From assembly GCF_003955735.1 (NCBI RefSeq), contig NZ_CP034464.1, positions 682,001 through 746,000 of the forward strand: a stretch of DNA of 64,000 nt, written 5' to 3'. The notes under the pieces were generated by a model. The model ran no database searches. It saw only the letters and a program-made list of their open reading frames with translations, and was not told the DNA's origin. The translations under genes and the position numbers were made by a program. Below, piece after piece: positions 1 to 64,000 of this stretch. The number at the start of each line of letters is the position of its first letter. The stretch's first letter is position 1. The DNA is from Undibacterium parvum. Its GTDB lineage: Bacteria; Pseudomonadota; Gammaproteobacteria; Burkholderiales; Burkholderiaceae_D.

Positions 1-2303
1 TTGGCAGCTTGTTGCTTGGCCAGTTTGACGTCACGGTATTTACCTTGACGGAACAAACCGATTTCGCGCGCTTTACGCTCATCAACCATGACCATGAACT
101 CTTCACCAGCAGCAGGAACCTCGGTCAAGCCTTGAATTTCGACAGGAATAGATGGACCAGCTTCGCTCGTGTTTTTACCGTTCTCATCCAACATGGCACG
201 TACACGACCATATGAAGAACCAGCCAATACCACGTCACCGCGCTTCAAAGTACCAGACTGAACCAAGACTGTCGCAACCGTACCGCGACCTTTATCCAGT
301 CGAGATTCGATCACCAAACCTTTAGCAGGAGCATTGATCGGCGCGCGCAATTCCAAGACTTCGGCTTGCAACAACACTTGTTCCAATAATTCCTCAATAC
401 CCTCACCAGTTTTGGCAGAAACTGGGACAAACGGTGATTCGCCACCGTATTCTTCAGGAACAACGCTTTCAGCAACCAACTCTTGCTTGACCCGGTCCAT
501 ATTTGCACCCGGTTTATCAATTTTATTGATAGCAACGACCAAAGGTACACCAGCCGCTTTGGCATGAGCAATCGCTTCTTTGGTTTGCGGCATCACGCCA
601 TCGTCAGCTGCAACCACCAGAATAACGATATCAGTTGCCTTGGCACCGCGAGCACGCATAGCAGTAAATGCCTCATGACCCGGAGTATCAAGGAAGGTAA
701 TCATGCCACGCGGTGTTTCTACGTGGTAGGCACCAATGTGCTGGGTAATTCCACCAGCCTCACCGGAAGCAACCTTGGCACGACGAATGTAATCGAGCAA
801 AGACGTTTTACCGTGATCGACGTGTCCCATTACCGTAACGACTGGCGCACGCGGTGCAGATTCATACTCAGCATGCTCGGCGACATCGGTCAGCATTGCC
901 TCTGGATCGTCCAACTTGGCAGCGAAAGCTTTATGCCCCATTTCTTCAACCAAGATCATCGCAGTTTCCTGATCCAACACTTGGTTAATGGTGCACATTT
1001 GGCCGAGCTTCATCAAATGTTTAATGACTTCAGATGCTTTTACTGACATTTTATGTGCTAACTCAGCGACAGTAAGTGTCTCTGGCACATAAACATCTTT
1101 AACGATTGCTTCGACTGGAGCCTGGAAATTTGACTGTTCTTCGTGCTGATTAGAACGACGGCCTTTTCCACCGCTTTTCCAACCATCACGCCCAGTAGTT
1201 GCCGGTGCGCGACCTTTGGCAGCACCACGCTTTTTCGCATCATCTTGCCAAGTAGAAGAAACATTGGCTGATTTAATCGATTTCTTATCGACCACAGCAG
1301 CAGTACCTGGCGCAGGCTTAACATCTTTCTTGTCGCCGGTCGCTGGTTTTTTATCGCCGACTTTTTTATCAGCTGGCTTATGTAAAGTGCCTTCAGCGAC
1401 TTTAGGGGCGACTACCGCAGGCGCGGCGACTTTTGGTCGACGCGCTGCATCCATCATTTCTTTAATCTGAGCTACTTCATCAGCAACTTTTTTACGTGCA
1501 GCATCATTCGCAGCTACACGTACCGCGGCTTCTTTCGCGTCACTTGCTGTTTTGATTTTCGCTTCTTCGGCTAGCTTCAACTTTGCTTCATCAACAAGTT
1601 TCTTTTTCTCTTCTACGGCAGCCTGACGCTTACTATCTTCTTCGACATTCACCACAGCCGGAGCTGGCGTAGCGATATTGCTCGCTTTAGGCGATGTCTT
1701 GACGGCTACTTTGCTCGCCACGTTCAAGCTAGCGGCGGCAGCCACTGCGGCTGCCTGATCTGCTTTAGCTTTTTCAGCCTCAGCTTTAGCCGATGCAGCA
1801 GCCGCAGCCTCAATTTCACGCAAGGCATTTGCTTGCGATTCTTTTTCAGCTTCCAGCTTTTCTAGATACTCTTGCTTCTCGATCAATTCGGCTTCCTGGC
1901 GAGCAATCAATGCCGCTTCCTGACGCATTTCCTCTTCGCGTCGTTCCGCTTCCGCTGGATCAAGCACCTCAGCAGCATGCTCGGTCTGCGTCTCTGGAGA
2001 CGATTCATCACGTTTGACAAAAGTGCGCTTTTTACGCACTTCCACTTGTATCGTGCGGGATTTGCCAGTGGCATCTGCCTGCTTGATTTCAGTGTTTTCC
2101 TTGCGGGTCAAGGTGATTTTTTTGGCATCCGCTGTCACACCATGCGAAGTACGCAAGTGTGCCAACAGCTTATCCTTGTCTTCCTTTGACAGCACATCGG
2201 ACGTCGAGCTTTTACTAACGCCCGCGGCATGCAATTGCGTTAGCAGCAAATCCGCTGACATCTTCAGCTCGGTGGCAAATTGAGCTACATTATTACTCGC
2301 CAT
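1..2303 (-). CDS. infB: Translation initiation factor IF-2 (C-terminal part beyond window)
   Basis: IF-2 is the GTPase that brings formyl-Met-tRNA to the 30S subunit and promotes subunit joining. The frame is open from an ATG at 2303 to the left edge (about 767 codons), so the C-terminal domains are cut off. An IF2_N-like segment starts the protein ([16 protein letters not shown]), followed by a long Ala/Lys/Glu-rich linker (about residues 110-370) typical of large proteobacterial IF-2. A second IF2_N-like segment lies near residue 420, then the G domain with G1 GHVDHGKT (493-500), G3 DTPGHEAF and G4 NKID. It is the third gene of rimP-nusA-infB, 71 bp after nusA. The start agrees with the conserved N-terminus. 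Confidence 0.97.
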
Positions 2304-2374
2304 TCAGTCCTCTTTTTCTCATTGCGCTTGAAAAAACGCTTAAATATAAATATCTTTTAAAAACTCGTCGTGAT

Positions 2375-3934
2375 TTATTTTGCTTCTACGAGTTTCCACG
2401 CTGTGGCCAATAAGGCTTTTGCATGATCATCATATTTAGCGTCGATGAGTTTCATCTCATCATCAGTCACATCTTCGAATGCATCTTTAATCAATTGGCG
2501 CGCACGATCCGTTGACAGCGCCAAAATAGCACCGAACTCGTCATAGGCCAAGCCACCGAAGGCAACCAGTGTTTTAACACCAGCCAAGCCCAGCTTACCG
2601 GCAGTAACACGACTCATACCATCGAGATTGATCAAGGCGTCTTCCACCCCATCAATACCCTCTTCGGAAGCGATTGCCTCCGTCAACAATGAATCTCTAG
2701 CGCGATTACGCAGCTCATTCACAGTATCTTCATCTAAGGCTTCGATTTCCAGCATTTCACTGATAGGCACGTAAGCGATCTCTTCTAAACTAGAGAATCC
2801 CTCATCAACCAAAATATCGGCAACCTCTTGATCAACGTCAAGTTTTTCCATAAACAAAGCGCGAATCCCTGCGGTTTCTTGCTCTGCTTTATTGGCAGAC
2901 TCTTCAGCTGTCATGATATTAATTTTCCAGCCAGTCAACTCCGCCGCAAGACGAACGTTTTGACCGCTACGACCAATCGCGATGGCTAAATTTTCGTCAT
3001 CGACAACCACGTCCATGCAATGCTTTTCTTCATCAACCATAATAGAAGAAACATTCGCCGGAGCCAAAGCGCCGATCACGAATTGCGCCGGATCTTCCGA
3101 CCACAACACGATATCAACACGTTCGCCACCCAACTCACCTGTCACAGCCTGTACACGTGAACCACGCATACCGACACAAGTACCGATAGGATCGATACGC
3201 TTATCATCGGTATGAACCGCGATTTTTGCGCGCACACCGGCATCGCGAGCTGCTGATTTAATGACCAGCGAACCCTGTTCGATTTCTGGAACTTCCAGCT
3301 CAAACAGCTTCATAATAAATTCTGGCGCAGTACGAGAAAGTATGACTTGCGGACCACGGGCATTGCGATCTATGCGCAGTATGTAGGCACGGACTCTATC
3401 ACCAACGCGCAAATTCTCTTTCGGTATCATTTGATCGCGTGGCAAACGCGCTTCAATTTTACCCGATTCAACGACAGCCTCACCGCGCTCCATACGCTTG
3501 ATTGTGCCTGTCACCAGAGCATCGCCGCGCTCCAGGAAATCAGCCAAAATCTGCTCACGCTCAGCATCACGAATACGCTGCAAGACGACCTGTTTGGTGT
3601 CTTGCGCAAAACGACGACCGAGCTCGACTGACTCGATCGGCTCTTCTATATATTCATCAATTTCGATATCTGGATATTGCTCCAAAGCCTCGAAATGCAA
3701 AATTTCCTGATCCGGCAATTGCAAACCAGCCTCATCAGCAACCACGTGCCAACGGCGGAATGATTTATATTCGCCACTATCACGATCGATCTCCACACGG
3801 ATATCGACTTCACCTTCATAACGCTTCTTGGTAGCCTGCGCCAAAGCATGTTCCAGCGCGGCAAAAACCACATCTTCATCGACGTTTTTTTCACGTGCCA
3901 GCACATCAACCAATAATAAAACTTCGCGACTCAT
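2375..3934 (-). CDS. nusA: Transcription termination/antitermination protein NusA
   Basis: NusA binds RNA polymerase and modulates pausing, intrinsic termination and antitermination. The 519-aa product has the NusA N-terminal domain ([18 protein letters not shown]), an S1 domain around residues 135-200 ([14 protein letters not shown]), tandem KH domains ([37 protein letters not shown]), and two C-terminal helix-hairpin acidic repeats (after about residue 360). Two C-terminal repeats are usual in proteobacterial NusA. The ATG overlaps the rimP stop as ATGA, implying translational coupling. infB follows 71 bp downstream. Confidence 0.98.
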
Positions 3935-4416
3935 GCTTTGCGACTCCTAAAATCCACTTGCGGCACCAAGCGTGCCTTATCCACATCGGCAAGCGTAAAC
4001 TCCAGCATTGCCGCCCCATCTTTTCCTTCAAATTCCAACCTCAAAGTATCACCTTCAGGCTCGAGCAAAACACCTTCAAACGTCTTGCGATTATTCGAGT
4101 CAGGCATAGGCAAACGCAATTTAATGCTGGCGACCTCACCACAAAACCGAACAAAATCAGCAAACTTTTTTAAAGGCCGCTCCAAGCCAGGAGAAGAAAT
4201 CTCAAGACGCTCGTAACTCACATTCTCTACCGTAAGTACATGCGACAACTGATGACTGACTTTCGCACAATCCTCGACCGTAACATGCCCCTTCTCCAAA
4301 TCCTCTGGCAAAAAATCTATGTAAACTCGAAACAAACCGCGCTCGGCTCGCTCAAAATCGACCAAATCATAACCAGTACCATTGACGGTTTTTTCTATTA
4401 ATTCCAGCAATTGCAA
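3931..4416 (-). CDS. rimP: Ribosome maturation factor RimP (TTG start)
   Basis: RimP is required for 30S subunit maturation. The frame extends upstream to 4485, but the family begins about where the sequence reads [24 protein letters not shown] at 4416-4414 preceded by GGAGA at 4427-4423 (spacing 6) gives a 161-aa protein of normal family length, so I choose this start over the upstream ATG, whose extra 23 residues do not look like the family. The N-terminal alpha/beta domain is followed by the SH3-like C-terminal domain ([19 protein letters not shown]). The stop overlaps the nusA ATG. First gene of rimP-nusA-infB. Confidence 0.93.
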
Positions 4417-4614
4417 GACAATTCTCCGAAAAACGCAGACCTTATCCGAACACGAAAAAGCGATGCACAAAAGAAAAATGGGCACCCGCCCATCATTTCT
4501 TTAGCGCCCCGCACATACTACATGCCAAGGAAAATTCTGCTAACTACAAGATTATAAACGATTATTTACTCTATCGCAAATTAAAACAAAGTAAATACAT
4601 CATCCAAATCACAC

Positions 4615-6333
4615 TCACAGGCCTTTAGTACGCCTACGCGCTGCAATCCCCTGCCCTATCGCCTGACCACTGCCACGAGTGGTCGCACTACGTCTTTGCT
4701 GCCCTGCATTCGGGTAACCCAAAGCAGTTTGCATAGGATCAGGTTGGCGACTGCGCTTCTTGCCGGCGTCATTTCCAGTCGAATTACCATTGCGCTCATT
4801 ACCAGAAGCATTACGCGAGTTGCCATATTCACCGCGCGGCGCAGATCCAAAAGTCTTCCCTTGTGGCTTGTCGTAAGGACGCCCAACCGGCTTATCAAAA
4901 GGATTCACATTGCGAGCAACATTACCTGTCTGACGATTACCCCTAGCCTTAGAATCAGACTTATCGCTGGAAGTTTTTTCGAGCCCACTAACCTTCAGCA
5001 AACTACGCACCGCATCCTCACCCAACTCATCCCAACGACCGCGCTTAAGGCCAGATGGCAAAGTCATTACGCCATAGCGTGTTCGTATCAAACGCGACAC
5101 CGTCAAACCAACCGCCTCAAACATACGACGCACCTCACGATTACGACCTTCGCCAATGATCACGCGATACCACTTATTCACACCTTCACCACCGCCATCG
5201 GCGATTTTAGAGAATTGCGCCATTCCATCTTCCAACTCCACGCCGGCCAACAACTTCTGACGCATCCCTTCCTCCAACTCACCCAGCGTGCGCACTGCGT
5301 ATTCACGTTCAATGCCGTAGCGCGGATGCATCAATCGGTTAGCCAAATCTCCTGAGGTTGTAAACAACAACAAGCCCTCAGTGTTGTAATCCAAACGACC
5401 AACCGCGAGCCACTTGCCGACCTTCATTTTAGGCAAGCTCTCGAAGACCGACTGACGTCCCTCAGGATCGCTAGTACTCACTATCTCACCAGCAGGCTTG
5501 TGATACACCAGTACGCGCGGCGGCTTACTACTTACCTTGCGCTGAATTAATTTACCGTTAATTTTAACTTGATCGTTAGGCAAAATGCGCTGACCGATGT
5601 GAGCAGGCTCGGAGTTAACCGACACACGCCCAGCCACAATCAACTCTTCCATCTCGCGACGGGAACCCAAACCCGCCTCAGCCAAGACCTTATGCAACTT
5701 AGGCGCATCATCATCCGCGGTCAGATCACGCCTAACCGGTTTAACATGGCGCGTCTTATCGTGCCTATCTTCAGCATTGACATCAAACGCGTCAGAAGTA
5801 ACGAAAGAAAAAACATCATCAGCATTGTTGACCGAGGAACGAGCATCCTTACGAGCACCAGCTACCCCAGATGCTGGTCGCGACCTAGGGCCAGTTGCAG
5901 GTCGCGAAGCATTTTTTTCACCGTACACTGGACGATTGCGAGTCTCATTAGAACGACCACGCTCACCACGTTGAAATTCGGATGGAGCTGCCGCATCAGC
6001 GCCTGCAGATTCAGGTCTCGCCCTTGGCACACGAGCGCGCACCTCACTCACGACCACATCTGACGAAACCGCACCCAACTCCGGCGCATCAGGCGCAATA
6101 GACTTAGGTCGCGCCTGCCTTGGTTGTCGCGCCTTCTTTTCAGGCGCAGGGATTGAAGCCGCATCTAAAGGCGACGCTGCTGCGGCGACAGACTCGGAGG
6201 CATCCTCACGATTGGGCGCCCTACGCAGATTGCGCGGCCCTCTAACAGCGCGCTTTGCTGGCTTACCAGCAACACCATCATCCGAGTTCGTTGCAACATC
6301 GGCTTTTACTTCATCTGAATTATTTGTGTTCAT
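4615..6333 (-). CDS. rluB: 23S rRNA pseudouridine synthase RluB-like, with long low-complexity tails
   Basis: RluB-type enzymes isomerise a uridine in 23S rRNA (U2605 in E. coli). The product is 572 aa, about twice the catalytic core. The S4 RNA-binding domain lies near residues 212-270 ([20 protein letters not shown]) and the RsuA-type catalytic motif [13 protein letters not shown], with the Asp nucleophile, near 318. The first ~200 residues (Ala/Pro/Arg/Ser-rich) and the last ~130 (Arg/Gly/Asn/Ser-rich) are low-complexity and probably disordered. Such tails are common in Burkholderiales homologues. Its ATG overlaps the scpB stop (TAATG), so the two genes form an operon. RluB is the best match; RsuA or RluE/F would be shorter. 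Confidence 0.9.
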
Positions 6334-7163
6334 TATCTTGATTCTGAGTTGAGATGAGTAGACACATCGGCATTATTATCCGCCTCTGACATCAATTCAT
6401 TATTTGGTGCAGCTATCATCGCAACGTCATCCTCAAGTACATCATTGGCTGTCGCAATTTCAATTTCCGCATCAATTTGCATAGGAGCAGGATCAGCAAG
6501 CAAATCGCCCGCTATCCCCTGCACCGTTATTTTGTCACTAGAGTCAAGGCTGGGACTTTGCCCTTGCTCGTCAAACATATTCACTACCAAGGCACCAAGT
6601 TCAGAAGCAGATTTCTCAACTGAATTTTCTTGACCTATTTGCTGCAAAGGCGGCAACTGATCCAGCGATGCCAAACCGAGATCAGACAAAAATTGTTTGG
6701 TCGTCGCAAACAAAGCCGGTCGACCCGGCACATCCCTATGACCAACGCTCTCTATCCAACCGCGATCTTCCAGAGTCTTAATCATCTGAGAGGCGACAGT
6801 CACGCCACGAATTTCTTCTATATCACCGCGCGTCACTGGCTGGCGATAAGTAATAATTGCCAATGTTTCTAAGGTTGCCCTAGAATACTTGGGTGGTTTT
6901 TCTGGATTCAATCTATCGATATAAGCGCGCATTTCCGGTCGACTTTGAAAGCGCCAACCGGTCGATAAGCCAACCAATTCAATACCCTTATCCGACCAAT
7001 CGCCACGCAGATCTTCCAACATGGATTTAATCGTATCCGCACCAACTGCAACTCCCTGACCATCCTCATCTTGAAATAACTTTTTCAAGGAATGTATGCT
7101 CAGTGGCTCATGCGCGCATAGCAGTGCGGTTTCGAGGACTCGCTTGGCCTCAGCTGTATTCAT
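6333..7163 (-). CDS. scpB: Segregation and condensation protein B
   Basis: ScpB is the winged-helix kleisin-associated subunit of the SMC-ScpAB complex that helps chromosome compaction and segregation. The 276-aa product has the two winged-helix domains in roughly the first 180 residues ([57 protein letters not shown]). An acidic low-complexity tail of about 90 residues follows. ScpB-RluB adjacency is widespread in bacteria. The stop overlaps the rluB start. No scpA lies in the window. Confidence 0.95.
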
Positions 7164-7422
7164 GCAAACTCTTTACACAGATGTTTTTGATCTCACGACG
7201 TAGCAACAGACTGAAAGTAGCACTATCAGCCCACACCAGCTCTTTAATTTTTGCAGCGCACCATACACGTGCATGCTCAGGGATCAGTCTGTCACTAAGG
7301 TTTGCCTAGCACATACATAAGCGCAAACAATTAAAAAAGACAGTCGATCAATTTAGTAGATACTAGATTGTAGTCCAGAATTTCGATATAGATAAAATTA
7401 TATACGTGCGAGTAATAAAAAA

Positions 7423-7446
7423 GCCACGTTAATACGTGGCTTTTTT
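7423..7446. terminator. Bidirectional rho-independent terminator after tRNA-fMet
   Basis: The stem GCCACGT / ACGTGGC encloses a 4-nt loop (7423-7440). It is flanked by an A-run on the left and a T-run on the right, so it works in either direction. On the minus strand it lies about 8 nt past the 3' end of the tRNA. Confidence 0.85.
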
Positions 7447-7454
7447 AATGAAAC

Positions 7455-7531
<77 letters not shown>

Positions 7532-7693
7532 TCTGATAAGTAGAACTATACATGAATTTGCTGCTTTGCGCAAATGCTTTATCACATTGCGAGATATTAG
7601 CGAGTGGAGTAATCAATGTAGAACTTAGATTCTCCAGACTTGCTGCGAACCAGTGCTACACTTTAGGCCTCCCTTTCGCCACCATCACGCACC

Positions 7694-8260
7694 ATGAAAT
7701 TTTGTCCCGAATGCGCCGCCCCCATCGTTCTTGAAATACCGGCTGACGATACCCGTGAACGCCACGTTTGCACGGCATGCAAGACCATCCACTATCAAAA
7801 TCCCAAACTGGTAGTGGGATCAATCCCGGTATGGGAGCAAGATGGCGCGATCAAGATACTATTATGCAAGCGCGCCATACAACCACGCTATGGTTATTGG
7901 ACGCTGCCAGCTGGCTTCATGGAGAACGACGAAACCACCAGTCAGGCAGCGCAAAGGGAAACCGAAGAAGAAGCCGGTGCAAACATCGCCCTGCATGAAT
8001 TATTTTCCATTCTGAACGTTCCGCGCGTCAATCAAGTCCACCTGTTTTACCGCGCCACCTTATTAGACCTCGATTACCTTGCCGGCACTGAGAGCTTAGA
8101 GGTGCAACTATTTAGTGAGCAAGAAATCCCCTGGACTGAGATCGCCTTCCCCACAGTAAGCAATACACTCAAATTTTTCTTTGCGGATTTAGCCAAGGTC
8201 AAACAGGGCGGCAACTTTGAACTTCATACGCATGACTTGTTCCAAGCCATGCGCGAATAA
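7694..8260 (+). CDS. Nudix hydrolase with N-terminal zinc ribbon
   Basis: Nudix enzymes hydrolyse nucleoside diphosphates linked to another moiety. The 188-aa protein opens with a four-Cys zinc ribbon (C4, C7, C26, C29) and has a complete Nudix box at 74-96 (G-x5-E-x7-RE-x2-EE-x-G: GFMENDE then RETEEEAG). A zinc ribbon in front of the Nudix fold resembles NudC-type NADH pyrophosphatases, but the protein lacks the long N-terminal domain of NudC. It belongs to the shorter NUDIX/zinc-ribbon group often annotated simply as NUDIX hydrolase. Substrate unknown. It stands alone, convergent with the ammonium transporter gene. Confidence 0.9.
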   Translation: MKFCPECAAPIVLEIPADDTRERHVCTACKTIHYQNPKLVVGSIPVWEQDGAIKILLCKRAIQPRYGYWTLPAGFMENDETTSQAAQRETEEEAGANIALHELFSILNVPRVNQVHLFYRATLLDLDYLAGTESLEVQLFSEQEIPWTEIAFPTVSNTLKFFFADLAKVKQGGNFELHTHDLFQAMRE

Positions 8261-8273
8261 AGCCCTCTCACCA

Positions 8274-9476
8274 CTACCAACTGGTTTCACGCTCCGCAGT
8301 AGATGAAACCTTGTGGATAGACAGATCGGCACCCTCGAATTCTTCTTCCGGATCCAAACGTATCCCGACTAGTTTTTTGAGGCTGCCGTAAATTAGCCAA
8401 CTACCCACTAGCGCAATCGAGATACCCAGCAGGGTGCCAACTAATTGCGAGGCAAAGCTGACGCCACCCAAGCCACCTAGCGATTTCAAGCCGAATATCC
8501 CAGCCGCGATCCCTCCCCAGGCACCACACAAGCCATGCAAAGGCCAGACCCCAAGCACATCGTCGACCTTCCATTTATTTTGGGTCCAAGTAAACATCCA
8601 GACAAAGATCGCACCGGCAATCCCACCCGTCATCAAAGCTCCCAATGGGTGCATTAAATCTGATCCGGCACAGACCGCCACCAAGCCCGCCAAAGGTCCG
8701 TTATACACAAAGCCAGGATCGTTTTTACCCATGACCAACGCCACCAAGGTGCCGCCCACCATCGCCATCAAAGAATTGATCGCCACCAGGCCGTTCATCT
8801 TATCGAGCGTCTGGGCACTCATGACATTAAAACCGAACCAACCCACCGTCAAAATCCATGCTCCCAAGGCTAAAAACGGGATGCTGGACGGCGGATGCGC
8901 TGCAATCGCGCCGTTTTTCATATACCGTCCGCGCCGCGCACCCAGTAACATGACAGCTGGCAAAGCCACCCAACCTCCAAAAGCATGCACCACCACCGAG
9001 CCCGCGAAATCATGAAACTCTTCCGAGAACATGGCTTTGAGCCAGGCTTGAATGCCGAAGCGCTGATTCCAGGCTATCCCTTCAAAGAAAGGATATAAGA
9101 CCCCAACCAATAAGGCGGTAGCGATCAATTGTGGATAGAATTTGGCGCGCTCTGCGATACCACCCGAGATAATGGCGGGAATTGCCGCTGCGAAGGTTAG
9201 CAAGAAAAAGAACTTGACCAATTCAAAGCCATTACGCTGCACCAACACCTCGGCACCCGCATAAAACTGTATACCGTAGGCGATACCGTAACCGACAAAA
9301 AAATAGGCGATGGTCGACACCGCAAAATCAACGATAATTTTAACCAAGGCATTCACCTGATTTTTTTTGCGTACCGTACCCAACTCAAGAAAGGCAAAAC
9401 CCGCGTGCATGGCTAAAATCATGATCGCCCCCAGCAAGATGAACAAGGCATCCGCGCCACTTTTGTGTGCATCCAT
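8274..9476 (-). CDS. amtB: Ammonium transporter (Amt family)
   Basis: This is an inner-membrane channel for ammonia/ammonium. The 400-aa product is almost entirely hydrophobic with about 11 membrane segments. The two pore histidines are visible in VVHAFGGWVALP (near residue 163) and WPLHGLCGAWGG (near 315). The C-terminal cytoplasmic tail (EEEFEGADLSIHK) that PII proteins contact is present. There is no extra N-terminal signal peptide as in E. coli AmtB; the ATG at 9476 is the only good start. No glnK is adjacent. A sigma-54 promoter and an NtrC-like site upstream suggest nitrogen control. Confidence 0.95.
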   Translation of the reverse strand: MDAHKSGADALFILLGAIMILAMHAGFAFLELGTVRKKNQVNALVKIIVDFAVSTIAYFFVGYGIAYGIQFYAGAEVLVQRNGFELVKFFFLLTFAAAIPAIISGGIAERAKFYPQLIATALLVGVLYPFFEGIAWNQRFGIQAWLKAMFSEEFHDFAGSVVVHAFGGWVALPAVMLLGARRGRYMKNGAIAAHPPSSIPFLALGAWILTVGWFGFNVMSAQTLDKMNGLVAINSLMAMVGGTLVALVMGKNDPGFVYNGPLAGLVAVCAGSDLMHPLGALMTGGIAGAIFVWMFTWTQNKWKVDDVLGVWPLHGLCGAWGGIAAGIFGLKSLGGLGGVSFASQLVGTLLGISIALVGSWLIYGSLKKLVGIRLDPEEEFEGADLSIHKVSSTAERETSW

Positions 9477-9527
9477 ATAAAATCTCCCGATAAATGTGCA
9501 AATACTAAATACTGACGCACTAGTAAA

Positions 9528-9542
9528 GCAATAAATGTACCA
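9528..9542 (-). promoter_or_regulatory. Candidate sigma-54 promoter of amtB
   Basis: The minus strand reads TGGTAC-N5-TTGC, with GG and GC at the spacing required for -24/-12 recognition. It lies 52 bp upstream of the amtB ATG, leaving a leader of about 40 nt. The match to TGGCAC-N5-TTGC is good except for one base in the -24 box. Confidence 0.7.
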
Positions 9543-9624
9543 ATTTAGTGCGAATTTAAATCATTGATTTATATACCTAATTTTTTCCAACTTATGACCC
9601 AGCTTAATTTTGCACCAAAATATA

Positions 9625-9639
9625 GCGCCTTTTTGGTGC
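9625..9639. promoter_or_regulatory. Candidate NtrC binding site
   Basis: The sequence GCGCC-TTTTT-GGTGC is one base from the NtrC palindrome GCACC-N5-GGTGC. A further GCACC half-site lies at 9612-9616. The palindrome sits about 85 bp upstream of the -24 element of the amtB promoter, a usual enhancer distance. It also lies about 30 bp upstream of aat. Confidence 0.6.
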
Positions 9640-9667
9640 GCGGCATGCGATACGCACTAGGGCGATC

Positions 9668-10384
9668 ATGATTCCCTGGTTAGAACTCGATACGCCGTTT
9701 CCGGATGTAGGCCAGGCGTTGGGCGCAGATCAAGAAGCGGCAGGCTTGCTGGCCGCCGGCGCCGATCTGTCGGTTGCGCGTTTGTTAGATGCCTATAAAC
9801 ATGGGATATTTCCGTGGTACTCGGAAGGCCAGCCGATACTTTGGTGGTCTACCGATCCACGTATGGTCTTGATGACGGCTGAGTTTAAGCTTTCGGACAG
9901 CCTTAAAAAAACCATCAGAAAAACTGCCAAAGATGCGCGTTGGGAGTTGCGCTTCGATACTGCTTTCGAACAGGTGATGCGCGCCTGCGCGGCACCACGC
10001 CGCAATGGTGCTGGCACCTGGATCTCGCCCGAGATCGTCAAAGGCTACACAGATTTGCATGCCGCAGGCTATGCGCATTCGTCTGAAGTATGGTTAGATG
10101 GTGAATTAGTCGGCGGTGCTTATGGGGTCTGCATAGGGAAAATGTTTTACGGCGAATCGATGTTTGCACGGGTCAGCGATGCCTCAAAAATAGCGATTGC
10201 TCATTTGATATTTTTCTTGCGCGCACATGGCGTGGAAATGATAGACTGCCAGCAAGAGACCGCCCATCTGGCATCCTTAGGTGCGCACCCGATTGCCAGA
10301 AGTGATTTTGTACGCTGGATAGAACATGCTACCGAGCTGCCGAGCATCGCAGTTTGGCAGCCCCTGAAGAACTTCTCTGTTTGA
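9668..10384 (+). CDS. aat: Leucyl/phenylalanyl-tRNA--protein transferase
   Basis: Aat adds Leu or Phe to N-terminal Arg or Lys of proteins, marking them for ClpS/ClpAP degradation. The 238-aa product matches the family throughout: [34 protein letters not shown]-like region [33 protein letters not shown], and [15 protein letters not shown]. The length is normal. It is followed 86 bp later by bpt on the same strand, so both N-degron transferases may be co-expressed. Confidence 0.96.
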
Positions 10385-10470
10385 TTTTTTCAACTTAGGC
10401 TGAGGGTATGAGGGATGACTATGCTGACGACCACGAATGATAAGACTGACAGGCAAGCCTTACAATTATC

Positions 10471-11193
10471 ATGACTCAACTCAACGATCTGCCTTTCGCC
10501 AGCATACAGTTCTATGCCACCGCGCCCTACCCATGCAGCTATCTGGATGGCTTACAGGCGCGCTCGCAAGTAGCGACGCCAGCGCATTTAATCAATGCGG
10601 ATGTCTATTCCGAACTCATACAAAACGGCTTTCGGCGCAGTGGTATCTTTATCTACCGCCCGCATTGCGACAGCTGCCAGGCTTGCGTGCCAGTGCGGGT
10701 ACGGGTCAACGAATTTCAAACCACCCGCAGCCAAAGGCGTGCATACAAAAAACATGGTGAACTGGTGGCCAGCGTGACGAGCTTAAGCTATCAGCACGAA
10801 CATTATGAGCTCTACCAAAAATATCAAAACCACAGACATGCGGGCGGTGGTATGGACCACGATAGCCGCGATCAATATGCGCAGTTTTTACTCCAGAGCC
10901 GCGTCAATACTCGGCTAGTAGAGTTTCGCGATGCGCAACAAGTCTTGCGCATGGTCAGCATCATCGACATTTTGAGTGACGGCCTGTCCTCGGTCTACAC
11001 CTTTTTTGATATCGAGGATGAAACCGCCTCGTATGGCACTTATAATGTGCTGTGGCAAATCCAGCAAACTCAGGAGCTCTCATTGCCTTACGTGTATTTG
11101 GGTTACTGGATAGCCGCTAGCCCGAAAATGGCGTATAAAACCAATTTTAAACCGCTAGACGGCTTAATGCGTGGCCAGTGGCAGCCGCTGTAA
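10471..11193 (+). CDS. bpt: Aspartate/glutamate leucyltransferase
   Basis: Bpt transfers Leu from Leu-tRNA to N-terminal Asp/Glu, feeding the same ClpS pathway as Aat. It is related to eukaryotic arginyltransferase Ate1. The 240-aa protein carries the N-terminal Cys-containing motif PCSYLDG and the [12 protein letters not shown] motif. The conserved core follows ([26 protein letters not shown]-like [37 protein letters not shown]). Length is normal. It forms a pair with aat and is followed by pyrD. Confidence 0.95.
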
Positions 11194-11304
11194 GCTTATG
11201 CTAAGCAGATACTCCACTGTGTATATTTTAACCCCCCACGTTTTATTGCGCGGACAGACCATTTTTTACCTATACTCCCCCTAAAATAACACTAACTAAG
11301 CATC

Positions 11305-12348
11305 ATGCCCGCCAAATTACTGTATTCCCTGGTTCGACCTTTTCTGTTTTCTATGGACGCCGAAAGCGCCCACGATCTGACCCTGCCTAGCTTGCGACGC
11401 GCCCATGCGCTGGGCCTGACCCGCCTGGTGAACAAACCGGCATCAGATACGCGCCAAGTGATGGGGATAGATTTTCCTAATCCTGTCGGTTTAGCCGCTG
11501 GTCTGGATAAAGATGGCCGCTATATCGATGCACTCGCTTCACTCGGTTTTGGCTCTATAGAAATCGGCACGGTAACGCCACGCGCTCAGGCTGGCAACCC
11601 TAAGCCGCGCATGTTCCGCCTGCCGCAAGCGAACGCCATCATCAATCGCATGGGTTTTAATAATGGCGGGGTCGATGCCTTCGTCGCCAATGTGCAAGCT
11701 TCGCGCTTTTATCAAGACAAACAAGGTGTACTGGGCCTCAATATCGGCAAGAACGCCGATACACCGATAGAACGCGCGGCCGAAGATTACCTGCACTGCC
11801 TGCAAAAAGTTTATCCTTACGCCAGCTATGTGACGGTGAACATTTCTTCCCCCAACACCAAAAACCTGCGCCAGTTGCAAGGCGCGGACGAACTCGACGC
11901 CCTACTGTCACAACTCAAGGACGCGCAGCAAAGACTGGCCGACCAGCACAAGCGCTATGTACCGATCACCCTCAAAATTGCACCGGATATCGACAGCGAA
12001 CAGATCAAGAACATTGCCGACGCCTTATTGCGTCACAAGATCGATGGCGTGATCGCCACCAACACCACCATCACGCGCGACGCGGTCAAAGGCTTGCACC
12101 ACGGCGAAGAACCGGGTGGTCTCTCGGGCGAACCGGTGTTTGAATTATCCAATAAAGTGATACGCGCTCTAAAATCAGAATTGGGCGATGCTCTGCCGAT
12201 TATTGGCGTGGGCGGTATCTTTTCGGGTGCCGATGCAGCCACAAAAATGCAGGCCGGTGCGGCGCTGGTACAAGTCTATTCCGGCTTAATCTATCGCGGC
12301 CCGGCACTGGTCAAAGAGTGCGCGACGGCTTTGCGTAAGTCAACTTAA
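11305..12348 (+). CDS. pyrD: Dihydroorotate dehydrogenase (quinone), class 2
   Basis: PyrD oxidises dihydroorotate to orotate in pyrimidine synthesis, using FMN and passing electrons to membrane quinone. The 347-aa length and the N-terminal amphipathic extension (residues 1-40) identify class 2. Visible motifs include [44 protein letters not shown] (with the catalytic Ser of class 2), [21 protein letters not shown] and the FMN phosphate motif [19 protein letters not shown]. Confidence 0.97.
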
Positions 12349-12405
12349 ACTAGACTACATTTACTCGCCCTTAATCCCGTTTAAAAACTTCTAATATAGA
12401 TTCCT

Positions 12406-13449
12406 ATGCGCCATACCCAACTAGGCAAGAGTGATTTAAAAGTGTCGACTATCTGTCTCGGCACGATGACTTTCGGCGAACAAAATACCGAGGCCGAGGC
12501 GCATAGGCAGATCGATTACGCGCTGGAGCGCGGGATTAATTTCGTCGATACCGCCGAACTCTACCCTGTCATGCCGCGCGCCAAAACGCAGGGCAAGACC
12601 GAAGATTTTATCGGCAGCTGGATCAAAAAATTCGGTAAGCGCAATGACATCGTTCTGGCTACCAAAGTGGCTGGGCCATCACGCGGCCTGGAATGGATAC
12701 GCAAGGGTGAAAACGATCTGGATGCGGCCAACATACGCGCTGCAGTAGAGACTAGTCTAAAGCGTCTGCAAACCGATTACATCGATCTGTATCAGTTGCA
12801 CTGGCCTAGCCGTAACGCGCCTATTTTCGGACAGAAAAACTTTGATCCTGCGCTAGAGCGGCCCTCTACCGCCATCGCCGAAACACTGGCGGTACTGAGC
12901 GAGTTGGTCAAGGAAGGCAAGATACGCCACATCGGCATTTCTAACGAAACCGCCTGGGGTCAAAGCGAATTTATCAAGCAGGCCGAGCAACACAACTTAG
13001 AGCGCATCGTCAGCATACAAAATGCGTATAACCTGGTGAACCGAAGTTACGAACAAGGTCTGGATGAGAGCGGCTTTCGCGATCAGGTCAGCTTATTGGC
13101 CTACAGCCCGCTGGCCTTCGGTCGTCTGAGCAACAAGTACGCCGATGATCTGAATGCGCAAGGCCGTCTGACATTATTCCCGGCAACCTGGAGTCCGCGC
13201 TACATGCGCGCCGAGGTCGTCACCGCCAGCCAACGCTATGCCACGTTGGCACGCGCGCATGGCATGACACCGGCCAGCATGGCCTTAGCCTGGTGCTATT
13301 CACGTTGGTTCGTGGCCAGCACCATCATCGGTGCCACCAACCTGGTGCAGTTAAAGGAAAACATAGACGCGGCCGAGATCGTACTGAGCGAAGAAGTGAT
13401 TTCATCTATCAATGCGATCCACGCCAAGATGAATAATCCGGCGCAGTAA
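12406..13449 (+). CDS. NADP(H)-dependent aldo-keto reductase, Tas-like
   Basis: This is a soluble (beta/alpha)8 oxidoreductase. The 347-aa protein begins MRHTQLGKSDLKVSTICLG and has the catalytic Asp/Tyr region (NFVDTAELYPV), Lys in LATKVAG, His in YQLHWPSR, and the NADP-binding end TIIGATNLVQLKENIDA. The stretch PVMPRAKTQGKTEDFIG is characteristic of the Tas subgroup, whose physiological substrate is not established. It stands alone and converges with the cyclophilin gene with a gap of 27 bp. Confidence 0.9.
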   Translation: MRHTQLGKSDLKVSTICLGTMTFGEQNTEAEAHRQIDYALERGINFVDTAELYPVMPRAKTQGKTEDFIGSWIKKFGKRNDIVLATKVAGPSRGLEWIRKGENDLDAANIRAAVETSLKRLQTDYIDLYQLHWPSRNAPIFGQKNFDPALERPSTAIAETLAVLSELVKEGKIRHIGISNETAWGQSEFIKQAEQHNLERIVSIQNAYNLVNRSYEQGLDESGFRDQVSLLAYSPLAFGRLSNKYADDLNAQGRLTLFPATWSPRYMRAEVVTASQRYATLARAHGMTPASMALAWCYSRWFVASTIIGATNLVQLKENIDAAEIVLSEEVISSINAIHAKMNNPAQ

Positions 13450-13476
13450 GCCGGATAAAAAATCGGCCGCCAGCGT

Positions 13477-14454
13477 TTATTTTTGCAGTCGCACCGGCAG
13501 CGGTACATTGCATAATTCTATGTGCCCAGCCGGACGTTTATACCATTCACCACCACGATTGCGCTGCGCCTCGACCACCGCCTTAAATAGCGGCGTATCG
13601 GTGCGCAAAACTTCTAGTTTGCTGCGCTCAGCCTCAGGCACATCCGCCGCCACCCGCATTGCCTTGATCGTGCTCATCTGCCCGGCAGTTTCGTAAAATC
13701 CCATGGGCCCGGTGCCGCGCGGCAAACTAGAGATCAACTCCATACCCAGCAGCACGCGCCCCACCACCGTGACATTTCTATCCAGGTGACGCGGCGCATT
13801 CCCATTCACCACATACAGAGAAGTGCCGTCGCCGCTATTGGTCTCATTGCCACGCCCGACGCCGACGCTGGCATAGCAATGCGCCAGCCAGGTTTGATGC
13901 ATCTTGGGATCTCGCGCCGCCGCAAAACCATCCACGTGCCCCACTTGCGGGGCATAGCCGTCCACATCTGGTAAGCGGGTAAACGCAGCCCCCGAATTGG
14001 CGGCCGTATACTTGACACTCAACTCGGGATCCTTGGTAAGCAGCGTGGATTTCACCTGCCGTTTTTTTGCTGCATCCTCCTCATTCGGATCGCCCCACTG
14101 CGCCACATAATTGTCTTGCGAACGCATGAAAGCACTGCCATCGAAAAAGTTTTCGCGTACCAGCGCCTTGATATTGGCGACATGCATAGGCGCAAAGCCA
14201 GGTGCCAGCGCGATCACCACACGGCCTTTATCCATTTCCAGATACAGAGTATTTTCTGGATCCGGTGTACGCCAGTCGCTGGCCGCCGAAGCCTTGAGCA
14301 ATTCACTCATACTCAGCTTGGGTGCGGCTTTGCTGCCAGGCTTAGCGGCCTCCACAACAGCTGCCAGCGCCCCAGCAGACAAACTCAGACAACAGGCAGC
14401 GGCCAGCAGGCGTTTAGTGAAAAGGGGGGAAATCGCGCGATTTAAAAGCTTCAT
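13477..14454 (-). CDS. Secreted cyclophilin-type peptidyl-prolyl isomerase
   Basis: The 325-aa product has a signal peptide (MKLLNRAIS...LLAAACCLSLSAGALA) and is probably periplasmic. Cyclophilin-fold motifs are visible but diverged: YLEMDKGRVVIALAPGFAPMHVANIKALV, FFDGSAFMRSQDNYVAQWGDP, and NSGDGTSLYVVNGNAPRHLDRNVTVVGRVLLGM. The F-x-R motif usually reading FHR is FMR here, so catalytic efficiency is uncertain. It is longer than the minimal ~165-aa cyclophilin core, the excess being N- and C-terminal. Confidence 0.85.
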   Translation of the reverse strand: MKLLNRAISPLFTKRLLAAACCLSLSAGALAAVVEAAKPGSKAAPKLSMSELLKASAASDWRTPDPENTLYLEMDKGRVVIALAPGFAPMHVANIKALVRENFFDGSAFMRSQDNYVAQWGDPNEEDAAKKRQVKSTLLTKDPELSVKYTAANSGAAFTRLPDVDGYAPQVGHVDGFAAARDPKMHQTWLAHCYASVGVGRGNETNSGDGTSLYVVNGNAPRHLDRNVTVVGRVLLGMELISSLPRGTGPMGFYETAGQMSTIKAMRVAADVPEAERSKLEVLRTDTPLFKAVVEAQRNRGGEWYKRPAGHIELCNVPLPVRLQK

Positions 14455-14584
14455 GTGTGGACTCCTGGAGTGAGAGGAAAATACCGTAACAGCAAGCAGC
14501 CGAGCTTACGTAAGCGCTGTCCATTTGTCTAGTTTACTGAAGACGAATAGTCTTTCGACGATTTTTAAGAGGGCATGCCTCAAG

Positions 14585-14649
14585 GCGCACATTCTATGCG
14601 GCTTACCGGCCATGCAGGCTGAAAACCCGCATGGAATATGCGCGTTGGC
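14585..14649. repeat. Palindromic interspersed repeat, copy 1
   Basis: This copy reads GCGCACATTCTATGCGGCTT, a variable centre containing GGCCATGCAGGC, then CCGCATGGAATATGCGCGTTGG. It is the degenerate left arm and intact right arm of the family seen in best form at 16180-16238 and 32540-32598. Confidence 0.75.
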
Positions 14650-14735
14650 GCTATGCCTAAAATATTTTGCTATCTCAGCGTAACTATTCAGCCTGCTACC
14701 AAAATTATTAAAAACAAAACGAAAACCTCTCAAAG

Positions 14736-14812
14736 GAGACACAGAGACACAGAGAAAAACGGAGAACTGCCTTGCTTTCCTCTGTGAATCTCTGTGTCTC
14801 TGTGCCTCTGTG
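14736..14812. repeat. Inverted repeat of ACAGAG units
   Basis: The left arm GAGACACAGAGACACAGAGA and the right arm TCTCTGTGTCTCTGTG are complementary, with about 35 nt between them. Similar ACAGAG/CTCTGT arms occur as intergenic repeats in many proteobacterial genomes. It has no T-run and does not look like a standard terminator. Confidence 0.6.
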
Positions 14813-15059
14813 TTGAGTGGTTTTGACTTTCTTCATGGCGGGCTGAGCAGTTACATCTCCGTGCAATACGCTCGTTCGCAGTTAAAAATTGTTGCAGCCA
14901 TGCACGCCACTGCGCATCGCTAGCAGCTCTTGCCCTCTACACTTCGCTACAATCTTGCGCCCACATCAGCAGTTCGCTTTGCTATGATAAGCAAACTAAA
15001 GAGTGGCATATTTTTTCGTTAGCCACGCCGCATTGGTATTTGAAGACAAGGAAACCGCA

Positions 15060-15323
15060 GTGAGTATCAAGTTAGAAAAAGAAACCCAAAAGCAAGCCAT
15101 CGATTCCCTGCAACGCTATTTCGACATCAACATGGAAGAGCGCATAGGCAATTTGCAGGCGGCCGCCCTGCTCGATTTTCTACTCGAAGAAATAGGACCG
15201 AGCATCTACAATCAGGCGGTGCGCGATGCCCAAAATCATATGCAGCACAAAGTGCAAGAGCTAGACATCGACGTCCATGAAACCGAGTTTTCTTACTGGC
15301 AGAATCAAAAGAAGCGCCGCTAA
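15060..15323 (+). CDS. DUF2164 family protein
   Basis: This is a small conserved protein of unknown function. The open frame begins at 15003, but family members start at MSIKLEKETQKQAIDSLQRY. A GTG at 15060 with AAGGA about 9 nt upstream fits, giving 87 aa. The conserved core (MEERIGNLQAAALLDFLLEE, GPSIYNQAVRDAQ, ELDIDVHETEFSYW) is complete. It is cytosolic by appearance and mostly helical. It stands alone between repeat-rich stretches. Confidence 0.85.
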   Translation: MSIKLEKETQKQAIDSLQRYFDINMEERIGNLQAAALLDFLLEEIGPSIYNQAVRDAQNHMQHKVQELDIDVHETEFSYWQNQKKRR

Positions 15324-15366
15324 AACCCTTGCTGGCTAGCGCCACACCGTCTGTAGTAGGCAAGCC

Positions 15367-15435
15367 CGCGCACGCATAGCCCATGCGGCTTAGCGGCCAG
15401 CACGCCTGAAGAAGCGCATGGAATATGCGCAATGG
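15367..15435. repeat. Palindromic interspersed repeat, copy 2
   Basis: The right arm GAAGCGCATGGAATATGCGC is intact. The left arm is diverged (GCGCACGCATAGCCCATGCGGCTT). It lies 44 bp after the DUF2164 stop. Together with copy 3 (16180-16238) it brackets the integron-cassette segment. Confidence 0.75.
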
Positions 15436-15474
15436 CCTTGCCTGTGTTGAGATTGCCTGCGGCGGAATAGCTTA

Positions 15475-15562
15475 GGCTCGCTAGGTCTTGCGAAGTTGAG
15501 TTAGAACTTGGAATACGTCAACGCAAGACCTGAGCCTCGCAGTTTCTAACGTTGAATTAGAC
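15475..15562. repeat. Hairpin and box-like motifs after the cassette gene
   Basis: The arms GGTCTTGCG (15484-15492) and CGCAAGACC (15522-15530) sit inside longer imperfect arms containing GGCTC / GAGCC. Beside them, GTTGAATTAGAC at 15551-15562 reads on the minus strand as GTCTAATTCAAC, close to an attC R'' box, just after the gene stop. The polarity of the outer boxes does not make a clean attC, so I treat this as a damaged or rearranged recombination site or an unrelated hairpin. Confidence 0.4.
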
Positions 15563-15571
15563 ATATACATG

Positions 15572-15877
15572 TCAGCGATCAAACCATTTTCGAACATAGG
15601 TAACAGCTTCATCTAGTGCGCCCCCAAGCTCGGAAATTGGAACACTCCAGTCTCGACGCATTTCTTCATTTTGACGAGTCTCAATATCTACTGCGTGTAA
15701 AGATAACATGCCAGATTCTGGTTTATCTATCCAAATTTGGCAGCACTCACCATGCTTACTGGAAAGATAAACAGCCCTGAAGTCGGAGTCTACCACCCCC
15801 TCAGTATGAGTAAATAGGCTGAAATTATGCTTTGCTACCCAAGCATCAATGATTGGATCAATTTGCGCGTAAGTCAT
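15572..15877 (-). CDS. Hypothetical protein on an integron-type gene cassette
   Basis: I do not recognise the family. The 101-aa product is soluble and acidic, with an N-terminal helical part (PIIDAWVAKHNFSLF), a central beta-like part (DFRAVYLSSKHGECCQIWID, ESGMLSLHAVDIET) and a C-terminal helix (LDEAVTYVRKWFD). This layout resembles small immunity-like proteins, but that is only an impression. The ATG follows the GTTAGAC box of an attC site by 7 nt, the arrangement seen in mobile integron cassettes. There is no Shine-Dalgarno sequence, also common in cassettes. Expression probably depends on transcription from outside. Confidence 0.7.
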   Translation of the reverse strand: MTYAQIDPIIDAWVAKHNFSLFTHTEGVVDSDFRAVYLSSKHGECCQIWIDKPESGMLSLHAVDIETRQNEEMRRDWSVPISELGGALDEAVTYVRKWFDR

Positions 15878-15884
15878 GGGGGAT

Positions 15885-15967
15885 GTCTAACGAATAGCGT
15901 TTATCCGCCGCACCGGAACGCAAAATAAGATCCGCGGACTGCTTGCGGCGGATAAACCTTGTTGAAC
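15885..15967 (-). other. attC-like integron recombination site
   Basis: On the minus strand the site starts with GTTCAAC (fits RYYYAAC) and ends with GTTAGAC (fits GTTRRRY). Inside these boxes are complementary arms TTTATCCGCCGC and GCGGCGGATAAA around a centre of about 33 nt. Length is 83 bp, within the attC range. Spacers between outer and inner boxes are unequal (4 and 8 nt), as in imperfectly paired attC hairpins. The adjoining cassette gene starts 7 nt after GTTAGAC. No integrase gene is in the window. Confidence 0.75.
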
Positions 15968-16179
15968 TGAACCGCCTCCGCAGCGGTCACACTGGGTATT
16001 GTAAACGATGCGTTCGCCATATCGCTAGTAATTTGACATGCAATCGTGCATCGTCAAGTACGACAACTTCAAATGCACGGTCAACGATGCCATTCTGCAC
16101 GACGCAGTAAGGCGCAATCGTAGCGCACGATGGACTTCATCTATTGCGCCGTATGAAATTTCATAAGCATCCCGCCACT

Positions 16180-16238
16180 GCGCATATTCCATGCGCTTCT
16201 TCAAGCATGCAGGCCTGGAAGCCGCATGGAATATGCGC
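16180..16238. repeat. Palindromic interspersed repeat, copy 3 (perfect outer arms)
   Basis: The 16-bp arms GCGCATATTCCATGCG and CGCATGGAATATGCGC are perfectly complementary, with an interior containing GCATGCAGGCCTGGAAGC. One of the two best copies of the family; it could fold into a long hairpin in RNA or single-stranded DNA. Confidence 0.85.
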
Positions 16239-16259
16239 GTTGGCGGCATGCTGTTTTGA

Positions 16260-16514
16260 GTTTGCTGTGGCGTGGTCGTGTTTGTACTTCTTTCGTTACT
16301 GTGCGATTGCCGGCCGGTGGTAGACCGGCGGCTACTCCCTTTTCTTGCTTCGCCAAGAAAAGGAAGCAAAAGAAGGCGACGCAAAGTCGCTGCCCTGCGG
16401 GTACCCGCCTGTGCAGGTCAAAAAATGGGGAATGAAGCAAACTCGCTGCGATCAAACAAGCTTCATTCCTAATCCATTTTCTGCCATGCACAAGCGGCAG
16501 CGCCACATGCGAAC
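16260..16514 (+). repeat. Left arm of a ~660-bp imperfect inverted repeat
   Basis: This arm is the approximate reverse complement of 16663-16920. Matching landmarks include TTTGTACTTCT, GCCGGTGGTAGACCGGC, TTGCTTCGCCAAGAAAAGG, GCAAAGTCGCTGCCCTGCGGG, GAATGAAGCAAACTCGCTGC and GGCAGCGCCACATGCGAA. Similarity is interrupted by short indels. Confidence 0.75.
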
Positions 16515-16602
16515 GGCGAAAGTCAACACATCCGTAGTGCAGCCGCGATCTCTTTGCACAGGCAATACGCAAGCACATCGAGCTGCGGCAATCCTGTGCC
16601 GC

Positions 16603-16667
16603 TTTTGAATTGGGTTTTGACCTTGCTTTTGAATTGGTTTTTGACTCTGCTTTTGAATCGAATTCGC
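16603..16667 (+). repeat. 24-bp tandem repeat, about 2.7 units
   Basis: The units start at 16603, 16627 and 16651 and read TTTTGAATTGG-(G/T)-TTTTTGAC-like. The third is partial and diverges at CGAATTCGC. They occupy the spacer between the two inverted arms. Confidence 0.75.
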
Positions 16668-16920
16668 ATGTGGCGCTGCCAATTGTGCGGGGCGGAAAAT
16701 GGATCAGAAGTGAAGCTGTCTGAGCGCAGCGAGTTTGCTTCATTTCCCATTTTACGAGCTGCACAATTGGGTATCCCGCAGGGACAGTGACTTTGCGGCG
16801 CCTTTTTTGGCATACCTTTTTTGGCGAAGCAAAAAAGGTATGTAGCTGCCGGTCTACCACCGGCCAGCAATCTCACAATAAAGATAGAAGTACAAACAAG
16901 ACCAGGCCACAGCAAACAAA
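16663..16920 (-). repeat. Right arm of the ~660-bp imperfect inverted repeat
   Basis: This is the inverted partner of 16260-16514. It includes TTCGCATGTGGCGCTGCC at its inner end, GCAGCGAGTTTGCTTCATT, CCCGCAGGGACAGTGACTTTGC, and GCCGGTCTACCACCGGC near the outer end. A third piece of the same unit recurs at about 17050-17112 (GGTCTACCACCGGCCAGCAATC). Confidence 0.75.
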
Positions 16921-16931
16921 AACACCACCAA

Positions 16932-16978
16932 GCCAACGCACATGTGCTTGAAGAAGCGCATGGAATATGCGCGTTGGC
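16932..16978. repeat. Palindromic interspersed repeat, copy 4 (shortened)
   Basis: GCCAACGC at the left pairs with GCGTTGGC at the right. The interior keeps only the right-hand GAAGCGCATGGAATATGCGC of the family. Confidence 0.65.
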
Positions 16979-17111
16979 AGGGTCGTGTTTTAAAACTGCT
17001 ACGGCACCGCGACGCACATGCAATTACGCTGCGCGAATCGCAGCTACCGTGTTTGCTTTTTTTGGCGAAGAAAAAAGGTGATTGCCACCGGTCTACCACC
17101 GGCCAGCAATC

Positions 17112-17132
17112 CAACAACAACAACAACAACAA
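17112..17132 (+). repeat. (CAA)7 microsatellite
   Basis: Seven uninterrupted CAA units lie 160 bp upstream of the TonB receptor start, just after the third piece of the large repeat. The tract is non-coding by my reading. Confidence 0.9.
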
Positions 17133-17292
17133 CGAAAAATCATCAAACATAAAACCGCTGCGCAAACTGATCGCTATAAATTTTTTTTCACTGTTGTCAT
17201 GTCACGTGTTTGTCATCGAGGCTTCATAAAGTCGTCATATTTACTTCTTAGACTTGCGGGTTTTCTACCCACCAAAGTATCCGGAAGGCAAT

Positions 17293-19497
17293 ATGACCCG
17301 TATCACCAACAGCAAGCAGCAATTCAAGCACCGACTGATGTCGGCCAACGTCGTGATCGCATTGGCGCTGATGACCCAGCAAAACGCACAGGCGCAATCG
17401 ATCGCAGAATCTAGCTCGGCGCTCGATGCCGATGCGATTACGGCCAAAGTTGTCATCAAAGGTTCTAGCGTTGCTAGCCGCGCCCCGGTGCAAGCATCCT
17501 TAAGCGCCACCCAACCGCAATCGATTATCAGCGCCACCTTTATCGAGCAAGCCGTAACCCCCTTGGCTGACTACAATGCGGTGGCGCGTATTGCACCAAG
17601 TATCGCGGGCGGCGTTTCAGCCAATGGCCCTGGTGCGGCCGAAACCAAGGTCACGCTGCGCGGTTTTCAGGATGGTGAATACAACATGACTTACGATGGG
17701 ATACCGTTCGGTGACACGAATAATCCCACTCATCATTCGACTTCGTATTTTCCGGCCCGCATCATAGGCGGTATGGTGATAGAACGCGGACCGGGCAATG
17801 CCAGTAATCTGGGCCAGGCCACCTTTGGCGGCTCTATCAATCTGTACTCAAAAGAACTCGCGCATGAAAGTAACTTCACCCCCTATGCCAGTTTTGGCAC
17901 TTGGAATACCAAGATGTTGGGAGTGCAGTTCGATAGCGGTCAAATGGCCAGCGCCGGCAACGCCAATCTGATGTTCAATGCCTCGCGTCTCACTAGCGAT
18001 GGCTACCTCACTTACAGCGCGGTCAGTGAAGATAATTATCAGTTCAAGGCACAACTGCCCTTGGGTAAAGAGAGTACGCTGACGGTGTTCTCTACCGTGA
18101 ATAAGATCCATAGCAATGTGCCGGATAAAGGCGGTGTGACCTTAGACCAGGTGGCCAAATTCGGCAAAAACTATGCGCTGAATAATGACCCAACTAGCCA
18201 AAACTATTTCGGCTACAACTACAATAATAAAGACACTGATTTCAGCTACATCCGCTTGCAGTCGACGCTGGCCGGCTGGTCTATCGACAATACTCTGTAC
18301 ACCTATGCCTACAATAACGACACTTATTCAGGGCAAGATGCTAGCGGTGGCACCGCCAACGGCACCAAGGCAGCACCGGCCGGGAATAAAGATGTCCCTG
18401 GCTATAATAAGCTCAACTCGTATCGCGTCAACGGCGACATTTTAAAGCTCAGCAATAAAATGGCAGCCGGTTTGCTGCGCACCGGTGTCTGGTTAGAAAA
18501 TTCCGACACCGAGCGTCATCTGTATGATCTGGACTGGACTTTAGGTCTGCCCAATCCTAAGGAAGCCACAGCACCAAAAAACGTGGCCTACGAGCAACGC
18601 TCGTCCTGGTCGCAATACCAGCCTTTCGTCGAATTTGAATGGACGCCTATGGCAGGATTAAGCATCACGCCCGGGTTTAAATATCTGAACTTTAAGCGCT
18701 CGCTAAATGCTCCTGTCAACCAGGGCACGCGAATCGCCACCAACGCCGAACAAACCTATACCGCCAGCCTGCCCTTCCTGACTGCCAACTACAGCCTCAG
18801 TCAAGAATGGTCGGCCTACGCGCAAGTGGCGCGCGGCTTTCTGGTGCCGGAACTGTCTATGTTTTACGTCAACAATCCGAATCTGAGTACGCCTAAGCCG
18901 CAAACCTCGACCAATTACCAGTTGGGTACTGTGCATCAGTCACAGAACTTCACTTTTGATGCCGATATTTACTACATCGATTTCAATAACAAGATCGCCT
19001 CTAGCGGCAATGGCAATGATCTGGTGTATTTCAATCAGGGTGGCGTGGTCTACAAGGGCATAGAAGGCGCCGCCACTTATTACGTAGGCAGCGGTTTTTC
19101 TTTGCACGCGAACGCTTCGCTAAATAGCGCCAAGGCCAAGGACAGCAATCTACAGGTTGCAAAAGTACCTAACAGCACCAGCGCTTTTGGCCTGCTGTAC
19201 AAAGCCAACGGCCTGTATGGATCTATTCTCGCCAAAACCGTGGGCAGCCAATACGCCAAAGACGGCGAGGTAGCTGCATATAAAATTGATGCCTATACAC
19301 TCACCGATATGACAGTCGGCTATCGCTGGAAAATCAATAGCGCCTTGAAAAATATCAAGGCTCAGTTCGGCATCAGCAATCTGTTTAACCAACAGGACGT
19401 CACCGCGATCACGCCCAATAGCAAGGGTGTGGCGTTTGATCAATACACTTTTTTACCGGCACGCAGCTATAACCTATCGCTGAGCGCGGATTTTTAA
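17293..19497 (+). CDS. TonB-dependent outer-membrane receptor
   Basis: Such receptors import siderophores, cobalamin or other large substrates using TonB energy. The frame opens at 17254, but ATG 17293 has GGAAGG 4 nt upstream and is followed by a signal peptide (NVVIALALMTQQNAQA), giving 734 aa. A plug domain follows (VTLRGFQDGEYNMTYDGIPFGD; GPGNASNLGQATFGGSINLYS). The rest forms a 22-strand barrel rich in alternating aromatic residues, ending in a typical outer-membrane C-terminus (SYNLSLSADF). GTWNTKMLGVQFDSG and the late FGISNLFNQQDV match the receptor family. Substrate unknown. No transporter genes lie alongside. Confidence 0.92.
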   Translation: MTRITNSKQQFKHRLMSANVVIALALMTQQNAQAQSIAESSSALDADAITAKVVIKGSSVASRAPVQASLSATQPQSIISATFIEQAVTPLADYNAVARIAPSIAGGVSANGPGAAETKVTLRGFQDGEYNMTYDGIPFGDTNNPTHHSTSYFPARIIGGMVIERGPGNASNLGQATFGGSINLYSKELAHESNFTPYASFGTWNTKMLGVQFDSGQMASAGNANLMFNASRLTSDGYLTYSAVSEDNYQFKAQLPLGKESTLTVFSTVNKIHSNVPDKGGVTLDQVAKFGKNYALNNDPTSQNYFGYNYNNKDTDFSYIRLQSTLAGWSIDNTLYTYAYNNDTYSGQDASGGTANGTKAAPAGNKDVPGYNKLNSYRVNGDILKLSNKMAAGLLRTGVWLENSDTERHLYDLDWTLGLPNPKEATAPKNVAYEQRSSWSQYQPFVEFEWTPMAGLSITPGFKYLNFKRSLNAPVNQGTRIATNAEQTYTASLPFLTANYSLSQEWSAYAQVARGFLVPELSMFYVNNPNLSTPKPQTSTNYQLGTVHQSQNFTFDADIYYIDFNNKIASSGNGNDLVYFNQGGVVYKGIEGAATYYVGSGFSLHANASLNSAKAKDSNLQVAKVPNSTSAFGLLYKANGLYGSILAKTVGSQYAKDGEVAAYKIDAYTLTDMTVGYRWKINSALKNIKAQFGISNLFNQQDVTAITPNSKGVAFDQYTFLPARSYNLSLSADF

Positions 19498-19558
19498 TCG
19501 TGCTTTCGTGAAAGCTTACGGGTTTTGGAATCACGTCTGATTCCTACAACTCCAGAGC

Positions 19559-19601
19559 AAGAGCCATGCGCTGACATCACAGTCAGGCATGGCTCTTTTC
19601 A
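19559..19601. terminator. Bidirectional terminator between TonB receptor and ribB
   Basis: AAGAGCCATGC pairs with GCATGGCTCTT, with an inner CTGAC/GTCAG stem. A T-run follows on the plus strand. The hairpin sits between two convergent genes and can serve both. Confidence 0.8.
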
Positions 19602-19602
19602 A

Positions 19603-20283
19603 TTACACTTTCTGTTTCGAACGATAGTTGGCCAATTCATCTATCGTCAAAATCACCAGATCATGCGACAAGGCATAGTGGGCGATTTCTTCGCCTCTGG
19701 CCATGCTGCCGTCTGGATTCATCAACTCACACAAGACTGCCGCTGGCAACAAGCCCGCCATTTGCGCCAGATCGACCGAGCCTTCGGTATGACCACGCCG
19801 GCTTAACACGCCACCGGGCGCGGCGCGCAAAGGGAAGACGTGGCCAGGTCGCGCCAGATCATCGGGCTGTGCATCGACGGCAATGGCCGCCAATACCGTC
19901 GTTACGCGATCCGCCGCCGAGACCCCGGTAGTGACGCCGTGCTTGGCTTCGATACTGACGGTAAAGGCGGTGCCGTAACGGCTGTCATTGTTGCTGACCA
20001 TAGGCGGCAAGGCCAGATGTTGCAGCTTCTCGTCGGTCAGGCACAGGCAAACGATGCCACTGCCATCGCGTATCATGCGTGCCATAGAGTCTATGCTGAT
20101 CTTTTCGGCCGCGACGATCAGATCGGCCTCATTTTCTCTATCGGCATCATCCATCAGCAAGACCGGGCGACCCAGGCGTAAATCGGCCAAGGCACGTGGC
20201 AATCTTTGCTCAAAAGGCGCAAGTGAAATGACTGCTGTTTCGATACCAGCAGTTGGGGACGTAAAAATTTGATTAACTAACAT
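19603..20283 (-). CDS. ribB: 3,4-dihydroxy-2-butanone 4-phosphate synthase
   Basis: RibB converts ribulose 5-phosphate to the four-carbon precursor of riboflavin. The 226-aa product has the family motifs [20 protein letters not shown] (acidic metal ligands), [55 protein letters not shown], and [15 protein letters not shown]. It is a stand-alone RibB without the GTP cyclohydrolase II domain. The FMN riboswitch upstream makes this a riboflavin-regulated locus apart from any rib operon in the window. GGAGCG precedes the ATG. Confidence 0.96.
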
Positions 20284-20284
20284 A

Positions 20285-20322
20285 TGAAACGCTCCGCAAG
20301 TAAAAGTGCAAAAGACGTTTCA
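20285..20322 (-). promoter_or_regulatory. Candidate ribosome-binding-site sequestering hairpin of ribB
   Basis: TGAAACG (20285-20291) and CGTTTCA (20316-20322) are complementary. On the minus strand this stem covers part of the GGAGCG ribosome-binding site of ribB. It fits an expression platform that blocks translation when FMN is bound. Confidence 0.45.
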
Positions 20323-20393
20323 GGGGATGTGATTAGCCACGCGCAAGCGCTTCCCCGTCAAGCATTGAACGGAGAATAACTTAAGCGTGGCGC

Positions 20394-20550
20394 ATCTTCT
20401 CTCATCCGGACTATGACCGTCGGCCCTGGAATCACACCAGATCTGCTGACCTTGCAAAAACGCTTGCAAGCGCTCGCGGGCTTGTCCCGACAGACTACAA
20501 CTGTGCCGAGTTTTACCGCCGGTGGGGAATTACACCCCGCCCTGAAGACG
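20394..20550 (-). ncRNA. FMN riboswitch (RFN element)
   Basis: The minus strand carries the conserved RFN blocks in order: TTCAGGGCGGGGTGTAATTC, CCCACCGGCGGTAAA, AGCCCGCGAGCG, GGTCAGCAGATCTGGTG, TCCAGGGCCGACGGTCATAG and TCCGGATGAGAGAAG. It lies in the ribB leader, about 110 nt before the ATG. FMN binding normally lowers expression of the downstream gene. Confidence 0.97.
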
Positions 20551-20800
20551 TACTACCTACCGACATTGTCGGCCTTGGGATTATACGCAACAAAGCCAGC
20601 GTAATGCTGTCGAAGAAGCTAGATGACTTGCTCAAATCCACATTCCACTTTACATTGTGCGCAGAATAAAAATCTAAGGATAAATTGCCACACACCATTT
20701 TTTAATGACTAAAAATGCTACACTGTAGCCGCAAAATTCTTTAGCCATAGTCCAGTCCAGTACTTTACAAATCAAGCAGGCTTTGTAGGCCGGAGTAGTG
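20551..20800. other. Divergent promoter region, ribB leader and DUF6882-like gene
   Basis: About 250 bp without a gene. It should contain the promoter of the riboswitch transcript (minus) and of the downstream plus-strand gene. I see no operator I can name. Confidence 0.4.
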
Positions 20801-21310
20801 ATGTTGAGTTCCTTCAAAAAACGTCGTGATATTGAAGACACTATTGTGATCAGCCTTGAGGCTGCGCACACGCACACTGCCGCCCACAGAGAAAACTGGC
20901 GTCTGGGTGAAGAAAAAACCTGGAACCTCGATCAAAACCACGGTCAGATACTGTTCACTTTTGCAGATGGCATGCAAGCCTTAGCGCCGGTGCAAATTAT
21001 CGGTACGCTCAACCCTGAGGACGAGATGTTCACCTGGGCCTGGCGTCACCCTACCGTACTGGCCGCCCTGCAAAAGAACGCCTTGCGCGTGAAGGCCTTT
21101 GGCAAGCAGCATAGAGCGGGTGAGCTGATCAAAAAGAGCGTGGCCTGCACCGAACAAAGAGCCTGGGAATATACCGCTTTGGCGATGCATCTGAACACGG
21201 ATCATGGAGTGTATCGCGCCAAGGCCAATAATGGCACTTTAGTTTTCATGAATTTCGGCGAAGTCTTGCTGACACATCTCAATCCCGCCAAGCTGCGCGC
21301 CAACGCCTAA
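20801..21310 (+). CDS. DUF6882-like hypothetical protein
   Basis: The 169-aa protein has the layout of DUF6882 proteins: a central FTFADGMQALAPVQIIGTLN strand region, then MFTWAWRHPTVLAALQKNAL, FGKQH, and C-terminal LTHL. Function unknown; no signal peptide or membrane segment. An in-frame GTG sits directly before the ATG, but GGAG at 20792-20795 is better spaced for ATG 20801. The family assignment is from remembered pattern, so moderate. The first four codons encode MLSSF. Confidence 0.7.
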   Translation: MLSSFKKRRDIEDTIVISLEAAHTHTAAHRENWRLGEEKTWNLDQNHGQILFTFADGMQALAPVQIIGTLNPEDEMFTWAWRHPTVLAALQKNALRVKAFGKQHRAGELIKKSVACTEQRAWEYTALAMHLNTDHGVYRAKANNGTLVFMNFGEVLLTHLNPAKLRANA

Positions 21311-21340
21311 TTAATTTTTCGAAGACCCAGGCCAGAACCC

Positions 21341-21401
21341 AAGCCCGATGCGGCTGAGCGGGGCTATGCCTTGAAGAAGCGCATGTGGTATGCGGCTTGG
21401 C
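21341..21401. repeat. Palindromic interspersed repeat, copy 5 (diverged)
   Basis: It reads AAGCCCGATGCGGCTGAGCG at the left and GAAGAAGCGCATGTGGTATG at the right, a diverged form of the family. With copy 6 it shares the leading CCAGAACCCAAGCCC. Confidence 0.6.
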
Positions 21402-21443
21402 TGATCAGACTTTAAAATTTGAATTGTGCCTAAACTGTGTCTA

Positions 21444-22262
21444 TTAAGGCAGAGGTAATTGCAATTTTCTTCTGTCGTTTAAGCCTAAGGAAACGATCAA
21501 ATTTTTATAATAGTTTTGCGAAAATTTTTTAATCAGCCCACTGCTTTCCGCCTGAGCGAAAGCTTGCTCTAACACCGCTTGCAAATGCGCGCTATGCCGC
21601 GATAAGTAGAAATGCATATCCAAATCATAGCTCAGCAATAAGTTAGGTTCTATCACCAAGCCCAGCTTACCCTGATTCACTTCTTCCGTAATTTCGAGCA
21701 CGCTACGCGACAGATAGTCAAGTTTGAAACGTCCATCGGCCACCATCCGGAACATTTGGGTCCAATCACCTGCTTGCACGTAAATAGGCAAGCGGCTTTT
21801 GTTCCAGATCGCGACATCCACCCAGCCCTCGCCTAAGCCAGCCACCTTGCCGCTGGCGCGTAAATCATCGAGCGTAGAAATGTTGGCAAAAGCCGGCAAA
21901 TTAGCCGGACGGGTCAAGATCAGACGCTGACCTATCATGCCACCGGTAATGCCGTGCCCGATAGGGATAAATTTACTGTCACGCTCGGACGTAGGCAAGC
22001 CCCAATACAGACTCAAGCTACCTCGTTCAACTTCATACCATGCACGGTTTTGCGGTAACTCTTCGCTCACACTGATTTTTGGCGTGTGCCCGGCATTGAG
22101 CAAGACCGCGTCGAGTAAGCCGACAAAATACAGATGCCGCTTACCAGACAGACTAGGGAGCTTCAGTGCGACGATTTCAGCGAAGCTGGTAGCAGGAAAA
22201 GCAATACAAAGCACGCTGCACACCAGACTGCTTAGGAGTCTTCGCCACTGTAAAATTAACAT
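21444..22262 (-). CDS. Periplasmic solute-binding-like protein
   Basis: The 272-aa product has a signal peptide (LLSSLVCSVLCIAFPATSFA) and a two-lobe periplasmic binding-protein look resembling the extracellular solute-binding family 3. Visible segments are SGKVAGLGEGWVDVAIWNKS, MFRMVADGRFKLDYLSRSV, and LIKKFSQNYYKNL near the C-terminus. No permease or ATPase gene is near, so it may be a stand-alone sensor-type or orphan binding protein. An in-frame TTG precedes ATG 22262; the ATG has GAGAG upstream and is preferred. Confidence 0.75.
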   Translation of the reverse strand: MLILQWRRLLSSLVCSVLCIAFPATSFAEIVALKLPSLSGKRHLYFVGLLDAVLLNAGHTPKISVSEELPQNRAWYEVERGSLSLYWGLPTSERDSKFIPIGHGITGGMIGQRLILTRPANLPAFANISTLDDLRASGKVAGLGEGWVDVAIWNKSRLPIYVQAGDWTQMFRMVADGRFKLDYLSRSVLEITEEVNQGKLGLVIEPNLLLSYDLDMHFYLSRHSAHLQAVLEQAFAQAESSGLIKKFSQNYYKNLIVSLGLNDRRKLQLPLP

Positions 22263-22420
22263 CAAAATCTCTCAGCAATAAAGTACACAATTATCAACAC
22301 CGCCGCGCTGTGCGGCTGGTGCGTGGGTAAACAATAAACCCTGATATGCACATATACAAGTTTGTTTTAGCAGCGCATCTGCTTAGGGGATGGGGGCTAA
22401 AGACTCACAGCTAAAGCCGC

Positions 22421-22482
22421 CCAGAACCCAAGCCCCATGCGGCTTAGCGCCGATGCCGTAGTAAACCGCCTGAGCGTTGGCA
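22421..22482. repeat. Palindromic interspersed repeat, copy 6 (diverged)
   Basis: CCAGAACCCAAGCCCCATGC and GGCTTAGCGCCGATGCC match the left half of the family. The right half survives only as GAGCGTTGGCAGC. Confidence 0.5.
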
Positions 22483-22597
22483 GCATGTTATTTTTCACAA
22501 AATTTTTATGCTTTGCTCAGCAACACACGAGTAGCCTCGCTCATACACATTTCCATATATCAAAACCGCATATAAGCAAATAAATACTAAGTAGTTT

Positions 22598-22616
22598 GGA
22601 ATATAGGGGCTATTCC
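22598..22616. promoter_or_regulatory. Candidate operator before the sulfur genes
   Basis: The inverted repeat GGAATA-N7-TATTCC lies 31 bp before the TauE start. ATTCC-type half-sites occur in CysB-regulated promoters of enterobacteria, so CysB or a related LysR regulator is a reasonable guess. Confidence 0.35.
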
Positions 22617-22646
22617 TTAAGATGCACTTACTTTGCGGAAGGTGCT

Positions 22647-23420
22647 ATGACTTTAACCTATATTATTTCTGGTTTTGCAGTTGGTACTCTGGTCGGTTTG
22701 ACTGGGGTCGGTGGCGGCTCCCTGATGACGCCTCTGCTGACCCTGCTTTTTGGTGTTTCGCCTGCGGTAGCGGTGGGTACCGATCTGGCTTTTGCCTCCA
22801 TCACCAAGGCGACAGGCACCTTTACCCACAGATTACGTGGCACGGTTGAGTGGGATGTGGTGCGCCTCTTATGTTACGGCGCCCTGCCCGCTGCTTTGGT
22901 AGCGACGCTGGGCTTAAAATATTTTGGTGGTCTGAATCAAGAAATCGGTCAGATCATACGTTATTCTATCGCTGGCTCGGTGTTGCTGACGGTCGTCGCT
23001 CTACTGTTTAAAGGCAAAATGCTGGCATGGTTAAATCAGCATCCTGAGAAGCAATTGCAAGGTCGTAAACTGGCCGCCGCAACCATAATTTCCGGAGCTG
23101 TGTTGGGCTTATTGGTGACCGTATCGTCTATCGGTGCGGGTGCTATCGGTGCTACTTTGCTGGTGATGCTGTATCCACGTATGCCTGCGGCCCACATTGC
23201 TGGCACCGACATTGCTTACGCAGTTCCCTTGACGGCGATTGCTGCGATCGGCCATTGGTGGTTAGGTTCTATCAATTGGGAGTTATTGGGTTCTTTACTA
23301 TTGGGCTCCCTGCCCGGGATTACTCTGGGCTCGATGGCGGCCAAGGCCGTGCCTGAACGTATTTTGCGCGGAGTGCTAGCCACAACGCTCACGCTGGTTG
23401 CTGCTAAACTGGTGCTTTGA
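22647..23420 (+). CDS. TauE/SafE-family sulfite (anion) exporter
   Basis: TauE/SafE proteins are inner-membrane exporters of sulfite or organosulfur anions. The 257-aa product has about 8 membrane segments and the two family repeats starting GTLVGLTGVGGGSLMTPLL and LGLLVTVSSIGAGAIGATLL. The frame opens at 22596, but ATG 22647 has GGAAGG 4 nt upstream and begins directly with a membrane segment. Being first in the sulfate assimilation cluster, it plausibly vents excess sulfite, which is inference from context. Confidence 0.9.
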   Translation: MTLTYIISGFAVGTLVGLTGVGGGSLMTPLLTLLFGVSPAVAVGTDLAFASITKATGTFTHRLRGTVEWDVVRLLCYGALPAALVATLGLKYFGGLNQEIGQIIRYSIAGSVLLTVVALLFKGKMLAWLNQHPEKQLQGRKLAAATIISGAVLGLLVTVSSIGAGAIGATLLVMLYPRMPAAHIAGTDIAYAVPLTAIAAIGHWWLGSINWELLGSLLLGSLPGITLGSMAAKAVPERILRGVLATTLTLVAAKLVL

Positions 23421-23576
23421 TACGCCGCTGTTGCCATTGCTTGCTTGCAAGCAAATCGCTAAGCCAAACGATAAGCCAGTTCGCATACAATTTAATTTGT
23501 TTTAATTCAATTTAACAAGCGCTGTTCAGCGCCGATTTTTCAGCGATTTTTTTGCGCTTTTTTAGGGATATTCACG

Positions 23577-25283
23577 ATGTATCGTTACGATCAGCATGAT
23601 CACCAAATCATCAAGGAACGCATTGCGCAATACCGCGATCAGGTACGCCGTCGCCTTGCCGATGAGCTGACTGAAGAAGAGTTCTTGCCTTTGCGTTTGC
23701 AAAATGGACTGTACATGCAGCGCCATGCGTATATGTTGCGGGTGGCGGTACCTTACGGCATGCTGTCATCGACACAGATGCGCAAGTTTGCCCATATCGC
23801 CCGCAAATATGACCGTGGTTATGGTCACTTCACGACACGTCAGAATATCCAGTACAACTGGATCAATCTGGAAGACACCCCTACCATCCTGGAAGAATTG
23901 GCTTCGGTGGAGATGCACGCAATCCAGACTTCCGGCAATTGCATGCGCAATATCACCTCGGATGAATTTGCCGGTGTGGCGGCCGACGAGGTCATCGATC
24001 CGCGTCCGTATGCAGAAATTTTGCGCCAGTGGACTACCTTCCACCCTGAGTTTGCCTACCTGCCGCGCAAGTTCAAGATCGCCATCAATGGATCGAAGGA
24101 AGACCGCGCTGCGATTGCGGTGCACGATATCGGCCTGACCGTGGTACATAACGAGCAAGGCGAAGTTGGCTTTAAAGTGATGGTCGGTGGCGGCATGGGT
24201 CGCACCCCGATACTCGGTAGCGTGATCCGTGAGTTCCTGCCATGGCAGCACGTGATGACCTATCTGGAAGCGATTTTGCGTATCTACAACCAGCACGGCC
24301 GTCGCGACAATAAATACAAAGCCCGTATCAAAATTCTGGTCAAGGCGATCGGTGCCGACGTGTTTGCGGCACAGGTAGAAGCCGAGTGGGCTGACATCAA
24401 GGATGGCCCTGCGACCCTGACGCAGGCGGAACTGCAGCGGGTTGCGGCGTATTTCGGTTCGCCCGAATATGCGAGCTTGCCTAGCGTTGATGCAGAATTT
24501 GAACAACACAAGGCTGACAACAAGGCGTTTGCCAACTGGATCAAACGCAATGTCAAACCGCATAAGGTCGCCGGTTACGCCAGCGTGGTGCTGTCCCTGA
24601 AAAAGCCAGGCGTGCCGCCGGGTGACGCCACTGCCGATCAGATCGATTTCGTTGCCGATCTGGCCGATAGATACAGCTTTGCCGAATTACGCGTCACGCA
24701 CGAGCAAAATCTGGTGCTGTCGGATGTGCAGCAATCAGCATTGTTCGCCTTGTGGCAAGAAGCCAAGGCGCATGGTTTGGCGACACCGAACGTTGGTTTA
24801 TTGACCGATATGATTTGCTGCCCGGGCGGTGATTTCTGTTCGCTGGCGAATGCCAAGTCTATCCCTATTGCGCTGGATATTACCGACCGTTTCAACCAGC
24901 TAGATTATTTGCACGACATCGGTGAACTGGAACTCAACATCTCCGGTTGTATCAATGCCTGCGGCCATCATCATGTCGGCAATATCGGCATCCTGGGTGT
25001 GGATAAAGATGGCAGCGAGTTTTATCAGGTTTCTATCGGCGGTGCGCAGGGTAACAACTCAGCGATAGGCAAAATCATAGGTCCCTCATTCTCTGCCGGC
25101 CAGATGCCGGATGTGATAGCCCGCATCATTGACGTGTATCTGCGTGATCGCATAGAAAATGAACGTTTCATCGACACCGCGCAACGTTTGGGAATAGCAC
25201 CGTTCAAAGAATATGTCTACGCGACGCCGATCAAGAGCTTTGAGCAACATGGCGAAGATGCAGGCACCGTTGTTTCGTACTGA
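23577..25283 (+). CDS. cysI: Assimilatory sulfite reductase, siroheme/4Fe-4S hemoprotein
   Basis: It reduces sulfite to sulfide in the cytoplasm with siroheme and a 4Fe-4S cluster. The 568-aa protein contains two nitrite/sulfite reductase half-domains; the active-site signature lies near residues 415-475 (MICCPGGDFCSL then NISGCINACGHHH). The N-terminal motif FAHIARKYDRGYGHFTTRQN is characteristic. It could be labelled nitrite/sulfite reductase, but its place before DUF934, cysH and cysDN fixes the role as sulfite reductase. No CysJ flavoprotein is present, so the electron donor differs from the enterobacterial enzyme. Confidence 0.93.
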   Translation: MYRYDQHDHQIIKERIAQYRDQVRRRLADELTEEEFLPLRLQNGLYMQRHAYMLRVAVPYGMLSSTQMRKFAHIARKYDRGYGHFTTRQNIQYNWINLEDTPTILEELASVEMHAIQTSGNCMRNITSDEFAGVAADEVIDPRPYAEILRQWTTFHPEFAYLPRKFKIAINGSKEDRAAIAVHDIGLTVVHNEQGEVGFKVMVGGGMGRTPILGSVIREFLPWQHVMTYLEAILRIYNQHGRRDNKYKARIKILVKAIGADVFAAQVEAEWADIKDGPATLTQAELQRVAAYFGSPEYASLPSVDAEFEQHKADNKAFANWIKRNVKPHKVAGYASVVLSLKKPGVPPGDATADQIDFVADLADRYSFAELRVTHEQNLVLSDVQQSALFALWQEAKAHGLATPNVGLLTDMICCPGGDFCSLANAKSIPIALDITDRFNQLDYLHDIGELELNISGCINACGHHHVGNIGILGVDKDGSEFYQVSIGGAQGNNSAIGKIIGPSFSAGQMPDVIARIIDVYLRDRIENERFIDTAQRLGIAPFKEYVYATPIKSFEQHGEDAGTVVSY

Positions 25284-25306
25284 GAGACGTTTTTAGAAAG
25301 CTAAGT

Positions 25307-25840
25307 ATGCGTGAAATTATTAAAGACAAAGCCATAGTGCAAGACGACTGGACCGTATTGCGACTGGCCGAAGGCGAAACGCCTGATGCGATAGAAGTGC
25401 CTGCCGGCAAGCACATCATTCCGCTGCAAGTGTGGTTGATACAGCGTGAAGAACTGAGCGCACGTTTAAAAAAGACCCAGGATCTGGCGATCTGGTTTGG
25501 CAGCGCAGAACAAGCCAAGGATCTGGGTGCAGACGCTGCCCTATTCCCTTTGCTGGCAGTCGACTTTCCTAAATTTTCCGATGGCCGCGGTTACTCGATC
25601 GCCTACAACATCCGCAGCCGTCTTGGTTATACCGGCGAAGTGCGCGCCATAGGTGACGTCTTGCGTGACCAATTGTTTTACATGCAGCGCGTCGGCTTCA
25701 ATGCCTTTGCAACACGTGAAGACAGGAGCATTAGCGATGCTCTTAAGGGACTGACCGATTTCAGCGAGAAATACCAGACTTCATGGGATGAGAAAAATCC
25801 CCTGTTCCGCCGTACCGAAAGAACGGGATTGTCCGCATGA
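25307..25840 (+). CDS. DUF934 protein of the sulfite reductase operon
   Basis: The 177-aa protein belongs to DUF934, nearly always encoded next to the single-subunit sulfite reductase of proteobacteria. Conserved segments are DDWTVLRL, IIPLQVWL, FPKFSDGRGYSIAYNIRSRL, GEVRAIGDVLRDQLFYMQRVGFNAF. It is cytosolic, with no Cys cluster, so it is not an obvious electron carrier. The role is unknown; an accessory function for sulfite reductase is inferred from location. Its stop overlaps the cysH start (ATGA). Confidence 0.92.
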   Translation: MREIIKDKAIVQDDWTVLRLAEGETPDAIEVPAGKHIIPLQVWLIQREELSARLKKTQDLAIWFGSAEQAKDLGADAALFPLLAVDFPKFSDGRGYSIAYNIRSRLGYTGEVRAIGDVLRDQLFYMQRVGFNAFATREDRSISDALKGLTDFSEKYQTSWDEKNPLFRRTERTGLSA

Positions 25841-26559
25841 GCAGCGCCGATTTCGACACACTATTAAGCGCGACCCAGGCAACTCTGGCACGCATCGCCA
25901 CCGAATTTACGCCGGCAGTGTTCGCCTCCAGTTTAGCGGCGGAAGACATGGTACTGACTGACCTGATCTTGCGTAACAAATTGGCGATAGGGATCTTCTC
26001 GCTGGAGACCGGTCGCCTGCACGCCGAAACTCTGGGCATGCTAGCTCGCATCAAGGAAACTTACGGCAGCGAGATTACCCTGTTCAAACCAGAAACTGCT
26101 GCGGTAGAAAATTACGTTGCGGCCAATGGTCTCAATGCCTTTTACGACAGCGTAGAAATGCGCAAGGAATGCTGCCGTATCCGCAAGATAGAGCCACTCA
26201 ATCGTGCACTGGCAGGCAACAAGGCATGGGTCACTGGCCAGCGCCGCGCCCAATCAACGACCCGCACCGAACTCAATGTGCAGGAAGATGACGCCGCGCA
26301 TGACATGCAAAAATTTAACCCGCTGGCCGACTGGTCAGAAGAAGATGTCTGGCACTATATACGCAGCAATAATGTGCCTTACAACCCCCTGCACGACAAA
26401 GGCTATCCGTCGATAGGCTGCGAACCTTGCACCCGCGCCATACAGCCAGGTGAAGATGTGCGTGCTGGCCGCTGGTGGTGGGAAAATCCGGAATCCAAAG
26501 AATGTGGTTTGCATGTAGTCGATGGTAAACTGATACGTATTAAGTCAGCCACGAACTAG
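25837..26559 (+). CDS. cysH: Adenylyl-sulfate reductase (CysH family, 4Fe-4S type)
   Basis: CysH reduces activated sulfate to sulfite with thioredoxin-type donors. The 240-aa product has C112-C113 in KECCRIRK and C195/C198 in GCEPCTRA, the four cluster Cys that mark the APS-using (assimilatory APS reductase) form. The catalytic Cys is C223 in KECGLH. FSLETGRLHAET is the substrate loop. No cysC (APS kinase) is in the cluster, consistent with APS as substrate. It overlaps DUF934 and precedes cysD by 41 bp. Confidence 0.94.
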   Translation: MSSADFDTLLSATQATLARIATEFTPAVFASSLAAEDMVLTDLILRNKLAIGIFSLETGRLHAETLGMLARIKETYGSEITLFKPETAAVENYVAANGLNAFYDSVEMRKECCRIRKIEPLNRALAGNKAWVTGQRRAQSTTRTELNVQEDDAAHDMQKFNPLADWSEEDVWHYIRSNNVPYNPLHDKGYPSIGCEPCTRAIQPGEDVRAGRWWWENPESKECGLHVVDGKLIRIKSATN

Positions 26560-26600
26560 TCGCGTAAAAATTAAAAGAGTTATCGTCAAAGGTAAAGTAT

Positions 26601-27536
26601 ATGAATAGCGCAGTAGAAAAAAGTTTTATTGATGCCGCGAGTAATCGCCATCTCGATTGGCTGGAATCGGAAGCCATCCACATCATGCGCGAAGTCGCAG
26701 CGGAATGCGCCAACCCTGCTTTGCTGTTTTCGGGCGGCAAAGACTCCGTGGTGATGTTGCGCATCGCCGAAAAAGCCTTCCGTCCAGGTAAGTTCCCTTT
26801 CCCGCTGGTGCATATAGATACCGGCCATAACTTTGCTGAAGTAATTACCTTCCGCGACAAAAAAGTGGCGGAATTGGGCGAACGCCTGATCGTCGGCTCG
26901 GTCGAAGATTCGATCAAGCGCGGCACCGTACGTTTGCGCAATCCTGCGACCGACTCACGCAATGCAGCGCAAGCGGTCACGTTGCTGGAAACCATCGCTG
27001 AACATAAGTTTGACGCCTGCATGGGCGGTGCCCGCCGCGATGAAGAAAAAGCCCGCGCCAAAGAGCGTATCTTTTCTTTCCGCGATGAGTTTGGCCAATG
27101 GAATCCAAAAGCGCAGCGCCCTGAACTCTGGGATCTGTACAACACCCGCGTTCACCCAGGTGAAAACATGCGTGTATTCCCGATCTCGAACTGGACTGAG
27201 CTCGACGTCTGGCAATACATCGCCCGCGAAAAACTCGAACTGCCACCGATTTACTTCGCACATGAACGCCAGGTGATCCCACGCAATGGCTTGCTAGTTC
27301 CGTTGACTGATCTGACGCCGGCCCGCGAAGGCGAAACGGTAGAGACGCAAGTGGTGCGCTTCCGCACCGTTGGCGACATCTCTTGCACCTGCCCGGTATC
27401 GTCCGATGCGGCGACGGTAGAAGCGATTATCGCTGAAACCGCGATTACCCAAATCACAGAACGCGGCGCTACCCGCATGGACGATCAGACCTCAGAGTCC
27501 TCCATGGAAAAACGTAAAAAAGAAGGATATTTCTAA
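26601..27536 (+). CDS. cysD: Sulfate adenylyltransferase subunit 2
   Basis: CysD, with GTPase CysN, makes adenosine 5'-phosphosulfate from ATP and sulfate. The 311-aa protein contains the PP-loop SGGKDS at 44-49, LVHIDTGHNFAEVITFRD, CMGGARRDEEKARAKER, and FPISNWTELDVWQYI. Length is normal. The stop overlaps the cysN ATG (TAATG), implying coupling for a 1:1 complex. Confidence 0.97.
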   Translation: MNSAVEKSFIDAASNRHLDWLESEAIHIMREVAAECANPALLFSGGKDSVVMLRIAEKAFRPGKFPFPLVHIDTGHNFAEVITFRDKKVAELGERLIVGSVEDSIKRGTVRLRNPATDSRNAAQAVTLLETIAEHKFDACMGGARRDEEKARAKERIFSFRDEFGQWNPKAQRPELWDLYNTRVHPGENMRVFPISNWTELDVWQYIAREKLELPPIYFAHERQVIPRNGLLVPLTDLTPAREGETVETQVVRFRTVGDISCTCPVSSDAATVEAIIAETAITQITERGATRMDDQTSESSMEKRKKEGYF

Positions 27537-28885
27537 TGAGCGCAGTTAATTCCGTAGTTACTTCATCAGTGGCTTCAGCCGCACCCATCATTCAAGACGC
27601 CACCCGCGAACGCGGCCTGTTACGTTTCATCACTGCAGGCTCAGTCGATGATGGCAAGAGCACGCTGATAGGTCGCCTGCTGTTTGACAGCAAGGGTATT
27701 TTCGCTGATCAGTTAGATGCCATGTCACGCGCCAAACACAAACGCACGGTCGGTGACACCATTGATCTGTCCTTGCTCACTGACGGTCTGGAAGCGGAAC
27801 GCGAACAAGGTATCACCATCGACGTGGCCTATCGTTATTTCGCCACACCGAAGCGCAAATTCATTATCGCCGACACCCCGGGCCACGAGCAATACACACG
27901 CAACATGGTGACCGGTGCATCGACTGCTGACGCCGTCATCATCCTGATCGACGTCTCCAAGGTCAAACTCGGCGACGACGGTAGCGTAGAGTTGCTGACA
28001 CAAACCAAACGCCACTCGACCATCGCGCATTTACTGCAGATCGAACACGTGGTTGTGGCCGTCAATAAAATGGATCTGGTCAACTACGATCAGACCGTGT
28101 ACGAGCGCATCGTCGCCGAATACCAGAAATTTGCGCAGCAATTGGGACTCAAAGACATCACGCCGATTCCTTTGTCTGCCTTGGCGGGTGATAACGTGGT
28201 GACTGCCAGTGACAAACTAGCCTGGTACCAGGGGCCGACCCTGATAGAGCTACTCGAGTCATTGAGCGTCTACGATGAATGCCACGACGAGCCTTTCCGT
28301 TTCCCGGTACAACTGGTAGCGCGTCACAATGGCCACGAAGCCAATGATTTCCGTGGCTACATGGGGCGTATCGAAGCGGGCAAAGTCAGCCGCGGCGACA
28401 AATTAATCGTGCAACCCGGCGGTCAAAGCGCTACCGTCAAGGACATCCAGACTCTAGATGGTTCACTGGAAACGGCGGTAGTCGGCCAATCGGTCACCAT
28501 CTTGCTCGATGAATATGTCGACATTTCTCGCGGTGATATGCTGGCCTCCAGTGATCGCCCAGCTACCTTGCTCAAAACCGTGACTGCCGATCTGTGCTGG
28601 TTGTCCGAAGACGCTTTGGATGTGCGCCGTCGTTACTGGCTCAAGCACACCACCCGCCAAGTCGCTGCCAAGGTCACCGCGGTCGATACTCTGCTCGACA
28701 TCAACACGCAAGAGCGTCGTCCTGCCACCAGTCTGAATTTGAACGACATCGCCCGCGTCACTATCAATGTGCAGCAAGCCCTGGCGGCCGATGCCTACGA
28801 TGACTTGCGCTCTACCGGTGCCTTCATCCTGATCGATGAAGTCACACATCAAACCGTGGCTGCCGGGATGATACGTCTTGCATAA
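27536..28885 (+). CDS. cysN: Sulfate adenylyltransferase subunit 1 (GTPase)
   Basis: CysN is the EF-Tu-like GTPase driving APS formation. The 449-aa product has G1 GSVDDGKST (35-43), G2 EQGITIDVAYRYF, G3 DTPGHEQYTRNM and G4 NKMD, followed by two beta-barrel domains. At this length it has no C-terminal CysC (APS kinase) fusion, in line with an APS-reducing pathway. cobA begins inside its last codons. Confidence 0.96.
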   Translation: MSAVNSVVTSSVASAAPIIQDATRERGLLRFITAGSVDDGKSTLIGRLLFDSKGIFADQLDAMSRAKHKRTVGDTIDLSLLTDGLEAEREQGITIDVAYRYFATPKRKFIIADTPGHEQYTRNMVTGASTADAVIILIDVSKVKLGDDGSVELLTQTKRHSTIAHLLQIEHVVVAVNKMDLVNYDQTVYERIVAEYQKFAQQLGLKDITPIPLSALAGDNVVTASDKLAWYQGPTLIELLESLSVYDECHDEPFRFPVQLVARHNGHEANDFRGYMGRIEAGKVSRGDKLIVQPGGQSATVKDIQTLDGSLETAVVGQSVTILLDEYVDISRGDMLASSDRPATLLKTVTADLCWLSEDALDVRRRYWLKHTTRQVAAKVTAVDTLLDINTQERRPATSLNLNDIARVTINVQQALAADAYDDLRSTGAFILIDEVTHQTVAAGMIRLA

Positions 28886-29615
28886 GCATGCGGCTTCCCA
28901 GTTACCCGGCACGGTCTACCTGATCGGCGCCGGGCCTGGTGCGGCGGACCTGATTACGGTACGCGGCGCGCGTCTGCTAGCAATGGCAGACGTGGTCTTG
29001 CATGACGCCCTGGTGACGCCTGAGATGCTGGAGCTATGTCCGCAGGCGATCAAAATACCGGTGGGAAAGCGCAGCGGATTACGTTCGGCTGCGCAATCCT
29101 TCATCAATCAGCAAATCATAGAATCTGCTTTGCAATATGCCTTGGTCGTGCGCCTCAAAGGCGGTGACCCTATGTTGTTTGGGCGGGCTGATGAAGAGAT
29201 GAGCGCGCTGGAAGAAGCCGGCATTTATTTCGAAATCGTTCCTGGCATTACCACCGCGGTAGCGGCAGCAGCTAGCGTACGCCAACCGCTCACCAAGCGT
29301 GGCGTGGCCCGTAGCGTGGCATTTTTTACCTCCAGCACCGCGCCAGGTGAAGAGGCCGACACTCGCCTACCCGATTGCGACACGCTGGTGCAGTATATGG
29401 GCGGCAAAGAAGCGATACTCACCGCGCAACGCATGTTGGCGGCCGGCCACCCACCCACTCTCCCACTGATAGCGATAGAAAACTGCAGTCGTCCTAACGA
29501 ACGCTGGCAACATCTGACACTGGCCGATTTATCACAAGGTTTAGCTGCCTGTGAAGGGCCGGTTTTGGTCATGATGGGCGAGGCTATGCGTCAGCGTAAG
29601 TCGTTTAAAAATTAA
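28878..29615 (+). CDS. cobA: Uroporphyrinogen-III C-methyltransferase (TTG start)
   Basis: The enzyme makes precorrin-2, the precursor of siroheme needed by the sulfite reductase upstream. The 245-aa protein has the SAM-methyltransferase motifs VYLIGAGPGAADLITVRGAR, VVRLKGGDPMLFGRADEE, and VPGITTAVAAAASVRQPLTKRG. It lacks the dehydrogenase/ferrochelatase domain of CysG. The only in-frame start that keeps the full N-terminus is TTG 28878, overlapping cysN by 8 bp. A chelatase-type gene (cbiX) lies 8 kb away, beyond the efflux block. Confidence 0.93.
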   Translation: MHKHAASQLPGTVYLIGAGPGAADLITVRGARLLAMADVVLHDALVTPEMLELCPQAIKIPVGKRSGLRSAAQSFINQQIIESALQYALVVRLKGGDPMLFGRADEEMSALEEAGIYFEIVPGITTAVAAAASVRQPLTKRGVARSVAFFTSSTAPGEEADTRLPDCDTLVQYMGGKEAILTAQRMLAAGHPPTLPLIAIENCSRPNERWQHLTLADLSQGLAACEGPVLVMMGEAMRQRKSFKN

Positions 29616-29709
29616 ACCAGGCGTTGAATTAAGATCTTTTGTGCTTCCCAAAATGGAGAGCACAAGCGAGCTCACTATCCAGCTCACAATCGAGCTCACT
29701 ACCCAGCCT

Positions 29710-31098
29710 TCAAGCCGGCAAAATTAAGCTCACCATCAAGCCGCCACCTTCGCGGTTGCTCAGCATGATGCGGCCGCCGTGCGCTTCTATGATTTCTCTG
29801 GCCAGCGCCAGCCCCAGGCCGGTGCCGCTACGCTTGGTCGAGTAAAACGGCACCAAGGCGTTCGACATCACCGCCTCACTCATGCCACTGCCCCTATCCA
29901 TCACATCAATCCGCAGCAAATCGTGCAAAGGTTTTACGCTCAAGCTGACCTGGTCAGCGGCAGAGCCCGACTCATGGGCATTTTTTAATAAATTTAGCAG
30001 CGCCTGCTCCATCTGCGCAATATCGAAGCGACTGGCTTGCTCGGGCAAGGGGCCAAGTAGAGTAAAACGAGTATGCGCTTGCAGAGTATTGATCAGTTCA
30101 CTCCAGCTGATCGGCTCTAGTCTGGGCGTAGGCAGCTTAGCGAAGCGCGCATAACCCTGGATAAAACTTTCCAGATGCAGGGCGCGCTCTTCTATGGTGC
30201 TTAAAATTTCTGGCAGGCGCTCGGTTTTTCCGCGCTTGACTAACTCATGGGCCGAGCGCGCCAATGAAGCCACCGGCGCCAGCGAGTTATTCAATTCGTG
30301 GCTGATCACACGTATTACTTTTTTCCATGTCTGCACTTCCTGGCGTCTTAACTCTAAGGTCAGGTGACGTAATAACAGCAACTCATGCTGCCGTCCGTTC
30401 AGACTAAAATTGCGCCGCGACAGATGATAGATCTCATCTTCCTCGTCATTCTCAATGGCCTTATCCGCGCGCGCTTTGAGCGCGCTACTAAACAAGCCAT
30501 CGCCACCTTTAGCGATCGCGTCACGCAGCACTTGCGAGACCTGCAGCAAGACCTGCTGCAGACTAAAACCTTCTAATTTCTTACCCTGATTTAGTAGCTG
30601 ACGCGCCGCGATATTGGCAAATACGATGGCACCACGTTCAGAAATCAGTAACATCGCCACCGGCGTATTTTGCAGCATGGTGTCTAATAAAAGTTCGCGC
30701 TGCACCAGATCGAGTCTTTGCTCACGCAGCACATTGCCCAGTGCATTATGTGCATCGACCAAATCTGCCAACTCGTCGTTACGTGACCAATGCAGGCCGA
30801 AGGAATAATCGCCATCCTGATAGCTGATCACGGTGCCACTCATGGCGCGAAACAATTGCAACACTGCCGTTAGCTGTCTACGCAATAGCCCTAAGCCCAG
30901 CAATAGCATGAGTGCCAGAATAGCGCTGCTTACCAGCAAGGCTTGCCCGGGAAAACGCAGCACCAATACTGTCGTCAGAACTATGGCGAGCATCAGTAAG
31001 CCTGCCAACAGCAAATACAAACGTGTCAGCAAAGAAAACCGTCTGCCACGCTGGGGCGAGCCTGCCTGACTGCCAACGGGCGCGTTGAACTGGCTCAT
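29710..31098 (-). CDS. Membrane sensor histidine kinase, NtrY-like
   Basis: The 462-aa protein has two adjacent N-terminal membrane segments (about 25-50 and 55-75) with almost no periplasmic loop. A HAMP-like linker, a PAS-like domain (TMLQNTPVAMLLISERGAIV), the His box VISHELNNSLAPVAS, the N box LLNLLKNAHESG, and ATP lid motifs DRGSGMSE and GTGLGLALAREIIEAHGG follow. The small periplasmic part suggests sensing within the membrane or cytoplasm. Its ATG overlaps the stop of the sigma-54 activator upstream (ATGA), so the two form a pair. Confidence 0.9.
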   Translation of the reverse strand: MSQFNAPVGSQAGSPQRGRRFSLLTRLYLLLAGLLMLAIVLTTVLVLRFPGQALLVSSAILALMLLLGLGLLRRQLTAVLQLFRAMSGTVISYQDGDYSFGLHWSRNDELADLVDAHNALGNVLREQRLDLVQRELLLDTMLQNTPVAMLLISERGAIVFANIAARQLLNQGKKLEGFSLQQVLLQVSQVLRDAIAKGGDGLFSSALKARADKAIENDEEDEIYHLSRRNFSLNGRQHELLLLRHLTLELRRQEVQTWKKVIRVISHELNNSLAPVASLARSAHELVKRGKTERLPEILSTIEERALHLESFIQGYARFAKLPTPRLEPISWSELINTLQAHTRFTLLGPLPEQASRFDIAQMEQALLNLLKNAHESGSAADQVSLSVKPLHDLLRIDVMDRGSGMSEAVMSNALVPFYSTKRSGTGLGLALAREIIEAHGGRIMLSNREGGGLMVSLILPA

Positions 31099-32444
31099 GC
31101 GCTGCGGCTGATGCCTAATCTATCCATGCGGCGATACAGTGCCTGCCGACTCAATCCCAGTTGCGCGGCCGCTTGGGCAATCACGCCATGCGTGCTGTGC
31201 AAAGCCTGCTCTATGGAATCACGATCAAGTTCTGACTCCAGACTAGGGTTAACTGCCACCAGCATAGGTAAGCCCAAATCGCTGGCTAGAATTTGCTCTC
31301 CTGAAGAAAACAAACAGGCTCTCTGCAGCACGTTTTTGAGCTCGCGTACATTACCTGGCCAGCTGTGTTGTAACAGTCGCACTTGCGCCTCGTCCGTCAG
31401 GCGCTTGCCCGGGTCTAGAAAACAGCGCGCCAAAGGTAAAATATCATCGCTGCGCTCGGCCAAGGCAGGAAGATTTAATTCAATCACATTCAGACGGTAA
31501 AACAAGTCTTCGCGAAAACTGCCAGCCTTGATCATCGCTGGTAAATCCGCATTGGTGGCGCTGATCACGCGCACTTTTACCTGCCGCTCTTTATTCGACC
31601 CCAGTCGCTCAAACCGGCCTGTCTCTAGTACCCGCAACAATTTCATCTGGCCGGCTAAAGGCAGATTGCCGATTTCATCCAAAAATAGAGTACCGCCATC
31701 GGCTGCCTCAAACTTACCTTCACGCGCCTTACTGGCACCGGTATAGGCACCGGCCTCAGCACCAAATAATTCTGCCTCTATCAATTCGGCCGGTAAGGCA
31801 CCGCAATTTAGTACGACGAAGGGGCCGTCTTTGACACTGGAATTGGCTTGAATGATTTCTGCGATGCGTTCTTTACCAGCGCCATTGGGACCGGTGATCA
31901 GCACCGAGACATGCGAGCGCGCCACCTGACAAGCCATCTCCAGTACGCGCTCGGTGGCGCTGTCTTGCCAGATCAAATCACGCAAATCGTATTTTGATAC
32001 TAAGGCGCGTTTTTGTTTACGCTCACGCATAACGCGCTGCTGCAAACTGCGATTGGCTCGTCCCAGCTCGCCCAGTTCTAGTAAATTTTGCACGCTCGCC
32101 AGCAGCCGCTGATCGTTCCAGGGTTTAGCCAGATAATCGGCGGCACCAGCCTTGATCAAATCGACCGCGGCATCGAGATGAGTCCAGGCGGTCAATAAAA
32201 TGACCGGCAAATCTGGGTGCTGCATGCGGATCGCTTGAAACAAGGCCACGCCTTCCTGCCCTGACGTGGTATCGGCAGAGAAGTTCATGTCCTGTATTAC
32301 CAGATCAACCGTATTCGTTTCTAGCAAGGCCAAGCCTTGTTCGGGTGATTCTGCGCTGATGCTGTTGATGTCTGCGAGCGATAGCAAGACCTCAAGCGCC
32401 ATCGCAATCGTAGGGTTATCATCAATGATCAGGACTGTGGACAT
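31095..32444 (-). CDS. Sigma-54-dependent response regulator with GAYTGA loop
   Basis: This 449-aa NtrC-family regulator has a receiver domain (IIDDNPTIAMALEVL; phospho-acceptor D52 in QDMNF; K107). An AAA+ domain with Walker A GPNGAGKE (185-192) and the sigma-54 contact loop GAYTGA (232-237) follows, then a Fis-type helix-turn-helix (AAAQLGLSRQALYRRMDRLG). The loop normally reads GAFTGA; the Tyr variant occurs in natural activators and usually works. It is cognate to the kinase downstream and very likely activates the efflux operon upstream, which has a -24/-12 promoter. Confidence 0.92.
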   Translation of the reverse strand: MSTVLIIDDNPTIAMALEVLLSLADINSISAESPEQGLALLETNTVDLVIQDMNFSADTTSGQEGVALFQAIRMQHPDLPVILLTAWTHLDAAVDLIKAGAADYLAKPWNDQRLLASVQNLLELGELGRANRSLQQRVMRERKQKRALVSKYDLRDLIWQDSATERVLEMACQVARSHVSVLITGPNGAGKERIAEIIQANSSVKDGPFVVLNCGALPAELIEAELFGAEAGAYTGASKAREGKFEAADGGTLFLDEIGNLPLAGQMKLLRVLETGRFERLGSNKERQVKVRVISATNADLPAMIKAGSFREDLFYRLNVIELNLPALAERSDDILPLARCFLDPGKRLTDEAQVRLLQHSWPGNVRELKNVLQRACLFSSGEQILASDLGLPMLVAVNPSLESELDRDSIEQALHSTHGVIAQAAAQLGLSRQALYRRMDRLGISRSA

Positions 32445-32539
32445 AGGGCAGGTATTGTAGATTAGGGATTGTAGAGTTGATATGCAATTGTACTACTCGG
32501 CTAGTCTATCTGACTATTTTGAAAGTGGCATAGCCCAGC

Positions 32540-32598
32540 GCGCATATTCCATGCGGCTTTCAGGCCATGCAGGCTGGAAAGGCGCATGGAATATGCGC
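32540..32598. repeat. Palindromic interspersed repeat, copy 7 (perfect outer arms)
   Basis: Arms GCGCATATTCCATGCG and CGCATGGAATATGCGC are perfectly complementary, enclosing GCTTTCAGGCCATGCAGGCT. It separates the regulator genes from the upstream permease gene and could act as an RNA hairpin between them. Confidence 0.85.
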
Positions 32599-32680
32599 CT
32601 GCAGACTATGCGCCTGCGGCTTGCCCGTTTGCAAAATCACAGTCAGGTGCAAGCGCATGCTCTAAATTTATAGCTAAGTG

Positions 32681-33928
32681 CTAGGCACCACGGGTGGCAG
32701 TCGCAGGTGAAATACTGGCAGCGCGCCAGGCCGGTCCGTACACCGCCAGCACGCCCAACACGAAGAACACACAAGGCGCCAACAGCAGGTAAGCCAAGGG
32801 GAGTTTGCTCAGCTCAAATTGCCTCACCAATAGTTGATTCAGCGCCAGTGCCAACAGCAGACCTCCGACCACGCCCACACTCGTGATGAGCATATTTTCA
32901 GTGATGAAATAGGTCAGAATATCGATCTTTCTGGCACCCAGAGCGCGCCGCACACCGATCTGCTTATAGCGTTGCGTCACCCATAAAGTGCTCATGCCGA
33001 CGATGCCAGAAGCGGTCACCAACACCAACAAGCTACTCACCACGATGAGCATCCATGCCAGCGCTTTTTCACTGCGATAACGCGTGCGCCTATCTTCTTC
33101 CATAGTGGCACTTTTCAGATTGAGCGGGGTCGCCGAACTCTTACGCAAAGCCGCCTCGACCTCTTTCATGACGCGATCGCGCTGCCCTGCCTCGGTACGT
33201 ACCGAATAACCAGAGTGCACATCATTACTCAGCCGTATCGGCACGATGACCGAAGTCTCCCCTGCGCTCGCAGCCCTTCCGCCATGCGTTTGCAAGCGTT
33301 CCACCACACCGATAATTTTCACGCCATTGGCCTGCTCTCCGGTTCCAAAATAGAGATCTTTACCAACCACCGAAGCCTGCTCGGGATACAGCTTGTTTGC
33401 CAACTCCTTGCTGATGATCACGCTCTTAGGAAAATCTTGCGTGGTATTTTGGTCCAGTTCATACTTATCACCAGCATTAAAATCACGCCCTTCTATTAAA
33501 TGTAATCCCCAGGTTTGTACTAAGGAATCAGGTGACATATAGATAGATCCCATCGCACTACTAGTCGTTTGTTTGCGATCGGCCGCCAGCCCACTGGTAC
33601 TACCGGATTGAGACAAAGGCATCTGATTCACACGTGCCACAGCCACCACACCGGGCACTGCCGCTATGATGGCGGCCTCCTGCTTTTGCATGGCGATCTG
33701 ATCGGCGTGCTCACCCATTTTTTGATTGCTGACATGCACCCTGAAGAGATTCAACTCTTCGGCCACGCCACTCGGGCGCGCCGCCACAGCCAGACGCAAA
33801 TTAACGATGTATAAGGCATTAGCCAGTATCGCCAGACTCAATGCCACTTGGATTGCCACTAATAAGGGCCCGGTTTTATTTCTGAACAAGGCAGACAATA
33901 TCGGGCGGATTTCAGTAAATATTTTCAT
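32681..33928 (-). CDS. FtsX-type ABC permease 1 (MacB-like, no ATPase domain)
   Basis: The 415-aa protein has an N-terminal membrane segment (GPLLVAIQVALSLAILANAL), a large periplasmic MacB-type domain (about residues 45-285) and three C-terminal membrane segments in the FtsX domain (MLIVVSSLLVLVTASGIVG). RYKQIGVRRALGARKIDIL is the conserved cytoplasmic loop. It probably pairs with permease 2 and the ATPase as a heterodimeric tripartite efflux pump. Substrate unknown. It follows permease 2 by 18 bp. Confidence 0.92.
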   Translation of the reverse strand: MKIFTEIRPILSALFRNKTGPLLVAIQVALSLAILANALYIVNLRLAVAARPSGVAEELNLFRVHVSNQKMGEHADQIAMQKQEAAIIAAVPGVVAVARVNQMPLSQSGSTSGLAADRKQTTSSAMGSIYMSPDSLVQTWGLHLIEGRDFNAGDKYELDQNTTQDFPKSVIISKELANKLYPEQASVVGKDLYFGTGEQANGVKIIGVVERLQTHGGRAASAGETSVIVPIRLSNDVHSGYSVRTEAGQRDRVMKEVEAALRKSSATPLNLKSATMEEDRRTRYRSEKALAWMLIVVSSLLVLVTASGIVGMSTLWVTQRYKQIGVRRALGARKIDILTYFITENMLITSVGVVGGLLLALALNQLLVRQFELSKLPLAYLLLAPCVFFVLGVLAVYGPAWRAASISPATATRGA

Positions 33929-33946
33929 TTTTTGCCTCAGCTATCT

Positions 33947-35263
33947 TCATTGTGATTTGAGTTGTATTGCCGGTGTTACTTTACAGGCGCGCCAGGTCGG
34001 TAACAGCCCAGCCAGAATAGCTGCGGATATAGACATCAAAAAGGTCAGCCCCAGCATAGTCCAATCCATATGCGCCACCACCGCCAATTGTTTTGACTGC
34101 ATGGCGATCAACAGCAGCGCACCGATGGCGAATAACACACCAAGCAAGCCACCAATCAAACCGATCACAGCGCTCTCAATGAAAAATTGCAAAAACACCT
34201 GTCCACGCGATGCGCCGAGCGCACGCCTGACACCGACTTCTGAAGCGCGCACAGAAAACTTAGCCAGCAATAAACCTATGGTATTGACCAGACAGAGCAA
34301 CAAGAAACCAAATGCCAGCCAGGCCGAAAGTTTACTGTCATCGCCGATGATTTTCATCTCGTTTAACCATCCGCGCACGTCAAACAATTGGTTTTTGGCC
34401 TTTCGTAAAAACCGGCCGAATTTTCTTTGCTCGCTGACATAGCTATCGATATAGTTTTGCAACTCGGTGCGCTGAGTGGCAGATTTCATTTCGAACCAGA
34501 AATGAAACCAGGTACATTCAGAATCGAGCAGCGCTTGCCAACCAGGTTCGCGCTTACTGCTGCAGCTCATACCGCCAGAATGTGTGGTTTGATGACGTAT
34601 CGCTGTAGCAAATGGAATGAGGAATTCTTCCTCAATTCCGAAAGCGGACGAGCGGCCATTAAAGCGATAGTAGCGTGGCATCGGCAGCCATTTGTCGAGC
34701 ACCCCAACCACTTGATATTCAGCGCCAGACATGCGTAGACGCTGCCCGACGGAGTTGACCGCGCCAAATAATTTCTCGGATAATTGGCGGCTCAACACCA
34801 CCACATCGGCGGCATTGCTATCGTCGATCGCACGCCAGGGCTGCCCATACAAAAACGGTATGTCGAACATAGCGAAGACGTCGCTGCCGGCGGCCATGCC
34901 TTCTGCCGCGACCACGCCCAGATCAGCGCGTAGTGGCTCGATGACCATGCCTACACCATACAAGCCGGTGCGTCGTTCGCCCTGCTTGCTAGCCAATAGA
35001 TTGACCACATCTTTGTAAGTCAATTGGTGATCGATATATTTTTCACCTGCGACATAGCCTTCTATAGAGCCGTTATCAATGATAGGTGCAAACAAGCGAT
35101 CGCTTTTGTTTGGAATCGGGTCGCCCGACATCACATGCAAAATAGTTAAAGTCGAGATACTGGCCGCGACCCCGATTGCCAGCGTCAAGACCATCAAGGC
35201 AGTCAAGATGGGATTGCGTTTCAGGCTGCGCAGCCCTAACAGAAAATAATATTGGATCATCAT
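33947..35263 (-). CDS. FtsX-type ABC permease 2 (MacB-like, no ATPase domain)
   Basis: This 438-aa protein has the same plan as the downstream permease: N-terminal membrane segment (PILTALMVLTLAIGVAASIS), large periplasmic domain, and three C-terminal segments with the loop VRASEVGVRRALGASRGQV. An alternative start at ATG 35260 is better spaced from AGGAGG than 35263; the difference is one residue. It starts 6 bp after the ATPase stop, indicating one transcript. Confidence 0.92.
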   Translation of the reverse strand: MMIQYYFLLGLRSLKRNPILTALMVLTLAIGVAASISTLTILHVMSGDPIPNKSDRLFAPIIDNGSIEGYVAGEKYIDHQLTYKDVVNLLASKQGERRTGLYGVGMVIEPLRADLGVVAAEGMAAGSDVFAMFDIPFLYGQPWRAIDDSNAADVVVLSRQLSEKLFGAVNSVGQRLRMSGAEYQVVGVLDKWLPMPRYYRFNGRSSAFGIEEEFLIPFATAIRHQTTHSGGMSCSSKREPGWQALLDSECTWFHFWFEMKSATQRTELQNYIDSYVSEQRKFGRFLRKAKNQLFDVRGWLNEMKIIGDDSKLSAWLAFGFLLLCLVNTIGLLLAKFSVRASEVGVRRALGASRGQVFLQFFIESAVIGLIGGLLGVLFAIGALLLIAMQSKQLAVVAHMDWTMLGLTFLMSISAAILAGLLPTWRACKVTPAIQLKSQ

Positions 35264-35269
35264 GCCTCC

Positions 35270-36001
35270 TTATGCCGCAGCAGTATTCACGGAATGCGCA
35301 GCATCGCTGGCATCGTACAGTGATGCGCTCTTACGTACCAGATCACAGACCTGACCATCGATGATGTGGACGTTGCGCTGGGCCCGTACTGCCAACTCTG
35401 GATCATGCGTGACCATCAAAATGGTGGTGCCCTTAGCGTTGATTTCTTCTAGCAATTCCATCACGCTACGCGCCATGTGGGTATCGAGATTGCCGGTGGG
35501 TTCATCGGCCAGCAATAATTTTGGTTTACCGGCCAGAGCACGGGCGATCGCCACCCTTTGCTGCTGACCACCGGATAACTCGGCCGGATAGTGTTTCATA
35601 CGCGATGCCAGGCCAACCTGGCTGAGGGCCTCTTCGATACGGCGTTTGCGTTCAGCCGCGTTAAAACCACGGTAGCGTAAAGGCACATCAACGTTATCGA
35701 ATAAATTTAGATCAGGAATCAGATTGAAGCCCTGAAAGATGAAGCCGAGCTTTTCATTGCGCAGACGTGAGCGGGCGTTATCATCGAGACCCTTGACGTT
35801 CACACCATCGAGCAGATAGTCGCCGCCGCTAAACTCTTCGAGCAAACCGGCAATATTCAAAAAACTGGTCTTGCCAGAGCCAGAAGGCCCGGTCACAGTG
35901 ACGAACTCACCTTGTTTGACATGGATCTCAAAACCACGCAGAGCGTGCGTTTCTATCATGTGAGTGCGATACACCTTGCTTAAATTATTCATGCGTAACA
36001 T
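35270..36001 (-). CDS. ABC transporter ATPase, LolD/MacB type
   Basis: The 243-aa ATPase carries Walker A TGPSGSGKTSF, a Q-loop, signature LSGGQQQRVAIARAL, Walker B LLLADEPTG and the H-loop VTHD. GLLEEFSGGDYLLDGVNVKG marks the LolD/MacB/FtsE group. GGAGAATTCCT precedes the ATG. It lies between the adaptor and permease genes as the energy-supplying subunit. Confidence 0.95.
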   Translation of the reverse strand: MLRMNNLSKVYRTHMIETHALRGFEIHVKQGEFVTVTGPSGSGKTSFLNIAGLLEEFSGGDYLLDGVNVKGLDDNARSRLRNEKLGFIFQGFNLIPDLNLFDNVDVPLRYRGFNAAERKRRIEEALSQVGLASRMKHYPAELSGGQQQRVAIARALAGKPKLLLADEPTGNLDTHMARSVMELLEEINAKGTTILMVTHDPELAVRAQRNVHIIDGQVCDLVRKSASLYDASDAAHSVNTAAA

Positions 36002-36064
36002 AGGAATTCTCCAAAAAATTGATAGATGTTTTTACTTAAAACGTACCAGCGATTTTTGCCTTTT

Positions 36065-37336
36065 TCAACCACCATTGAGCGTGACGCTCAGCGCATTTTC
36101 AAACAATTCACTGCCTGCGATCACCACCTGATCGCCTAACTTCAAGCCTGCTTGCACCTCAACTGCCGTGACACTGGTTGCGCCCATCTTAAAGGCCTGC
36201 CGTCTTGCTACCCCGGCTTCTACGATATACACAAATCGCCCTCCTTCGTTTTCCACAAAGGGACCGCGTGGCAACATCAGTACATTCGGTTTTTCTTCGA
36301 TTAAAAGGCGTGCCGAGACGCGCTGGCTTTGGCGCAAGCCGACCGGCTGCTCGCCGCTGAAACGCACGCGTGCCAGCACTTGATTTTTCACCACTTCAGG
36401 CGAGATCGCCGACAATTTACCTAGAGTATTCACACCATTGATAGTGATTTCTACGTTCATGCCTATACCCAGATCGGCCACATAGGATTCTGGAATTTCC
36501 AACTCCACCTCAAGTTGCGACAAATCGACCAGGGTCATCAATGCGGTGTTGGCTGCCACCACGCTACGATTACTCGCTGACAAGGTCCCCACCAGGCCAT
36601 CCACCGGAGCTTGCAACTTCAGCTCGTCGACCCGGCGTTGCGCATTGTCACGTACCAAGCGTTGCTGCTGTAATTGGCTCAGCTTGGTTTTTAAGACCAG
36701 GTCCACGTCTTCGATCTCTAAACTAGTGGCCTGCTCGGCATGTTTTGCGCGAATTTCTGCCGACTTCAAGGTGTCCTTTGCCTTCATGAAATCAAGTTTA
36801 GCGATCACCCCAGCCCCCCCCGCCGCTTCTATACGTTGAAAGGTACGTTCCGCCGCCACCCTTTCAATTTCCGCTTGATCTGCATCGCGTCTGGCCAGCA
36901 GCTTTTGTTTGCGCGCCACAATATGCTGGCGCGCCACCTCTGCCTCCAATTGTTCGTAACTAGATTGCTCACGCTTGAGCTGATTACTTAGATCTGGCGA
37001 CTCCAGTTCGGCCACGATCTGTCCTTTTTTTACCGTGTCACCGGCCTGCACTTTTAAACTGACTGTGCTGGGTGCGCTGGCATATAAAGTAGGACTAACG
37101 GCCGCCACCAAGCGTCCATTGACGGCAAGGTCTCTGACCAAGGTACCGCGACTAACCTGAGCAATTTTAAGACGTGTCAGATTCACCGAACGGCTACTGC
37201 CACCCCAGGCAGACAACAGCAACACCGCCACGCTTACAGCGGCGATGCTTAGGCCTATCCAGATCATGAGTTTTTTATTGCGCCAGGCTGATGGCGCTGC
37301 CAGGTAAGCATCTTGGCCGGAAGTATCGCGTATCAT
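36065..37336 (-). CDS. Periplasmic adaptor (HlyD/MacA family) of the efflux pump
   Basis: The 423-aa protein has one N-terminal membrane anchor (about residues 25-45), a lipoyl-like half-motif (APSTVSLKVQAGDTVKKG), a coiled-coil hairpin (about 110-235, Gln/Ala/Arg-rich), the second lipoyl half (VDELKLQAPVDGLVGTL), a beta-barrel, and a C-terminal domain. It links the inner-membrane pump to an outer-membrane channel; no TolC-type gene is in the operon. It is the first gene of the unit, under the sigma-54 promoter at 37371-37385. Confidence 0.92.
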   Translation of the reverse strand: MIRDTSGQDAYLAAPSAWRNKKLMIWIGLSIAAVSVAVLLLSAWGGSSRSVNLTRLKIAQVSRGTLVRDLAVNGRLVAAVSPTLYASAPSTVSLKVQAGDTVKKGQIVAELESPDLSNQLKREQSSYEQLEAEVARQHIVARKQKLLARRDADQAEIERVAAERTFQRIEAAGGAGVIAKLDFMKAKDTLKSAEIRAKHAEQATSLEIEDVDLVLKTKLSQLQQQRLVRDNAQRRVDELKLQAPVDGLVGTLSASNRSVVAANTALMTLVDLSQLEVELEIPESYVADLGIGMNVEITINGVNTLGKLSAISPEVVKNQVLARVRFSGEQPVGLRQSQRVSARLLIEEKPNVLMLPRGPFVENEGGRFVYIVEAGVARRQAFKMGATSVTAVEVQAGLKLGDQVVIAGSELFENALSVTLNGG

Positions 37337-37370
37337 AAAATTTATCGTTAAAGAGATAAATCTATCAATA

Positions 37371-37385
37371 GCAGGAAGTGTGCCA
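37371..37385 (-). promoter_or_regulatory. Sigma-54 promoter of the efflux operon
   Basis: The minus strand reads TGGCAC-ACTTC-CTGC, a full -24 box and a -12 box with GC at exactly the required spacing. It lies 35 bp before the adaptor ATG, leaving a leader of about 20-25 nt. The regulators encoded downstream include a sigma-54 activator. Confidence 0.8.
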
Positions 37386-37439
37386 GAAGCTAAGTTATTG
37401 TTTTATATAACTTTTAATATCTAGCATCAGAATATGCGG

Positions 37440-37484
37440 TGTCCGCAAGCGTAAATAAACTGTCCGTTTGTTAGCCGCGGACAG
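37440..37484. promoter_or_regulatory. Candidate activator (UAS) binding sites
   Basis: CTGTCCG (37460-37466) and CGGACAG (37478-37484) form an inverted repeat with an 11-nt spacer. Another TGTCCG half-site is at 37440-37445. They lie 55-100 bp upstream of the -24 box, a normal enhancer position. Confidence 0.6.
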
Positions 37485-37552
37485 TGTTCTGCCGGCGTAA
37501 ATAAAAATAGCGAAGCATACGCTTCGCCATTCAAAACAAAACCTAGAGCCAA

Positions 37553-37930
37553 CTAAATGCTGAGCGACCGTATGCAATAGTCACGTATCGCCTGCAGCAC
37601 TGCAGGGTCTTCACCGGCCGCCTCCAGTTGCCGTAACTCGAGATCTGGATAATTCAGGCGTAAGGCATCGACCATGACAGGCAAGTCGCGTAAGACATGC
37701 CCGCCCTGCCCTAAGAATATCGGCGACACAATCACCTTATCACAGCCATCAGCCACCAATTGCGCCACCAAATCGGTCAAATTGGGCGTCATAAATTCCA
37801 GAAATGCCAACTCGACGCGCGTATCGGGCAAATTCTCTTGCGTCATTTTTTGTAATCTTTGAAAAGGTGCAGCCCAACGCGGATCACGAGCGCCATGCGC
37901 AAACAGAATAAGGGCAGTATTTTTTTTCAT
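37553..37930 (-). CDS. cbiX: Sirohydrochlorin chelatase (CbiX family)
   Basis: CbiX-type chelatases insert cobalt or iron into sirohydrochlorin. The 125-aa protein is the short single-domain form: ILFAHGARDPRWAAPF (catalytic His in the first strand), ELAFLEFMTPNLTDLV, and KVIVSPIFLGQGGHVLRDLP (second His). With cobA and sulfite reductase in the window, siroheme synthesis is the likely role (inference), making it functionally SirB/CbiX. Confidence 0.92.
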   Translation of the reverse strand: MKKNTALILFAHGARDPRWAAPFQRLQKMTQENLPDTRVELAFLEFMTPNLTDLVAQLVADGCDKVIVSPIFLGQGGHVLRDLPVMVDALRLNYPDLELRQLEAAGEDPAVLQAIRDYCIRSLSI

Positions 37931-37953
37931 TTGTGCTTAGCTATTAACATCTA

Positions 37954-39084
37954 TCAATGTCTATCGACATAACGGATCGCGATCATCGCGATCATGGAGA
38001 ACAACAAACTCGGCGCTAAAGCAGTCACCGGTGCCGGCCAGGTATTGAGCAAGCCTACATGCGAAAACAGGCTATTAAACAAATAGAACACCAAACCTAT
38101 CATGATACCGCTGAAAATTTTCAGGCTGATACTGCCACTTCTTACATGCAGGTAAGCGAAGGGCAAGGCTAAAGCCATCATCACCAAAATCGCAAACGGA
38201 TAAGTAATTTTTTTCCAAAATGCGATCGCATAACGCTCAGAGTCTTGTTTATTTTCGGTCAGGTGTTTGGTGTAAGCCGCCAAGTCATAAGCCGACATGC
38301 GATCTGGGTCGACAAAAATCACCGACAAAATATCTGGAGTGATCTCAGAAACCACATCCCGACTGGCAAATTTCTGACTAGGAATGGATAACATATCCTG
38401 TTTCGCCAAAGTCTTGGGAAAGGAAGTTTCAACCACGTCAAACAAACGCCATAGATTCTTGCCCTGGTATTCGGAACGGGCGGCAGTGATTTCTCGGGAT
38501 AGGTGAAAATCACTGTCGAACTCGTAGACCTTTAGCCCTACTAACGAACGATCCGGCAACACCTCTCTCACGTTTAAAATCCGCGAGCCGATTACCGGGC
38601 CATTTAAGCCATTTGCCTTAATCAAATCCTTGGTCCACAAGCCACTTCTAAACTCCTGGGCTATGGTCGCCCCCATGGTGCTCACTTTGAGTTTTTCTGC
38701 CTGCTTGGTAGAGTAAGGCGAAAGAATTTCGCCAAACAAAAAAGTTACAGCAACAAACACCAAGCCAATTTTAGCCAGAATACTGCCAGCCTTGACGGTG
38801 GACATACTGGCAGCACGCATAATGGTAAATTCAGAATTCGAGGCAAACTGGGCCAGTACATAAATAGTCCCAATGAGTACAGCAATCGGCATGAATTCAT
38901 ACACATACCCAGGCAAACGTAGGGCAATATACACAGCCGCGTGCGACAAACGATAGCCACCGCGGCCAACTTCGGTCAACTCGCCCATTAAATCAAAAAA
39001 TGAAAACAGCACCAGCAAAGCAAGCATCACAAAGCTCACTGCACGGATGATTTCAGTAGCGAAATAGCGCTGTAATACCTTCAT
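37954..39084 (-). CDS. lptG: LPS export permease LptG
   Basis: LptG is one of the two inner-membrane permeases of the LptB2FG transporter that extracts LPS. The product is 376 aa from ATG 39084, with N-terminal segments (ATEIIRAVSFVMLALLVLFS), a periplasmic beta-jellyroll, and C-terminal membrane segments (SGSISLKIFSGIMIGLVFYL). The frame can be extended to a TTG at 39090; the ATG overlaps the lptF stop (ATGA) and is preferred. The pair lptF-lptG next to divergent pepA is conserved in betaproteobacteria. Confidence 0.95.
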   Translation of the reverse strand: MKVLQRYFATEIIRAVSFVMLALLVLFSFFDLMGELTEVGRGGYRLSHAAVYIALRLPGYVYEFMPIAVLIGTIYVLAQFASNSEFTIMRAASMSTVKAGSILAKIGLVFVAVTFLFGEILSPYSTKQAEKLKVSTMGATIAQEFRSGLWTKDLIKANGLNGPVIGSRILNVREVLPDRSLVGLKVYEFDSDFHLSREITAARSEYQGKNLWRLFDVVETSFPKTLAKQDMLSIPSQKFASRDVVSEITPDILSVIFVDPDRMSAYDLAAYTKHLTENKQDSERYAIAFWKKITYPFAILVMMALALPFAYLHVRSGSISLKIFSGIMIGLVFYLFNSLFSHVGLLNTWPAPVTALAPSLLFSMIAMIAIRYVDRH

Positions 39085-40226
39085 GAACAACTCTTTTCTT
39101 TGCTACGCATACCATTGAGCAAGCGACATTTTAATTTCGACCATAACACCAAGGGGTGCGAACCACTATTCACCTTTACTCTCCATGAAAACATCAACAC
39201 CACTACCGTCAGAGCGGCCAGATGCATGGGCCACCACGCCATGTTTAGAGCCAGCTTTTCTTGCACCACGGCTTCTTGCACAATATTGAGTAAATTCAGA
39301 TACACCGCCACCAGCAGCAGAGCGATGATCAGATTGGCTGAGCGGCCTACGCGCGGATTGACGTAACCCAAAGGCACCGCCAACAGCAAGAGTATCGTTG
39401 CCATCAACGGCAAGGAAATGCGCCACAATAATTCACCTCGATTAAATTTATTTGGGTCTTCTAGCAATTCTGAAAGCGAAAGCGATTTTGCGTTTTTGTT
39501 GCCAGCGGCCGCCTTGGTCTGAGCTGCCACCAAAATGCCATACTTCTCAAATTCCATCATCTGAAAATTTGGCTCACTTGGCAAGCCATCGTAGCGACTA
39601 CCCTTACTCATGACCAAAAATTTATCGCCATGCGCATCGATCTCCATTTTCCCTTCGCTGGCCACCACCACGCTGGACCTACCATTTTTATTGGTGTTGA
39701 TGAAGACGTTTCTGACCTTGCCTAAATCACCGGTCACTTCCTCAACAAAAAAAATGCGCTCGGAGGAGGCTGATTCTTGAAATTTTCCTGGTGAGACTTT
39801 AGCGATGTCACCGCGTTTTTCATACTGCTCGCGTAATTCAGAACTTTGACGATTGGCCCAAGGAGTAGCAACAAAACTCAGCAAGCCCGTCAAGACAATA
39901 AAAGGCAAACCGAATCGAAGTACTGGTTTTATCCATTGTGTCAAACTCAAGCCAGAGGCGAACCAAACCACCATTTCAGAATCCTGGTAACAGCGGGTTA
40001 CCACCAACAACACCGAAATAAAACCAGTCAAAATAAGTAAAACTGGTAAATAGGTGAGTGAGGAATATCCGATCAAAGTGATCACATCAGCCGATGCGAC
40101 CTTACCTCCGGCGGCTTGCCCGAGGATCTTGATGAGCATGAAAGTGATGGTGATTGTGAAGAGTGTCGTAAACACAGCGCCTGCGGCACTGAACAATTCA
40201 CGTCTAAGCGCGCGCTGAAAAATCAT
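39081..40226 (-). CDS. lptF: LPS export permease LptF
   Basis: LptF pairs with LptG in the LPS exporter. The 381-aa protein begins MIFQRALRRELFSAAGAVF and has six membrane segments around a periplasmic domain. LEDPNKFNRGELLWRISLPL and NPRVGRSANLIIALLLVAVY are typical. It is divergent from pepA with a gap of 48 bp that must hold both promoters. The stop overlaps lptG. Confidence 0.95.
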   Translation of the reverse strand: MIFQRALRRELFSAAGAVFTTLFTITITFMLIKILGQAAGGKVASADVITLIGYSSLTYLPVLLILTGFISVLLVVTRCYQDSEMVVWFASGLSLTQWIKPVLRFGLPFIVLTGLLSFVATPWANRQSSELREQYEKRGDIAKVSPGKFQESASSERIFFVEEVTGDLGKVRNVFINTNKNGRSSVVVASEGKMEIDAHGDKFLVMSKGSRYDGLPSEPNFQMMEFEKYGILVAAQTKAAAGNKNAKSLSLSELLEDPNKFNRGELLWRISLPLMATILLLLAVPLGYVNPRVGRSANLIIALLLVAVYLNLLNIVQEAVVQEKLALNMAWWPMHLAALTVVVLMFSWRVKVNSGSHPLVLWSKLKCRLLNGMRSKEKSCS

Positions 40227-40274
40227 GGAGGGTTATAATACCTGTTTTACGAAACTTACAAAGAGGAGTAATAC

Positions 40275-41774
40275 GTGGACTTTAGCATAAAAACATTCGA
40301 CGCCAAAAGCACCGTGAATACAAGCAAAACTGGCTGCGTAGTTGTAGGCGTGTTCGAAAACAAAAAATTAACAGCTGCAGCCACTGCTTTAGATAAAAAA
40401 GGTGCCATTTCTGCGGCCTTGAAATCAGGCGACATTTCTGGCAAAGCTGGCACAACGCTATTATTGCGCAATGTGGACGAAGTTGCAGCAGAACGTGTGT
40501 TATTAGTTGGTTTAGGCGAAGAAACTGCGACAGTCGCTGAAAAATCTTTTGTGCAAGCAGTTCAAGCCGCTGCCCGCAGCTTGGCAAGTTACGGTGCCAA
40601 CGATACCATCCTCGCTTTGCCTGGCGTAACTGGACGTGACGCGGCATGGGCTGTACGCACCATCGTTGTGGCTTTCCGTGAATCTATATTCCGCACCGAC
40701 AGCCTGAAAAGCAAAAAATCAGCTGTCAGCACTGGCGTTAAAAAAGTGGCGATTGCAGTTACAAGCAGCCAGGCAGCCGGTGCAAAATTGGCTTTGACGC
40801 ATAGCGTGGCGCTTGCCAACGGCATGGATCTCACCAAAGAACTAGGTGATTTACCACCCAATGTTTGCACTCCGACCTACCTGGCCAATACAGCAAAAAC
40901 CATCGCGACCGACTACAAGATGGGTATAGAAGTACTAGAGCGCAAGCAACTGCAAGCACTGAAAATGAATAGCTTCCTGTCGGTCACGAATGGATCTGAA
41001 GAGCCACCAAAATTCATCGTCTTAAAACACATGGGTGGCAAAGCCAAAGATGCACCTACCGTCTTGGTAGGCAAGGGTATTACTTTCGATTCAGGTGGTA
41101 TTTCCTTGAAACCAGGCGCCGGCATGGATGAAATGAAATACGATATGGGTGGCGCTGCTTCTGTCTTGGGCACCATGCGTGCCATCGGCGAGATGAAACT
41201 AAAACTGAACGTCATCGCGGTCATCCCAACTTGCGAAAATATGCCTTCAGGAAAAGCCACACGTCCAGGCGACATTGTCACTTCCATGTCCGGCCAGACC
41301 ATAGAGATACTCAATACCGATGCAGAAGGTCGTCTGATCTTATGTGATGCACTGACCTATGTAGAGCGTCTGAAACCGGCCGTAGTAGTGGATGTAGCCA
41401 CGCTGACGGGTGCCATCATTACTTCTTTAGGTCATCACAATACGGGCCTGTTCACACGTCACGATGCAGCACACGACAAACTGGCAGCTGAATTACTGGA
41501 AGCAGGTAAACAAACGGGTGACACCGCGTGGCGTATGCCTATAGAAGAAGCATATAACGAGCAATTAAAGTCGAATTTTGCTGACATGGCAAATATCGGC
41601 GGCCCAGCCGGTGGTAGTGTGACGGCAGCCTGCTTCCTCGAGCGTTTCACTAAGGCATACACTTGGGCGCATCTGGATATCGCTGGTACCGCCTGGAAAT
41701 CTGGTGCTGCCAAAGGTTCTACCGGTCGTCCAGTACCTATGTTGACTACTTTCCTGATGAATCGCGCTGGCTAA
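40275..41774 (+). CDS. pepA: Leucyl aminopeptidase (M17), GTG start
   Basis: PepA is a hexameric two-metal aminopeptidase; E. coli PepA also binds DNA. The 499-aa product has the M17 metal/active-site motifs [30 protein letters not shown], and [16 protein letters not shown], with the C-terminal catalytic domain complete. The start is GTG 40275 with AGAGGAG 6 nt upstream. A terminator follows at 41820-41853. Confidence 0.96.
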
Positions 41775-41782
41775 AACATCTT

Positions 41783-41853
41783 TAAGCGTTCATCTAAAAT
41801 GAACGCTTAGGCTGATCACACCGCGCCCTGTAGAATATGGGGCGCGGTTTTTT
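41783..41853 (+). terminator. Hairpin pair after pepA, second one a terminator
   Basis: TAAGCGTTCAT / ATGAACGCTTA (41783-41809) is a perfect palindrome without a T-run. CCGCGCCC / GGGCGCGG (41821-41847) is followed by TTTTTT and is a standard rho-independent terminator. It ends 20 bp before xth. Confidence 0.8.
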
Positions 41854-41872
41854 ATTTTATTGAGATTTAGAT

Positions 41873-42637
41873 ATGAAACTAGTCACCTGGAACGTTAACT
41901 CCCTCAAGGTACGCTTGCCTCAGGTTTTGACATGGCTGGAGAACAACCCCGTCGATGTTTTGTGCTTGCAAGAAACCAAATTGACCGATGACAAGTTTCC
42001 ACAAGCCGAGATCGAAGCGGCAGGTTATCAGGTCGCTTTTAGTGGTCAGAAAACCTATAACGGTGTGGCAATTTTATCGCGTCACGCCATCACAGATGTG
42101 CAAAAAAACAATCCCTTGTTTGAAGATGCTCAACAGCGCATCATCGCCGCGACCATACAGGACATGCGCATTATTTGCGCCTATGTGCCGAATGGTCAGG
42201 CGCTCGATTCTGAGAAATATCCCTACAAACTGAGCTGGTTGGCGTCTTTGCACGAGTGGGTCAAGCAGGAAATGAGTCAGCATGCATCGTTGGCGGTATT
42301 GGGTGATTACAACATTGCACCGGAAGACCGTGACGTCTACGACCCGGCTGCATGGGAAGGCCAGAATCTGGTCTCACCGCCAGAGCGCGCTGCATTACAA
42401 GCCTTGATAGACTTGGGTTTAAGCGACAGTTTCCGTATGTTTGAGCAAGCCGAGAAATCCTTTAGCTGGTGGGACTACCGTCAACTCGGCTTCCGCCTCA
42501 ATAAAGGTGTTCGTATCGACCATATCTTATTATCAGCAGCTTTGGCCGCACGTTGCACTTCCTGCGTCATAGATAAAGTACCGCGCAAATGGGAGCAACC
42601 ATCCGACCACGCGCCTGTCATCGCGACCCTGGATTGA
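41873..42637 (+). CDS. xth: Exodeoxyribonuclease III
   Basis: ExoIII is the AP endonuclease and 3'-5' exonuclease of base excision repair. The 254-aa product shows LVTWNVNSLKVRLPQVLTWL, LCLQETKLTDDKFP (metal Glu), GDYNIAPEDRDVYDP (catalytic Asp/Asn), and the C-terminal SDHAPV with the catalytic His. All catalytic residues I can check are present. Confidence 0.95.
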   Translation: MKLVTWNVNSLKVRLPQVLTWLENNPVDVLCLQETKLTDDKFPQAEIEAAGYQVAFSGQKTYNGVAILSRHAITDVQKNNPLFEDAQQRIIAATIQDMRIICAYVPNGQALDSEKYPYKLSWLASLHEWVKQEMSQHASLAVLGDYNIAPEDRDVYDPAAWEGQNLVSPPERAALQALIDLGLSDSFRMFEQAEKSFSWWDYRQLGFRLNKGVRIDHILLSAALAARCTSCVIDKVPRKWEQPSDHAPVIATLD

Positions 42638-42799
42638 AGCGCACTTTCGGACTTTACACTTATTAATGAAAAGAAATATAATTCATAAAATGTAACAATC
42701 TATACTGTTCATTGACCTGCAGCTACAAGTAGCTCAGAATGAAGCGAACAAATAGCCTCCCAGCTAAAAAATATAACTATAGCAATCAATGCGTATAGG

Positions 42800-42828
42800 T
42801 CTGGTGCTATTCTGGTGCTATATCTGGT
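42800..42828 (+). repeat. 11-bp direct repeat upstream of the HDOD gene
   Basis: TCTGGTGCTAT occurs twice head to tail (42800-42810, 42811-42821), followed one base later by a partial TCTGGT. Near-helical spacing and location 30-60 bp before the gene fit tandem regulator sites. Confidence 0.6.
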
Positions 42829-42858
42829 CCGGTAGACCCGGTTTGTGTTGATATCAAT

Positions 42859-43761
42859 ATGAAGCAAAATTCTGCCATGAATAAAACTGAAGCCCTAAAT
42901 GTTCTTGTTCTACAGGCAAATCGCGGAGAACTGGTATTTTCTACCAATGTCGCCACGACGCTTAAAATTCAGAAAGCCCTGGATGACCCGGATTGCAGTG
43001 TTGATACTGCCAGCAAATTAGTATTAAACGAGCCTTTATTGTCAGCCCGCGTGGTGGCAATTGCTAATTCTGTTGTATATAGCCGCATGGGAAATGACGT
43101 CAGCAATGTGAAGGCGGCGATTTCTCGCTTGGGCTTTCGTACTTTACGCTCGGTGGTGGCCTCGCTGGTAGTGCGCCAATTGGCCGGATCGAGTAAAGAT
43201 CCAGCGATACGCGGCATGATCAATAAGTTATGGGAGCACTCTGCACAAGTGGCTGCACTGGCCCAGGTAATGGCAAGACGCGTCACCAAACTTGATCCTG
43301 ATACGGCGATGTTTGCCGGTATCGTGCATGAAGTTGGCGGATTTTACCTGCTATCACGCGCTGAAGAATTTCCCTCGCTGCTAGAAAAAGATGATTTAAA
43401 TGCGCCGCCGGCACCGAATGACTTACCCTCATTCACAGACACCGTCATCGATAGAGAATCAGCAGAAGCAGTCATTGGTCGTGCAGTATTAAAAAACCTA
43501 CAATTACCACAACCGGTAGTCGATGCAGTTGAAGCGCTATGGTATGGTTTGCGTGCCATGCCGCCCGAGTCTCTGGGTGATACCTTGCTGCTAGCCAATG
43601 AACTAGCAAAAACACCATCGCCACTAGATACCCGTACCGATACTGAAAGCAATCGCTATACGTCGGAAATCGATTTTGTCGTCGGAGAAGGTACTTTACA
43701 CAGCATCTTGGAAGAGTCAGGGGAAGAGTTCAAAACCCTGGCAGCAGCCCTAATGACATAG
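42859..43761 (+). CDS. HDOD domain signalling protein
   Basis: HDOD proteins are regulatory relatives of HD phosphohydrolases lacking conserved catalytic metal ligands; many act in c-di-GMP or motility control. The 300-aa protein consists of one HDOD domain (residues about 20-240) with LLSARVVAIANSVVYS, ISRLGFRTLRSVV, HSAQVAALAQVMARR, and FAGIVHEVGGFYLLSR. No output domain is attached. No strong ribosome-binding site is seen; ATG 42877 is an alternative start. Role unknown. Confidence 0.88.
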   Translation: MKQNSAMNKTEALNVLVLQANRGELVFSTNVATTLKIQKALDDPDCSVDTASKLVLNEPLLSARVVAIANSVVYSRMGNDVSNVKAAISRLGFRTLRSVVASLVVRQLAGSSKDPAIRGMINKLWEHSAQVAALAQVMARRVTKLDPDTAMFAGIVHEVGGFYLLSRAEEFPSLLEKDDLNAPPAPNDLPSFTDTVIDRESAEAVIGRAVLKNLQLPQPVVDAVEALWYGLRAMPPESLGDTLLLANELAKTPSPLDTRTDTESNRYTSEIDFVVGEGTLHSILEESGEEFKTLAAALMT

Positions 43762-43779
43762 TTGGCTGATCTGATTTGT

Positions 43780-43807
43780 GCAAAAGGGGCTTACGCCCCT
43801 TTTTTAT
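43780..43807 (+). terminator. Terminator between HDOD gene and prpE
   Basis: AGGGGC and GCCCCT arms with a TTAC loop are flanked by AAAA and a long T-run. Convergent genes end on both sides, so it can serve both. Confidence 0.85.
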
Positions 43808-43831
43808 TTTTTCAAATTCAATCAAACGGCA

Positions 43832-45721
43832 TCAGGCGATCACTGCAGCCTTAATCTGTAACAAGGAAGCAGGGTCTTCTATCGTCGTCAAGTCTCCCGC
43901 ATCGCGCCCCTCGCAGATCGCCTGTATCGAACGGCGCAATAATTTACCTGAGCGAGTCTTGGGCAACATCGCCACGAAATGAACGCGCGACGGTCTGGCT
44001 ACGGCACCGAGCTGCTTATCGACCACCGCCATTACCTCGGCCTCCAGCGCACGTCTGCCCTCCTCGCTGACCACCATTTCGGGATGTTTCAGTATCGCGA
44101 AAGCCACCGCGACCTGGCCTTTGAGCTTATCCTCGACGCCGACTACCGCCACTTCTGAAATCTGCGGATGACTGGAGATGCTCTCTTCAATTTCACGCGT
44201 GCCCAATCTGTGGCCCGCCACATTGATCACATCATCGGTGCGACCGAGTATGAAGTAGTAACCATCGGCATCTTTAATGCCCCAGTCAAACGTGGAATAC
44301 AGCTGTTCGTGGGCAAAATTTGACCAATAGGTTTGCACAAAACGCTGGTCATCGCCGTACACGGTTTGCAGGCAACCCGGCGGCAACGGACCTTGTATGG
44401 CTAACACGCCTTTTTCATTAGCCGCGCATTCTGCACCTGTATTTTCATTGATGATGCTAACCTTGTAACCGTACATCGCAACCCCAGGACTACCCAGACG
44501 GGTTGCAGTGTTTTCTATGCCGCGTGCCACCGACAGGATAGGCCAGCCGGTTTCAGTCTGCCAATAGTTGTCAATGATGGGCACACCCAGCTCACCCGAG
44601 ATCCAGCTGGAGGTCGTTTCATCGAGCGGCTCCCCGGCCAGATACAGCGCTTTCAGTGAAGATAAATCATATTTTTTCATCAGTTCAGACGGATGTTTTT
44701 TCAACACCCGGATCGCCGTCGGTGCCGAGAACATGCGCGTCACTTTGTACTTCTCGACGATACTCCACCAGATACCGGCGTCCGGCCGTATCGGTGTGCC
44801 CTCGTACATGATGGTCGCCATGCCTGCAATCAAAGGGCCATACACGATATACGAGTGCCCCACGACCCAGCCTATATCTGAAGTGGCGAAATAGGTTTCA
44901 CCGGGATTGCCGCCAAAAATGTGCTTCATGGACGAAGCCAGCGCTACCGCATAACCCCCGACATCGCGTTGTACGCCTTTCGGATTACCGGTGGTGCCTG
45001 ATGTGTACAAAATATACGATATCGCATTCGATTCCAGCCAGGTGACCGGCACCTTTGCATCGAGATGCTGTTCACGTAGCGTCGCATATGCAACGTCACG
45101 CCCGGCTACCAAAGGCATAGGATCGAGACCGCGGTCGATCAGCAAGACCTTGGCCGGCTTATGCTGGGCCAGCGTGATCGCCTCATCCAATAGCGGCTTG
45201 TAAGGCACTGCCTTACCGCCACGCATACCGGCATCGGCCGATACAATTAACACAGGTTTGGCATCATCGATCCGGGTAGCCAAACTCTTGGAGGCAAACC
45301 CGCCGAACACCACGGAATGCACGGCACCGATGCGGGCGCAAGCCAGCATAGCAAACGCCGCTTCGGCCACCATAGGCATATAGATCAACACCCGGTCACC
45401 TTGTACTACACCCAAGCCCAGCATGATGGCAGCCATACGCTGCACTTCGCGATCAAGCTCGGCAAAACTGTACACATTCTCAGTATTGGTCTCGGTAGAA
45501 ATCGCGATCAGTGCCGCTTTATCAGCCTGCGTGGCGAGCCAGCGATCTACCGCGTTATAACAGAGATTGGTTTGGCCACCGACAAACCACTTGGCAAACG
45601 GCGGACGGGAATAGTCTAGCACTTGCGTGTACGGTTCTTTCCAGTCTATCAGTTTGGCTTCTTGATCCCAAAATGTGGCAGGTTCTTGTATCGATTGCTG
45701 GTAAAAGGCTGCGTAAGTCAT
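43832..45721 (-). CDS. prpE: Propionyl-CoA synthetase
   Basis: PrpE activates propionate to propionyl-CoA for the 2-methylcitrate cycle. The 629-aa product starts MTYAAFYQQSIQEPATFWDQ and has the AMP-binding loop YTSGTTGNPKGVQRDVGG, YWQTETGWPI, the hinge GRTDDVINVAGHRLGTREIEE (given here in part), and the acylation-regulated Lys in KTRSGKLLRR. It resembles PrpE more than Acs (shorter, PrpE-type start). It follows prpF on the same strand after a terminator, so it may be partly uncoupled. Confidence 0.9.
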   Translation of the reverse strand: MTYAAFYQQSIQEPATFWDQEAKLIDWKEPYTQVLDYSRPPFAKWFVGGQTNLCYNAVDRWLATQADKAALIAISTETNTENVYSFAELDREVQRMAAIMLGLGVVQGDRVLIYMPMVAEAAFAMLACARIGAVHSVVFGGFASKSLATRIDDAKPVLIVSADAGMRGGKAVPYKPLLDEAITLAQHKPAKVLLIDRGLDPMPLVAGRDVAYATLREQHLDAKVPVTWLESNAISYILYTSGTTGNPKGVQRDVGGYAVALASSMKHIFGGNPGETYFATSDIGWVVGHSYIVYGPLIAGMATIMYEGTPIRPDAGIWWSIVEKYKVTRMFSAPTAIRVLKKHPSELMKKYDLSSLKALYLAGEPLDETTSSWISGELGVPIIDNYWQTETGWPILSVARGIENTATRLGSPGVAMYGYKVSIINENTGAECAANEKGVLAIQGPLPPGCLQTVYGDDQRFVQTYWSNFAHEQLYSTFDWGIKDADGYYFILGRTDDVINVAGHRLGTREIEESISSHPQISEVAVVGVEDKLKGQVAVAFAILKHPEMVVSEEGRRALEAEVMAVVDKQLGAVARPSRVHFVAMLPKTRSGKLLRRSIQAICEGRDAGDLTTIEDPASLLQIKAAVIA

Positions 45722-45820
45722 GCTATCTCCTGGTGTGCGTCATGTAATTTTGTACTCCTCTTGCGCGAGCGTCAGAGGGATGTTTTATTTGTCAGTTTGC
45801 CGTAAGCTACCCAAAAAAAA

Positions 45821-45850
45821 CGCGGCCATTTGAAGGGCCGCGTTTTCTTG
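45821..45850 (-). terminator. Terminator after prpF
   Basis: CGCGGCC and GGCCGCG arms with an 8-nt loop are flanked by A8 and TTTT. On the minus strand the run of T follows the stem, ending the prpB-prpC-acnD-prpF transcript before prpE. Confidence 0.8.
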
Positions 45851-45869
45851 TTTTTTCATACTGCGCCGT

Positions 45870-47060
45870 TCAGAACGCGTCGCCAGGTACACGTACCCAG
45901 CCTTCCATCAATATGCGCGCGCTACGGCTCATAATGGCCTTAGTCACACTCCATTCGCCATCGACCTGCGCCGCCTGCGCACCAACCCGCAAGGTGCCGG
46001 AAGGATGGCCGAAACGCACCGCCTCGCGCAAACCACCACCCGCTGCCAGATTGACCAAGGTACCCGGTATCGCCGCAGCAGTACCGATCGCAACCGCTGC
46101 AGTCCCCATCATGGCGTGATGCAGCTTGCCCATAGACATGGCACGCACCAGCAGATCGATATCACCTGCATTGACCCGCTTCCCGCTGGACGAGACATAC
46201 GCCGCCGGCTTAGCGACGAAAGCCACCTTAGGTGTGTGCTGACGATTTGCCGCTTCTGCGACATCCTTGATCAGGCCCATGCGTAGCGCACCATGGGCGC
46301 GTATGGTTTCAAATTTAGCCAAGGCCTGAGCATCGCCATTGATGGCATCTTGCAGTTCGGTACCGGTATAACCAATCGCTTCGGCATTAACGAAAATAGT
46401 CGGGATACCGGCATTGATCATGGTGACCTTCAGCGACCCAAAACCCGGCACGTCCAGATCATCCACCAGATTGCCGGTAGGGAACATGGAGCCACCAGCG
46501 CCATCTTCATCGGCCGCCGGATTCATGAATTCAAGCTGCACTTCTGCCGCAGGAAAAGTCACACCATCGAGTTCAAAGTCACCGGTTTCCTGCACTTCAC
46601 CATTGCTCATAGGCACGTGAGCGATGATGGTCTTGGAGATATTCGCCTGCCAGATGCGCACCACCGCAACACCGTTGTGCGGCAGACGGGCAGCATCAAC
46701 CAAGCCTGCGCTAATCGCGAACGAGCCGACTGCGGCAGACAGATTGCCGCAATTACCGCTCCAGTCAACGAAAGCCTTGTCGATGGAAACCTGACCGAAC
46801 AGATAATCGACATCGTGATCAGGCTTAGCGCTTTTGGATAGGATCACCGTCTTGCTAGTACTAGAAGTGGCGCCGCCCATGCCGTCGATCTGCTTTCCGT
46901 AAGGATCGGGGCTGCCGATCACACGCAGCAACAAGGCATCACGCGCTGCGCCGGGCACTTGTGCCACCGCAGGTAAGTCTTGCAGACGGAAAAATACACC
47001 CTTACTGGTGCCGCCACGCATATAGGTGGCGGGGATTTTAATTTGCGCTACATGGGTCAT
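45870..47060 (-). CDS. prpF: 2-methylaconitate cis-trans isomerase
   Basis: PrpF isomerises the methylaconitate made by AcnD, so that aconitase can hydrate it. The product is 396 aa from ATG 47060, which has AGAGGAA 6-8 nt upstream; an upstream extension to 47123 is dropped. Family motifs: YMRGGTSKGVFFRLQDLP, GSPDPYGKQIDGMGGATSST, DWSGNCGNLSAAVGSFAI. The presence of prpF with acnD, rather than prpD, defines the AcnD/PrpF variant of the pathway. Confidence 0.95.
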   Translation of the reverse strand: MTHVAQIKIPATYMRGGTSKGVFFRLQDLPAVAQVPGAARDALLLRVIGSPDPYGKQIDGMGGATSSTSKTVILSKSAKPDHDVDYLFGQVSIDKAFVDWSGNCGNLSAAVGSFAISAGLVDAARLPHNGVAVVRIWQANISKTIIAHVPMSNGEVQETGDFELDGVTFPAAEVQLEFMNPAADEDGAGGSMFPTGNLVDDLDVPGFGSLKVTMINAGIPTIFVNAEAIGYTGTELQDAINGDAQALAKFETIRAHGALRMGLIKDVAEAANRQHTPKVAFVAKPAAYVSSSGKRVNAGDIDLLVRAMSMGKLHHAMMGTAAVAIGTAAAIPGTLVNLAAGGGLREAVRFGHPSGTLRVGAQAAQVDGEWSVTKAIMSRSARILMEGWVRVPGDAF

Positions 47061-47082
47061 GCTAGTTCCTCTTATTGATGCC

Positions 47083-47148
47083 GTAGGGTGCGCCATGCTC
47101 ACCGAAATCGGTGCCACAAACACAAGCGGTGCGCAAGGCGCACCCTAC
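47083..47148. repeat. Inverted repeat between prpF and acnD
   Basis: GTAGGGTGCGCC (47083-47094) and GGCGCACCCTAC (47137-47148) are perfectly complementary 12-bp arms. Inner GCTCACC/GGTGCGC-like parts pair further. GTAGGGTGCGCC-type repeats are scattered in many proteobacteria. It lies inside an operon, with no T-run. Confidence 0.75.
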
Positions 47149-47155
47149 AACTGAT

Positions 47156-49750
47156 TTATGCCGCTTTGGTGGATTCCAGGAAATCCTGAGCAAAGCGTTG
47201 CAAGACACCGCCGGCTTCATAGATAGCCACTTCTTCCGCAGTATCCAGACGGCAGATCATAGGCACCTCTAGAGTTTCACCGTTCTTGCGATTGATCAGC
47301 AGCGTCAAGCTCGCGCGTGGTGTGCGTTCGCCGATCACATCAAAAGTTTCTGTGCCATCAATCTGCAAAGTCAGGCGCGTCACACCAGGCATAAACTCTA
47401 GCGGCAATACGCCCATCCCAACCAGATTGGTTCTGTGGATGCGTTCAAAGCCTTCGGCCGCGATCGCTTCTACACCCGCCAGGCGTACACCTTTGGCGGC
47501 CCAGTCACGCGATGAGCCTTGGCCATAATCAGCACCGGCGATGATGATTAAGGGCTGCTTGCGTTCCATATAGGTTTCTATGGCTTCCCACATGCGCGTC
47601 ACTGTGCCTTCCGGCTCTATGCGTGCCAGCGAACCAGCCTGCACCTTGCCGTCCTTGAGTACCATTTCATTCTTCAAGGTTGGATTTGCAAAGGTCGCGC
47701 GCTGGGCGGTCAGATGATCGCCGCGGTGCGTTGCGTAAGAATTGAAATCTTCCTCAGGCAAGCCCATCTTCGCCAGGTAAGCACCGGCAGCACTGTCTAG
47801 CATGATGGCATTCGACGGTGACAGATGGTCGGTCGTGATATTGTCACCCAGCACCGCCAAGGCGCGCATGCCTTGCATCGTGCGCTCACCTGCCAAGGCA
47901 CCTTCCCAGTAAGGCGGACGGCGGATGTAGGTAGTCTGCGGACGCCAGTCGTACAGCGGGCTGACCTGCACGCCATCGTCTTCTTGCTTGGCAAACATAG
48001 GGATATACACCTTGCGGAATTGCTCAGGTTTGACGCTGGCAGCGACCACGGCATCGATCTCTGCATCAGACGGCCAGATGTCCGCCAAACGCACAGGCTT
48101 GCCATCAGCAGCTATACCCAGCACATCTTTCTCGATGTCGAAACGAATCGTACCGGCAATCGCATACGCCACCACCAAAGGTGGCGAGGCCAGGAAAGCC
48201 TGCTTCGCATAAGGGTGGATACGGCCGTCAAAGTTACGGTTACCGGACAATACGGCAGTGGCGTACAAATCACGGTCTACGACTTCTTTTTGGATCACAG
48301 GATCGAGCGCACCGGACATACCGTTGCAGGTGGTGCAGGCAAAGGCGACCACGCCAAAACCCAACTGTTCCAGCTCAGGCATCAGGCCAGCCTCTTCCAG
48401 ATACAGGGCGACCGTTTTGGAGCCTGGTGCCAGTGAGCTCTTCACCCAAGGCTTACGGCTCAGCCCAAGTTTATTTGCATTGCGGGCGATCAGGCCGGCC
48501 GCAATCATATTGCGCGGGTTATTCGTATTGGTGCAACTGGTGATGGCGGCGATGATCACTGCGCCATCAGGCATCAGGCCAGCTTCATTTTCTAGCTTGC
48601 CGCTGATACCGCGTGCGGCCAATTCGGAAGTTGGCACGCGGTTATGCGGATTACTTGGGCCAGCAATAGTGCGCACCACCGAAGACAAATCAAAGCTCAG
48701 TACGCGTTCGTATTCGGCATTTTTCAGAGTATCGGCCCACAGACCGGTTTCTTTTGCATACAACTCCACCAGCTTGACCTGTTCATCCTCACGGCCAGTC
48801 AGTTTGAGGTATTTGATGGTCTGTTCGTCGATATAAAACATCGCGGCAGTCGCGCCAAACTCCGGTGCCATATTCGCAATGGTGGCGCGGTCGCCCAAGG
48901 TCAATGCCGCAGCACCCTCACCGTAAAATTCCAGATAAGACGACACCACTTTTTGTTTGCGCAAAAATTCAGTCAGCGCCAGCACCGTGTCAGTCGCGGT
49001 AATACCTTCTTGAGGTTTGCCGGTCAGTGCTACGCCGATGATATCCGGCAGACGCATCCACGAGGCGCGCCCCAACATCACACTTTCGGCTTCCAGACCG
49101 CCGACGCCAATGGCGATCACGCCCAGCGCATCTACCATAGGGGTATGGCTATCGGTACCGACCAGGGTATCTGGATAAGCCACCCCGTCGGTGACTTGCA
49201 CCACCGGGCTCATGCGCTCCAGATTAATCTGATGCAAGATGCCGTTGCCGGGTGGGATCACATCAACGTTCTTGAACGCCTTCTTGGTCCAGTTGATGAA
49301 GTCAAAACGGTCTTCGTTACGACGGTCTTCAATCGCACGGTTCTTGTTGAAGGCATCCGGATCGAAACCGCCGCACTCTACCGCCAAAGAATGGTCGACC
49401 ACTAACTGGGTTGGCACTACAGGATTGACCAAAGCCGGGTCGCCGCCTTGCTCAGCAATCGCATCACGCAGACCTGCCAGATCGACCAGCGCAGTTTGCC
49501 CCAGAATGTCATGACAGACCACGCGCGCCGGGAACCATGGAAAATCCAGATCGCGTCTGCGCTGTATAAACTGCTCCAAAGAAGCATTCAGCGTCGCTGG
49601 GTCGCAACGGCGCACCAGATTCTCTGCCAGCACACGTGAAGTGTACGGTAGCTTATCGTAAGCACCTGGGGTAATGGCCTCTACCGCGGCACGGGTATCA
49701 AAAAAATCGAGCTTGGTGCCGGGCAGGGATTTGCGAAAATTGGTATTCAT
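47156..49750 (-). CDS. acnD: Fe/S-dependent 2-methylcitrate dehydratase
   Basis: AcnD dehydrates 2-methylcitrate to 2-methylaconitate. The 864-aa aconitase-family protein has the cluster Cys in TSCTNTNNPRNM and FACTTCNG, DSHTPMVDALGVIAIGVGG, and the swivelling domain with GADYGQGSSRDWAAKG. The N-terminus [20 protein letters not shown] is that of AcnD rather than AcnA. Its ATG overlaps the prpC stop (TAATG). Confidence 0.95.
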   Translation of the reverse strand: MNTNFRKSLPGTKLDFFDTRAAVEAITPGAYDKLPYTSRVLAENLVRRCDPATLNASLEQFIQRRRDLDFPWFPARVVCHDILGQTALVDLAGLRDAIAEQGGDPALVNPVVPTQLVVDHSLAVECGGFDPDAFNKNRAIEDRRNEDRFDFINWTKKAFKNVDVIPPGNGILHQINLERMSPVVQVTDGVAYPDTLVGTDSHTPMVDALGVIAIGVGGLEAESVMLGRASWMRLPDIIGVALTGKPQEGITATDTVLALTEFLRKQKVVSSYLEFYGEGAAALTLGDRATIANMAPEFGATAAMFYIDEQTIKYLKLTGREDEQVKLVELYAKETGLWADTLKNAEYERVLSFDLSSVVRTIAGPSNPHNRVPTSELAARGISGKLENEAGLMPDGAVIIAAITSCTNTNNPRNMIAAGLIARNANKLGLSRKPWVKSSLAPGSKTVALYLEEAGLMPELEQLGFGVVAFACTTCNGMSGALDPVIQKEVVDRDLYATAVLSGNRNFDGRIHPYAKQAFLASPPLVVAYAIAGTIRFDIEKDVLGIAADGKPVRLADIWPSDAEIDAVVAASVKPEQFRKVYIPMFAKQEDDGVQVSPLYDWRPQTTYIRRPPYWEGALAGERTMQGMRALAVLGDNITTDHLSPSNAIMLDSAAGAYLAKMGLPEEDFNSYATHRGDHLTAQRATFANPTLKNEMVLKDGKVQAGSLARIEPEGTVTRMWEAIETYMERKQPLIIIAGADYGQGSSRDWAAKGVRLAGVEAIAAEGFERIHRTNLVGMGVLPLEFMPGVTRLTLQIDGTETFDVIGERTPRASLTLLINRKNGETLEVPMICRLDTAEEVAIYEAGGVLQRFAQDFLESTKAA

Positions 49751-50898
49751 TATTGTCTATCCTTGATAGCGACAAACTGCAAATCATCAGGGCCGACATA
49801 GTTAGCGCTAGGACGGATGATTTTATTGTCGATACGCTGCTCGACCACATGTGCGGCCCAGCCTGAGGTACGCGCAATCACGAACAGCGGCGTAAACATG
49901 GCGGTAGGCACACCCATCATGTGATACGAAACAGCCGAGAACCAATCCAGATTCGGGAACATTTTTTTGATGTCCCACATGACGGACTCTAAGCGCTCGG
50001 CGATATCAAACATCTTGGTCGAACCAGCCTCACGCGATAAATTACGCGCCACTTCTTTAATTACTTTATTGCGTGGATCAGAAACCGTGTACACAGGATG
50101 ACCAAATCCGATCACCACTTCTTTGTTCTCTACGCGCTTCTTGATATCGGCTTCTGCTTCATCCGGATTGTCATAGCGTTTCTGGATTTCAAACGCGACT
50201 TCATTGGCGCCGCCATGTTTAGGGCCGCGCAAGGCACCGATCGCACCGGTGATGGCCGAATGCATGTCTGAGCCAGTACCGGCGATCACGCGCGCGGTAA
50301 AGGTCGAGGCATTGAACTCGTGTTCCGCATATAAAATCAGCGAGGTATGCATGGCTTTTTCCCACGATGCGCTAGGTTTAACCCCGTGCAATAAGTGCAG
50401 GAAATGCGCGCCGATAGAATCATCGTCAGTCTCAACATCGATACGTTTGCCGTTGTGGCTAAAGTGGTACCAATACAGCAGCATGGAACCTAAAGACGCC
50501 ATCAGACGGTCGGCGATGTCACGTGCGCCTGGCGCATTGTGGTCATCTTTTTCCGGCAAAGTGCAACCGAGCACCGAGACACCGGTACGCATTACGTCCA
50601 TAGGATGGGCGCTGGCAGGTAAAGCCTCAAGCGCTGCCTTCAGGTTCGCCGGCAAGCCACGCAAGGCTTTCAGTTTCAATTTATACGTGAGCAGTTCGGC
50701 CTTGGTCGGCAATTTGCCATGCACCAGCAAATGGGCAATTTCTTCAAATTCGCAAGCGTCGGCCACTTCCAGAATATCGTAACCGCGATAATGCAAGTCG
50801 TTACCGGTTTTACCTACCGAACACAGAGCGGTATTGCCGGCAGTAACGCCAGACAGGGCAACGGATTTTTTAGCTTTAAATGGAACTGCTTCAGTCAT
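49750..50898 (-). CDS. prpC: 2-methylcitrate synthase
   Basis: PrpC condenses propionyl-CoA with oxaloacetate. The product is 382 aa from ATG 50898 with GGAGAA 6 nt upstream; the frame opens much earlier, but those residues have no family match. PrpC-type motifs: [23 protein letters not shown]-like [33 protein letters not shown] (catalytic His), [13 protein letters not shown]. Overlaps acnD; follows prpB. Confidence 0.96.
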
Positions 50899-51043
50899 GC
50901 TGTTCTCCAGATGAGATAGTGAATTATTTAATGGAACAGATACTCCACCCCAGTATTTTTTCAAGCCGCACGTCCTATATGCGCGATTGAATAGTTTTTC
51001 ATACTGTTTAAGGGGAGTATCTGATTTTTGATCGATCTTTAAT

Positions 51044-51934
51044 TTATTTTGCTTTTTGCTGGATGAACAGCGCATCGAGTTTCTGCTCGAAATCATGGTA
51101 GTTGATGCGCTCGTACAATTCCATACGGGTCTGCATGGTGTCGACCACATTTTTCTGAGTACCGTCGCGGCGGATCGCGCCATAGACGTTTTCAGCCGCC
51201 TTGTTCATGGCACGGAAAGCGGACAAGGGATACAGCACCAGACCAACATCGACCGCGGCTAACTCTTCCACCGTGTATAAAGGGGTAGCACCGAATTCGG
51301 TGATATTGGCCAGGATAGGCACCTTCACGGCACTGGCGAACTGCTTGTACATCGCCAGTTCAGTAATCGCCTCAGGGAAAATCATATCGGCACCGGCCTC
51401 CACGCAAGCCAAAGCGCGTTCTATGGCTGACTCCAGACCTTCCACCGCCAGCGCATCGGTACGTGCCATGATGACGAAATTCTCATCAGTACGCGCATCC
51501 ACCGCCGCCTTGATACGATCGACCATCTCTTGCTTGCTAACGATCTCTTTGCCTGGGCGGTGACCACAACGTTTGGCACCGACCTGGTCTTCAATATGGA
51601 TGGCGGCGGCGCCGAACTTGATCATGGATTTGACGGTACGCGCCACGTTAAAGGCGGATGAGCCAAAACCGGTATCGACGTCGACCAGCAAAGGCAGATC
51701 GCAGACATCAGTGATGCGGCGCACATCGGTCAGCACATCATCGAGATTGGAAATACCCAGATCCGGCAAGCCCAGCGAACCGGCAGCAACGCCGCCACCG
51801 GAGAGATAGATCGCCTTAAATCCAGCGCGTTTGGCCAGCAAGGCATGATTGGCATTAATCGCACCAACCACTTGTAGCGGAGATTCTTCTTGCATCGCCT
51901 TGCGGAAGGCGGCACCTGCGGAGTATTGGCTCAT
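51044..51934 (-). CDS. prpB: 2-methylisocitrate lyase
   Basis: PrpB cleaves 2-methylisocitrate to pyruvate and succinate, completing propionate breakdown. The product is 296 aa from ATG 51934, preceded by AAGAGAGA; the frame opens at 51988. Motifs: [25 protein letters not shown] (metal Asp), [10 protein letters not shown] (the catalytic Cys in the KKCGH-type loop), and [11 protein letters not shown]. First gene of the prp operon, with a perfect -24/-12 promoter. Confidence 0.96.
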
Positions 51935-52011
51935 ACGGTCTCTCTTTGATAAAAGTTGAGGTGAAAAATTACAACTAAGTGTAATCAAGTTTCCTGTTAG
52001 CCTTTCCTACT

Positions 52012-52026
52012 GCAATCAACGTGCCA
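52012..52026 (-). promoter_or_regulatory. Sigma-54 promoter of the prp operon
   Basis: On the minus strand the sequence is TGGCAC-GTTGA-TTGC, a perfect match in both boxes and spacing. It lies 78 bp before prpB, giving a leader of about 65 nt. The divergent gene encodes the PrpR activator. Confidence 0.9.
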
Positions 52027-52122
52027 GCTTTCTAAAACCGCGGAAAAATAGGCTGCTTCGTATAGAAATCAAAGACTTAAAAAAGACAAACAAGAATCAG
52101 CTCTTGCATACGTTCAATACAA

Positions 52123-52160
52123 TGTTTCATAATGACGTTTCAAATGAAACACTGAAACAT
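52123..52160. promoter_or_regulatory. Candidate PrpR operator
   Basis: TGTTTCAT (52123-52130) and ATGAAACA (52144-52151) form an inverted repeat with a 13-nt spacer. A further TGAAACAT is at 52153-52160, next to the prpR start. The site is about 100 bp from the prp -24 box and overlaps the prpR translation start region, so autoregulation is possible. Confidence 0.6.
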
Positions 52161-52164
52161 TATT

Positions 52165-53790
52165 ATGAAACACAGCCCGCCTATAATCAGAGACAGCAGA
52201 GAAAGCAACGACAAGCCCGTCATCTGGACCGTTTCTATCTCGCGCCTGTTTGATCTGTTTCGCGATATCATGCTCGAATACGATGTCAGCGCCGAGATAG
52301 AACCTATCCATCTGGGCTTTGAAGAGGCTGCCCAATACATACGCGAACGCCTGCAGACCGAGCGCTGCGATGCGGTGATTGCGGCAGGTTCCAACGGTGC
52401 TTACCTAAAGAGTCGCCTACCAATACCCGTGATCATCGCCAAAGCTAGTGGCTTTGATGTGATGCAAGCTTTAGCCCGAGCCCGCCAGGTCTCGCCCGAA
52501 ATTGGCCTAGTCACGTATCAGGAAACCATGCCGGAACTGGTCGAGTTTAAAAACACCTTCGGCTTCAAGCTAGAACAGCGCACCTACGTCACCGAAGAAG
52601 ATGCCAAGGCGCAAATCAGGGAGTTAAAAAGCAGCGGCATTAAAGCCGTGGTCGGCGCCGGACTCATTACCGATCTGGCCGAAGAAGCTGGTCTGACCGG
52701 TATCTTCATGTATTCGGCCACATCGATCCGACTGGCCTTCGACGACGCACTGGAAATCGCCCGCATCACGCGACTCGAAGCGGCGCGCGGCAGGCAAAAT
52801 CCGGCCGCTGAATCGCTCAGGGCGCGCCACAGCATCAAGGATTTGCGCGGAGAATCAGAGACCATGCAGAACTTGCGGCATTCCATCATGCTGTTTGCCA
52901 AGTCGCCGGCCACCGTCTTATTGCAAGGAGAAACCGGCACCGGCAAAGAATTGGCAGCCCAGGCCATACACAGCGAGAGTCCACGCGCGCGCCAAGCTTT
53001 TGTTGCCGTCAATTGCGGTGCGCTGGCCGAGTCTTTGCTCGAGTCTGAGCTGTTTGGTTACGAAGAAGGCGCCTTCACAGGAGCTAGGCGTGGCGGCCAC
53101 GCCGGTTTGTTTGAAACGGCGCATAGAGGCAGCCTGTTTCTGGACGAAATCGGCGAAATGCCGCTGAGTCTACAAACCCGCTTGCTGCGCGTACTGGAAG
53201 AGCGTGAAGTGGTCAGGGTGGGCGGCGTACGCCCTATTCCCGTCGATGTTCGAATTATCAGCGCCACCCACTGCGATCTGGAAAGCCGCATGCGTGAAGG
53301 CCGTTTTCGCACCGATCTGTTTTATCGTTTAGCCGTATTACGACTCCACATCCCTGCCCTGCGCGAACGCCAGGACGATCTGGTGCCCTTGGCAGTATGG
53401 TGCCTGAAACATGCCTTGGCCGCCATGGGCGCCCGCCCCCACCCCAATTTGCAGGCCGAGGTGGAGGCCTGCAGTGAGTTGTTCAGGCAATATCCATGGC
53501 CAGGCAATGTACGCGAAATGCGCAATATGATGGAGCGCCTCGCCTTGTTTCTAGCGGCCGAGCCCTTGCAAGCCCTGACACCAAGCTTTGTCGCAAAAAT
53601 CACACCTGAAATGTTAAGTATCGTCAATTCAACGCCTCCCAACATTGCCCCCGAAGAAGTGCAATCCTTAGTTGCCGTCATGGAAAAATTCAATCACAAC
53701 AGAGAGCGCGTCGCCGAATACTTAGGAATCAGCCGCACCACGCTGTGGCGACGCCTCGCGCAACTGAAAAACAAGAACAACATGAGCTGA
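52165..53790 (+). CDS. prpR: Propionate catabolism activator PrpR
   Basis: PrpR senses 2-methylcitrate and activates sigma-54 transcription of the prp genes. The 541-aa protein has the PrpR N-terminal sensor (about 20-195), a linker, and an AAA+ domain with Walker A GETGTGKE (255-262), GAFTGA (302-307) and [10 protein letters not shown] Fis-type helix-turn-helix ([21 protein letters not shown]) ends the protein. Length is near that of enterobacterial PrpR. No Shine-Dalgarno sequence is visible before ATG 52165; the upstream repeat occupies that place. Confidence 0.95.
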
Positions 53791-53861
53791 AAAAATCCCT
53801 ATAGCGCAGCCCCCATGTTCAGGTAAAATCGAAAAATCAATGACCAGCCAAATAGCCAAAC

Positions 53862-54242
53862 ATGAACACCGAGCACACTCCAAAAAAACTGCTGATTGTT
53901 GACGACAGCAAGGTATCGCGCATGGTCATCAAGGCGCACGTCTTGGCTAAACACGAAGACTGGAAAATTATTGAAGCGGCCAGCGGCGATGCTGCCGTAC
54001 TGCTAGTTGACCAAGACACCCCCGACTACTGCACCATGGACATCAATATGCCAGGCATTTTGGGCACCGATGCAGCCGAACAAATTTTAGCCAAACATCC
54101 GTCCATGCGCATCGTGATTTTTTCGGCGAACATACAAGAAAGCTTTCAAAACCGTGCCATGGCATTGGGTGCGACCTTTGTCGCCAAACCGGTCACAGAA
54201 AAATCGATAGCGCATGCCCTTGCCCATTTTGCAGGTGAATAA
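53862..54242 (+). CDS. CheY-like single-domain response regulator
   Basis: The 126-aa protein is a bare receiver: acidic pair in VDDSKVSR, phospho-acceptor D60 in TMDINMPG, and Lys in FVAKPVTEKS. No output domain. The stop overlaps the next gene, a CheC-type phosphatase (TAATG), so a phosphorylated receiver and its phosphatase appear to be produced together. Confidence 0.93.
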   Translation: MNTEHTPKKLLIVDDSKVSRMVIKAHVLAKHEDWKIIEAASGDAAVLLVDQDTPDYCTMDINMPGILGTDAAEQILAKHPSMRIVIFSANIQESFQNRAMALGATFVAKPVTEKSIAHALAHFAGE

Positions 54243-54853
54243 TGGATAGCCTGAGCGAACTCCATCTCGATGCGCTGACTGAAGTATTCAATGTCGGTGC
54301 TGGTCGTGCGGCGGCTAGCCTCTCCGAAATCGTCGGTGACGAAGTCAAACTCTCGGTGCCATCGATAGAAGTAAAGAAAAGCTCGGAGGCCGATAGCTCT
54401 GTGATTGCACTTAACAGCGCCAGATTTGGTGCGGTCAGTCAGCAATTCTCCGGCCCTTTTGACGCCGAAGCGGTACTCTTGTTTACCGAAGATCATGCGC
54501 TAGAGATCGTGCGCGACATGATGGGCTCACAAATGAGCATAGAAGAACTGGCCGAGTTTGAACAGGAGGCCATGTGCGAACTAGGCAATATCATCCTCAA
54601 CGCCTGCCTCTCAGCCATGGCAGACATGCTCAGCATCTCGCTCAACAGCTCATTGCCCACGTATAGAATCGCCACCACAGAAGAGATCTTCAAGGGCATC
54701 AGCAACAGCACCGATCAACCTTACATTTTGGTTTTGCACATAGATCTGACGATAGAAAAACGTCACTCGGAAGGTCACCTCATTTTCTTGCTGAGCTCCA
54801 AGTCATTACGCAATCTGGTGGTACAAATAGACCGTTTTCTAGGGGCAATTTAG
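54242..54853 (+). CDS. CheC-family CheY-P phosphatase
   Basis: CheC proteins dephosphorylate CheY. The 203-aa protein has two intact active-site motifs of the form D/E-x3-E-x2-N-x22-P: D10/E14/N17/P40 and E109/E113/N116/P139. Two motifs indicate CheC (as opposed to one in CheX). Cytosolic. The likely substrate is the receiver encoded just upstream. The stop overlaps the cyclase GTG start (TAGTG). CheC is unusual in betaproteobacteria as a classic chemotaxis part, so a non-flagellar role is plausible. Confidence 0.9.
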   Translation: MDSLSELHLDALTEVFNVGAGRAAASLSEIVGDEVKLSVPSIEVKKSSEADSSVIALNSARFGAVSQQFSGPFDAEAVLLFTEDHALEIVRDMMGSQMSIEELAEFEQEAMCELGNIILNACLSAMADMLSISLNSSLPTYRIATTEEIFKGISNSTDQPYILVLHIDLTIEKRHSEGHLIFLLSSKSLRNLVVQIDRFLGAI

Positions 54854-55833
54854 TGGCGACGACGCAACTTTCCGGGGTTAATCCTGCCGACATACTTAAG
54901 CTCATCAGTATGGGTTTGATCGTGGTCGATAGCGAAGAAAATATACTCTTATGGAATGACTGGGTCGCTAAAAGCAGCGGCATCCCCGAAGATCAAGCGC
55001 TCCACAAAAAAATCACCGAGGCGTTTAAAGAATCGCCTACGCCGGCATTTTTATCGGCTTTGCGCAACAGCCTAAGTTACGGACTACCAGCAGTCTTATC
55101 CAATGCCCTGCATCGTTCGCCGCTGGCTTTGTATGCCGCCGATGCAGATCAAGAAAAGCAAAGGATACATCAATCGATAGCGATCACAGTGCTGGCGCAA
55201 GCCGATGGCAAGCGCTGCTGCCTGATACAGATTTCCGATTCCAGCAACTCCATCAAACGCGAGAAAATGTTGCGCTCGCATTCAGAAATTTTGAAACGCG
55301 ATGCCACCACCGATAGTCTCACCGGCATCTATAACCGGCGCTTTTTTGATGAGCATTACAAGATGGCCTTGGGAGTATCCATACGCCAAAAACTGCCCTT
55401 ATCGGTCTTCATGGTGGACATCGATTTCTTTAAAGAATACAACGATTACTATGGACACCCCCAAGGTGATAAAGCCTTGATCAGCGTGGCGCAGACCTTA
55501 AAAGCACAATTAGCCCGCGCGACTGATGTACTGGCGCGCTATGGCGGCGAAGAGTTCATCCTGATTTTGCCGAATATGCCGCAAGATCATGCCCTGCCCT
55601 TTGCCGAACGACTAAGAGCTGCGATCTGGGATGCCAGCATCCCGCATTTAAAATCGAAAATCGCCAGCCAATTGAGTATCAGCATAGGCGTCAGCACCTA
55701 CGATCAAATCAATCATGGCGATGTTAAATCACTCGTACAATCGGCCGATAGCGCATTGTATGAAGCGAAACAACAAGGACGTAATCGCGTTGCATTTTTT
55801 GCACCGGCCGCCGACCATCCTCAGAAAAATTAA
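54853..55833 (+). CDS. PAS-GGDEF diguanylate cyclase, GTG start
   Basis: The 326-aa protein starts with a PAS-like sensor (about 10-130; ISMGLIVVDSEENILLWNDW), a short coiled linker, then GGDEF (about 150-315). Active site GGEEF is at 231-235; the inhibitory I-site RATD at 222-225 is at the standard five-residue distance, so product feedback is likely. No membrane segments. It is translationally coupled to cheC, suggesting that the receiver/phosphatase pair feeds c-di-GMP production. Confidence 0.94.
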   Translation: MATTQLSGVNPADILKLISMGLIVVDSEENILLWNDWVAKSSGIPEDQALHKKITEAFKESPTPAFLSALRNSLSYGLPAVLSNALHRSPLALYAADADQEKQRIHQSIAITVLAQADGKRCCLIQISDSSNSIKREKMLRSHSEILKRDATTDSLTGIYNRRFFDEHYKMALGVSIRQKLPLSVFMVDIDFFKEYNDYYGHPQGDKALISVAQTLKAQLARATDVLARYGGEEFILILPNMPQDHALPFAERLRAAIWDASIPHLKSKIASQLSISIGVSTYDQINHGDVKSLVQSADSALYEAKQQGRNRVAFFAPAADHPQKN

Positions 55834-56056
55834 GCGCTGACCACCTTTCTTGGTTCTTGACAATTACTGGCAAGACTGGCAGTCTTATTAATATAAAATT
55901 AAGTCCAGTAAGCATTAGAATTCGCTATTCAAAACGCCATGTTTTGGTAATTTTCGCAGAGCAATGCAGTATGATGCGACACCTTGCAATTATGCAACTT
56001 TTAGAGCAAAATTTAGCCTTCCCTTAGCGCTAACAATTTCCGGAAATTGCGTTGTC

Positions 56057-57649
56057 ATGCCAAAAAAAAATCGCTCCGGTACGCTCTCCCTCAGAAATGC
56101 CATCGCCCTGGGCATAGCCCTAGGCATACTCTTGCCCGCCTTACTGATAGGCCCCTTGGTGGCACAACAAAGCTATACGGCGGAATACGATGTGCGGGTA
56201 CGCGGTCCTTTGCGCCAATACGCCAGCATGCTAGAACAAACCATGGCACCGCTAGTCTGGAACGTCGACACCCAGGCCGCGCAAACCTTCATCAATTCGG
56301 TCATGCAAAATCCTGACGTGGTCAGCATCGTGGTAGAAGATGCCTCGTCTGGCAGTTTTGTGCGTGCCGATAGGCCAGAACGCGGTGGCGATGGTCTGAT
56401 ACGCGAAGTACGCGCAATTAAATGGAATGAAGTCTCGATAGGTAAAGTCACTATCAAGATGAGCGACAAACTGGTCAGGGCCGAATACCTACAAAGTATG
56501 TATAAACTGATCGCGGCATTATTGTTTCAGTTATTGATTTCCTTCGTACTGGTACTGCTGCTGTTTCAACGTCGCATCATGCACCCGGTGCGCCAACTGC
56601 AAGAGGATGTAGACCGGCTAGGCGAAGGTCAGCTCGAATATGCGGTACAAGCAGCGCGCGAAGATGAATTAGGGGATCTGGCACACGGAGTTGACGCGAT
56701 GCGCCTAAAACTCGATGATCTCATCAAACAACAGGCGGCCTTGAATGCCAGCTTAGAGCAGCGCGTTACCGACCGCACTCTGGCCTTGCACACCTCGAAT
56801 GCAGAGTTAGGCAGTACTTTAGAAAGTTTGCGCAATGCCCAAATGGAAATTCAACGCTCTGAACGTTTGGCTGCACTAGGTTCTTTAGTGGCCGGTGTCG
56901 CGCATGAACTCAATACCCCAATAGGCAATAGCGTCACCGTAGCCAGTACACTGCATGAACTGAGTGCCGAATTTAAAGAGAAGATGGAACATGGCTTAAC
57001 CCGCTCCACGCTCACGAATTATGTCGACAGAAGCAGCCAAGCTTGCGATATTTTATTGCGCAATCTGACCATCGCAGATGATTTGATCGGTAGTTTTAAA
57101 CGTGTTGCAGTTGATAGAACCAGTGCCCAGCGCCGCCAATTCATGCTCGATGAGGTGGTAAAAGAAACCTTGCTGACAATGGCGACCAGTTTCAAAGGGA
57201 ATCTTCACGAGATAAAACTGGAGATACCGCCGGAAATTAAAATGGATTCCTACCCAGGACCTTTCGGACAAATTCTGAGTAACCTGGTCAATAATGCGAT
57301 GTTGCACGCGTTTGCCGAGCATCCGCAAACGGAGCAAACAGGACAAGTCGTGATCACTGCTGAGCTGCTCAACGATACGCCAGACGAACAAGTACAACTG
57401 ATAGTCAGCGACAATGGTTCGGGTATCGCGGAAGACAACTTAGGACGTATTTTCGATCCGTTTTTCACCACCAAACTCGGACGCGGTGGTAGCGGACTTG
57501 GCTTAAATATTGTCTACAACATAGTCAGTGATGTGCTCGGCGGCAGCATACGGGTAGAGAGTCGCCTGGGACTAGGTACGCGTTTCATCTTACGCCTACC
57601 GTTACACGCACCGAGTAGCGCCGAGAGCTCACCTTACCAACTAAGCTAA
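56057..57649 (+). CDS. Membrane sensor histidine kinase
   Basis: The 530-aa protein from ATG 56057 has an N-terminal membrane segment (ALGIALGILLPALLIGPLV), a periplasmic sensor (about 45-155), a second segment (LIAALLFQLLISFVLVLLLF), HAMP, a coiled coil (LNASLEQRVTDRTLALHTS), the His box VAHELNTPIGNSV, N box LSNLVNNAMLHAF, and DNGSGIAE and GSGLGLNIVYNI in the ATPase domain. An upstream ATG at 55964 adds a 31-residue extension without family look; the downstream ATG is chosen. It may phosphorylate the receiver 53862-54242; this is inferred from adjacency. Confidence 0.88.
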   Translation: MPKKNRSGTLSLRNAIALGIALGILLPALLIGPLVAQQSYTAEYDVRVRGPLRQYASMLEQTMAPLVWNVDTQAAQTFINSVMQNPDVVSIVVEDASSGSFVRADRPERGGDGLIREVRAIKWNEVSIGKVTIKMSDKLVRAEYLQSMYKLIAALLFQLLISFVLVLLLFQRRIMHPVRQLQEDVDRLGEGQLEYAVQAAREDELGDLAHGVDAMRLKLDDLIKQQAALNASLEQRVTDRTLALHTSNAELGSTLESLRNAQMEIQRSERLAALGSLVAGVAHELNTPIGNSVTVASTLHELSAEFKEKMEHGLTRSTLTNYVDRSSQACDILLRNLTIADDLIGSFKRVAVDRTSAQRRQFMLDEVVKETLLTMATSFKGNLHEIKLEIPPEIKMDSYPGPFGQILSNLVNNAMLHAFAEHPQTEQTGQVVITAELLNDTPDEQVQLIVSDNGSGIAEDNLGRIFDPFFTTKLGRGGSGLGLNIVYNIVSDVLGGSIRVESRLGLGTRFILRLPLHAPSSAESSPYQLS

Positions 57650-57721
57650 GCCTGCGCTGGCACTCCCGCCAGTGGTGGTATTTAGCTTCATTTCACACCA
57701 AAATTTTCACCTCATATTCCT

Positions 57722-58276
57722 ATGAAAATAATACCCTTGGCACGAACTGCATTACTTCTAATCAGCAGCGCGGTATTCATCCTATCACTGAGCGCCTGTG
57801 CCAGTAGCAAGCAAGCGCCCTTAGCCACGGTGAGCTCGGTCGATCTGGCACGCTATCAGGGAAAATGGTATCAGGTGGCGTTACTACCAAATCGTTTTCA
57901 AGCCATGTGCGTGGCCGACACTCAGGCGGAATATCAGCCTGATGCTGACGCGATTCACGTCATCAACCGCTGTCGTAAAATCGATGGCAGTATAGAAATT
58001 GCTGAAGGTGTCGCAAAAGTAGTGCCGGAAAGTGGCAACAGCAAACTGCGCGTCAGCTTTTTCCGTCCGTTTTACGGCAATTATTGGATACTGGCCTTAG
58101 ATCCCAACTACCAATGGGTCTTAGTCGGCGAACCTGGCAGAAAGTATGGCTGGGTATTATCACGCACGGCTGTTTTACCAGCAGCCACACTCAATACAAT
58201 CTTAGATAAAGCGGCAAGCCTAGGCTACCAGCGCAGTGATTTCCACCTAAGTCCGCAGACAACGCCGCTTGATTAA
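57722..58276 (+). CDS. Lipocalin-family outer-membrane lipoprotein (Blc-like)
   Basis: The 184-aa product has a lipoprotein signal peptide with lipobox LSAC (Cys near residue 26) and bacterial lipocalin motifs: YQGKWYQVALLPNRFQ (the G-x-W signature), NRCRKIDGSIEIAEG, LRVSFFRPFYGNYWILALD, and GEPGRKYGWVLSR. Such proteins bind lipids or hydrophobic molecules at the outer membrane. It stands alone. Confidence 0.93.
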   Translation: MKIIPLARTALLLISSAVFILSLSACASSKQAPLATVSSVDLARYQGKWYQVALLPNRFQAMCVADTQAEYQPDADAIHVINRCRKIDGSIEIAEGVAKVVPESGNSKLRVSFFRPFYGNYWILALDPNYQWVLVGEPGRKYGWVLSRTAVLPAATLNTILDKAASLGYQRSDFHLSPQTTPLD

Positions 58277-58357
58277 ACAGTGCTTTGGCAATAGCTAGAA
58301 AAAGTGTGATTGCGGGCGAACGTAAAGCAATACTTAAGCCGTTCGCCCGAAGCAGGC

Positions 58358-59749
58358 TTACCAGTTCAATTGACACGCCAGCGCCAGCAAAGCCAAGGCC
58401 AGTACAAAATACATCAGTTGTAGCGGTATCATCCATTTGGCCCAGGTAGTCCAGGGTATGCCAGCCAACGCCAATACACCCACCGTGATACCTGAAGTGG
58501 GGATCATCGGGGTGGTAAATTCACCGAACTGAAACGCCAGCACTGCAGTTTGGCGTGACACACCGACCAGATCAGCCAAGGGCGCCATAATCGGCATGGT
58601 GAGCGCGGCCTGGCCACTACCGGAGTGTATGAAAAAATTAATCACCGATTGAATCACAAACATCTTGTGCGCGGCAAAAACTGGGTTGGCTGACTGCACC
58701 AAGGGCATCAGGGAATACAACATGGTATCGATGATATGGGCGTCGCGCGCCAAGATCATGGTGCCACGCGCCAAAGCGATTACTAATGCGGTCGTCACCA
58801 GATCCTTGGCGCCTTGCATAAAAGCGCTGACAAACTCATCGCTACTCAAGCGGCCGACCACGCCGACTATGAGTGCCATCAGCAAAAACAAGGCAGCGAT
58901 TTCATTGATAAACCAATCGTATTTCACTACGCCGACCACCATACCCGCCAGTGTCGCCAAAAATAACCACAACACCGCCTTGTGTACACGCGTCATGCCA
59001 GAAAATGCGGCTAGATCATTGCTTTGTAAATGCTTGCGTTTTTCCTCATCAATCTCAAATGTAGGACTGAGCGCGGGATTTTTCTTGATTCTAGCGGCAT
59101 ACCACATCAAAAAAACGATGGTCACTGAGGTCGCCAAAAACCAAACTAGTAACCTAAAGCCGATACCGGAAAACACCGGCACACCGGCAATTCCTTGCGC
59201 TATCCCTACGTTAAAAGGATTCAGAAATGCCGCCGCAAAACCAATTTGCGAACCGATAAATGGAATGGAGACGCCAACGATAGAGTCATAGCCCAGCGCC
59301 AGCGCCAGGGGAATAAAAATCATCACGAAAGGGATTGCTTCCTCTGCCATTCCGAAGGTGGCACCGCCCAGGGAGAACAAAGTAACGAAGATAGGAATGA
59401 TTGTCGCCCTGACCAAGCGCGAATGGGTATGCGCCTTCGCCACCGATTTGATCATCGAGTCTATCGCTTCAGTTTTTTGCAAGACTGCAAAAGCACCGCC
59501 GACAATTAAAACGAAACCGATAATCAAAGCGGCCTCGACAAAGCCTTTAATTGGAGCCATCATCAGTGCCACCGGCCCTTGTGGATTGCTGGTGATGTAG
59601 TGAAACGAAGCTGGATTAATCAGACTTTTTCCATTGACAATGTGGGTTTCATATTTGCCGCCCGGTACCAGCCAGGTCGACAGTGCGATCAAGGCCAGCA
59701 AGGAAAACAACAAAACGAAGGTATTTGGCATTCTTATTTTTTTAAACAC
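58358..59749 (-). CDS. YfcC-family membrane carrier, GTG start
   Basis: The 463-aa protein has about 12 membrane segments and the YfcC/ArcD-like layout: LFSLLALIALSTWLVPGG, LGGATFGMAEEAIPF, NPFNVGIAQGIAGVP, and FFIHSGSGQAALTMPIMAPL. Family members are putative carriers for basic amino acids or dicarboxylates. GTG 59749 has GGGAGA 5 nt upstream; an internal ATG at 59731 has no ribosome-binding site. It is downstream of the aspartoacylase-family gene by 127 bp, probably in one unit. Confidence 0.9.
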   Translation of the reverse strand: MFKKIRMPNTFVLLFSLLALIALSTWLVPGGKYETHIVNGKSLINPASFHYITSNPQGPVALMMAPIKGFVEAALIIGFVLIVGGAFAVLQKTEAIDSMIKSVAKAHTHSRLVRATIIPIFVTLFSLGGATFGMAEEAIPFVMIFIPLALALGYDSIVGVSIPFIGSQIGFAAAFLNPFNVGIAQGIAGVPVFSGIGFRLLVWFLATSVTIVFLMWYAARIKKNPALSPTFEIDEEKRKHLQSNDLAAFSGMTRVHKAVLWLFLATLAGMVVGVVKYDWFINEIAALFLLMALIVGVVGRLSSDEFVSAFMQGAKDLVTTALVIALARGTMILARDAHIIDTMLYSLMPLVQSANPVFAAHKMFVIQSVINFFIHSGSGQAALTMPIMAPLADLVGVSRQTAVLAFQFGEFTTPMIPTSGITVGVLALAGIPWTTWAKWMIPLQLMYFVLALALLALACQLNW

Positions 59750-59876
59750 GGGTGTCTCCCTAGATACTGCAAATTCAAATTCAATTAAAACCGACGGAAA
59801 ATACTCTTCGCTAGCAGCAATAGAAAACCACTGTCACTTAATTGAATATATTCCGACTGGCGATACAAGCAGCTCC

Positions 59877-60995
59877 CTACAAAGAAAGCAAATTACCGGT
59901 ACGAAAAGCCTGCTCACCCGCTATTTTCGCCACCCGCATACCGCCTTGCGCATAGCGTCGCGCCACCCGGGCAAACAATATGCCCGACACAGTTGCCAGT
60001 AGCGGTGTTTGCTCGCCACTGAGAGGATCGACCAGATCACCAATACTTTCTCCAGCCGCTACCCACTCACCCACCGCCTTAGTGAATACCAAAATACCCG
60101 CATGCGCGGCCACGATAGGTTCCACCCCTTCTAAAGGTGTCGCCTTGCACAGGGCTTGCGGCATGATGGGTACTTCGCCCCCTATATGGCCAGCATGCTG
60201 TAAAAAGGCAATGATCGCGGCCGCATCGGAGCGCGCCAGTTCATGGCAAACTTCAGTTTCGCCACGCAACTCCACCGTAACCGCTAAGCAAGCCGAGGGA
60301 ATAGGTATCCCTTCACCAAAATGCTGTGCGAGCTCCCACCAGTGACGCGAACAGGTTTCATCAAACGGATCATCACCAGACAAGACCGAGGTAAGTAGAG
60401 CTTGCGCCCCCAAATAGGCAGCTAGCGGCTGGGTCGCGGCCAGTAAAGGAGTACCGGTATACAAATGCATGACCGCCTGATTATCGCAATGCAGATCGAG
60501 CACGATGTCGGCATCGACCGCCAAAGTTTGCAAGGTTTTTTTAAGGTACTCAGTCTCACTGACTGCTTGCCATTGCTGCAGAATGCGCATCGCTTGTTGC
60601 CGGATCAGGCGCACGTTTTCTTTGGAATCGGCACCCAGCTGATCACCTAAGGCCGAGATTAATTGTGAGCTCAGATGGAGATAGCCACGATTAAAATTAA
60701 TTCCGGTAGAGAGATCAAAACGTCCAAACGCAGCACCATGAATCTCCTGATCTAAGCCGATAGGATTGGCGATAGGCACCAACACGATTTCGCCAACAAT
60801 CTCACCATCGGCTTCCAGTTGCTCCAATTGTTTGCGCAGGTACTGCATTACCAACATGCCAGGTATTTCGTCGGCATGTAAAGACGATTGGATATAGACT
60901 TTTTTTCCGCTGCTGGCATTGCCATAATGCAGGCTAATCAATTCGCGGGAGGTTCCCGAGCTTTTCACTGGTAGCAAGTGAGGTTGCGTACGCAT
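59877..60995 (-). CDS. Succinylglutamate desuccinylase/aspartoacylase-family hydrolase
   Basis: These zinc enzymes cleave N-acyl amino acids or small amides. The 372-aa protein carries the zinc ligands in SLHADEIPG (His, Glu) and the third His in VLDLHCDNQ; NPIGLD and GEIVLVPIA are family motifs. Glu in TVELRGETE is the likely catalytic base. The C-terminal ~70 residues (VAAHAGILVFTKAVGEWVAAG) resemble the deacylase's barrel-like tail. The substrate is unknown. It is divergent from an RpiR-type regulator gene. Confidence 0.88.
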   Translation of the reverse strand: MRTQPHLLPVKSSGTSRELISLHYGNASSGKKVYIQSSLHADEIPGMLVMQYLRKQLEQLEADGEIVGEIVLVPIANPIGLDQEIHGAAFGRFDLSTGINFNRGYLHLSSQLISALGDQLGADSKENVRLIRQQAMRILQQWQAVSETEYLKKTLQTLAVDADIVLDLHCDNQAVMHLYTGTPLLAATQPLAAYLGAQALLTSVLSGDDPFDETCSRHWWELAQHFGEGIPIPSACLAVTVELRGETEVCHELARSDAAAIIAFLQHAGHIGGEVPIMPQALCKATPLEGVEPIVAAHAGILVFTKAVGEWVAAGESIGDLVDPLSGEQTPLLATVSGILFARVARRYAQGGMRVAKIAGEQAFRTGNLLSL

Positions 60996-61382
60996 ACAGA
61001 TGACACCTTCAAAATAGAAATGGAAAAATCAGGCTTTAGGATTCATGTTTGGCCTGGGCCACAACAAAAAAATCCTACTACGTTTCACATATCGAACAAA
61101 AAACAACAGTTGCGGCAAAAGAATAGATTTCTTTAAATTCCAGCCATTTCGATGAGAAAGAAATTAACTATTCCAGACAAAAGCGACTGAGTGCCAAGAT
61201 AAAAAGAGAGAAACTTTGCGACAATAATACTCAAACAAAAAAATTAAACCACATTAAATTTGTTTGATTTTTTTCACATTCTATCTTTTTGAAAAAAAAC
61301 TGACAATATCTATTGAAAAATAATTTGAACAGGTCTACAGTTCAAACATCGACATTGCAGCACTGATGCAAAAGCCCTAATT
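60996..61382. other. Divergent regulatory region, AT-rich
   Basis: The 387 bp separate the hydrolase gene (minus) and the regulator gene (plus). They are AT-rich, with runs of A and T, and contain an inverted repeat TTTGAAC-N9-GTTCAAA. No gene is evident. Confidence 0.7.
61324..61346. promoter_or_regulatory. Candidate operator of the RpiR-type regulator
   Basis: TTTGAAC-AGGTCTACA-GTTCAAA is a perfect inverted repeat of 7-bp arms with a 9-nt spacer, 37 bp before the regulator gene. Position and symmetry fit a binding site for the dimeric regulator encoded next to it. Confidence 0.5.
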
Positions 61383-62354
61383 GTGAAAAATATGAAAAAC
61401 ATGAAAAAAAATATTAGCGCGAGTTCATCCATTTCTCCAGAGATGGTGTTTGCCCAATCCACACTGGGCACCTCTTTGATGACGGTATTGCAAGATGGTA
61501 CCTCTTCCTATAAACGCATCGCTGATTACCTGCTACGTAACCAAGTCAAAGTAACCGCTTTGGGGATAGAAGATTTAGCCGAACAATGTCAAAGCTCGAC
61601 AGCGACCGTTAGTCGCTTTGCTCGCGATATGGGTTTTAGTAATTACGCAGGGCTACGCAATCAAATCGCCGAAACCGTACAAGCAGTTTTTCAACCGGTA
61701 GAAAAACTGCGCAATACGATAGAGAACCGTAACACCAGCGCGTCCACCGCGAGTGCTAGTCTGCAATACGCCAGCGCCAATATTGACGCTGCCAGCCACA
61801 GTATTAACGAGCAACTCATGAGTCAGATAGTGGGTCGACTGACCAAGGCCAGTACTGTCTACATTATGGGTTTCGGTTTGAGTTCACATCTGGCCGGTAT
61901 GCTGGCACTCCACTTACAACCATTTTGCTCACATGTGGTTGAGGTCGTCGCGTATGGCGGTACAGAAGTGGCGGCCGGTCATCTGGCCAATATCACAGAA
62001 AAAGATGTACTGGTCGTGATCTCCTTCCCGCGCTATGCCCTGGATGTAATACGCCTGACGCAGTTCGCTCGTATGCATTCAACCTGCATCGTCGCCATTA
62101 CCGATTCGCCCGCCTCACCGATCGCCCAACTGGGTGACTATTTGCTGCTGGCACCGAGCAGCCATAGCATTTTACCGAGTAGTGCCAGCGCCGCCGTAGC
62201 GGTGATAGAAGCCTTAGTTAGCTCCATCATGGTGTCAAATAAAAAGAACGTGGAAAAAGCCATGCGTTTGACGGAAGCACTGGCGGCCTATTTACACAAT
62301 GCCGACAGCAATTTGAAATTCCCAATAACGGATAGTAGTAAAACAAAGAAGTAA
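61383..62354 (+). CDS. MurR/RpiR-family transcriptional regulator
   Basis: The 323-aa protein has an N-terminal RpiR helix-turn-helix (about 35-110; IEDLAEQCQSSTATVSRFAR) and a C-terminal SIS domain (about 145-285; VYIMGFGLSSHLAGMLAL, VISFPRYALDVI, ITDSPASPIAQLGDYLLL) that normally binds phosphosugars or similar effectors. The start is GTG 61383, or ATG 61392 or 61401; none has a clear ribosome-binding site. Divergent from the aspartoacylase-family gene and upstream of a TonB receptor gene. Confidence 0.92.
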   Translation: MKNMKNMKKNISASSSISPEMVFAQSTLGTSLMTVLQDGTSSYKRIADYLLRNQVKVTALGIEDLAEQCQSSTATVSRFARDMGFSNYAGLRNQIAETVQAVFQPVEKLRNTIENRNTSASTASASLQYASANIDAASHSINEQLMSQIVGRLTKASTVYIMGFGLSSHLAGMLALHLQPFCSHVVEVVAYGGTEVAAGHLANITEKDVLVVISFPRYALDVIRLTQFARMHSTCIVAITDSPASPIAQLGDYLLLAPSSHSILPSSASAAVAVIEALVSSIMVSNKKNVEKAMRLTEALAAYLHNADSNLKFPITDSSKTKK

Positions 62355-62414
62355 ATATCAGCAGTAGTCACAGAAGTAAAGACAGCCTTTAACTAAGCCA
62401 ATTCCAAAAAATGC

Positions 62415-62434
62415 AGTCACCCGCAACGGTGACT
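62415..62434 (+). terminator. Hairpin after the regulator gene
   Basis: AGTCACC and GGTGACT pair with a 6-nt loop between the regulator and the TonB receptor gene. There is no T-run, so its function as a terminator is doubtful. Confidence 0.35.
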
Positions 62435-62517
62435 AAGGCGCAGCTTTGTCTAAATTTTCGGCGTGTTTCCATCGTGTTGTTTCAATGTATTAGGTAAATC
62501 CTTAGGAGAGTAAGGCA

Positions 62518-64000
62518 ATGAGTCAGAAAAATCGGCAATTTAAGCCAGTACCAAAAAAAATCACGACAGCAACCTGGTCGGCACTAAGTATCATGGCGGC
62601 ACTCAGCCTCGCCAGCCAAGCAGTCTGGGCACAAGCAGAAAATCCTGCAGCGTCTATCCAGAAAGTTGAAATCACTGGATCTTCGATCAAACGGATAGAA
62701 GCTGAAACTGCCTTACCGATCCAGATCATCAGTCGTAAAGAGATAGAAAGAACCGGTGCCACCACTTCTGAACAATTGCTCAGCACAATCGCCGCCAATA
62801 CCGGCTTCACCCAAGAATCGGCCAGTCTGAGTGACAAACCCGGCTCTAGCGGTATGTCCGGTGCCAACTTGCGCGGGCTCGGTGTTTCTTCCACCCTGGT
62901 CTTGCTAAATGGTCGACGCATGGCCTCGTTTGCTTTTGGCGGCGAAGGCACTGATCTCAACTCCATTCCCTTATCGGCGATAGACCGGGTAGAAGTATTG
63001 ACCGATGGTGCTTCCGCGGTCTATGGTGCCGATGCGGTAGGTGGCGTCATCAACTTCATCACACGCAAAGACTACAAAGGCGTTGAAGTAAGCGTCTCTG
63101 GCATGGGCACACAAGAAGGTGGCGCCAGCGACAAGAGCATTAGTCTATTGGGAGGCATAGGTAATTTAAGCACTGACGGCTATAACATTTTCGCCAGCGC
63201 CTCGTATAAGAAAAATGCACAACTACGCACCGCACAAAGAGATTTTGCAGTCAGCGCCTGGCGGCCATTAGAGGCACGCGGTTATCCGGATAATTTCACT
63301 TCGGCCAATACATTCCCAGCCGCGGTGTACTCGCTCAAGGGCACGCTGCTGGGTAACCCTAGCGCCCCTAACTGTGCACCACCATCGAGCATTAACATCA
63401 ACGGCGAATGTCGTTTCGACTACCAGGCTGCGGCAGATTTGTATCCAGAGTCTGAGAAGACCAACATCATTTCACGCGCCTCATTGGCGATCAATGCCGA
63501 CCATACTTTAGTGGCTGAATATACTTTCTCGCGCAACGATGCTCAATACCGTTTATCACCGACCGGCATCAACGGAAGAAAGGGCTCTACTGCCCTCACC
63601 TACCCCTCTGATGGTCCGTTTTATCCAGCCTCGTATGTCAATACTGCCGGCGTCACAGTAGCTACCGACGGCAAACCGTTTAATACGCGTCTACGCTTAG
63701 TGCCGGGTGGCGCCCGTACCAATGGTCAGGTCTCTGATCAACAGCGTCTCTTGCTAGGCTCTGAAGGTGTGGTTGCAGGCTGGGATTACAACACTGCCTA
63801 CGCCCACTCTGAATCACAAAACACCCAGACTTTGAGCAACGGTTATTACGATAAGGCCTTGTTGTTGGCGGCGTATAAAACCGGGAAAATAAATCCTTTT
63901 GGTGCTCAGAATGCAGAAGGGATGGCTTTACTCGATAGCGCAGAGCGTAATATCGACGGCCGTAAAGGCAAATCGACTACCGATACCATCGATGGTCGCA
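62518..64000 (+). CDS. TonB-dependent receptor (C-terminal part beyond window)
   Basis: The frame starts at ATG 62518, with AGGAGA upstream, and is open to the right edge (494 codons). A signal peptide (ALSIMAALSLASQAVWAQA) is followed by a TonB-box-like region (SIQKVEITGSSIKR) and a plug domain (PIQIISRKEIERTGATTSEQ, ANLRGLGVSSTLVLLNGRR, GADAVGGVINFITRKDYKG). The barrel begins near residue 195. The plug with SSIKR and LVLLNGRR is that of large receptors associated with carbohydrate or peptide uptake. Its partner genes suggest uptake for the neighbouring hydrolase and carrier. Confidence 0.93.
   Translation, partial: MSQKNRQFKPVPKKITTATWSALSIMAALSLASQAVWAQAENPAASIQKVEITGSSIKRIEAETALPIQIISRKEIERTGATTSEQLLSTIAANTGFTQESASLSDKPGSSGMSGANLRGLGVSSTLVLLNGRRMASFAFGGEGTDLNSIPLSAIDRVEVLTDGASAVYGADAVGGVINFITRKDYKGVEVSVSGMGTQEGGASDKSISLLGGIGNLSTDGYNIFASASYKKNAQLRTAQRDFAVSAWRPLEARGYPDNFTSANTFPAAVYSLKGTLLGNPSAPNCAPPSSININGECRFDYQAAADLYPESEKTNIISRASLAINADHTLVAEYTFSRNDAQYRLSPTGINGRKGSTALTYPSDGPFYPASYVNTAGVTVATDGKPFNTRLRLVPGGARTNGQVSDQQRLLLGSEGVVAGWDYNTAYAHSESQNTQTLSNGYYDKALLLAAYKTGKINPFGAQNAEGMALLDSAERNIDGRKGKSTTDTIDGR

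Follow-up and report, generated by a model that had tools for sequence, protein, structure and literature searches.

Does a single cassette-like gene, lying immediately behind an attC-like site in a chromosome without a recognizable integron, represent the remnant of a lost integron, or did the site reach this position by another route? The question is raised by a locus on the minus strand of a 64,000-nt stretch of the Undibacterium parvum chromosome (hereafter, the window), in which the first-pass annotation recognized an integron-type gene cassette with its attC. Our analysis, based on sequence comparison, favours a different origin for the site (probability of roughly 0.7), namely, that it is the right end of an ISAzo26-like element of the IS91 family, which carries an IntI-like tyrosine recombinase and the two ends of which jointly make up an attC, so that the window would hold a solo end heading one relic cassette.

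An attC-like site on the wrong side of the gene

The sequence elements noticed at first pass are all in place. On the minus strand, an R''-like box, GTTCAAC (15,961–15,967), is followed by the L''-like (15,944–15,957) and L'-like (15,899–15,912) arms of a hairpin, which were retrieved in the inverted-repeat listing (I4) with the cores TTTATCCGCCGC and GCGGCGGATAAA and, when extended, are complementary at 14 of 14 positions. Next comes the R' box of the cassette, GTTAGAC (15,885–15,891), which fits the GTTRRRY consensus and is separated by 7 nt (ATCCCCC) from the ATG (15,877–15,875) of a gene for a 101-aa protein (15,572–15,877). By eye, no Shine-Dalgarno-like stretch is seen between the box and the start codon, in agreement with the reported lack of a ribosome-binding site. 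The arm pattern is more frequent in this genome than expected by chance: there are 10 perfect matches to the arm GTTTATCCGCCGCA, and with up to one mismatch the number rises to 20, whereas the reversed pattern, used as a control, gives 7. Of these 20, 16 are paired face to face, about 45 nt apart.

The attC of a cassette is located after its gene, and canonical attC sites display an extrahelical base in the L arms, whereas the 14 pairs of the upstream site form without a bulge and hence without such a base. Searches were performed with an attC covariance model (R2) comprising 15 of 16 sites that adjoin intI on its cassette side among relatives from the genus and the order. In the U. parvum genome, R2 retrieved five attCs at E ≤ 1, whereas the window remained without a match at E ≤ 10, and with the filters off, the sole match overlapping the hairpin (15,885–15,967) scored 1.5 bits. 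Because it precedes the gene, is not matched by R2, lacks the extrahelical base and recurs as a dispersed repeat, which in relatives constitutes the right end of an IS91-family element, the upstream site does not qualify as the attC of this cassette, contrary to the original assignment. Thus, the test proposed at first pass, an attC hit at a normal score, went against the site, whereas the cassette interpretation of the gene survives on other evidence. An ordinary attC with its cassette, left behind by a lost integron, would account for the boxes and the spacing; however, given the missing model match, the 13 copies of the site in this genome and its position relative to the gene, we regard this reading as improbable, refuted for the site although it stands for the gene.

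The reported absence of an integrase holds for the entire genome: no match to the integron integrase profile (TIGR02249) exceeded the cut-off in U. parvum or in the sister genome G014, compared to 20 of 60 related genomes with matches above it, so that the genome does not contain a complete integron. Arrays of two or more attC sites without intI are known as CALINs, and the locus is not one of these either, as there is no canonical attC in the window. Elsewhere in the U. parvum genome, canonical attCs occur without a solo end within the stretches examined (L167 5736–5822, L168 5582–5671 and L169 4791–5847).

A dispersed repeat that ends at the integron crossover

The hairpin site is part of a repeat of about 150 bp (15,887–16,035, minus strand), for which we built a covariance model (R1) from 20 copies in the genus, the window copy among them. 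R1 matches the window site with 159.3 bits (E 2.8e-29), detects nothing else in the window at E ≤ 0.1, and yields 63 matches in 16 of 43 genomes of the genus, including 13 in U. parvum and 16 in genome G009; at the family level, matches extend to 26 of the 392 genomes, representing 9 of the 44 genera. In the ~150 nt that the aligned copies share, CTAGCAAT..TACAAT is succeeded by a small hairpin and an R''-like box, which reads GTCCAAC in 11 of the 20 copies; then come a large hairpin and CTATTCG. In the window, the TACAAT motif, which all 20 aligned copies share unchanged (alignment A2), is located at 15,998–16,003 and the small hairpin at 15,970–15,988, both on the minus strand; the latter is supported by compensatory changes among the copies, with 4 of 6 pairs changed on both sides. 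Homology among the copies ceases at G^TT, within the R' box in the window, which is precisely the integron crossover point (G^TTRRRY), with unrelated genes lying beyond. Within a genome, the repeat cores are 81–82% identical, compared to 50–62% for the flanks (10 copies in G009 and 9 in U. parvum). The TACAAT motif is a possible outward −10 box that may drive the downstream gene, although a promoter scan detected no consensus promoter.

A hairpin of the REP or terminator type, unrelated to integrons, would likewise be dispersed and palindromic, and the repeat does adjoin a REP-like family. Such a hairpin would not, however, explain why attC matches follow the repeat on the same strand, nor the exact attI junctions of the full-length copies described below, and we consider this explanation barely conceivable.

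Full-length IS91-family elements terminating in the repeat

In relatives, complete elements that terminate in this repeat were delineated by comparison of copies. They are 2458–2486 bp long (~2.47 kb) and encode a tyrosine recombinase (PF00589) followed by an IS91 transposase (NF033538, 421 and 427 bits), with the recombinase match ending 1.37–1.46 kb before the repeat in seven copies from four genomes. The full-length copies begin with GTTGAAC, which fits an R' box, and end with R''-L''-L'-CTATTC, that is, with the same hairpin as in the window; R1 recognizes full-length right ends and the window site alike. The right-end R'' box is GTCCAAC in all eight full-length copies compared and GTTCAAC in the window, the latter being the exact complement of the left-end GTTGAAC. 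When joined, the left and right ends of five elements fold into an attC-like hairpin in which R'' pairs with R'.

The recombinase is IntI-like but was rejected as IntI proper: the two proteins scanned against TIGR02249 score 177 and 172 bits, below the 265-bit cut-off, and the IntI-specific insert is missing from all 13 aligned element recombinases. In the phylogenetic tree, these 13 cluster together (support 92/88), separately from the 16 IntI and the 10 Xer proteins included, although long-branch joins in this tree may be false.

Searching for the left end GTTGAACTAAACCGCTGCGCGGTGG with up to four substitutions (start GTTGAACTAAACCGC..), we found 11 distinct loci (16 entries with duplicates), and in 7 of these, the left end abuts an attI or attC site, as judged from alignment, model match or the region on the intI side. 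In L085, 37 of 37 left-flank bases, as far as the GTT, coincide with an attI that accompanies the intI in a different genome; in L161, 75% of 150 left-flank bases match a second attI type; the element in L199 starts 283 bp from an intact intI, and the upstream regions of L200 and L201 are the same as or similar to that of L199. The attC model covers the junction in L166 (32 bits) and, weakly, in L084 (16 bits, E 1.3). The left flank in L203 resembles an attC by eye, and the remaining 3 of 11 left ends (L202, L204 and L205) have no clear assignment. Judging by these junctions, the full-length element is often placed like a gene cassette, at the G^TT of attI or attC.

Given that the element encodes an IS91 transposase, it could alternatively move by rolling circle into GTTR targets, merely preferring integron R' boxes, in which case the likeness to attC would be target mimicry. 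IS91 depends on a GTTC-like tetranucleotide that flanks its right end, and a copy in Polaromonas lies outside any visible integron, both of which fit this alternative. However, a 4-nt target would not place 7 of 11 left ends (and one more by eye) at attI or attC, and the R''/R' complementarity between ends located ~2.4 kb apart argues against mimicry as well, so that we consider this route rather unlikely.

Under the reading that we prefer, the full-length element would enter at the G^TT of attI or attC in the manner of a cassette, with IntI or the element's own recombinase recombining its folded, circularized form. In the window, the right end alone would remain, heading a one-cassette relic that consists of the gene and a collapsed attC. 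Mobility, promoter activity and the docking of cassettes at solo ends are functions that we infer. The window repeat is classified as a solo end because the genes for the recombinase and the Y2 transposase of the element were not found: the U. parvum genome holds no copy of the recombinase, just a Xer-like match, and for the transposase, the corresponding G014 locus (L102) contains no protein fragment of the IS91 element in the 3 kb preceding it. More generally, 52 of the 57 repeat loci checked (of 62) have no protein fragment of the IS91 element within 3 kb upstream, although some of the contigs end sooner, and the preferred reading does not account for the origin and multiplication of these solo ends. 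An empty site for the window locus was not obtained.

Genes and attC sites adjacent to solo ends

An open reading frame of at least 60 aa starts within 60 nt of the crossover at 36 of 40 loci (the count covering 40 of the 62 R1 entries), compared to 31% of 2000 random starts. A strict GTTRRRY follows the crossover at 14 of these 40 loci, or at 18 if T is allowed at position 5. The distribution of attC sites around the repeat is strongly one-sided. Across 56 loci, R2 produced 31 matches at E ≤ 5, of which 23 are downstream on the same strand, 3 upstream on the same strand and none on the opposite strand, the remaining 5 coming from loci that lack the repeat; the 23 downstream matches are spread over 15 loci, one of which is counted in two species. 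At E ≤ 0.1, the corresponding numbers are 18 downstream, 1 upstream, 0 on the opposite strand and 4 in repeat-less loci. The sequence available within 4 kb is similar on the two sides of the repeat (203 and 192 kb).

This arrangement raises the possibility, which we consider less likely than not, that solo ends function as landing pads of the attI kind and carry an outward promoter, so that they would be places at which cassettes are captured whenever an integrase is supplied from elsewhere. The repeat is indeed a discrete, conserved unit with its invariant TACAAT, different cassettes accompany different copies, nearly all attC matches lie downstream, and several of the genomes encode intI elsewhere. 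By contrast, we found no pair of loci in which an end at the same position is accompanied by two different cassettes, neither U. parvum nor G014 possesses intI, the end carries no consensus promoter, and in the five pairs of loci compared between these two genomes, the near-identical block does not stop at the repeat but extends into what lies downstream.

The cassette gene and its damaged downstream site

The 101-aa protein has no family in Pfam, NCBIfam or PADLOC, in line with the first-pass description of the gene as uncharacterized. A protein search returned 25 sequences including the query, and 18 of the 24 others reside on contigs of at most 3 kb. In a tblastn-like search of 399 genomes of the order, the protein was found in one, that of U. 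parvum itself, among the matches listed; outside these, the sister genome G014 holds the locus with 96% identity over 968 of 971 bases and an identical protein. The presence of the locus in identical form in all relatives, named at first pass as an observation that would speak against a cassette, is therefore not what we see. A homologue in Spartinivicinus begins 10 nt after a GTTAGGC box, with no attC-model match at that location. Another homologue, 35% identical, is encoded near a Tae4-like T6SS amidase on a Polymorphobacter plasmid (L033 3787–5312); in this branch, the protein perhaps plays an immunity-like role.

Behind the gene, there is no intact attC, only a remnant at 15,544–15,562 (minus strand), which reads GTCTAA-TTCAAC-GTTAGAA. 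Here, an R''-like GTCTAA, legible as the complement of the gene's own GTTAGAC box, is joined to a second R'-like box, GTTAGAA, with no hairpin in between. The attC model ranks this stretch second, with a non-significant score of 2.9 bits (E 4.2). It looks like a collapsed attC that would have lost its hairpin, and the earlier description of the site after the gene as damaged holds as a reading of the letters. Since the genome offers neither an integrase nor the recombinase of the element, and the cassette has no intact attC, the gene is probably immobile now. Overall, the notion of an integron-type cassette is retained for a cassette-type, uncharacterized gene with a damaged downstream site and no integrase, but not for the upstream site as its attC.

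The locus belongs to a block (14,773–21,123) that is ~97% identical to G014, whereas its flanks are 75–82% identical, and it was therefore probably shared between species by recombination. Four other solo-end loci are situated in similar G014 blocks, with 93–99.8% identity. Outside the cassette, a REP-like repeat at 15,373–15,436 is inverted relative to its partner at 16,174–16,237 (I1, 64 nt, 86% complementary) and has many copies in the genome. Members of this REP-like family, which centres on CGCATGGAATATGCGC, are found closely upstream of several solo ends in U. parvum. Within the same block, an FMN riboswitch (20,390–20,553, minus strand, 110.9 bits) is located upstream of an ORF (19,603–20,283), which we take to be ribB-like.

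Comparison with known systems

Integrons and IS91-type elements both act on single-stranded DNA, yet they are treated as separate, whereas one element appears here to be able to use both routes. ISAzo26-like elements share the order of recombinase and IS91 transposase, the left end GTTGGACTAAACCGC and a right end composed of GTCCAAC and a hairpin, the two ends being complementary. The ISAzo26 copy of Aromatoleum differs in that there is no visible integron site and its right end is devoid of CTATTC^GTT; the window differs in that the whole body of the element is missing.

IS91-like elements beside attC sites are already known. ISShvi3 adjoins an attC in a Shewanella integron, where it forms a new cassette structure, but the parts of that account available to us describe neither a recombinase gene nor attC-forming ends or dispersed solo ends for it (PMC9229058). 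In the sul4 modules, an attC is found at or right after the IS91-like ISCR28, and passive shuffling as cassettes has been suggested; that element is of the ISCR type, and solo ends are not described in the portions of the report consulted (PMC12772301). Variable genes also adjoin the IS91-type end of ISCR1, and outward promoters have been measured at its oriIS, according to the sections seen, whereas the window end offers the invariant TACAAT alone (PMC6218425). Cassettes with a truncated attC, for instance, with just R'' kept, and delta-attI cassettes occur in mobile class 1 and class 2 integrons; the former class resembles the remnant behind the window gene, although the excerpts at hand describe no transposon end in front of such cassettes (PMC12901181). 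With CALINs, as outlined in the part of the source available, the locus shares a cassette without an integrase but differs in having no canonical attC (PMC9229058). In the open-licence literature, our searches turned up no description of recombinase-bearing IS91 elements whose ends form an attC, nor of scattered solo ends from such elements.

The element appears to leave ends scattered in chromosomes, with many of these ends heading a small set of cassettes of their own, away from any integrase. This would explain the origin of some integrase-less cassettes and provides a concrete family in which to study how cassettes leave integrons; it also bears on the origin of integron integrases and attC sites, a question that is still open. 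Going further, this branch of IS91 elements could consist of double movers that combine HUH rolling-circle transposition with attC-forming ends and an IntI-like recombinase, their solo ends serving as intI-less pads of attI plus promoter from which any passing integrase would seed cassettes chromosome-wide, and the recombinase could be an extant relative of the IntI ancestor. We consider this extended scenario unlikely and offer it as speculation.

Relatives on plasmids

A tblastn search with the recombinase retrieved 51 plasmid records at E ≤ 1e-60, each with less than 60% identity. On plasmid 2 of Aromatoleum, the transposase is annotated as ISAzo26, and the ends of the element, GTTGGAC and GTCCAAC, are complementary. 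The arms of the large hairpin covary between elements (CCG/CGG, CTG/CAG and CAG/CTG). No integron is visible around the Polaromonas copy (L230). A relative of the element has already reached a class 1 integron: in the Escherichia coli plasmid pM216_AC2, it is inserted between the aac(6')-IIa and aadA4 cassettes (L235 3953–6449). On its left, an attC (17 bits, E 0.11) runs up to GTTGAAC, whereas its right end, detected with R1 built from copies in the genus only (E 4.7e-7), precedes GTTAGGC and a further cassette. Besides a partial match in Polaromonas, there is no other near copy of this element in 72,556 plasmid records. In L230, L231, L232 and L236, ISAzo26-like elements adjoin genes for other tyrosine recombinases, some of which stand in rows of two to three; elements of this kind may seek recombinase sites in general.
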